From positions 1-33,592 of the forward strand of contig JACREJ010000068.1 in NCBI GenBank assembly GCA_016218305.1: a stretch of 33,592 bases of DNA, given 5' to 3'. Origin of the DNA: Gemmatimonadota bacterium (lineage in GTDB: Bacteria > Gemmatimonadota > Gemmatimonadetes > Gemmatimonadales > Gemmatimonadaceae). The position numbers and the translations under genes were made by a program. The notes under the pieces are model-generated. The model searched no databases. It was given only the letters and a program-made list of their open reading frames with translations, and had not been told where the DNA came from. Within the stretch, counting starts at the first letter, position 1. Every line of letters starts with the position of its first letter. This document shows, piece by piece, positions 1 to 33,592 of the stretch.

Positions 1-55
1 CACTCCTCTCTCCACTCCTCCCCCTCCTAAGCCCCTGCACCCCTCCTCCTCCTCA
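1..55. repeat. Partial copy (pyrimidine arm) of the long palindromic repeat family
   Basis: The C/T-rich strand here is the right arm of the palindromes at 7318-7455 and 31765-31889. Read on the minus strand it gives GAGGAGG, then GGTGCAGGGGCTTAGGAGG, then GAGGAGTGGAGAGAGGAGTG, matching the right arms of the other copies closely. The left arm would lie before the window. It ends just before larE, so it fills the upstream intergenic gap as the other copies do. Confidence 0.75.
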
Positions 56-108
56 AATTGGCACCTTTCGGACTCCCGTCCGTAATAGTGGACACTACCT
101 TTCATTAT

Positions 109-1002
109 ATGCCCACCGACATCACCGCCCCCGGCGTCCTGCAGGCGCGACTCCTCGACAAGGAAGTCCAGCTTGTTGCATGGCTGCGCCAACGCGGGTC
201 GGTGCTCCTCGGCTTCTCCGGGGGCGTGGACTCCGCCTACCTCGCGTGCGTGGCGCTCGACGCCGTGGGGCCGGCCAACCTGCTCGCGGTGATTGGCCGC
301 AGCGCGTCGTATCCGCTGGAGCAGTGGACGACGGCGCGCGAGGTGGCTGATCGGTTTGGCATACCGGTGCTCGAGATCGACACCGACGAGCTGCACGATC
401 CGCGCTACGCCGCGAATCCCGTCAACCGCTGCTACTTCTGCAAGACGGAACTGTGGAGCAAGCTCGTCCCGCTGGCGCGTGCGCGCGGTCTGGCGGTGGT
501 GGTGGACGGCAGCAACTACGACGACCTCGCCGATTTCCGGCCTGGCGCGAAGGCGGCCCGCGAGGCTGGCGTGGAGTCACCGCTCGCCGAGCTGCGCTTC
601 AGCAAGGATGATATCCGTGCACTGTCTCGGCTGCGGGGCATTCCCACGTGGTCGCAGCCGTCGTCGCCCTGTCTCTCCTCGCGTCTGCCGCACGGCACCG
701 AGGTGACGCCGCTGCGCCTGCGCAAGGTGGAAAACGCGGAGCGCGCGCTGCGCTCTCTCGGCATCACGGGCAACCTGCGCGTGCGCTACCACGGCGAGAC
801 CGCGCGCATCGAGATGGACCACGACCAGATCGCGCGATGGAGCGCCCCCGCCGAGCGGCCGGCCCTGCGCTCGGCCGTGAAGCTGGCGGGCTTCGCCCGC
901 GTGGAACTCGACCTCCGCGCCTTCCGGAGTGGATCACTCAACGAACTGATGCGGGAAGAGCGCGCCGATGGGCGCGTACTCGATCTCATGGAGAGTGACT
1001 GA
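109..1002 (+). CDS. larE: ATP-dependent sacrificial sulfur transferase LarE
   Basis: LarE-family PP-loop enzyme. In characterised members it adenylates the carboxylates of the LarB product and donates sulfur from its own cysteine while making the nickel-pincer cofactor of lactate racemase-type enzymes. Seen here: the PP-loop FSGGVDS at residues 36-42, a CYFC motif (Cys108, Cys111), and SPCLSSRLPHG with Cys188 at the place of the family's sacrificial cysteine. The product is 297 aa, slightly longer than the usual 270-290. I chose ATG 109. An in-frame TTG at 58 would add 17 residues but sits at the edge of the repeat, and TTGGCA (58-63) with TAATAG (83-88) is a weak promoter-like pair with a 19-nt spacer that would place the transcript start after it. 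larB and larC are not in the window, so an autonomous sulfur-transfer role in another pathway is possible. Confidence 0.88.
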   Translation: MPTDITAPGVLQARLLDKEVQLVAWLRQRGSVLLGFSGGVDSAYLACVALDAVGPANLLAVIGRSASYPLEQWTTAREVADRFGIPVLEIDTDELHDPRYAANPVNRCYFCKTELWSKLVPLARARGLAVVVDGSNYDDLADFRPGAKAAREAGVESPLAELRFSKDDIRALSRLRGIPTWSQPSSPCLSSRLPHGTEVTPLRLRKVENAERALRSLGITGNLRVRYHGETARIEMDHDQIARWSAPAERPALRSAVKLAGFARVELDLRAFRSGSLNELMREERADGRVLDLMESD

Positions 1003-1658
1003 TGTTCGGTTGTCTTGGTCGCCTTGGTTGCCTGGCCCTGGTGGCTGCGCTCGCGGTGGGCGGGTGGTTCACGCGGTCCCACTGGTATCCGCGGGTGCGG
1101 TCGATGGTGGTCGCGGCGCCGCCGGCCGATACCATCGCCTGGACACCCATCACGCCCGAAGCGGCGGCCGTCGGCACCAGGGCGGCCGAACGGCTGGCGG
1201 CGAAAAACGGTCCCGTCTACGCGAGTCTCACGCCCGCCGAGTTCGTGGCGTGGCAGTTGGCGCCGGCTATGAAGATCCTCGGCAACGCGGCGGCAAAGCC
1301 GGAGGCGTCGGTGCAGGGTGAGGTGCTCCTCGTCCGGGCGAGCGTCGCCGTCAACGAGCTTGGCGATCCCAAGTCGCTCGGCCCGCTCGGCAGCATGCTC
1401 GACGGGCGCCAGCCGGTGCTCATTGGCGGGCGGCTGTCCATGCTGCGGCCGGGCCTGCTGGGGATGCAGGTGACGCAGATGACGGTCAACGAGCTGCGCC
1501 TGCCGTCGGCGCTCATCGATCGCATCGTGCGGCGCATCGCCGTGAAGCAGCGGACGGACAGCCTCGCGCCGGACGTGATCGCGATCGCCGTCCCGGACGC
1601 CGTGGCCGACGTGCGCATCACGAAGGGGAAGGTCGTGCTGTACAAGGCGGTGCCATGA
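1002..1658 (+). CDS. Membrane-anchored hypothetical protein
   Basis: I do not recognise a family. The 218-aa product begins with a short Cys-containing stretch and a hydrophobic segment at about residues 8-22 (LGCLALVAALAVGG), which looks like an uncleaved N-terminal anchor. A roughly 190-residue soluble part follows and would face the periplasm. The C-terminal half, from about residue 105, has alternating beta-strand-like text such as VLLVRASVAVNEL and VRITKGKVVLY. Its ATG shares one base with the larE stop (TGATG), so it is translationally coupled to larE. It is followed after 37 nt by the sigma54 activator. No catalytic motif is visible. Confidence 0.75.
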   Translation: MFGCLGRLGCLALVAALAVGGWFTRSHWYPRVRSMVVAAPPADTIAWTPITPEAAAVGTRAAERLAAKNGPVYASLTPAEFVAWQLAPAMKILGNAAAKPEASVQGEVLLVRASVAVNELGDPKSLGPLGSMLDGRQPVLIGGRLSMLRPGLLGMQVTQMTVNELRLPSALIDRIVRRIAVKQRTDSLAPDVIAIAVPDAVADVRITKGKVVLYKAVP

Positions 1659-1695
1659 CGCCGAACTGCGAGGGCGGTGCGCGAGGAGGCGGACG

Positions 1696-1699
<4 letters not shown>
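1655..1699 (+). other. 14-codon mini-ORF bridging two genes (possible translational relay)
   Basis: ATG 1655 overlaps the preceding stop as ATGA. The frame reads 14 codons (MTPNCEGGARGGGR) and ends at TGA 1697-1699, which overlaps the next gene's ATG at 1696, again as ATGA. The mini-ORF contains the GAGGAGG Shine-Dalgarno sequence (1683-1689) of the next gene. A peptide function is unlikely. It could pass ribosomes across the gap or be chance in GC-rich DNA. Confidence 0.25.
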
Positions 1700-3056
<1,357 letters not shown>

Positions 3057-3060
<4 letters not shown>

Positions 3061-3503
3061 CGGATCGCAACTGGGACGCCGAGCTGAAGAAGATCGACCG
3101 TCAGCTCGAATCGGTGAGCGACGAGGCGATGTTCCCGACGAAGACGGCGAAGGGGCCGCAGGCCCAGGCGCAGGCGGTCGGCGCCCAGCAGAGCACGACG
3201 ACGTGGGGCGTCTTCCTGCGCCTCTCGCTCACCGTGGCGCTGGGCGTGGGCATGGTCTTCTGGCCGTACAGCGCGCGGTGCGGGCTCGGCCTTGCCGGCT
3301 ACCTCGGCGCCGTGTCGGCGCTCGTCGTGAGCGGCATCTGGTCGTCGGTGTGGACGTTCCGCCACCGCGCAGCCAAGGCGCACACGCTCGCGCTCCTGCT
3401 CGTGCTCTGGGGGCTCGTCCTCGCGTCCATCGAGGTGCTGCCGCGCACCGGCTACGCCAAGCCGACGGCGGGGCATCCGGCCACGTGGAGTTGCGCGAAG
3501 TAG
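3057..3503 (+). CDS. Small integral membrane protein of unknown function
   Basis: The product is 148 aa. A charged, probably cytoplasmic N-terminus (about 1-48, rich in Lys, Glu and Gln) is followed by three hydrophobic segments at roughly 50-67, 75-98 and 108-126, and a short tail ending WSCAK. I do not recognise a family. The start overlaps the stop of the sigma54 activator as ATGA, so the two are almost certainly cotranslated. The pairing suggests a membrane protein linked to that regulator, but nothing in the sequence shows what it does. The gene ends before a strong hairpin facing the convergent M56 gene. Confidence 0.8.
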
Positions 3504-3527
3504 GCAGCGCGTGGTGCCACGATAGCG

Positions 3528-3557
3528 AACGAGCGCTGGCGGGTGCCAGCGCTCGTT
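3528..3557. terminator. Bidirectional hairpin between convergent genes
   Basis: Thirteen-base arms AACGAGCGCTGGC (3528-3540) and GCCAGCGCTCGTT (3545-3557) pair perfectly around the loop GGGT. It sits between the plus-strand gene ending at 3503 and the minus-strand gene ending at 3574. There is no long T-tract, so it may stall polymerase or protect 3' ends in both directions rather than act as a classical intrinsic terminator. Confidence 0.7.
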
Positions 3558-3573
3558 TCGCAGGTTCGCCGCG

Positions 3574-5163
3574 CTACTTCGGTACGACTCCGGTGATTAC
3601 CACCTTGAAGCTCGGCACCGGACCTTCGGGAACGACCACGGTGTCGCGCGGCGGAAATCCCATCACTTCAAACCAGTAGACCATTTGGGCGAGTTGTTTC
3701 ACATTGCGCCCGCCGGAGCGCGCGGGCAAGAAGCGGAGCCCCGGTATCGCACCCTGAACGGCGAGAGTCAACAACGCGTGGCTGGAGCGCACCACTTTCA
3801 GCGTTTCGGGAATCGGCAAGCCGGTTGTGTCGACCACCATCTGCACGATCGTGACTCCACCGACGCCGGCGCTCTTCAAGATTTCGGGATAGCGCGGCGC
3901 CATGGATCCCGGCGCCAGCGCCACCGGGGCGTCGTTCGGGCGCGAGGTGGGTCCCTTCTTCGTCTCTGGAGACGAGGTGCTCGTCCAGACCTCCACGCGC
4001 CTCGCCGGCTTCTTCGTGGTGTCCTGTGCGACAATGAGCCGCAGCGGTTCCGTTCGCTTCTTCGTCGTGTCCTGCGCGAGTGAAACGGGAGGCATGAGTG
4101 GGCGCGCACTCAGCGATGAGACGGCGGGAAGAACAACCGTTGGCGGGGTCGCGGCCGCGCGCGGCACGCCAACGGGATCAGGTGGAGATGAGCGAGGCGT
4201 CGCCACACTGGCAGCGCCTGGCGCGGATGGCATCCACGCGCGCACACTGGCCAGCTCACGCGCCAGGACGGGCGAAGCGGAGAGTGCGCCGAGCGCGAGC
4301 GCGATCAGCGCGAACGCGGCGGCGCGAAGGACGCGACGTGCAGGAGGCGTGCTGTGCATGGCTGCGATCCTGAGTGGTAGGGTGTTCGGAGCGCCAGCGA
4401 TCATCGAGGCAAAGGCCGTCGCGCCTTGGCGTTGGGAGATGAGAAGCAGGAGGTGCGCGTAGCGGCGGCGGTCGGTGCCGGCGCGCACGACGCGATGGTC
4501 GCAGTCGAGCTCGGTGGCGGTGCGCAGGCGACGCAAGATCCACCAGAGGCTCGCGTTCCATGGGAAGAGCGCGACGAGCAACCACGCGACGGTGAGCACC
4601 GCGGGATCAGCGCTCCTCACGTGCTCCACCTCATGCCGGACCACGAGTTCGCGCATGGGGGTGTCGAGCTCGAGCGACCACCTCGGCAGGACGATGCGCG
4701 GCCGCACGATACCGAAGGCGGCAGGGCCGACGCTCGAGGTGATGAGGACATGGCGTCCCACGATCGTGTGTGGCTCAGCGCTTCGGGCGAGGCGGTGCAG
4801 CGCCAACAGTCCCACCACGGCGCGCGCGAGCAGAAGCACGGAGAGGGCGACCCAGAGCACGAGCAGCGGGCTGTCGAGTGCCACGAGGCGATCGCGGAGG
4901 CTTGGCGCGTCGACAAGCGCAACGGCCGTTCCGGCGGCACTCGTGACGGCCTCGGAGATCGTCACTTGATCCGTGGCCGACGGGACGAGTGGACGCGCGA
5001 GCACCGGAGCGAGCAGCGGCCAGGCGCAGGTCACCACGAGCGCGAGCACCCACACGTGGCGTCCCTGTCGGTTCAACAAGCGAAAGACACGTTCCGTAGC
5101 GAGCGCCGTGCCGCCGGCGAGCAGCCCGAGTGCAGTCGCAACGAGCATCCAGGTGGCGATCAT
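3574..5163 (-). CDS. M56 (BlaR1/MecR1-like) metallopeptidase sensor with C-terminal TonB domain
   Basis: The product is 529 aa. The N-terminal part (about 1-300) is an M56-type integral membrane zinc peptidase. It has hydrophobic segments at about 2-22, 36-58, 96-120, 190-208 and 280-300, the zinc motif HEVEH (His177, Glu178, His181), and ELDCDHRVV downstream. In the BlaR1 family this protease passes a surface signal to a BlaI-type repressor. A Pro/Thr-rich linker (about 300-410) contains the heptad AQDTTKK twice. Residues about 415-510 (from MAPRYPEILKSAGVGG to VYWFEVM) look like a TonB C-terminal domain rather than the penicillin-binding domain of BlaR1. The start overlaps the repressor's stop as ATGA. 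The signal is probably not a beta-lactam; a cue linked to envelope or TonB-dependent transport is more likely. Confidence 0.88.
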   Translation of the reverse strand: MIATWMLVATALGLLAGGTALATERVFRLLNRQGRHVWVLALVVTCAWPLLAPVLARPLVPSATDQVTISEAVTSAAGTAVALVDAPSLRDRLVALDSPLLVLWVALSVLLLARAVVGLLALHRLARSAEPHTIVGRHVLITSSVGPAAFGIVRPRIVLPRWSLELDTPMRELVVRHEVEHVRSADPAVLTVAWLLVALFPWNASLWWILRRLRTATELDCDHRVVRAGTDRRRYAHLLLLISQRQGATAFASMIAGAPNTLPLRIAAMHSTPPARRVLRAAAFALIALALGALSASPVLARELASVRAWMPSAPGAASVATPRSSPPDPVGVPRAAATPPTVVLPAVSSLSARPLMPPVSLAQDTTKKRTEPLRLIVAQDTTKKPARRVEVWTSTSSPETKKGPTSRPNDAPVALAPGSMAPRYPEILKSAGVGGVTIVQMVVDTTGLPIPETLKVVRSSHALLTLAVQGAIPGLRFLPARSGGRNVKQLAQMVYWFEVMGFPPRDTVVVPEGPVPSFKVVITGVVPK

Positions 5164-5543
5164 GGCAACCTCCGTTTGCCTGGGCTGTGCGCCGCAATGC
5201 GCTCCGCCATGGCACGCAGTTCGGAGGCGTCGAGGCTGTGATCATCCACCAGCCGCGCAAGGAGCGCTTCGGGAGAGCCGCCAAAGAAGCCGGCCAGCAT
5301 GCGGTGCAGGGCGGTGCGCTGTGCCGTGCGCTGGGCAATGCGCGGGTAGTAGCGATGCGCCCGTCCCTCAATCTCGCGGCGGAGCAGGCCCTTGCCCTCG
5401 AGGTTGCGAAGAATCGTGAGCACGGTCGTGTAGGCGAGGTCCGCGTCGAGCAGTTCGCGGATTTCGCCCACCGTGCCGCTCCCATGTTCCCAGAGTAGGG
5501 CCATCACGTCGAGCTCGCGGCTGCCGAGCGAGAGTTCGTCCAT
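5160..5543 (-). CDS. BlaI/MecI/CopY-family transcriptional repressor
   Basis: The product is a 127-aa winged-helix repressor. Residues about 5-70 carry the DNA-binding domain (LGSRELDVMALLWEHGSGTVGEI, then YTTVLTILRNLEGKGLLRRE), close to the family pattern. The C-terminal dimerisation part includes FFGGSPEALLARLVDD, the region where the M56 partner cleaves family members. GAGGAGG lies 5 nt before ATG 5543. Two dyads flank the promoter just upstream, so autorepression is likely. The repressor and protease genes overlap, the usual BlaI-BlaR1 order. Targets outside this operon cannot be seen; the divergent aldehyde dehydrogenase is one possibility. Confidence 0.93.
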   Translation of the reverse strand: MDELSLGSRELDVMALLWEHGSGTVGEIRELLDADLAYTTVLTILRNLEGKGLLRREIEGRAHRYYPRIAQRTAQRTALHRMLAGFFGGSPEALLARLVDDHSLDASELRAMAERIAAHSPGKRRLP

Positions 5544-5566
5544 CGGGCCTCCTCGTGACGCAGAAG

Positions 5567-5626
5567 TACTAGGTTGGTAGTAGCAGTATGTGCGTTCCCC
5601 GCGGTTTTGTCAACTATGCACATAGT
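5567..5626 (-). promoter_or_regulatory. Promoter of the BlaI/M56 operon with two dyad operators
   Basis: On the minus strand, -35 TTGACA (5613 down to 5608) and -10 CATACT (5590 down to 5585) are separated by exactly 17 nt. A perfect dyad ACTATG-CA-CATAGT (5613-5626) touches the upstream end of the -35 box. A second dyad TACTA-GGTTGG-TAGTA (5567-5582) covers the expected transcript start. TACTA/TAGTA-type half-sites are typical of BlaI-family operators, so autorepression is the natural reading. Confidence 0.7.
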
Positions 5627-5675
5627 ACATGTGGTGGCGGGGGGAAGCTCGCCGGCTACGGGCGGGCGCAGCGGC

Positions 5676-5706
5676 TGTCATCTGATAGCTGACAACGACT
5701 GTCAGC
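5676..5706. promoter_or_regulatory. Candidate operator with three alternating TGTCA half-sites
   Basis: A perfect inverted repeat GCTGACA-ACGAC-TGTCAGC lies at 5688-5706. An additional TGTCA at 5676-5680 pairs with the TGACA at 5690-5694. This gives three TGTCA half-sites upstream of the aldehyde dehydrogenase. No matching -35/-10 pair was identified and the regulator is unknown. Confidence 0.4.
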
Positions 5707-5786
5707 ATTTCGCGACGGGCGGGTGACGAGGGGCAAGGGTTAGATTTCAAGGCAGCGCGACCGCCGCCCTGCTGTCTGAGCGGCGT

Positions 5787-5822
5787 CCATCTCCCGTCTG
5801 CCATCTCCCGTCTCCCGTCTCC
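5787..5822 (+). repeat. CTCCCGTCT-type short tandem repeat before a start codon
   Basis: CCATCTCCCGTCTG occurs at 5787-5800, and its first 13 bases recur directly at 5801-5813, continuing as another TCTCCCG step. The whole tract is pyrimidine-rich and ends 7 nt before ATG 5830. No Shine-Dalgarno sequence is present in this leader. Confidence 0.7.
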
Positions 5823-5829
5823 ATTTCAT

Positions 5830-7311
<1,482 letters not shown>

Positions 7312-7317
7312 GGATCT

Positions 7318-7455
7318 GAGGAGAAGTGCAGGGGTATAGTAGGAGAGAGGAGTGGAGTGACCGGTGAGGGGAAGGGGGCGGGCCACTCGGCCCGCCCCCT
7401 GTCCCATCCCCCTCTCTCCACTCCTCCCTCCTTCCGAACCCCTGCACCCCTCCTC
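7318..7455. repeat. Long imperfect palindromic repeat, complete copy
   Basis: Two 67-nt arms surround the loop ACTC (7385-7388). The inner 12 bp pair perfectly (7373-7384 with 7389-7400, core GGGGGCGGGCC). About 40 of the outer 55 positions pair, including GTGCAGGGG and GAGGAGTGGAG. The left arm begins 6 nt after the aldehyde dehydrogenase stop, and the right arm ends 46 nt before signal peptidase. The purine arm is shared with 1-55 and 31765-31889. The inner GC stem could terminate transcription or block 3' decay, but no T-tract follows it. Confidence 0.85.
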
Positions 7456-7501
7456 CACCCTTGTTTCTGCCTTTGCTCGCGGCTAACTCCCAACTACACC
7501 C

Positions 7502-8281
7502 ATGACTGGCACCCCCCTCCCTCCCAATCCGCCCGAGCCGCCCCTGGTGAGCGGCGAGCCGGCGTTCGGCCCGACGCCGCGGCGCAGCCGCTGGCGTCCG
7601 CTGCACGTGCTCTGGGAGTGGGCCAAGTCCATGACGACGGCGCTCCTGTTGTTCCTCGTGGTGCGCACGTTCCTCGTGGAAGCGTTCAAGATCCCGAGCG
7701 GGTCCATGGAAGGCACACTCCTCGTGGGCGACTTCCTGCTCGTGAACAAGCTCGTCTACGGCGCCGAGGTGCCCTTCACGCACGCGCGCCTGCCGGCGGT
7801 ACGAGCGCCGCAGCACGAGGACGTGATCGTCTTCCGGTGGCCGCAGGATCCGACCAAGGACTTCGTGAAGCGCGTGGCCGGGCTGCCCGGCGACACGCTG
7901 GGCATGGTGGACGGCGTGCTGCAGCGCAACGGCCACGCCCTGCGCGAGCGCTACTCCTCGCATACGGAGCCGGGGTCGGATCCGGCGGGCGAGGAGTTCC
8001 GCTGGCAGCGGCGCTACCTGGTGGGGCGCGCGCGCGCCGGCCGCTCGTACCATCCGTCGCGCAACAACTGGGGCCCGCTCGTCGTCCCCCCGGCGCACCT
8101 CTTTGTCCTCGGCGACAATCGGGACAATTCGCTCGACAGCCGCTACTGGGGCTTCGTCCCGGACTCGCTGGTGAAGGGGCGTCCGATGTTGGTCTACTTC
8201 AGCTACGCGCCCGACAGCGCCTCCCCCGTTCCCTTCTTGACAAAGGTCCGGTGGCAGCGACTGGGGACGCGCATCCGCTGA
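7502..8281 (+). CDS. lepB: Signal peptidase I
   Basis: Type I signal peptidase, which removes Sec and Tat signal peptides on the outer face of the inner membrane. The product is 259 aa. A Pro-rich cytoplasmic N-terminus (about 1-40) precedes one membrane segment (about 44-58). The box with nucleophile Ser68 follows (KIPSGSMEGTLLVGDFLLVN), then general base Lys123 in DFVKRVAGLPGD, and the conserved late box VLGDNRDNSLDSRYWGFVP. All catalytic elements are present. ATG 7502 has no Shine-Dalgarno sequence; its leader is pyrimidine-rich. The sigma factor gene follows after 48 nt and is probably cotranscribed. Confidence 0.95.
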   Translation: MTGTPLPPNPPEPPLVSGEPAFGPTPRRSRWRPLHVLWEWAKSMTTALLLFLVVRTFLVEAFKIPSGSMEGTLLVGDFLLVNKLVYGAEVPFTHARLPAVRAPQHEDVIVFRWPQDPTKDFVKRVAGLPGDTLGMVDGVLQRNGHALRERYSSHTEPGSDPAGEEFRWQRRYLVGRARAGRSYHPSRNNWGPLVVPPAHLFVLGDNRDNSLDSRYWGFVPDSLVKGRPMLVYFSYAPDSASPVPFLTKVRWQRLGTRIR

Positions 8282-8329
8282 CGGGGTGGACTTCCGGACG
8301 GTCGCGTCGCGCACCACATTCCGCACCGT

Positions 8330-9223
8330 ATGATTGATCCATCAGAGCGCACGAGCCGAGCTCGCGGCCCGGGCCACCGCAAGAAACACCAGGCCGAGGA
8401 AGGTTCGCTCGACCAGTACTTGCGCGACATCAGTGTCTTTCCGCTGATCACGCGCGAGGACGAGGTGGACCTCGCCCAGCGCATCCGCTCCGGGGACCAG
8501 GAAGCGCTCGACAAGCTCGTGCGCTCCAACCTCCGCTTCGTCGTCTCGGTCGCCAAGAAGTACCAGAACCAGGGCGTCTCCCTGAGCGACCTGATCAACG
8601 AGGGCAACCTCGGCCTGATCCGCGCCGCGCACAAGTTCGACGAGACCAAGGGGATCAAGTTCATCTCCTACGCGGTCTGGTGGATTCGGCAGGCCATCCT
8701 CCAGGCGCTCGCCGAGCAGTCGCGCATCGTGCGCGTGCCGCTCAACCGCGCCGGGACGCTGCACCGCATCGGCAAGCGCGCCAGCGCGCTGCTCCAGGAG
8801 CTGGGGCGCGAGGCGACCCACGCCGAGATCGCCGACGGGATGGACATCACCGAAGAGGAAGTTGCGCGGACGATGCTCATCTCGCAGACGCACCTCTCCC
8901 TCGATGCGCCGATGTCGCCGGGCGAGGACAACCGCCTGCTCGACTACCTGCCCGACACCGAGAGCCGGACCCCCGACGAGGAGACGTTCGAGAAGGCGCT
9001 CACCGAGTCCATCCATGACGCGCTGCGCGGGCTCAAGGAGCGCGAGGCCAAGATCCTGCGCCTCTACTTCGGCCTCGACGGCGCCGAGCCGATGACGCTC
9101 GAGGAGATCGGCGAGGTGCTGAACATCACCCGGGAGCGGGTGCGGCAGATCAAGGAGAAGGCCTTGTCTCGCCTGCGGCATATTAGCCGGGCGAAGGCCC
9201 TGGAGTCGTACTTGGGGAGTTAG
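8330..9223 (+). CDS. rpoD: Primary-type sigma70 factor (short RpoD/SigA)
   Basis: The product is a 297-aa RNA polymerase sigma factor of the sigma70 primary/related group. A basic, probably flexible N-terminus (1-24) precedes region 1.2 (SLDQYLRDISVFPLITREDEV). Region 2 follows (about 58-130, with NEGNLGLIRAAHKFD and FISYAVWWIRQAI for -10 recognition and melting), then region 3 (about 137-215) and region 4 (about 225-290, with the helix-turn-helix MTLEEIGEVLNITRERVRQIK). Region 1.1 and the non-conserved insert of proteobacterial RpoD are absent, as in several short primary factors of other phyla. A group 2 factor cannot be excluded from one window. The gene ends at a clear intrinsic terminator. 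Confidence 0.88.
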   Translation: MIDPSERTSRARGPGHRKKHQAEEGSLDQYLRDISVFPLITREDEVDLAQRIRSGDQEALDKLVRSNLRFVVSVAKKYQNQGVSLSDLINEGNLGLIRAAHKFDETKGIKFISYAVWWIRQAILQALAEQSRIVRVPLNRAGTLHRIGKRASALLQELGREATHAEIADGMDITEEEVARTMLISQTHLSLDAPMSPGEDNRLLDYLPDTESRTPDEETFEKALTESIHDALRGLKEREAKILRLYFGLDGAEPMTLEEIGEVLNITRERVRQIKEKALSRLRHISRAKALESYLGS

Positions 9224-9225
9224 AG

Positions 9226-9257
9226 AGACAACAGAAAGACAACAGAGAGACAACAGA
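9226..9257 (+). repeat. Three tandem AGACAACAGA units
   Basis: The ten-base unit AGACAACAGA is repeated exactly at 9226-9235, 9237-9246 and 9248-9257, giving an 11-nt period with one variable base. It starts 3 nt after the sigma factor stop and runs directly into the terminator stem. Confidence 0.9.
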
Positions 9258-9288
9258 GGCGCGGACGGAGTTCCGCGCCTTCCTTTTT
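9257..9288 (+). terminator. Intrinsic terminator of the sigma factor gene
   Basis: A 9-bp stem AGGCGCGGA (9257-9265) and TCCGCGCCT (9272-9280) surrounds a 6-nt loop and is followed by TCCTTTTT. This is the most classical Rho-independent terminator in the window and separates lepB-rpoD from the yajQ operon. Confidence 0.85.
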
Positions 9289-9312
9289 GCCCCCCGAAGG
9301 TTTCGATTTCAG

Positions 9313-9379
9313 CAATCCCCACTCGTCATCGCCAATCGGAATCCGCAGTCCCAATCCGAGCTCCCACTCCCCAATCCGC
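9313..9379 (+). repeat. Degenerate CCAATCC/CCCACTC repeats in the yajQ leader
   Basis: CAATCCCCACTC at 9313-9324 is echoed by CCCAATCCGAG and CTCCCACTCCCCAATCCGC, ending at the yajQ ATG. AATCCGCA occurs twice and CCAATCCG twice. The tract is pyrimidine-rich and contains no Shine-Dalgarno sequence. Confidence 0.55.
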
Positions 9380-9883
9380 ATGGCCTCCTCGTTCAGCTTC
9401 GACGTCACGACTGGTGTTGACCTCCAGGAAGTCGACAATGCCGTCAACCAGGCGCAGAAGGAGTCGGCGCAGCGCTACGACTTCAAGGACGCCCGCGTGC
9501 TGACCATCGAGTTCGCGCGCGCCGAGGGCGTCATTCGGCTGCACACCGATCACGACATGCGGATGCGGGCGCTCTTCGACATCGTCCAGTCCAAGCTGAT
9601 CAAGCGCGGCGTGCCGGTGAAGAACCTCGAGGTGGGCGACAACGTCCCCGCCGGCAACGACACGCTGAAGAAGGAGATCACGCTCAAGCAGGCGCTCGAC
9701 ACCGAGACGGCCAAGAAGGTCGCGGCCGCCATCAAGGAGGCGAAGCTCAAGAAGATCCAGGCTTCCATCCAGGGCGACCAGGTGCGCATCAGCGGCACCG
9801 ACAAGGACACCCTGCAGGAGGCCATGGCCCTGCTGCGCCGCGGCGACTACGGCGTCGATCTCAAGTTCGGGAACTACCGTTGA
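9380..9883 (+). CDS. yajQ: YajQ-family nucleotide-binding protein
   Basis: The product is a 167-aa member of the YajQ (UPF0234/DUF520) family, small cytoplasmic proteins with two ferredoxin-like halves. Some members are reported to bind cyclic di-GMP and modulate transcription factors. Typical text runs from ASSFSFDV at the start, through VNQAQKESAQRYDFKD, to KLIKRGVPVKNLEV and the ending GVDLKFGNYR. ATG 9380 gives the normal family length; an in-frame start further upstream at 9287 would translate the leader repeat and is rejected. The stop overlaps the rimO start. The window also encodes a GGDEF and an HD-GYP protein, so a cyclic di-GMP effector role is plausible but not shown. Confidence 0.93.
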   Translation: MASSFSFDVTTGVDLQEVDNAVNQAQKESAQRYDFKDARVLTIEFARAEGVIRLHTDHDMRMRALFDIVQSKLIKRGVPVKNLEVGDNVPAGNDTLKKEITLKQALDTETAKKVAAAIKEAKLKKIQASIQGDQVRISGTDKDTLQEAMALLRRGDYGVDLKFGNYR

Positions 9884-11262
9884 AGTTTGCCGTCGTCACC
9901 CTCGGCTGCGACAAGAACACCGTAGACAGCGAGCGCTACGTGGCGGAGCTGCGCGCGCACGGCGGTGAACCGGTGGAGGCGCTGGCCGACGCGGAGCTGA
10001 TCGTCGTCAACACCTGCGGGTTCATTGACGCCGCCAAGAAGGAATCGCTCGATGCCATCATCGAGGCCGCGGACCGCAAGGGCGACGGCGTCTGCCAGAC
10101 CGTGGTGGCGGTGGGATGCATGGTGGAGCGCCACAAGGCGGAGATGCAGGCCGCGCTCCCCGAGGTGGACCTCTTCCTCGGCGCGTCGGAGACCGACCGG
10201 CTGGCGGTGGAGCTGCACGCGCGCGGCCTCATCGGCGATCCGGAGACGCTGCATCCCGGCGTGCGCCTGTACACGGGCGACACCCCGTGGGTGCGGTATC
10301 TCAAGCTGAGCGAGGGGTGCGACCACGGATGCGCCTTCTGTGCGATTCCCCTGATGCGCGGCAAGCACCGGTCGTTCGCGCTGGATGACATCGTGCGCGA
10401 AGCACAGTTGCTGGAGATGCAGGGCGCGCGCGAGGTGAACCTCGTGGCGCAGGACCTCGCGCACTACGGCCGCGACCGCCGCGACGGCGTGCGACTGCCG
10501 GAGGTCCTGCGCGCGCTGGTGCGCGAGACCTCCATTCCGTGGATCCGCAACATGTACCTCTACTCGGCCGGCATCACGCCCCCGCTGCTGGAGGTCATCG
10601 CCAACGAACCGCGCATCGTGCCGTATCTCGACATGCCAATCCAGCACGCCTCGGACACCGTGCTCGAACGCATGCGCCGCCCGGAGCGGCAGAAGAGCAT
10701 CCGCGAAAAGGTGGCGCGCTTCCGCGAAGCCGTGCCCGGCGTCGCGATTCGCACCACCTGCATCGTCGGGTTCCCGGGCGAAACCGACGAGGACTTCGCC
10801 CAGCTGCTCGACTTCCTCACCGAGATCGAGTTCGAGCGCGTGGGCGCCTTCACGTATTCGCCGCAGCAGGGGACGCGTGCGGCCGAGATGGTGGACGACG
10901 TGCCGGACGGCGTGAAGCGCGAGCGGCTGGAGCGTGTGCAGGAACTCCAGCGGCACATCACCGCGGAGCGCTACGAGTCCCGCGTCGGCGCGCGCGCCCG
11001 CGTGCTGGTGCAGGAGTCGGCGGCCGGCGAGCATCCGGCGTCGGGGCGCCTGCCGTGGCAGGCGGATGACATCGACGGCATTACGTGGCTCGACGGTGAC
11101 GCGCCGGCGGGACGCTTCGCCGAGGTGGAGGTGATGGAGGTCGTATATGACTACGACTTCAAGGCGCGCGTGATCGGCGTGGACGAGGCGCCGGCGCCAC
11201 GGGCGGCGGCGGGGCGCGCCCTCCCCGTGATGTCGTCGAGCGTCGGGAGCTACGGCCGCTGA
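9880..11262 (+). CDS. rimO: Ribosomal protein S12 methylthiotransferase RimO
   Basis: Radical-SAM methylthiotransferase that modifies an aspartate of ribosomal protein S12. The product is 460 aa. The N-terminal methylthiotransferase domain has the three cluster cysteines Cys10 (TLGCDKN), Cys46 (NTCGFID) and Cys80 (VGCMVERH). The radical-SAM cluster CDHGCAFC follows (Cys147, Cys151, Cys154), then TTCIVGFPGETDEDF. A TRAM-like C-terminal domain follows, and a roughly 30-residue Ala/Pro-rich tail makes it longer than usual. LGCDKNTVDSE and RSFALDDIVREA fit RimO better than MiaB. The start is TTG 9880, overlapping the yajQ stop as TTGA, and alignment to the family begins right there. Confidence 0.94.
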   Translation: MKFAVVTLGCDKNTVDSERYVAELRAHGGEPVEALADAELIVVNTCGFIDAAKKESLDAIIEAADRKGDGVCQTVVAVGCMVERHKAEMQAALPEVDLFLGASETDRLAVELHARGLIGDPETLHPGVRLYTGDTPWVRYLKLSEGCDHGCAFCAIPLMRGKHRSFALDDIVREAQLLEMQGAREVNLVAQDLAHYGRDRRDGVRLPEVLRALVRETSIPWIRNMYLYSAGITPPLLEVIANEPRIVPYLDMPIQHASDTVLERMRRPERQKSIREKVARFREAVPGVAIRTTCIVGFPGETDEDFAQLLDFLTEIEFERVGAFTYSPQQGTRAAEMVDDVPDGVKRERLERVQELQRHITAERYESRVGARARVLVQESAAGEHPASGRLPWQADDIDGITWLDGDAPAGRFAEVEVMEVVYDYDFKARVIGVDEAPAPRAAAGRALPVMSSSVGSYGR

Positions 11263-12635
11263 TGTGGCGCCGCCTGGCGGCCGGGGCCGCGCTCGTGCTC
11301 ATCGGGGCCTGCGTCACGACGCGGCTCGGTGTGCCGACGGAGGAAGAGCCCATTCGCGTGATCGGCCTGCCGCCGTCGAAGTCTGACACGCTGCCCGCTC
11401 CGGTGGCGCGGCCCGAGGAGATGCCCCGCGACGAGGCGCCGGACTTCCGCCGGGAGGGCGATCGCGACGTGCGGGTCTCGCTCGCCAACGCCGTGGAGTC
11501 CCCCGGCATTGCCGCCACCGGCGCCTGGCGCCTGTTTGATGAGCGGGAGAGCGTGCTGGTGCGCGGCCGTCCCGGCGAGGGGTGGACGTTGGAACTCAGC
11601 GACCGCCGGTTGCGCGCGGTCCGCACCGACGGCTTCGCGACGGCGTGGAGACCCGTGCCGCTCGTCCTGCGCGCCGATCGCGCCGATGAGTTCGTGCTGT
11701 TCAACGGCAAGCGCTATCGCGGCGTGCTGCGCTTTCACGCGGCCGACGACGGCGTGCGCGTGATGGTGGTCAACGGGCTCGGCGTGGAGCAGTACCTGCG
11801 CGGCGTCGTGCCGCTCGAGATTGGCGGGCGCACCGCGGCGGAGGCGGCGGCCGTGGAAGCGCAGGCGGTGGCGGCGCGCTCGTACACGTACGTGCGCCTG
11901 GCTGCGGCGGGCGGACGCGCGGCGCGGCACGTCAACTACGACCTCGTGGCCGGCACGTCGGACCAGGTGTACGGCGGCGTGGACGCCGAGCGCGCGTTCA
12001 GCGATGCGGCCGTCGCGCGGACGTCCGGTTTGGTGCTCAAGTACGGCGGACGCACGGTGGATGCGCCCTACTCGGCGTCTTGCGGCGGCGAGACCGCGAG
12101 CGCCGACGAAGTCTGGCGCACCGGCGCCCAGGGGTACCTGCGGCGCGTGAGCGACCGCATTCCCGGCACGCAGCGCTACTACTGCGATCCGGCCCCGCGC
12201 TTTGCGTGGACGCGCACCCTCGAGTCGGCGGAGCTGGACGCGGCGCTGCGCCAGTACCTGCGCAGCTACGTCAGCGTTCCCGCCGCGGGACCCGGGCACG
12301 CCACCAGCGTGACGGTCGAGGCGCGCACGCCAACCGGGCGCGTCGGTGCGATGCGAATCGAGACGGAGACCGGCCGTTACACGCTGCGCGGGAACGACGT
12401 GCGGTATGTGCTGCGACCGCCCGGTGGCGAGATCCTGAACAGCACCTATTTTTCGCTCGAACCCGAGCACGGCCCGGGCGGCTCGCTGCGGCGGCTCGTC
12501 ATCCGCGGCAACGGATGGGGCCACGGCATCGGCATGTGCCAGTGGGGAGCGATCGGCCGCGCGCGCGCCGGGCAGGATTTCCGCACCATCTTGCGCACGT
12601 ATTACCCGGGCACCGACCTCGGCCCGGCCAGCTGA
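11262..12635 (+). CDS. SpoIID/LytB-domain lipoprotein
   Basis: The product is 457 aa. Residues 1-20 are a lipoprotein signal peptide with lipobox LIGAC. After a Pro/Glu-rich linker and a beta-rich part (about 80-160), residues about 165-440 form a SpoIID/LytB-type domain: VEQYLRGVVPLEIG, EAQAVAARSYTYVRL, TSDQVYGG, SASCGGETASADEVW and NGWGHGIGMCQWGA. In spore-formers SpoIID is a lytic transglycosylase acting on peptidoglycan denuded of stem peptides, while LytB is an amidase modifier. In this apparently non-sporulating organism a role in cell-wall turnover at the outer or inner membrane is inferred. Its ATG overlaps the rimO stop (TGATG). Confidence 0.9.
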   Translation: MWRRLAAGAALVLIGACVTTRLGVPTEEEPIRVIGLPPSKSDTLPAPVARPEEMPRDEAPDFRREGDRDVRVSLANAVESPGIAATGAWRLFDERESVLVRGRPGEGWTLELSDRRLRAVRTDGFATAWRPVPLVLRADRADEFVLFNGKRYRGVLRFHAADDGVRVMVVNGLGVEQYLRGVVPLEIGGRTAAEAAAVEAQAVAARSYTYVRLAAAGGRAARHVNYDLVAGTSDQVYGGVDAERAFSDAAVARTSGLVLKYGGRTVDAPYSASCGGETASADEVWRTGAQGYLRRVSDRIPGTQRYYCDPAPRFAWTRTLESAELDAALRQYLRSYVSVPAAGPGHATSVTVEARTPTGRVGAMRIETETGRYTLRGNDVRYVLRPPGGEILNSTYFSLEPEHGPGGSLRRLVIRGNGWGHGIGMCQWGAIGRARAGQDFRTILRTYYPGTDLGPAS

Positions 12636-12643
12636 CTCCGACC

Positions 12644-13951
12644 ATGAGCTCCAGACGTCTCGTGAACGCCACCCGCGCCGCCCTCGCCCTGCTTTTCGCC
12701 GTCGCCAACGCGCTGCCGTCGCAGGCGCCGCCGCCGGCGGCCGTGAGTGCTGACACCGTAGCGGCGCAGCGCCTGCAAGTGTCCCTGCTCACCTTCGGGC
12801 AGGGAACGGCCGTCTTCGAGCGGTTCGGGCACAACGCCATCCGCATCCACGATCCGCTGATCGCGCTCGACATCAGCTGGAACTGGGGGATGTTCTCGTT
12901 TGACGAGCCCAACTTCCTGGGCCGGTTCCTGAGCGGCACGTCGCGCTACTGGGTCGAGGGCTTTGGGACGGTGCCGCTGCTCGCCTACTATCAGGAGAAC
13001 GACCGCCACACGGTGGAGCAGGTGCTGAACCTCAGCGCGGCGCAGAAGCTGGAGCTGCTGCGGTTCGTGCGCTGGAACGAGCTCGAGGAGAACAAGTACT
13101 ACGCGTACGACTACTTCCGCGACAACTGCTCGACGCGCGTGCGGGATGCGCTGGACCGCGTGCTCGGAGGCACCCTCAAGCGCGCGTGGAGCGATTCGCT
13201 GAGCACGTACACATTCCGCAGCGAGGCGCTGCGGCTCACCGAGGGCACGCCGCTCAGCCGACTGGGCATCGACATCGCGCTTGGGCCTCCGGCCGACCGC
13301 CGCATGACGGCTTGGGAAGAGATGTACGTCCCGATGCGCCTCCGCGACCGTATCCGCGGCCTCACGGTGCCAGGCCCCGGCGGCGCGCCCGTGCCGCTCG
13401 TCACGAGTGAGCGCGTGGTCTTCGCCTCGCTGCGCGACCCAGAAGCGGCCGCGCCGAGTGCGCTGCCCGGTCTCTATGTGGTCGTGGTACTCGGGACGCT
13501 CGTGCCGCTCGCCCTCTTCGGCGGCCTGGCGTTCCTGAGTGCGCTGCGCGGCCGGTGGCCCGGTGCGCAGCGGATCTCACGGTTCGCCATCGCCGGCATC
13601 GCGGCAGTGTGGTACGCCGCCACGGGCCTCATCGGGCTCGCCGTGATCTTCATGGAGCTCTTCTCGAAGCACGTCTTCTGGTACGGCAACTGGAACGTGC
13701 TCCTGCTCTCCCCGCTGGGGCTCGCGGCCGCGTGGTTCGTGCCGCGTGCGATCGTCGGCGGGCGCGGCGCGCGCGCCGCGCGCTGGCTCGCCGGCCTCTG
13801 CGGTGCAGGCGCGCTCAGCGCGCTCGGCCTCTCGGTGTCGGGGGCGATCGGCCAGTCCACCGGGGCGGTCGTTGTGGCCTTCGCGCCGGCCACGATGTAC
13901 CTGGCGCTGCTGGTGCCGGCGCTGACGCTCATCCGGCCGGCGCGGACGTGA
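12644..13951 (+). CDS. DUF4105 (Lnb-N-like) membrane protein
   Basis: The product is 435 aa. An N-terminal signal peptide (about 1-28, ending near NALPSQA) precedes a periplasmic domain at about 40-220. Its text (LLTFGQGTAVFERFGHNAIRI, NWGMFSFDEPNFLGRFL, YDYFRDNCSTRVRDAL) matches the DUF4105/Lnb N-terminal domain pattern, including the conserved His and Asn-Cys-Ser. The C-terminal part (about 275-430) holds about five hydrophobic segments. The biochemical role of the family is not established to my knowledge; the Cys/His pair suggests a papain-like fold, which is inference. It starts 8 nt after the SpoIID-like gene, and hyuA overlaps its end, so it belongs to the same operon. Confidence 0.82.
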   Translation: MSSRRLVNATRAALALLFAVANALPSQAPPPAAVSADTVAAQRLQVSLLTFGQGTAVFERFGHNAIRIHDPLIALDISWNWGMFSFDEPNFLGRFLSGTSRYWVEGFGTVPLLAYYQENDRHTVEQVLNLSAAQKLELLRFVRWNELEENKYYAYDYFRDNCSTRVRDALDRVLGGTLKRAWSDSLSTYTFRSEALRLTEGTPLSRLGIDIALGPPADRRMTAWEEMYVPMRLRDRIRGLTVPGPGGAPVPLVTSERVVFASLRDPEAAAPSALPGLYVVVVLGTLVPLALFGGLAFLSALRGRWPGAQRISRFAIAGIAAVWYAATGLIGLAVIFMELFSKHVFWYGNWNVLLLSPLGLAAAWFVPRAIVGGRGARAARWLAGLCGAGALSALGLSVSGAIGQSTGAVVVAFAPATMYLALLVPALTLIRPART

Positions 13952-15867
13952 CGCACGCCGTCGGCATTGATGTCGGCGGAACGTTCACCGACCTCGCCGC
14001 GATAACGGACGACGGGCGTGTGGTGGCCCGCAAAGTGCTCAGCACACCCGCCGACCAGAGCGAGGGCGTCGCTGCCGCGCTCGACGCCTTCGCGGCGGCG
14101 CCCGGCGCCATCGGGCGCATCGCCCACGGGACGACGGTGGTGACCAACCTCCTCCTCGAGCGGCGCGGGGCGCGCGTGGTGCTCTGCGCCACCGAGGGGG
14201 CCACGGATCTCCTGGAGCTTCGCCGGCAGGAACGCGCCTCCCTCTATAACCTGTCGGCGCATCACCCGGCGCCGCTCGTCGCGCCCGCCGATGTCGTCGC
14301 CGTGCGCGAGCGCCGCGAACCCGAGGGCGTGCGCGTCGCGCTCACTGACTCAGAAATCGCGCGCGTGGTCGACGAAGTGAAGGCGCGCGCCCCGCAGGTG
14401 GTGGTGATCGCGCTGCTGCACGCGTACGCCGACGGCGCCCATGAGGTGCGGCTCGCTCAAGCGCTGGAAGCCGCGCTCCCGGGTACGGAGATCATCTGCG
14501 CGCACCACGTGCTTCCCGAGATCCGCGAATACGAGCGGACGGCGACGGCCGTGGCCGAGGGCTACGCCCGGCCCGCTGTTGCGAAGTACCTCGCGCGGCT
14601 CGGCCAGGCCGTCGGCGCACGCGGACATCCGGCTCCGAGCGTGATGACGTCGGGTGGCGGCATGCGCACCGCCGCCGAGGCGGCGCGCGCGGCCGCGTCG
14701 CTCGCCCTCTCTGGGCCGGCGGGCGGCGTGGTGGGAGCGGCGGCCGTGCTACGCGCCGCGGGCTTCGACCGGGCGCTCACGATCGACATTGGCGGCACGA
14801 GCGCCGACGCGGGGCTCATCCTCGACGGCGAGCCGCTCGTCGAGTCGGGCGGCGATGTGGCGGGCGTGCCGATCGCGTTGCCGCGCGTGCTCGTGGACAC
14901 GGTGTCGGCCGGCGGTGGTTCCATTGGGTGGATGGACGACGGCGGTGCGCTGCGGGTGGGACCGCGCAGCGCCGGCGCCGTGCCCGGACCCGCGGCCTTC
15001 GGTCGCGGCGGCGAGCTGCCCACCGTGACCGACGCAAACCTCGTGCTCGGCCGCATCGTGGCGCACCGCATGAGCGGCGGCGTGCGTCTGGATGTAGCGG
15101 CGGCGAGGCGCGCGGTGGCGTCGCTCGGCGCACAACTTGGGGCGCCACTCGAGCGCACGGCCCAGGCAATGGTGAACATTGCCGACGCCGAAATGGCGCG
15201 CGCCCTGCGGCGCGTGAGCGTGGACCGCGGCGTGGACCCGCGCAGCTGCGTGCTGATGGCGTTCGGCGGCGGTGGCCCGCTGCACGCCTGCGCGCTTGCC
15301 GACCTCATCGGCGCCACGCGCGTGCTCGTGCCGCCGCACGCTGGCGTCCTGAGCGCCCTCGGCCTCGCGATGGCGCCGGAGCGCCGTGAGGCCGCCGCCA
15401 GCGTGATGGAGCGTACGGCGCGGCTCGACGCGACGCACATCCGAGTGCTCACGGAGCGGCTGGCCGCGGAAGTGGAAGGCGCCGTGCGGGCGTGGACGAC
15501 ACGCACGCGCTACGTGGGGCAGGGCTACGAGCTCGACGTGCCGTGCACCCCGGGCGAGGATGGCGCGACCATCGCCGCCCGGTTCGTGGAGCGGCACAGC
15601 GCGCGCTACGGTTTTGTGCTCGACCGGGACGTGGAAGTGGTGTCCATGCGCCATACGGCGAGTTCCCGCGCGGAGACGGTGCGCTTCGGGCGGCAGGGTG
15701 CGTCGTCGTGGAACGACCGCGACCTCCTGGACGACGGCGCGACGTGCTCGGCGGTCGTGCCGGGCGAGGCTGTGGTCACGCTGCCGGACGCAACACTGTT
15801 CGTCGCGCCGGGGTGGCGAGCCCGGGCGCTGGAGATCGGCGGCTGGCTGATGGAGCGTGCGTCATGA
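13948..15867 (+). CDS. hyuA: Hydantoinase/oxoprolinase family protein, subunit A
   Basis: The product is 639 aa, similar to N-methylhydantoinase A and the N-terminal half of 5-oxoprolinase. The family couples ATP hydrolysis to opening of cyclic amides or to carboxylation. Seen: the acetate-kinase-like phosphate loop VGIDVGGTFTDLAAI at the very N-terminus, AHGTTVVTNLLLER, LSGPAGGVVGA, TIDIGGTSADAGLI and the late FGGGGPLHACALA. GTG 13948 overlaps the previous stop (GTGA) and lets the phosphate loop begin at the usual distance from the N-terminus. It pairs with hyuB immediately downstream, the normal subunit order. Substrate is open: hydantoin, 5-oxoproline or a related cyclic amide. Confidence 0.92.
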   Translation: MTHAVGIDVGGTFTDLAAITDDGRVVARKVLSTPADQSEGVAAALDAFAAAPGAIGRIAHGTTVVTNLLLERRGARVVLCATEGATDLLELRRQERASLYNLSAHHPAPLVAPADVVAVRERREPEGVRVALTDSEIARVVDEVKARAPQVVVIALLHAYADGAHEVRLAQALEAALPGTEIICAHHVLPEIREYERTATAVAEGYARPAVAKYLARLGQAVGARGHPAPSVMTSGGGMRTAAEAARAAASLALSGPAGGVVGAAAVLRAAGFDRALTIDIGGTSADAGLILDGEPLVESGGDVAGVPIALPRVLVDTVSAGGGSIGWMDDGGALRVGPRSAGAVPGPAAFGRGGELPTVTDANLVLGRIVAHRMSGGVRLDVAAARRAVASLGAQLGAPLERTAQAMVNIADAEMARALRRVSVDRGVDPRSCVLMAFGGGGPLHACALADLIGATRVLVPPHAGVLSALGLAMAPERREAAASVMERTARLDATHIRVLTERLAAEVEGAVRAWTTRTRYVGQGYELDVPCTPGEDGATIAARFVERHSARYGFVLDRDVEVVSMRHTASSRAETVRFGRQGASSWNDRDLLDDGATCSAVVPGEAVVTLPDATLFVAPGWRARALEIGGWLMERAS

Positions 15868-15896
15868 GCGCGCGCCGCTCGCAGGAGGCGCCGTGA
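15864..15896 (+). other. 10-codon mini-ORF bridging hyuA and hyuB
   Basis: ATG 15864 overlaps the hyuA stop as ATGA. Ten codons ([10 protein letters not shown]) follow, ending at TGA 15894-15896, which overlaps the hyuB GTG start as GTGA. The AGGAGG ribosome-binding site of hyuB (15883-15888) lies inside it. It has the same architecture as 1655-1699 and is probably relevant only as a ribosome relay, if at all. Confidence 0.25.
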
Positions 15897-17419
15897 GTGG
15901 CTTTGATCCGCTGGCCATTCGCGTCTTCGCGTCGAGCGTGGCGATGATCGCCGAGGAGATGGGTGCCGTTCTCACCCGCGGCTCGCTGTCGCCCAACATC
16001 CGCGAACGGCGCGACGCCTCGTGCGCGCTCTTCGACGCCGACGGCCGCATGATCGCCCAGGCAGCGCATATCCCCGTGCACCTGGGGGCCATGCCGGAGG
16101 CGGTGCGCGCGGTGCGCGACCGCGGTCCCGCTGCCGGCGACGTCTGGCTGCTCAATGATCCCTATCACGGTGGCTCGCACCTGCCCGACCTCACGCTGGT
16201 CGAGGCGATCGCCGAGGAGGGGCGCATCGTGGGTTATGCGGCCGTGCGCGCCCATCACGCCGACGTCGGCGGCATGAGTCCCGGTTCCATGCCCTTCGGG
16301 GCCACGGAACTCGTGCAGGAGGGGCTGGTGCTCCCACCGGTGCGTCTTGCTCCCGGCGGCATGCTCGACGAATCACTCCTCGCGCTTGTGCTGGCCAACG
16401 TGCGCACACCCTCCGAGCGGCGCGGCGACCTCGCCGCGCAGCAGTCGGCCTGCCACGCGGGAGCCGCCGGATGGCGCGCGCTGCGCGCGCGCAGCGGCGC
16501 CGCGCATGTCGAGGCTGGCGCGTCGGCCCTGCTCGATTACGCCGAGCGTCGTGCCGTCGCGCGCCTGCGCGACCTGGGCGACCTCGACGCCGAGGCCGAG
16601 GACTTCCTGGAGGGCGACGGCGTCACCGACGACCTCGTCCCCGTGCGCGTTCGGCTGCGTGTGCGGGACGGTCGCCTGACCCTCGACTTCCACGGCACGA
16701 GTCCGCGCGTGCGCGGCAACATCAACTGCCCCGTGGCCGTGACGCGCGCCGCCGCGCTCTTCGTGCTGCGATCGCTGCTCGACGACGACGTGCCGACCAA
16801 CGACGGGATCGCGCGGCCCATCGATATCATCACGCCGGACGACTGCTTCATCGCCGCGCGTTGGCCCAGCGCCGTGGCCGCCGGCAACGTGGAGACGTCG
16901 CAACGCATCACCGACCTGCTGTTCGCGGCGCTCGCCAAGGCCGGCGTGGCCGCGCCGGCGCAGGGGCAGGGGACCATGAACAACGTCACCTTCGGCGGCG
17001 CCGGCTGGACGTTTTATGAAACGCTGGGCGGCGGGCAGGGGGCGAGTGACCGCGGCCCGGGGCCCAGCGCCGTCCACGTGGGGATGAGCAATACGCGCAA
17101 CACGCCCATCGAGGCGCTGGAACAGGCGTATCCGATCCGGATCGACGAATACGCGATCCGCCGCGGCTCAGGGGGCAGCGGCCGGAACGCCGGCGGCGAC
17201 GGCGTCGTGCGCCGCTATCGCGTGCTCGAGCGCTGCACGGTGACGCTGCTCTCCGAGCGTCGCGTGCGCGCACCGCGCGGCTCGCACGGCGGCGGCGACG
17301 GTGCCCCGGGGCGCAACCTGCTGAATGGCGCGGCGCTCCCAGCGAAGTGTCGCCGCGAGTTGCAGCCGGGCGACGTACTGACCATCGAGACGCCGGGCGG
17401 CGGGGCGTATGGGGGTTAA
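15893..17419 (+). CDS. hyuB: Hydantoinase/oxoprolinase family protein, subunit B
   Basis: The product is 508 aa, partner of the A subunit. Typical text: [92 protein letters not shown], and the C-terminal [23 protein letters not shown] 15893 is chosen because AGGAGG (15883-15888) sits 4 nt before it and the protein then starts at the family's conserved beginning; an in-frame GTG at 15857 lies inside hyuA. At 508 aa it is somewhat short but carries both ends of the domain. The last gene of the 9380-17419 operon, it should form a heteromer with HyuA in the cytoplasm. Confidence 0.92.
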
Positions 17420-17522
17420 GCCGTCACGCGTGTCTCTGTGATTAACACCCCGTTCCCCTTCTCGCGTGTAGCGCCGCGCCGCCGGTGGTGACAGGTTTGT
17501 CCGACCTCACCAAGCCTCCCCC

Positions 17523-18998
17523 ATGAAGAAGATCATTCTCGCGCTCGCCGGCCTCGGCGTCCTGCTGGCCATCATCGTGGTTGGCAACACGGCACGACTG
17601 GCCGGCGGCGCTGCGTCGTCAGCCGTCGCGCTCGTCCCCGTGCCCGTGGACTCCTCCGGCGCCGTTGGACGCCTGGCCGCCGCCGTGCGCTTCGAGACGG
17701 TCAGCTTCGAGGAGGGGACGCGCGTCCCGGATAGCGCCGCGTTCCGTGCGCTGCACGAGCATCTGCGCGCGAGCTTCCCACTGGTGCACGAGCGCCTCGC
17801 GCGCGAGACGGTCGCCGGGCTCTCGTTGCTCTACACGTGGCGCGGGGCCGACACGACGCTGGCCCCTGTCGTCCTGATGGGGCATCTCGACGTCGTGCCG
17901 GTCATTCCCGGAACCGAGTCGCAGTGGACGCAACCGCCGTTCTCCGGTGCCGTGGCTGACGGCCACATCTGGGGGCGCGGTACGCTCGATGACAAGGTGT
18001 CGGTGCTGGCGGTGCTCGAAGGGGCCGAGGGGGCCCTGCGGGCCGGGTTCCAGCCGAAGCGCACCATCTACTTTGCGTTCGGGCACGACGAGGAAGTGGG
18101 CGGGAGCGGCGCTCGTGCGCTGAAGGCCGCCCTGTTGGCGCGGGGCATGCGGCCGCCGGCGCTCGTGCTCGACGAGGGCGGCGCCCTGCTTCCCGGCTCA
18201 ATGGTGGGCACCAAGGGGACGGTGGCTCTCATCGGCGCCTCGGAGAAGGGGTTCCTGTCGCTTCAGTTGACCGTGAAAGGGGCCGGCGGGCACTCGTCCA
18301 CACCGCCGGCGCACACGGCCATTGGTCGTCTGGCGACGGCCATCACGCGCCTCGAGGGGGCGCCGTTCCCGGCGGTGCTCGACGGACCCAGCCGTGAGAT
18401 GATGAGCCGCCTGCGCGAAGGCATGCCGTACTCCCGACGCATGGCCCTCAGCAACCTCTGGCTCTTCGGTCCGCTCGTCGTGAACGGAATGACGGCCACA
18501 CCGGCCGGCGCCGCGATGCTGCGCACCACGACCGCCGTCACCATCATCGACGGCGGCGTGAAGGCCAACGTGCTGCCCATCGACGCCAGGGCGACGGTCA
18601 ACTTCCGCATCCGTCCCGGCGAGAGCATCGCCAGCGTGACGGAACGGGTGCGCGCCATCGTCGCAGACAGCGCCGTGTCCATCGAGGCCGTCGGGTTCCG
18701 CACGGAGCCGTCGCCGGTCAGCGATGCGTCAGGGGCGGGCTTCGCCGCCGTGGAGCGGTCGCTGCGCGAGGTCTACGCGGCGTCCGAGCTGATCGTGACC
18801 CCGTACCTCGTCATGGGAGGCACGGATGCGCGCAATTGGGCGGACGTCAGCAACCAGACCTTTCGGTTCCTGGCCGTGCCGATGACCGAGGACGCGCTGA
18901 CGCGTGCCCACGGCACCAACGAGCGTGTCAGTCTCGCGGGGTACCTGACGGCCGTGAGGTTCTACGATCGACTGTTGCGCAACACCGACAAACTGTAG
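17523..18998 (+). CDS. M20-family metallopeptidase (PM20D1/carboxypeptidase S-like)
   Basis: The product is 491 aa. An N-terminal signal or anchor (about 3-22) puts the enzyme in the periplasm. The M20 dizinc centre is intact: His121 in MGHLDVVP, bridging Asp156 in GRGTLDDK, catalytic Glu190 and Glu191 in GHDEEVGG. The dimerisation (lid) domain spans about 235-375 (GGHSSTPPAHTAIGR), and a C-terminal GGTDARNW is followed by HGTNERVS carrying the last His. The text is closest to the carboxypeptidase S/PM20D1 group, which acts on peptides or N-acyl amino acids; substrate here is unknown. No Shine-Dalgarno precedes ATG 17523 (leader CAAGCCTCCCCC). It is monocistronic and ends at a strong hairpin. 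Confidence 0.92.
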   Translation: MKKIILALAGLGVLLAIIVVGNTARLAGGAASSAVALVPVPVDSSGAVGRLAAAVRFETVSFEEGTRVPDSAAFRALHEHLRASFPLVHERLARETVAGLSLLYTWRGADTTLAPVVLMGHLDVVPVIPGTESQWTQPPFSGAVADGHIWGRGTLDDKVSVLAVLEGAEGALRAGFQPKRTIYFAFGHDEEVGGSGARALKAALLARGMRPPALVLDEGGALLPGSMVGTKGTVALIGASEKGFLSLQLTVKGAGGHSSTPPAHTAIGRLATAITRLEGAPFPAVLDGPSREMMSRLREGMPYSRRMALSNLWLFGPLVVNGMTATPAGAAMLRTTTAVTIIDGGVKANVLPIDARATVNFRIRPGESIASVTERVRAIVADSAVSIEAVGFRTEPSPVSDASGAGFAAVERSLREVYAASELIVTPYLVMGGTDARNWADVSNQTFRFLAVPMTEDALTRAHGTNERVSLAGYLTAVRFYDRLLRNTDKL

Positions 18999-19016
18999 GC
19001 GCCCCACGACGCAACG

Positions 19017-19046
19017 GGGCCCCGGAGTGATGTCACTCCGGGGCCC
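19017..19046. terminator. Bidirectional hairpin between M20 and TerB-like genes
   Basis: Perfect 14-base arms GGGCCCCGGAGTGA (19017-19030) and TCACTCCGGGGCCC (19033-19046) are separated by TG; the innermost pairs must open to make a loop. It lies between convergent genes ending at 18998 and 19067 and has no T-tract on either strand. Confidence 0.75.
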
Positions 19047-19066
19047 GGTGTGCTCCGTCGGGCGGG

Positions 19067-19537
19067 CTACTGGTGCGTTGGCGCGTGGGTGGCCCGCTTT
19101 CGTGCCTCGCTGAGATAGCCCGGCGCGATGTCGAGCAGGTTGGCGATCTTGCGCAACAGCACAGACTCGCGGTCTTCCACCTGACCGTCGGCGAGGATGA
19201 CGCCGTACATCACTTCGGCGAGCACCACGCGCTGCCCGACGTCGAGGTGCTCGGCGATCATGTGCGTGAACTGGAAGTGGTCCACCGCCCGGTTGCGCCT
19301 TCTCTCCGCCAGCTCGAGCAGTCCCTTCACGCTCGGCAGGTCGAGGTTGAAGTGCCGGCTCAAGGCCGACTCGATGTGCTCGCGCTCAGGGGGCGTAAAG
19401 TCCCCATCGGCGTACGCGAGATCCAGCAGCAGCGCGGTGGCTGCCAGCTGGATTTCGTCGTGCGGCGATTCCGCGGGGGTAGCCGAAATCTCCACCGACC
19501 TGCGTTGGCGGATGAACTGGCGCAGTGGGTCGAGCAT
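19067..19537 (-). CDS. TerB-like protein
   Basis: The product is a 156-aa all-helical protein of the tellurite-resistance TerB-like superfamily. Seen: LAATALLLDLAYADGDFTPPEREHIESAL and, in the second half, VVLAEVMYGVILADGQVEDRESVLLRKIANLL. These are two copies of the ADGxxxxxE acidic pattern that marks the family and is thought to bind metal. Such proteins occur widely outside true tellurite operons and their role is poorly known. ATG 19537 is preferred to the upstream TTG at 19558, since the family usually begins with a text like MLDPLRQFI. It lies 39 nt downstream of the cytochrome gene on the same strand, so cotranscription is possible. Confidence 0.85.
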   Translation of the reverse strand: MLDPLRQFIRQRRSVEISATPAESPHDEIQLAATALLLDLAYADGDFTPPEREHIESALSRHFNLDLPSVKGLLELAERRRNRAVDHFQFTHMIAEHLDVGQRVVLAEVMYGVILADGQVEDRESVLLRKIANLLDIAPGYLSEARKRATHAPTHQ

Positions 19538-19576
19538 GTCACACAAGAGACGACCCAACGGCGCTCGAGGTCTCGG

Positions 19577-19969
19577 CTACTTGTGCGTCAGGCTCCAGAC
19601 GTAGGCGGCCACGGCCTGCACCTGCGGGTCGGACAGGTTCATGTTGCCCCCGCGGGGGCGCATGGCGAAGCGGTGCGAGGCGTCCTTGATGGCGGCCTGC
19701 GGCACGCCGTCGGTGATGATCTTGACGATCTCCTCGTAGCTTCCGCTCTTGAGCTGGAGCCACTGCTTGCCGTCGAGGGCCGGGGCATTCTGTGCGCCGA
19801 TCCCGCCCTTGCCGTGGCAGCGCTGGCAGCTGCCGTTATTGAACAGTGAATCGCCTAGCGCCACGCTGACGGGCGTGACCTGCGGCGGACGTCGGACGCC
19901 GCGATGGCACGCGCCGACGGCGGCGAAGCCCGCGGCGAGCAGGACGAGGAGCGAGGAGCGGTGGAGCAT
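19577..19969 (-). CDS. c-type cytochrome lipoprotein
   Basis: The product is 130 aa. A lipoprotein signal peptide ends in the lipobox VGAC (Cys21), so the protein is tethered on the periplasmic side. A single haem-binding CQRCH is at residues 48-52, and the distal part FAMRPRGGNMNLSDPQVQAVAAYVWSL supplies a methionine sixth ligand and the closing helix of a class I cytochrome c. It should carry electrons between membrane complexes. No oxidase or dehydrogenase gene is adjacent, so its partner is unknown. It is divergent from the TspO-like gene across a 154-bp gap in which I could not fix a promoter. Confidence 0.92.
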   Translation of the reverse strand: MLHRSSLLVLLAAGFAAVGACHRGVRRPPQVTPVSVALGDSLFNNGSCQRCHGKGGIGAQNAPALDGKQWLQLKSGSYEEIVKIITDGVPQAAIKDASHRFAMRPRGGNMNLSDPQVQAVAAYVWSLTHK

Positions 19970-20123
19970 GGGGGCTCTCGGGTGGAGGTCTGACGGTGCC
20001 GAGACGCGTGCGCGGGCGGCCGGTTGCCGAGATTATACGTTTGACGGGGGCTGGCGCGTTGGGCCCCGGAAACCTCCTGGTGTCACTGCGGATTTACTCT
20101 CCGTCGCCAACCCGCCCGCCGCC

Positions 20124-20927
20124 ATGGCCTCCACTGCCCCTGTTTCCGACCCGACGTCCGCCCGCCGTGCGTGGGTCAACCTCGCCTCCGTGGTCGGCAC
20201 GATCACGGTGAACGCGCTGGCCAACATCATCCCGTTCAATGGGCAGAACACGGGGCAGGTCTCCGACCGCTTCCAGGTCTATTTCGTGCCAAGCGGCTAC
20301 GTCTTTGCGATTTGGAGCGTGATCTACCTCGCGTGGCTCCTGTTCTGCGCGTACCCGCTGCTCCCGGCGAACCGCGGCAAGCCCCGGTTTGCCGCGCTCG
20401 GGTACTGGTTCGCGCTGAGCGGCGTCTTCAACTCGCTCTGGCTCGTTTGCTGGCACTACAACCAGTTCACGCTCAGTCTCCTCGTGATGCTTGCGCTGCT
20501 GGCGACGCTCATCGTCTGCTACCGCCGGCTGGGCGTCGGTCGCACGCCGAGTGGCGCGGTGGAGCGGTGGTGCGTGGATGCGCCGTTCGGGCTCTACCTC
20601 GGGTGGATCTCGGTGGCCACGATCGCGAACGCCGCCGACGTGCTGTGGATCAACCGGTGGGACGGCTTCGGCCTTGCGCCGCAGGTCTGGACTGCCATCA
20701 TGCTCGGCGTCGCCACGCTGCTTGGCGCGGCGATGGTCTGGCGACGGCACGACGTGCTCTTCCCGCTGGTGCTGGTCTGGGCGTTCGTCGGCATCGCGGA
20801 CCGGCAGAGCGGCCCCGCCGCCCTGCCGTCGCCTGAACTCGTGGTCACCGCCGCGCTGGTGGCGGCCGGGGCGTCGCTCCTGCTCGTTCTCACGGCTGTC
20901 GCGTTGCGCGTGCGTCGGGCGCGGTAG
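20124..20927 (+). CDS. TspO/MBR-related Trp-rich membrane protein
   Basis: The product is 267 aa with about seven hydrophobic segments (roughly 17-35, 55-78, 92-110, 115-132, 155-172, 185-203, 208-260). It is rich in Trp inside the segments: VFAIWSVIYLAWLLFCAY, YWFALSGVFNSLWLVCWHYNQF, LGWISVATIANAADVLW. The motif order fits the larger relatives of TspO/MBR, which bind porphyrins or hydrophobic ligands, although those relatives have no established function. ATG 20124 starts after a C-rich leader with no Shine-Dalgarno sequence; a longer in-frame extension upstream would run into the cytochrome gene on the other strand and is rejected. It is probably monocistronic. Confidence 0.72.
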   Translation: MASTAPVSDPTSARRAWVNLASVVGTITVNALANIIPFNGQNTGQVSDRFQVYFVPSGYVFAIWSVIYLAWLLFCAYPLLPANRGKPRFAALGYWFALSGVFNSLWLVCWHYNQFTLSLLVMLALLATLIVCYRRLGVGRTPSGAVERWCVDAPFGLYLGWISVATIANAADVLWINRWDGFGLAPQVWTAIMLGVATLLGAAMVWRRHDVLFPLVLVWAFVGIADRQSGPAALPSPELVVTAALVAAGASLLLVLTAVALRVRRAR

Positions 20928-21148
20928 CCGCGCTCAGGCGCCCGCGATCTCCGGCGCCGCGGCGCAGTCGAGCGCGAGCACCGAGGCGCGTCGCGTTTGT
21001 GTGGTCGGCGGACGAGCGCGCAGCGCGGGTCCGCTTCCCGCCGGCCATCCCGGAGCGGGGCGGCCGTCATGGCGGTTCGCGGATGACGTCGTGGGGCGAT
21101 AAGGGCGCGCGCGTCGCACGTTGGCGAACAACCTCCAAGCCCAGTTGC

Positions 21149-21178
21149 TTGACACCGTTCTGGCGTGTCGGGCAAACT
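21149..21178 (+). promoter_or_regulatory. Promoter of the Ser/Thr kinase gene
   Basis: A consensus -35 TTGACA (21149-21154) is followed after 18 nt by CAAACT (21173-21178), a 3-of-6 match to the -10 box. The transcript would start near 21185, about 36 nt before CTG 21221. This short leader is one argument for the upstream start of the kinase. The rest of the gap (20928-21148) is GC-rich and shows no gene or repeat that I can support. Confidence 0.55.
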
Positions 21179-21220
21179 TAGGCCCACTGTACGACCCCCC
21201 CTGCCGACGGAGCAGTTCCC

Positions 21221-23911
21221 CTGCCGACGACCTGTTCAAAATGCGGCGCCCCGACCGCGGCCGACGCGATCTTCTGCAGTCGGTGCGGTCTGAACTTCAC
21301 ACTCGAACAGTCGGCGATCCGCGCCACGCCTGCGGTGGACGCGGAGGGGGCTGCGAGCGCGGCCGGCGCCTTTGACACGCTGCGCCGGCTGAACGCCGCG
21401 CTCGCCGGCCGCTACGCGCTGGAGCGTGAACTCGGGCGCGGTGGCATGGCCACGGTGTACCTGGCCAAGGACCTGCGCCACGACCGCGACGTCGCCATCA
21501 AGGTGCTCCTTCCCGAACTCTCGGCGTCCATCGGCGCCGACCGTTTCGAGCGCGAGATCAAGCTCGCCGCCAGGCTCCAGCATCCGCACATCCTCGGGCT
21601 CTTCGACTCCGGCGTTGCCGAAGGGCTGATGTTCTACGTGATGCCCTTCGTCAAGGGCGAGACGCTGCGCGACCGCATCGACCGCGAGGGCCAGCTCCCG
21701 ATTGAGGATGCGCTGCGCATCACCTTCGAGGTGGCGGATGCGCTGGGCTTCGCCCATTCGCAGGGGATCATTCACCGCGACATCAAGCCGGAGAACATTC
21801 TCCTGCAGGGCGACTATGCGCTGGTCGCCGACTTCGGCATCGCGCGCGCGGTCAGCGAAGCCGGCGGCAGCAAGCTCACGCAGACCGGCATGGCGATGGG
21901 CACCCCGGTGTACATGGCGCCGGAGCAGTCGGTGGGCGAAGTGGTGGGCCAGACGGCCGATCTCTACAGCCTGGGCTGCATGCTCTACGAGATGCTCGCC
22001 GGCGAGCCGCCGTTCACCGGCAAGAACGCCGTGGCCATCATGGCGCGCCATGCCATGGAGCAGGTGCCGAGCATTCGCATCGTGCGCGCCACGGTGCCCG
22101 AGGAGGTCGAGGAAGCGATCTTCCGCGTGATGTCCAAGGTGCCCGCGGATCGCCCGCCCAATGCGGCCGCATTCACCGAACTGCTTGGCGCACCGCTTGG
22201 TGCCACGTCCACCATGCGCGCGCGTGCGACAGCCCAGTACCGCCGGCCGACCCCCACGATGGGCGTGCCGACGACCCCGCCGCGTCCCAAGTGGTGGAAC
22301 CCCGTGGGGCTGGCCGCGTTGGCGATCGTCCTCGCCGGCGCGTCGTTCGGCGTGTGGAGCACGCTCAGCGGCCGGCGCGTGTCAGCTGAGGGGCCTGAGG
22401 CGCGGCGTCTCGCCGTGCTCTACTTCCAGGACCTGAGCCGGGACTCCTCGCTCGGCCCCCTCGCCGACGGTCTCACCGAAGAGCTGATTCGCACGCTCTC
22501 GACGGCGTCGAGCCTGACGGTCATTTCCCGTTCCGGTGTCGAGCGCTTTCGCGGCGCTGATGTTCCGCCGGACAGCATCTCGAAGCTGCTGCGCGTTGGC
22601 TACCTGGTGCGCGGGGATGTGGAGCCCGACGGCGACAAGGTGCGGGTGAGCGTGCGCCTCGATGATGGGACCGGCGTGAACCTGAAGCGTGCCTCGTTCA
22701 CGGGGACCGCCGTGAACCAGCTCGCGCTGCGCGACACCATCGCGGTGGTGGCTTCGGACCTCATTCGCCAGCAGATGGGCGAGGAGCTGCACCTCAAGGA
22801 GCAGAGCGTCCGCACGGCAAGCAAGGACGCGTGGCTTCTGCTGCAACGCGGCGAACAGGCGTGGAAGAATGCCGAGGCGGCCGTGGGGCGGGGGGACACG
22901 GCGGTCGTTCGCGAGAACTTCGACGCCGCCGACTCGCTGTTCGCCCTCGCCTGGCAGGCCGACCGCAAGTGGCCCGAGCCCGAGGCGCGCCGCGCGGCGC
23001 TGGCGTATCGCCGTGGGCGGCTCGCCGGGCGCGATCCCGCCGCCATCGCGCCGTGGGTGGCGCTCGGCGTCGCGCACGCCGACAGCGCACTCGCCATCGA
23101 TCCGGACGACGCGGACGCCCTCGAGGCCCGCGGGTTCAACCGCTACTTCGGATGGATCTCGAACATCGAAGCGGACGCGGGCCAGAAGGCGGCGCTGCTG
23201 CGGGCGGCGCGCGCCGACCTTGAGCGCGCCACCACGCTGAACCCCCGTCAGGCCGGCGCCCACGCGATGCTCGCGTCACTATACTATCAGGTGGACGACG
23301 CGTCGCTCTCCGATGCGCTCCTTGCCGCCACCCGCGCGTACGAAGCGGATGAGTTCCTGTCGAACGCGAATGTCGTGCTCAACCGGCTGTTCACCACCAA
23401 CTACGACCTCGGCAACTTCGACAAGGCGGCGCAGTGGTGCGCCACCGCACGCCAGCGGTTCCAGAAGGAGATGCGCTTCACGCGCTGCCGGCTGTACCTG
23501 CTGACCACGCGTGCTGAGCAGCCGAACATCGCCGCCGCCTGGGCCATCGCCGACTCCGCCCGGGTGCTCGCCGCGCCGAACGACACCCTCAACCGGCTGA
23601 CGTCCAACATGCTCGTGGCGGCCGTCATCGCGCGCGCCTCCAAGGCCGGTCCGCCGACGTTGGCCGATAGCGCCCGGCGCCTGGTTCGTGCCTCGATTGG
23701 TGATGCGCAAATCGACAGCCCGCGTGAGCTCGCCTTCTACGGGGCGTTCGTCCACACCCTCCTCGGGGATGCGGAGGAGGCCATCCGGCTGCTCAAAGTC
23801 CACTTGGCCGCCAGCCCGAACCGCCTCCAGTCGATGCGCAACGATCCGGGGTGGTGGTTCAAGGACCTTGAGCGCGAGCCCCGCTTTCGCCAGCTCCTCG
23901 GCCTGAACTGA
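21221..23911 (+). CDS. Zinc-ribbon Ser/Thr protein kinase with TolB-like and TPR sensor region
   Basis: The product is 896 aa if translated from CTG 21221. Residues 5-22 form a zinc ribbon (Cys5-x2-Cys8, Cys19-x2-Cys22; CSKCGAPTAADAIFCSRCG). The kinase domain (about 65-325) has the P-loop GRGGMATVY, the lysine in VAIKVL, HRDIKPEN, DFGIA and the GTPVYMAPEQ activation segment. A membrane helix lies at about 360-382. The outer part begins with a TolB-N-like domain (about 390-490: RLAVLYFQDLSRDSSLGPLADGLTEELI) and continues with TPR-like helices to the end. It resembles PknB-type receptor kinases common in this kind of genome. GGAG at 21209-21212 lies 8 nt before the CTG. The conventional alternative is GTG 21335 (858 aa), which lacks a Shine-Dalgarno sequence and drops the zinc ribbon. 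Confidence 0.88.
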   Translation: MPTTCSKCGAPTAADAIFCSRCGLNFTLEQSAIRATPAVDAEGAASAAGAFDTLRRLNAALAGRYALERELGRGGMATVYLAKDLRHDRDVAIKVLLPELSASIGADRFEREIKLAARLQHPHILGLFDSGVAEGLMFYVMPFVKGETLRDRIDREGQLPIEDALRITFEVADALGFAHSQGIIHRDIKPENILLQGDYALVADFGIARAVSEAGGSKLTQTGMAMGTPVYMAPEQSVGEVVGQTADLYSLGCMLYEMLAGEPPFTGKNAVAIMARHAMEQVPSIRIVRATVPEEVEEAIFRVMSKVPADRPPNAAAFTELLGAPLGATSTMRARATAQYRRPTPTMGVPTTPPRPKWWNPVGLAALAIVLAGASFGVWSTLSGRRVSAEGPEARRLAVLYFQDLSRDSSLGPLADGLTEELIRTLSTASSLTVISRSGVERFRGADVPPDSISKLLRVGYLVRGDVEPDGDKVRVSVRLDDGTGVNLKRASFTGTAVNQLALRDTIAVVASDLIRQQMGEELHLKEQSVRTASKDAWLLLQRGEQAWKNAEAAVGRGDTAVVRENFDAADSLFALAWQADRKWPEPEARRAALAYRRGRLAGRDPAAIAPWVALGVAHADSALAIDPDDADALEARGFNRYFGWISNIEADAGQKAALLRAARADLERATTLNPRQAGAHAMLASLYYQVDDASLSDALLAATRAYEADEFLSNANVVLNRLFTTNYDLGNFDKAAQWCATARQRFQKEMRFTRCRLYLLTTRAEQPNIAAAWAIADSARVLAAPNDTLNRLTSNMLVAAVIARASKAGPPTLADSARRLVRASIGDAQIDSPRELAFYGAFVHTLLGDAEEAIRLLKVHLAASPNRLQSMRNDPGWWFKDLEREPRFRQLLGLN

Positions 23912-23970
23912 CGACGGGAACTGACTAGAAACACGACAGGGTCGGCGGGTCGGTCGAACCTCAAATGAGT

Positions 23971-24058
23971 AGTAGGGGAAATGCCAGAAAAAGGCGCACT
24001 ATTGCCTTACTGGACTGTAGGACGTACTATCTACGCCGATTAGGAGATTCCCCTAGTC
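23971..24058 (+). promoter_or_regulatory. Promoter and dyad operator upstream of the Ig-like lipoprotein
   Basis: In an AT-richer stretch, -35 TTGCCT (24002-24007) and -10 TACTAT (24025-24030) have a 17-nt spacer. Just downstream, GATTAGGAGA and TCCCCTAGTC surround a central T (24038-24058) as an imperfect dyad (8 of 10 pairs) covering the expected transcript start. A further half-site AGTAGGGGAA (23971-23980) matches the inverse of TTCCCCTAGT (24048-24057) at 9 of 10 positions, 67 nt away. This is compatible with a repressor bridging both sites. The regulator is unknown. Confidence 0.5.
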
Positions 24059-24160
24059 AGCGGGACAGGTCGTCCGCATCGGCAGATTGCCGGCCATTGA
24101 GCTTGCGGGGCCTCGGAGTTGAGGCGGCCGCTCGCTCCACCCACGGTCCCCAGAGGCTCC

Positions 24161-26683
24161 ATGCGTCGCACGTCCCTCACCGGCGTCGCTCTTGCCAGCG
24201 TAGTTGTTCTGCTCGTCGCCTGCGGTGAGTCGCCAACCGCCGGCCGCCTCCAGACCGTCGGTGAACAGGGTGCAACCGGACCGCGTCGCGGCTCCCCAGT
24301 CATCACTGCCGGCGAGTGCATCACCCTCGACGGTCTGCTCGCGCTCGCCGACAGCGCCTTTGGCGCCGGCTCGCCGGACGCGAATTCCGTGCGCGGCAAG
24401 ATCAACAACATCGGGCATCAACTCGCCGCTGGTGATACCGCGGCCGCGCGCGAACAGGCATTCGGCACCGTCTCCTTCATCCTGAAGAAGCACAGGCAGA
24501 GCCCACTCCCGGGCGGGGATGCGCTGGTCGTGCGCCTCGTCAACGGCATCTTCTGCTTCGCAGGCCTCGCGATTTCGGTCACGGATCCGGCGAACAGCTT
24601 CCTGATCTATCCGTCGGACCTGCCGCAGACGCTCGTCAGCGACGACAGCCTGGCGGGCATCAAGCTCGATTCGTTCCCGGTCTCTGAGCCGACGCTCATC
24701 ACCATCGCGCCGATTCCGTTCACCCAGACCGCACCGGGTTCGGGACCGCTCAGCACCAAGCTCGACCAGTATCCGGGCTTTTACTACTTCGAGAAGTTCT
24801 CCGCGACCAACGCCCCGCTGACCAGGCCGGCGGTGGTGGCCGTCTGTGCGACGGGAACCGTGCCGTCAGTGGTGCGCCCGCGCCTCCGTCTCGGCCACGA
24901 CGCCAGCTACGGCTTTGAGCTGACCCCGCGCGCCGACGGATTCCTCACCTGCCCGGCGCCGGCCGTGTCCACCAGCCTGGTCGACCGGGTCTTCTCGCTG
25001 CTCAGTCCGCGCAACGCCTGGGCACAGGACGAGTTCGCCTTCTCGGGCGGTGTGGGCGGCACGGTGACGGAACTCAGCCCGTTTGCCCCCGTGGACGAGG
25101 AGGTGTCGTTCTCCGGCGGCGTCGGCGGCACCGTCACCGAACTGATTCGCTCGGGCCTTCGCAGCTACCTGTCCACCTGCACCACGGCGCAGGCTCCCGT
25201 TGGCACGCCGCTGGATCCGGACTGCCGTCCGATGGTCGTGCTCAAGACGCACCAGGGCACGCGCCTCGTCGGCGCGCCGGTCACCTTCTCCGTTGAAACA
25301 GGCGGCGGTGTCGTGGCGGTGCAGGATGCCGCCGGCAGCTGCGTGGCGCCATTTGCCTCGTCCGCACTCTCCTCCACGTCTCTCACCGGCCGTGCGGCCG
25401 CGTGCTGGACGCTGGGTGTCGTCCCGGGCCCCAACACCGTGCGTGCGACGCCCGGTGTCGGCGGCGACATCCCGTCCGGCGTGAGCTTCAGTCCGTCGTC
25501 CATCGTGTACATGGCGACGGCCAATGCCCCCACGGCATTCGTCTTCCTCGCGCAACCGGCGACCGGCAGCACGATCACGGCGGGGAGCACCTTCAACGTC
25601 ACCGCCGCGGCGGTCGACCAGAATGGCGTCATCGCGCAGGGCTGGAACGGCGCGGTCACGCTGACGCTCAACCACGGCACCTTCGCCGGCGGCGTCACGT
25701 CGCTGGCGGCCGCCGCGACCGGTGGCGTGGCGTCCTTCACCGGCGTCTCGATCACGACGGCCGGCACGGGCTACCAGGTGCAGTCGAGCGCTGACTTCTT
25801 CGGCAACGCCGTCACGACGGCAGGCAACAGCTTCGCGATCGGCGCGGCCGCGCCGGTCGGCTTGGCCATCATCTCAGGCGATGGTCAGAGCGCGCTGGCC
25901 GGCTCGACGCTTGCCGCCAACCCGACCGTCGGCGTGACCGACGTGTACGGCAACGCAGTTCCAGGGGCCGGCATCGCCTGGACGGCCGGCGGCAGCAGCG
26001 CCGGATTCGTGACGCCGACCGCGTCCTCCACCGGCGCCAACGGCCAGGCCTCCACGGTCTGGACGGTCGGCGCTGGCGCCAATGAGCTGCGCGCCACGCT
26101 CTCGACCACGGCGGGCGACACCGCGGTGCTCTTCACGGCCACGGGCACCACGCCGGCGCTCGTGTCGCTCAACGCCTGCAGTCCGGGCGGTTCCGGCGAT
26201 CCGTTCACCGATCCGACGAGCCCGTTCGCGTTCTACATCCCGGATCCGGGCAACGGCAAGACCGTTCGGCAGGTGCAGCTCTACGTCTCGTCGGCCGGCA
26301 AGGCCAACGCGCCGTCGCCGTACCAGCTGCGGCTCAGCATTCAGCGCAAGTCGTTCAATCCGCTGGTCTCGGCGCCCGTCTACAGCACCGCCCACGTCTT
26401 CCTCCGCGGCAGCAACAGCGAGGCGAAGATGGTGACGTTCGAGCTGCCGACGCCGATCGTCGGCGCGAACGGGCCATCCGCGGCCGCGGTGATGATGCGC
26501 CTCGAAGCGGTGACCAACCCGGATGGAGCGAAGCTCAGCTTCAACACCGGGCCGTGCTCGCCCGGCAAGAGCTGCAAGCCGCCGCCAGGCTGCAATGCGA
26601 CCGAGGTGAGCAGCCCGCTCCCGTACGATGTGGGCACGTTCTACCGCAAGAGCGTCGGCATCAACGTGCTCGGCAGCAACTAG
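24161..26683 (+). CDS. Large surface lipoprotein with bacterial Ig-like domains
   Basis: The product is 840 aa. A lipoprotein signal peptide ends at Cys21 (LLVAC), so the protein is exported and lipid-anchored. The N-terminal part (about 25-285) is not recognised. It is followed by a short motif FSGGVGGTVTEL that occurs twice 23 residues apart (about 294-305 and 317-328). Residues about 350-670 read as three invasin/Big-type Ig-like domains, with phrases such as GAPVTFSVETGGG, GQASTVWTVG and ELRATLSTTAGDTAVLFTATG. The C-terminal about 165 residues form a separate beta-rich domain with a Cys-containing loop (CSPGKSCKPPPGC). ATG 24161 is chosen because it starts the signal peptide; AGAGG lies 4 nt upstream. 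Adhesion or matrix binding is inferred. Confidence 0.82.
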   Translation: MRRTSLTGVALASVVVLLVACGESPTAGRLQTVGEQGATGPRRGSPVITAGECITLDGLLALADSAFGAGSPDANSVRGKINNIGHQLAAGDTAAAREQAFGTVSFILKKHRQSPLPGGDALVVRLVNGIFCFAGLAISVTDPANSFLIYPSDLPQTLVSDDSLAGIKLDSFPVSEPTLITIAPIPFTQTAPGSGPLSTKLDQYPGFYYFEKFSATNAPLTRPAVVAVCATGTVPSVVRPRLRLGHDASYGFELTPRADGFLTCPAPAVSTSLVDRVFSLLSPRNAWAQDEFAFSGGVGGTVTELSPFAPVDEEVSFSGGVGGTVTELIRSGLRSYLSTCTTAQAPVGTPLDPDCRPMVVLKTHQGTRLVGAPVTFSVETGGGVVAVQDAAGSCVAPFASSALSSTSLTGRAAACWTLGVVPGPNTVRATPGVGGDIPSGVSFSPSSIVYMATANAPTAFVFLAQPATGSTITAGSTFNVTAAAVDQNGVIAQGWNGAVTLTLNHGTFAGGVTSLAAAATGGVASFTGVSITTAGTGYQVQSSADFFGNAVTTAGNSFAIGAAAPVGLAIISGDGQSALAGSTLAANPTVGVTDVYGNAVPGAGIAWTAGGSSAGFVTPTASSTGANGQASTVWTVGAGANELRATLSTTAGDTAVLFTATGTTPALVSLNACSPGGSGDPFTDPTSPFAFYIPDPGNGKTVRQVQLYVSSAGKANAPSPYQLRLSIQRKSFNPLVSAPVYSTAHVFLRGSNSEAKMVTFELPTPIVGANGPSAAAVMMRLEAVTNPDGAKLSFNTGPCSPGKSCKPPPGCNATEVSSPLPYDVGTFYRKSVGINVLGSN

Positions 26684-26707
26684 CCGAGGTCCCCCCACGT
26701 GATGCGG

Positions 26708-26742
26708 CGAGGGGCCGGCACCGTACGGTGTCCGGCCCCTCG
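26708..26742. terminator. Hairpin after the lipoprotein gene
   Basis: CGAGGGGCCGG (26708-26718) pairs with CCGGCCCCTCG (26732-26742), and inside it CACCG pairs with CGGTG with one bulged T. It lies 25 nt after the lipoprotein stop and between convergent genes (the minus-strand GGDEF gene ends at 26784). No T-tract follows. Confidence 0.7.
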
Positions 26743-26783
26743 TCACGTACGGCCGTGTGCGGCGGTGCACGCCACGGGCGGCC

Positions 26784-28430
26784 TTACTCCCGGCGGTCGC
26801 TTGTCTCGCCCCGTGTCCCCTTCCGGTGATACAGCGCCTGGTCCGCGCGCTCCATCGCCTCGGCGAGCGACAGTGCCGGGTCGAGCGTAGAGACGCCAAG
26901 GCTTGCCGTGACGGTGAACGGCTGGCCGGCCGGCCGCAGCGCGGCGATGGCGCCGGTGAGGCGCGCGCCCATCTGGCCAGCCGCCGCCTCGCCGCCCTCG
27001 CCAATGAGCGCGACGAATTCGTCGCCGCCCCAGCGTGCCACGATGTCCGACTCGCGCAGAATGCTCTTGAAGGCCTGCGCCACGAGCTTGATGGCTTGGT
27101 CGCCCGCCGCGTGGCCGTGCGCATCGTTGATCTGCTTCAGGCCATCGATGTCGGCGAAGACCACCACGGACGTATGCTGCTCGCGGCGCGCGCGCGCCAC
27201 CTCAGCCTCGGCGAAGAACGCAAAGCCGCGCCGATTGGCCAGCCCCGTGAGCTCGTCCACGAGCGCCAGCGCCTGCAGGTCGCGCTCGTACCGCAGCTGC
27301 TGCGTGATGTCGCGCGCCAGCAGCACGACCGCCGGCCGGTCGAGGTAGAGACACGGCCCCACCGTCAGTTCCACGTCGGTGAGTCGCCCCGTGGCGCTGC
27401 GCAACTGGCCGCGCAGGCGCGTGGCCAGGGACGCATCGCTCGAGGCCGGCGAGGTCACGAGCACGGCACGCAGTTCCAGCGGCACGAAATCGTGCATGGA
27501 CCGGCCGCGCAGGGCCTGTTCGTTCTCGAGGCCGAGCAGCCGCGCGGCCGCGATATTCGCAAAGCGCACCTCACCGCCGGCGTGCACGATCACCGCATCG
27601 GGTGACAGCGCGAGGAGCTGGTGGTAACGCGCCTCGGTCTCGCGCAGTGCGCGGACCTGCGCCTTGGCGCGGTAGCGCCCCGAGTAGAGCCACGCCGCGG
27701 CTGCCAGCGACAGGGCGAGCGCGGTGTAGAGCCACGACACGGGAATGCCGCCGCGTCCCTGCGGCACGTCGATGTCATCGCGCGTGCGGGGGACGATCTG
27801 CCAGATCAACGGATCGTCCACGTTGTCGCGATAGGCGGAAATGACCCCCGCCACGGTGACGCTGTCTTCGTAGCGGACGCGCGACAGGTCGATCGGTTCC
27901 CCGTGATTCGACGGCACCCAGATGGTGAGCGTCCCCGTCTCCTCGGGGTTCAGGTCACGCAGGCGCAGGAACTGGCCGCCCTCGCTCTCGCCGAAGCCGG
28001 CGACGCGGCCGCGCACGCGCACGAGCCGACCGGAGAACTTCGGCAGCAGCTCACCGTCCACGGCGATCGCCGTGGGGGTGATGGTGGTGCGCGGGACGGG
28101 CACGACGTCAAGCCGCGTGCCCACGAGCTCCAGCATCCCGCGATAGGTCTTCACGACACCCGTCGCGACGACGCTGTCGCCCACGCGCACGGCGGTCTCG
28201 AGCGTACGCGAGAAGATGCGAATGCCGCCGCTGGAGTCCTCGACGGCGATGTCGAACACGGTGGACTGCAGCTGGCCAATCCCCGAGGTGGCGCGGCCCG
28301 CGATCGTGACGGTGTCGCCGCTGTCGAGGGTGCGGATCGCCTGGGCAATGGGGATGGCGGCGCGCGGCTTCTGTGCGACGGCCAGGCCCGGCCACGCGGC
28401 GGCCGAGAGAAGCAGGAGTGTCCGGCGCAT
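26784..28430 (-). CDS. Diguanylate cyclase with periplasmic OB-like domains, PAS and GGDEF
   Basis: The product is 548 aa. A signal peptide (about 1-20, ending AVAQ) leads into two OB-fold-like beta domains (about 35-110 and 125-215, both with GDSVVATGVV/DSVTVAGVI-type strands). A membrane helix (about 226-247), a short coiled coil and a PAS domain (about 262-375: LLALSPDAVIVHAGGEVRFANIAAARLLG) follow. The GGDEF domain (about 385-545) keeps the active-site motif WGGDEF near 466-471 and the inhibitory I-site RESD exactly five residues before it, so cyclic di-GMP synthesis with product inhibition is expected. ATG 28430 is preferred because it begins the signal peptide; the frame is open to 28511. 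A periplasmic ligand probably controls output. The HD-GYP gene nearby could degrade the product. Confidence 0.93.
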   Translation of the reverse strand: MRRTLLLLSAAAWPGLAVAQKPRAAIPIAQAIRTLDSGDTVTIAGRATSGIGQLQSTVFDIAVEDSSGGIRIFSRTLETAVRVGDSVVATGVVKTYRGMLELVGTRLDVVPVPRTTITPTAIAVDGELLPKFSGRLVRVRGRVAGFGESEGGQFLRLRDLNPEETGTLTIWVPSNHGEPIDLSRVRYEDSVTVAGVISAYRDNVDDPLIWQIVPRTRDDIDVPQGRGGIPVSWLYTALALSLAAAAWLYSGRYRAKAQVRALRETEARYHQLLALSPDAVIVHAGGEVRFANIAAARLLGLENEQALRGRSMHDFVPLELRAVLVTSPASSDASLATRLRGQLRSATGRLTDVELTVGPCLYLDRPAVVLLARDITQQLRYERDLQALALVDELTGLANRRGFAFFAEAEVARARREQHTSVVVFADIDGLKQINDAHGHAAGDQAIKLVAQAFKSILRESDIVARWGGDEFVALIGEGGEAAAGQMGARLTGAIAALRPAGQPFTVTASLGVSTLDPALSLAEAMERADQALYHRKGTRGETSDRRE

Positions 28431-28571
28431 GCGAGGAGGGATGCGGGAGACTATCGGACCACGTATCTCGCGGCCGCGCACAATGTAGCGTTGAAACGCG
28501 CGTTCGACCACAGTCGGTCCGCCGCGCCGACCTCAGGCGCCACGGCGCGCTTGCCAGCCCGACCCTCGTCC

Positions 28572-28630
28572 CCACGGAGCAGAGGGAGGAATGCCCGAGG
28601 CGCTCCGGCGTTCCTCCGATTCCTCCGTGG
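28572..28630. repeat. 59-bp imperfect palindrome in the gap upstream of the GGDEF gene
   Basis: Arms 28572-28595 and 28607-28630 (24 nt each, 19 pairs) surround an 11-nt loop. The outer ends CCACGGAG/CTCCGTGG pair perfectly and the inner GAGGAATGCC/GGCGTTCCTC pair at 9 of 10. It is unrelated in sequence to the GTGCAGGGG palindromes. The rest of 28431-28714 shows no gene or other structure that I can support. Confidence 0.65.
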
Positions 28631-28714
28631 TGAAAGCGCTGCCGCCGTGCTGCCTCGATCGGCGCATGCGGGGGCGAGGCGCCTCGAGTCCATCGTGAGA
28701 CGCGCCAAACGCAA

Positions 28715-28744
28715 AACGGCCCACCCGTTTCGGGGTGGGCCGTT
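28715..28744 (-). terminator. Intrinsic terminator of the M14 peptidase gene
   Basis: AACGGCCCACCC (28715-28726) pairs perfectly with GGGTGGGCCGTT (28733-28744) around loop GTTTCG. On the minus strand the stem is followed directly by TTTTGCGTTT, giving a Rho-independent terminator 19 nt after the M14 stop. Confidence 0.8.
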
Positions 28745-28763
28745 CGCGCGGCGATGCTGCTGA

Positions 28764-31694
28764 CTACCGCTTGCCCGCGTCGAGGTCGTTCCAGTTCAGG
28801 ATGGCGTTGAAGCCGAGAGGGTACGTGCCGTGCGTCTGCCAGCGCCAGAACGGCCGAATGGCGAAGAGCACCACGTGCCCCTTGCCGATCGGCGCATCAA
28901 CGAGCTGCGCGCGTCCGCTGAGCGCCTGCCCGTTCACCAGCGAGCCCGAAAGGAGCATCTCGTCGGCGTTGGTGGGGAACGACAGGATGACACGGGGCCG
29001 GTCGCCTGTCGCGGCCTGCGCGCCGAAGCCACCGCCGCCGCCACCGCCGCCACCGCCGCCGCCACCGCCCGGGCCGGCCCCTGCGCCGCTGCGGGCAGCT
29101 CCTCCTGCCGCGCCAGCCGCGGGCGCCGGCGCCGGTGCACCCGACGGCTCCCACGGCGAGAGTCGAGGCAGATTCGTCGGGGCCATGGGCGTCACGTTCT
29201 GGCTTTGCGACGATCCGCGCCCGCCGAAGCCGCCAACGCCGCCGCCAAATCCGCCGGCGTTGAGCACCGGCGCCGTGCTGAAGTACACCGGGAGCTGGGT
29301 GCCGGCCAGGCCGTAGGTGAGCGGGCTCTTCTTGTCGGCGATGATGCCGCGCATCACCGAGCCGCGCACGAACAGGTCGGTCGGCGTCTCCACCGTCACG
29401 CCGTTCGTCAGGTTGTACGACGGGAAGATGGTGGACGTCGCGCCCTCGGTGATCAGCGTGCCGCCCTCCTGCACGAACTTGTACAGGTTCAGGAGCCCCT
29501 CGACGCCCATCCCGCCACGGATGTCATCGCTCTCGTCGGGCGAGCCCAGGTTCGGCGTCTCCGCCGACTTCTTGTACGGCAGGGGCAGGGTGCCGGTACT
29601 GGCCATGCCGTTCACCATCGACTGCGCCGTGCCGCCGACGTGCGGGAAGATGATCACGTCATACTTGGCGCGGAGATTCCCCTCTGTGCGCAGCTTCTGG
29701 TCCGCGAAATACGTGTAAGGCACGCCATACGTGTCGAGCGCGCCGCGCACCCAGCCTTCATCCTGCGTGCGCGTCCAGCTGTGCACGTACCCGATGCGCG
29801 GCACGTCGAGGTCGTGCGACTTCACCTTGGGCGCCTCGGCGACAGCGACGGCGCTGAGCCCCAGCGCCTTGAGCTGCGGCTCGAGCTTCGCGCGGTCGGC
29901 GTTGGCGATGATGAACGCACCCGCCAGGAACTTCTTGCCGCCGGCCTCGAAATCCTCCTCAGCGGCCGTCATCGGCACGCCCGCATTCTTGAAGCGGAAC
30001 GTCACCAGGTTGTTGTCGCTGGTCGCGGCGACGATGAGCGTGCTCCCCGTCCCCTCGACGCCGCCTGCCGCCGTCACCGGCGCCGTCACCGGCGCCATCG
30101 CCTGCGTGAGCAGCGCCTTGTCGGCGATCGGCGTGAGCACGAGGTTGCGCAGGTACTGGAACGTCCACCCCGTGTCGTCATACGGCGCCGGGTTGGCGGC
30201 GGAGAACGCCTGCACCGAGAAGTAGATGTCGGCCAGTGTGCGATACGGCTGGTCGCCGCGCACGATGAAGTCGCCCGGCTTCACCTCGACGGCGCCGACC
30301 TTGAACGCCGTCGTCGCCCGATGGAACTCGAGCCCCTGCGTCATCAGGTCGTTCACCGCCTGCGCGGCCTCCGCCTTGCGGTGCTGCGCGGCCGGGATCA
30401 CCCACCCGAAGATCGGGCCGTTCTTCCCCTTTTCCACCGCGCGCTTGTTCTTGAGCCAGTAGTTCTCGAGGAAGTGCTCGCGGTTCTTTGCGATGTGGCC
30501 GAGCGTGATGATCAGCGCCGACTGCTGGATGTTGACGTTGTTGCGCGGTCCCCAGTTGATGCTGGCCAGCGGCGGGTTCGGGCGGAACCACTCGCGGCTC
30601 GTCGTCGTCGGCGGCGGGCGCACGACGTAATTGTCCGGCCCGTAGCTCTGCGTCTCGTAGAACCGGCCCGTCGCGTTATGCGAGTGGGCCACGTAGAACA
30701 GGTAATTCGGCGTCCACCCGTCGTAGAACCCGTAGGTCCAGACGCCCGGCACGCCGCGCTTCGTCATCTCCTGCACCTCGTTGATGGCGAGGTTCCACCA
30801 CTCGTTGACCGTGATCGGGTCGAGCGACTCGTTGTACGGGCCGCTGCCGGTGGACGCGTACAGGTACGTCACCGACTCGTGCAGGTCGTGCATGATGGTC
30901 GGCGTCCACTCGAGGAAGAACTTGTTCGCGTTCCGCGTGAGGGCCAGCATCTGCCCCATGCCGTCGCGGTTGTTGTCGTGCTGGACGTACTTGCCCCAGT
31001 ACATCAGGGGCAGCCGCGCCTCGCCGGCCGGCCGCTTCTTGTTGTAGTAGTACGTGTCCACCTGCTTCTCGCGCCCGTCCACCTCGAGCACCGGCGTGAT
31101 GAAGGTGATGACATTGCGGCGGATGTTCTGGTAGTGCTCGCTGTTGTCCACCACGAGCCGGTAGGCGAGTTCCATCAGCGTCTCGGGGCCGCCGTTCTCC
31201 GGGGAGTGCAGTCCGGACGTGATCCAGTAGATGGGCTTCGCACTCTGGATGATCCGCCTGGCCTCGGCGTCGTTCGTCTTGCGCGCGTCGGTCAGCGCCT
31301 TCAGCTGCCCCTGGTAGCTGTCGAGGCGGCTCATGGTCCCCTCGTCGGCGATGGCCAGGACGACCATGTCGCGCCCCTCCTCGGTCTTGCCGATGGTCCA
31401 GAACCTGGCCCGTCCGCCCGACGCCTTGGCCACCGCCTCGAGATAGCGGTGAATGTCCTTGGCGTACGTCAGCTCGCCGGGCGTGCCGACGATCCGGCCG
31501 AAGAACTTGAGCGGCGTGGGCACCTTGCTCGACGCCGGCAGCTGATCCACGAACTCCGTGGAGATGCGGGCGTCCTGGAGGTGCTCCTTGATCTTCTTCG
31601 TGTACTCCTGGTCAATCGCCTGCTGCGCGCCGGCCAGCTGGGTGGCCAACACGAGCGCGGCGGGGGCGATCAGCAAGCGCTGGAACACGGACAT
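28764..31694 (-). CDS. Secreted M14-family zinc carboxypeptidase, large form
   Basis: The product is 976 aa. A signal peptide (about 1-23, ending LAGAQ) exports it. The M14 domain (about 55-400) carries the zinc motif HSPE (His161, Glu164 in GLHSPENGGPE), the substrate-binding YVQHDNNRDG, and a distal zinc histidine in MHDLHES near 266-269. The family cleaves C-terminal residues or peptidoglycan peptides. The C-terminal half (about 500-976) includes a glutamine-amidotransferase-like fold text (YDVIIFPHVGGTAQ, FVQEGGTLITEG) that ends GHVVLFAIRPFWRWQTHGTYP. It is interrupted near 885-910 by a run of 14 glycines. Large M14 proteins of this layout are typical of gemmatimonad-like genomes. It has its own terminator, and a palindromic repeat lies upstream. 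Confidence 0.9.
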   Translation of the reverse strand: MSVFQRLLIAPAALVLATQLAGAQQAIDQEYTKKIKEHLQDARISTEFVDQLPASSKVPTPLKFFGRIVGTPGELTYAKDIHRYLEAVAKASGGRARFWTIGKTEEGRDMVVLAIADEGTMSRLDSYQGQLKALTDARKTNDAEARRIIQSAKPIYWITSGLHSPENGGPETLMELAYRLVVDNSEHYQNIRRNVITFITPVLEVDGREKQVDTYYYNKKRPAGEARLPLMYWGKYVQHDNNRDGMGQMLALTRNANKFFLEWTPTIMHDLHESVTYLYASTGSGPYNESLDPITVNEWWNLAINEVQEMTKRGVPGVWTYGFYDGWTPNYLFYVAHSHNATGRFYETQSYGPDNYVVRPPPTTTSREWFRPNPPLASINWGPRNNVNIQQSALIITLGHIAKNREHFLENYWLKNKRAVEKGKNGPIFGWVIPAAQHRKAEAAQAVNDLMTQGLEFHRATTAFKVGAVEVKPGDFIVRGDQPYRTLADIYFSVQAFSAANPAPYDDTGWTFQYLRNLVLTPIADKALLTQAMAPVTAPVTAAGGVEGTGSTLIVAATSDNNLVTFRFKNAGVPMTAAEEDFEAGGKKFLAGAFIIANADRAKLEPQLKALGLSAVAVAEAPKVKSHDLDVPRIGYVHSWTRTQDEGWVRGALDTYGVPYTYFADQKLRTEGNLRAKYDVIIFPHVGGTAQSMVNGMASTGTLPLPYKKSAETPNLGSPDESDDIRGGMGVEGLLNLYKFVQEGGTLITEGATSTIFPSYNLTNGVTVETPTDLFVRGSVMRGIIADKKSPLTYGLAGTQLPVYFSTAPVLNAGGFGGGVGGFGGRGSSQSQNVTPMAPTNLPRLSPWEPSGAPAPAPAAGAAGGAARSGAGAGPGGGGGGGGGGGGGGFGAQAATGDRPRVILSFPTNADEMLLSGSLVNGQALSGRAQLVDAPIGKGHVVLFAIRPFWRWQTHGTYPLGFNAILNWNDLDAGKR
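29019..29076. repeat. Trinucleotide (Gly-codon) low-complexity tract inside the M14 gene
   Basis: Tandem CCG/CCA triplets on the plus strand encode about 14 consecutive glycines in the minus-strand M14 protein. Because the unit is 3 nt, length changes by slippage would stay in frame and could vary between strains. Confidence 0.85.
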
Positions 31695-31764
31695 GCGACC
31701 CTCGTGGCAGTGGGGGTGATCACTGAGAGCATACGCAAGAGGGGCTGAGAATGCTTGGGAGGGG

Positions 31765-31889
31765 GAGGAGTGCAGGGGCTTGGAAGGGGAGACGAGTGGA
31801 GTGTTGAGGGAGGGGGAGGAGGCGAACTGGTGGCCTCCTCCCCCCTCGCTCCTCTCTCCACTCCTCTCCCCTCCTGAACCCCTGCACTC
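31765..31889. repeat. Long imperfect palindromic repeat, second complete copy
   Basis: The inner arms GGGGGAGGAGGC (31812-31823) and GCCTCCTCCCCC (31833-31844) pair perfectly around a 9-nt loop. The outer arms repeat the family words on both sides: GAGGAGTGCAGGGG (31765-31778), its inverse near 31876-31889, and the GAGTGGAG blocks. On the minus strand it begins directly at the stop codon of the HD-GYP gene (31894-31896) and occupies most of the gap to the M14 gene. It is related to 1-55 and 7318-7455. Confidence 0.85.
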
Positions 31890-31893
31890 CTCC

Positions 31894-33592
31894 TCACGCC
31901 CCAGTCGGCGTCATCCTCCGCCCGGTCAGCGACCTCCACCCCTCCACCGGCTGCACCGCCTCGAACACCTTCGCCTCCACGAACGCAGTCAGCAGCGCCG
32001 CGTCCACGTGCCCGTGCTTCGCCTCGTCGTGCAGGATGTCCAGCGCCCGCTCGGCGGTGACGGCGCGCTTGTACGGGCGGTCGGTGGCCGTCAGCGCGTC
32101 GTAGATGTCGCTGATGGTCATCATGCGCGTCTGCACGGGGATGGCGGCGGAGTCCACGCCGCGCGGGTAGCCCGATCCGTCGAGCTTCTCGTGATGACCC
32201 CACGCGATCAGCGGAATCCCCTTCAGCTCGCGCGTCCACGGGATCTGCTCGAGGAAGCGGTACGTGTGCGTCACGTGGCTCTCGATCTCGCGCCGCTCAC
32301 GCTCGTCGAGGTTGCCGCGGTTGATCATCAGGTAGCGCAGCTCGTCGTCGCTCAGCAGGGGCTTCTCGGTGCCGTCGAAGTCCACGAAGAGGCGCTCGTT
32401 GATCTCGCTGAGCTCCTCAAAGCTCCCCTCAGGGAGAATCGTCGGCTCGTTGGCCCGCACGATGGCGTCGAGGAAGCGCAGGAGCTGGGTGCGCGACTCA
32501 TTGCGCGCGCGGTCGAGCCGCTGGAGCGCCGCCTCGTAGTTGGTGCGCCCGTATTCCCACAGGTACTGCGCGCGCTCGCGCTCGTACTGGAGGTCGGCGC
32601 GCTGCAGCAGGAACTGGAACCGGTGCCGGATGATGGCGAGGTCCGACGGGTACAGCTTCTTCTGCTTCACCAGCACCTGCTCGCGCACGCCCACCTTGCC
32701 AAAGTCGTGCAGCAGCGACGCGTAGCGCAGCTCGCGCAGCTCTTCGCGCGAGAAGCGCAGGTGCCCATAGGGGCCGCTGTCCACGCGGTCCACCGCGGAG
32801 GCCAGCCCGGTCGTGTAGACGGCCACCCGCGACGAGTGGCCCGACGTCGTCGGGTCGCGGCTCTCGATCGCCGTCACCGATGCCATCACGAAGCCTTCGA
32901 ACAGCCGCTCGATGTCCTCGTACAGCCGCCCGTTCTCGATGGCCACCGCGGCCTGCGACGCGAGGCCGCTGATGAGCGCCACCGCGTGCGCGTCGAACGG
33001 CCGCACCTCGCGCTCGACGTCGGCCGCCGTCGCGAGCCGCGCCGCGGCGCTCCGCTTGCGGTTGATCAGCTGCAGCACGCCCACGATCTCGTCGCGATGC
33101 GTGCGCATCGGGATCGTCACCATGGACTTCGTGCGGTACCCGAACTTCTCGTCGAACGACCGGTTGAACGTGAAGCGGTCGCCCGGCCCCAGCGCGTAGG
33201 CGTCCTCGAAGTTGATGGCCTCGCCCGACACCGCCGCGGCGCCGGCGATGGACGACGCATCCAGCGGCACCGTGTACTCGCTGAAGGGCAGGTCGGGAAG
33301 CGTGTAGTTCTGCGAGAGCTTGAAGCGGAGCACCGCCGCCTCCCCCCGCTCCACGAGGTACAGCGACCCCGCGTCTGCCGACGACAGCCGCCGCGCCTGT
33401 TCGAGGATGAGCGCCAGCAGCGTCGGCAGGTCACGCTCGGTGGACAGGGCGACGCCGATGCGCGAGAGCTCGGCGATCTCCCCGGCGCGCGCGGCCGCGG
33501 CCGCGGCCTCACGCCGCGCCGCCACGAGCGCCGCGGCGTGGCGCACGGCGCCCTGGAGCGCCGTGCGCGCGAGCGCCGGCGCCGCGTCCTCC
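31894..33592 (-). CDS. GAF/HD-GYP phosphodiesterase (partial, 5' end beyond window)
   Basis: The frame stays open to the window end, so at least 565 codons are present and the start is missing; a GTG at 33546 is only an internal candidate. After a short Ala/Arg helix, a GAF domain (nt about 33450-32910) reads LSRIGVALSTERDLPTLLALIL, SMVTIPMRTHRDEIVGVLQLIN and GLASQAAVAIENGRLY. The HD-GYP domain follows with SGHSSRVAVYT, metal-binding LLHDFGKVGV, and HHEKLDGSGYPRG. This is the cyclic di-GMP hydrolase signature with GYP intact. About 105 residues are inserted between IIRHRFQFLL and REIESHVTHTYRFL, so the domain is split. No signal peptide or membrane segment is visible in the part seen. The stop codon abuts a palindromic repeat. 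Confidence 0.9.
   Translation of the reverse strand, partial: EDAAPALARTALQGAVRHAAALVAARREAAAAAARAGEIAELSRIGVALSTERDLPTLLALILEQARRLSSADAGSLYLVERGEAAVLRFKLSQNYTLPDLPFSEYTVPLDASSIAGAAAVSGEAINFEDAYALGPGDRFTFNRSFDEKFGYRTKSMVTIPMRTHRDEIVGVLQLINRKRSAAARLATAADVEREVRPFDAHAVALISGLASQAAVAIENGRLYEDIERLFEGFVMASVTAIESRDPTTSGHSSRVAVYTTGLASAVDRVDSGPYGHLRFSREELRELRYASLLHDFGKVGVREQVLVKQKKLYPSDLAIIRHRFQFLLQRADLQYERERAQYLWEYGRTNYEAALQRLDRARNESRTQLLRFLDAIVRANEPTILPEGSFEELSEINERLFVDFDGTEKPLLSDDELRYLMINRGNLDERERREIESHVTHTYRFLEQIPWTRELKGIPLIAWGHHEKLDGSGYPRGVDSAAIPVQTRMMTISDIYDALTATDRPYKRAVTAERALDILHDEAKHGHVDAALLTAFVEAKVFEAVQPVEGWRSLTGRRMTPTGA

Follow-up and report, generated by a model that had tools for sequence, protein, structure and literature searches.

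REP-doublet-like palindromes behind stop codons in a Gemmatimonadota genus as possible mRNA 3'-end hairpins rewritten in concert within lineages

Long palindromic elements of one family (family I) are dispersed through the draft genome of a Gemmatimonadota bacterium, mostly right behind stop codons, where each is predicted to fold as one long hairpin. At orthologous gene ends within the genus the hairpin shape and place were often kept and the sequence was replaced. We interpret these elements as REP-doublet-like hairpins of mRNA 3' ends that may be rewritten in concert within lineages, a reading for which we judge the chances to be evenly balanced. Two questions, the host function of REP-like repeats at mRNA 3' ends and homogenisation without a recognised transposase, can be tested here on one data set.

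The window analysed is the whole stretch of 33,592 nt (G000:C20:1-33592), which is one entire contig of a 2.0-Mb draft genome with 116 contigs and 91.7% completeness. Its relevant features are as follows:

1-52, minus strand: arm of a family I copy truncated by the contig start (pattern match at G000:C20:10-40), upstream of the gene at 109-1002
5830-7311, plus strand: aldehyde dehydrogenase gene (PF00171, E 1.3e-167), 5' of the element at 7314-7459
7314-7459, no strand assigned: full family I palindromic element (covariance model match of 120 bits, on both strands; fold), 2 nt past the aldehyde dehydrogenase stop codon
7326-7357, plus strand: left arm words GTGCAGGGG...GAGTGGAG of the element 7314-7459 (fold, pattern match)
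7416-7447, minus strand: right arm words, reverse complement, of the element 7314-7459 (fold, pattern match)
7460-7501, plus strand: putative promoter of the signal peptidase gene (TTGTTT-N17-TAACTC, read by eye)
7502-8281, plus strand: signal peptidase (lepB-like) gene (PF10502, Peptidase_S26, E 8.9e-47)
31758-31899, no strand assigned: full family I palindromic element (model match of 132 bits), with a -6 nt gap to the stop of the GAF/HD gene
31770-31801, plus strand: left arm words of the element 31758-31899 (pattern match)
31856-31887, minus strand: right arm words of the element 31758-31899 (pattern match)
31894-33546, minus strand: GAF/HD-domain gene (PF13487 and PF01590), its stop codon adjoining the second element

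The three places named in the original prediction were all recovered: the long palindrome between the aldehyde dehydrogenase gene and lepB is a full copy with a single predicted hairpin, the further copy placed at 31765-31889 is the full element 31758-31899, and the single arm at 1-55 belongs to an element truncated by the contig start. The minimum free energy was -107 kcal/mol for the 138-nt stretch 7318-7455 and -112 kcal/mol for 31758-31895, each as one single hairpin. Rfam gave no match in the window at gathering score. Stretches like the promoter-like one at 7460-7501 were read by eye downstream of the hairpins in several relatives, suggesting that the hairpin separates the aldehyde dehydrogenase and signal peptidase units there.

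Genome-wide, the arm pattern GTGCAGGGGN{5,25}GAGTGGAG had 56 matches and its reversed control none. A covariance model built from 25 copies, whose E-values the tool itself describes as rough, found 34 family I places of at least 79 bits, one of them truncated by a contig end, so that the family predicted to be genome-wide exceeds the ten copies taken as its threshold. Two more doublets, one long-looped and one truncated by a contig end, were located through their arm words. Doublets (36, two truncated by contig ends) thus outnumber the nine solo half-units, and singlets are the rarer form. Of 16 weaker model matches (37-68 bits), one was a solo family I unit (C57:3538) and 15 had other wordings: six of the type seen in the relatives G001 and G006, five of the AAGGGTGCAGGGTGTGG type, three of the GATGGGAGATGGG type and one hybrid. 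In the hybrid hairpin at C102:52261-52398 the right arm is family I and the left arm carries GACGG/GTAGACGG words. Elements or arms were also present at the ends of five contigs (C20, C104, C82, C15 and C42), a pattern to be expected where assemblies break at long hairpins, and such hairpins may account for contig breaks in drafts of this kind. A stricter arm pattern run against a collection of named genomes returned five stretches, three in Gemmatimonas sp. PR.004, one in Candidatus Solincola quzhuomuensis and one in an uncultured bacterium. A phage or plasmid origin was considered and rejected, one family I copy having no match in the phage and plasmid records searched.

Each element is built of two inverted half-units of ~65 nt around a variable loop, the 5' arm being rich in purines and the 3' arm in pyrimidines. 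The half-unit consensus is approximately GGGGGAGGRGTGCAGGGGYTTRGNAGGRGNGAGGAGTGGAG; the purine stretch after it varies more freely. In the predicted folds of 29 copies the arm pair was very stable and the lone arms were nearly unstructured: folding energy per nt was -0.75 kcal/mol for whole elements and -0.05 and -0.02 kcal/mol for lone arms (62-nt end pieces). The purine-rich arms of the original prediction were confirmed (mean purine content 84% in the first 62 nt of 29 copies), and its pure polypurine strands were not, as all purine and pyrimidine runs in the window are shorter than 18 nt; for the same reason triplex-forming DNA, one of the roles proposed for the palindromes, is unlikely and was set aside.

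The co-variation of the two arms within family I was analyzed with a mate-swap test on 29 elements, of which 18 with equal spacer lengths were usable for the spacer and 28 for the inner stem. Own mates were no better than swapped ones in spacer identity (10.8 versus 11.1), and in the inner 22 nt the stability of the own mates was matched by 725 of 5000 permutations. Over the inner 8 nt own mates paired worse than swapped ones (28 copies; stability equal to or above that of the own mates in 4986 of 5000 permutations). Pair counting in 25 copies gave a weak excess over shuffles: of 500 shuffles, 25 reached the covariation score, 7 the count of further pair types and 72 the count of pairs with both sides changed. 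The covariation score was equally high when the structure was slid by +3 columns. The arms of family I hardly co-vary beyond the common consensus, and they are complementary because each fits that consensus. Arm co-variation was accordingly rejected as evidence of folding, own mates being no better than swapped, and the earlier argument for selection on folding from conserved words and differing loops found no support inside the family; arms that fail to co-vary between copies were among the outcomes that the original prediction itself listed as refuting. What does point to a kept hairpin shape is the comparison with relatives, in which the orthologous gene ends often carry hairpins of other sequence.

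The position of the elements relative to genes was determined with gene calls from our own codon-usage script, which is not a standard gene finder. Among element edges facing a stop codon, 28 of 35 lay within 10 nt of it, in agreement with the predicted place at gene 3' ends, versus 2 of 34 edges facing a start codon. The 36 elements fell into 28 tandem, two convergent and three divergent gene pairs and three contig edges. At five tight junctions the next start codon follows within 4-24 nt; there the effect of the element would be partial at most, since a strong barrier would be harmful to the gene that follows. In the relative G001, a 300-kb region taken regardless of hairpins (gaps between 60 and 500 nt, each shuffled once) had stems of at least 30 bp in 9 of 17 convergent gaps (2 when shuffled), 11 of 66 tandem gaps (4 when shuffled) and 3 of 34 divergent gaps (3 when shuffled). 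In a census of syntenic blocks from eleven genomes, a smaller sample than the 300 kb of G001, divergent gaps were not below tandem ones, with 5 of 18 versus 29 of 110 for stems of at least 25 bp and 3 of 18 versus 16 of 110 for stems of at least 40 bp. No U-tract was found behind the hairpins in 27 three-prime flanks, TTTT being present in one of them. Gaps holding an element were not depleted of canonical terminators (5 of 29, versus 7 of 46 gaps lacking one).

Model matches were obtained in all 11 genomes of the genus, the own genome and ten relatives. Across the wider bacterial family, with the own genus counted in, the model matched 30 of 79 genomes (18 of 35 genera); these counts may be low given the stricter filters of this family-wide search. 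Forty places in six relative genomes were read: one was family I, one was a hybrid and the rest mostly had other words. The wordings included CGGAACGAGGAGGAGGTAGAGGC in G001 and G006, GGGACGGGGACGGGGTGCGGGGGCTTGG in G009 and a similar one in G010, CGGAACGGGGAGGGGGGCCGGGACTAAGG in G005 and the CAGAGTGGGGTGCAGGG type in G010; the hybrid in a relative, G009:C4:22716-22877, has one arm of each wording. At the aldehyde dehydrogenase end, family I in the own genome corresponds to a hairpin of CGGAACGAGG wording in G006, where the protein is 98% identical, and to hairpins with GACGG words in G002 and G010. In G001 (locus L148) the reading frame continues about 20 codons into GATGGC hairpin words, and the element seems to have altered the C-terminus of the aldehyde dehydrogenase. 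Comparable hairpin series were observed at the GAF/HD gene end and at seven more junctions. At junction C70g4, G006 keeps a full family I hairpin, G001 and G010 have, as read by eye, an apparent lone half-unit of other wording, and G005 has no hairpin, its genes being 9 nt apart, indicating that the hairpin is dispensable there; G006 also has a lone family I half at C70g5, and G005 and G010 are without a hairpin at C70 g2.

The persistence of the stems was quantified at nine junctions carrying own elements, whose own stems are 47-63 bp, and at 43 corresponding relative sites, a stem being counted when it started within 30 nt of the homologous stop. Sites were dropped for protein identity below 70%, an alignment ending more than 15 amino acids before the C-terminus or less than 120 nt of remaining sequence, and G003, G007, G008 and the loci L203 and L204 were left out. 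Stems of at least 30 bp were found at 28 of 43 relative sites versus 32 of 229 unselected G001 stops treated by the same procedure (Fisher p 2e-11), and stems of at least 40 bp at 22 of 43 versus 25 of 229 (Fisher p 1e-8). This baseline includes all stops, also operon-internal ones, and stems within coding sequence, of which some were seen by eye at the orthologous sites (G001 at C70g5), were counted alike in sites and baseline. An alternative baseline of tandem and convergent G001 gaps of 60-500 nt, with a slightly stricter stem rule and unrestricted stem start, gave 20 of 83 and 16 of 83 for the two lengths.

The wording of these hairpins was biased by lineage. The share of 8-mers in common was 0.223 for pairs from one species (100), 0.094 for pairs from different species at the same junction (57) and 0.082 for pairs that differ in both (438), a statistic that includes own sites picked for carrying family I; with the own genome excluded the effect was weaker (0.172, 0.115 and 0.102). 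The observed difference in arm identity was reached in none of 1000 permutations of the labels. Arm sequence tracks species more than junction, and it does so as a bias rather than a rule, since the own genome also holds six hairpins of the G001/G006 wording.

REP elements have been proposed to act as a barrier to exonucleases at mRNA 3' ends. In the explanation that we propose, two inverted half-units, mostly right behind the stop codon, would be transcribed and pair in the mRNA as one long hairpin past the last codon. This hairpin would fix the 3' end, protect it from 3'-to-5' exonucleases and insulate neighbouring genes. The position, the single-hairpin design and the persistence of shape at orthologous stops fit an mRNA 3'-end role, and the missing U-tract makes protection or definition of the 3' end more likely than intrinsic termination. 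The place and shape of the hairpin would persist as its sequence turns over, the copies of one genome coming to share words by concerted rewriting, either through conversion between copies or because elements insert again and again at the same gene ends. Of these, conversion in place from one palindrome to another seems more economical, given that no Y1 transposase was found in the own draft genome and no young copies were seen, and the two hybrids (G009:C4:22716-22877 and own C102:52261-52398) fit it; with one arm per wording, they may be intermediates of the overwriting. More tentatively, and with somewhat less confidence than in the 3'-end reading, we suggest that gene 3' ends in this genus inherit a hairpin's place and shape and that each genome overwrites the sequence in concert without a recognised transposase, possibly by break-and-copy repair.

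A serious but unlikely alternative is a selfish miniature element, REPIN-like or MITE-like, non-autonomous, copied by an enzyme in trans and tolerated mainly at gene ends as the least harmful place, the hairpin being its mobility signal. Scattered copies, mostly inverted doublets and less often solo halves, reading frames of relatives that continue into hairpin words, and junctions that are occupied in one genome and empty in another (G005 at C70g4; G005 and G010 at C70 g2) would all be expected of it. MITEs are short, non-coding, multi-copy elements with inverted repeats, and family I resembles them in each of these respects. It differs in lacking young, near-identical copies: among 29 own copies pairwise identity averaged 70% and the top of 406 pairs reached 83%, and no target duplication was seen by eye. 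The MITE-like element of the original prediction, in its classical form, is weakened because no near-identical copies were seen. PF01797, the Y1 transposase of RAYT type, had no match in the own draft genome (91.7% complete) and matches in only 2 of the 11 genus genomes, and RAYT/REP transposition was rejected for the own genome on this ground. Insertion alone would also give no reason to expect differently worded hairpins behind the same orthologous stops.

We consider it quite improbable that the elements act at the DNA level, their words being bound by a protein involved in the nucleoid, recombination or supercoiling, or the palindrome forming a cruciform, with transcription incidental. The words GTGCAGGGG and GAGTGGAG are conserved amid variable neighbouring positions and occur on both arms, solo arms exist, and the arms within one element diverge as much as those of separate elements, an independent drift expected if each arm is recognised singly. 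However, the conservation of the words is partly ascertained, the copies having been found via them, relatives often keep the hairpin without the words, and the tie to stop codons together with the scarcity in divergent gaps of one relative (G001) points to the transcript. Ordinary intrinsic terminators that share a low-complexity purine composition by chance would also sit behind stops and in convergent gaps, and such terminators, as defined in PMC8269248, likewise have their hairpin right behind the stop codon, but this reading is very unlikely and largely refuted by the missing U-tract (TTTT in 1 of 27 flanks), and family I further differs from that description in its much longer stem (47-63 bp at the nine own junctions) and in words common to dispersed copies, for which the reversed control gave 0 matches.

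The mRNA 3'-end reading was compared with described repeat families. According to PMC3733652, most REPs of two species are less than 20 bp from both ORF 3' ends where the genes converge and close to the upstream ORF between tandem genes, their ends often supply the stop codon, and roles in supercoiling, transcription termination and mRNA stabilisation are described. REP elements and dimers are there, like family I, dispersed, intergenic, palindromic and near ORF 3' ends in tandem and convergent pairs, and may supply a stop codon; this match in place upholds the REP-like nature proposed in the original prediction. The dimers are likewise inverted and foldable into one large stem-loop, and their families differ between related species (PMC3733652). 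High copy number and an intergenic place near ORF 3' ends, by which REPs are recognised, were found for family I (34 copies; 28 of 35 edges). In contrast, the GTAG and CGTC families in that text are self-palindromic units of 20-40 bp with a tag, whereas the family I half-unit has no lone fold and no consistent tag (terminal 22 nt of 29 copies: GTAG in 2, CGTC in 3). REPINs, as described in PMC3116915, share with family I the inverted doublet with a spacer that forms a hairpin, and solo singlets; they are tied to RAYT transposases, none of which was found in the own genome, and family I differs from them in that orthologous gene-end hairpins often have other words in other species. The elements are filed as REP-doublet-like in action and outside the described REP and REPIN families, from which they differ in unit, tag and enzyme. 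A literature search by title and abstract start, with partial coverage, gave no paper describing these repeats among the matches listed.

Hairpins and half-units of other kinds were also observed. In G001, nine hairpins of ~170 nt with CACCACGGAGGCACGGAG words occur within 45 kb (G001:C21:244000-289000, L219-L221), five of them between convergent genes and four between tandem ones, and three more lie elsewhere in the 300 kb. In the own genome, another hairpin with CGGAT words at about 4940-5070 of G000:C6 (L083) sits slightly 3' of an apparent canonical T-tailed terminator and has dozens of partial matches in G006, and a ACAACAGAGAGA-type palindrome that differs from family I, at about 12,540-12,660 of G000:C47 (L090), has a similar hairpin in G001:C21 at about 107,005. 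By our own gene calls, four solo half-units lie at gene starts with the pyrimidine strand in sense (G000:C37:3905, C47:12260, C69:1930 and C75:15980).
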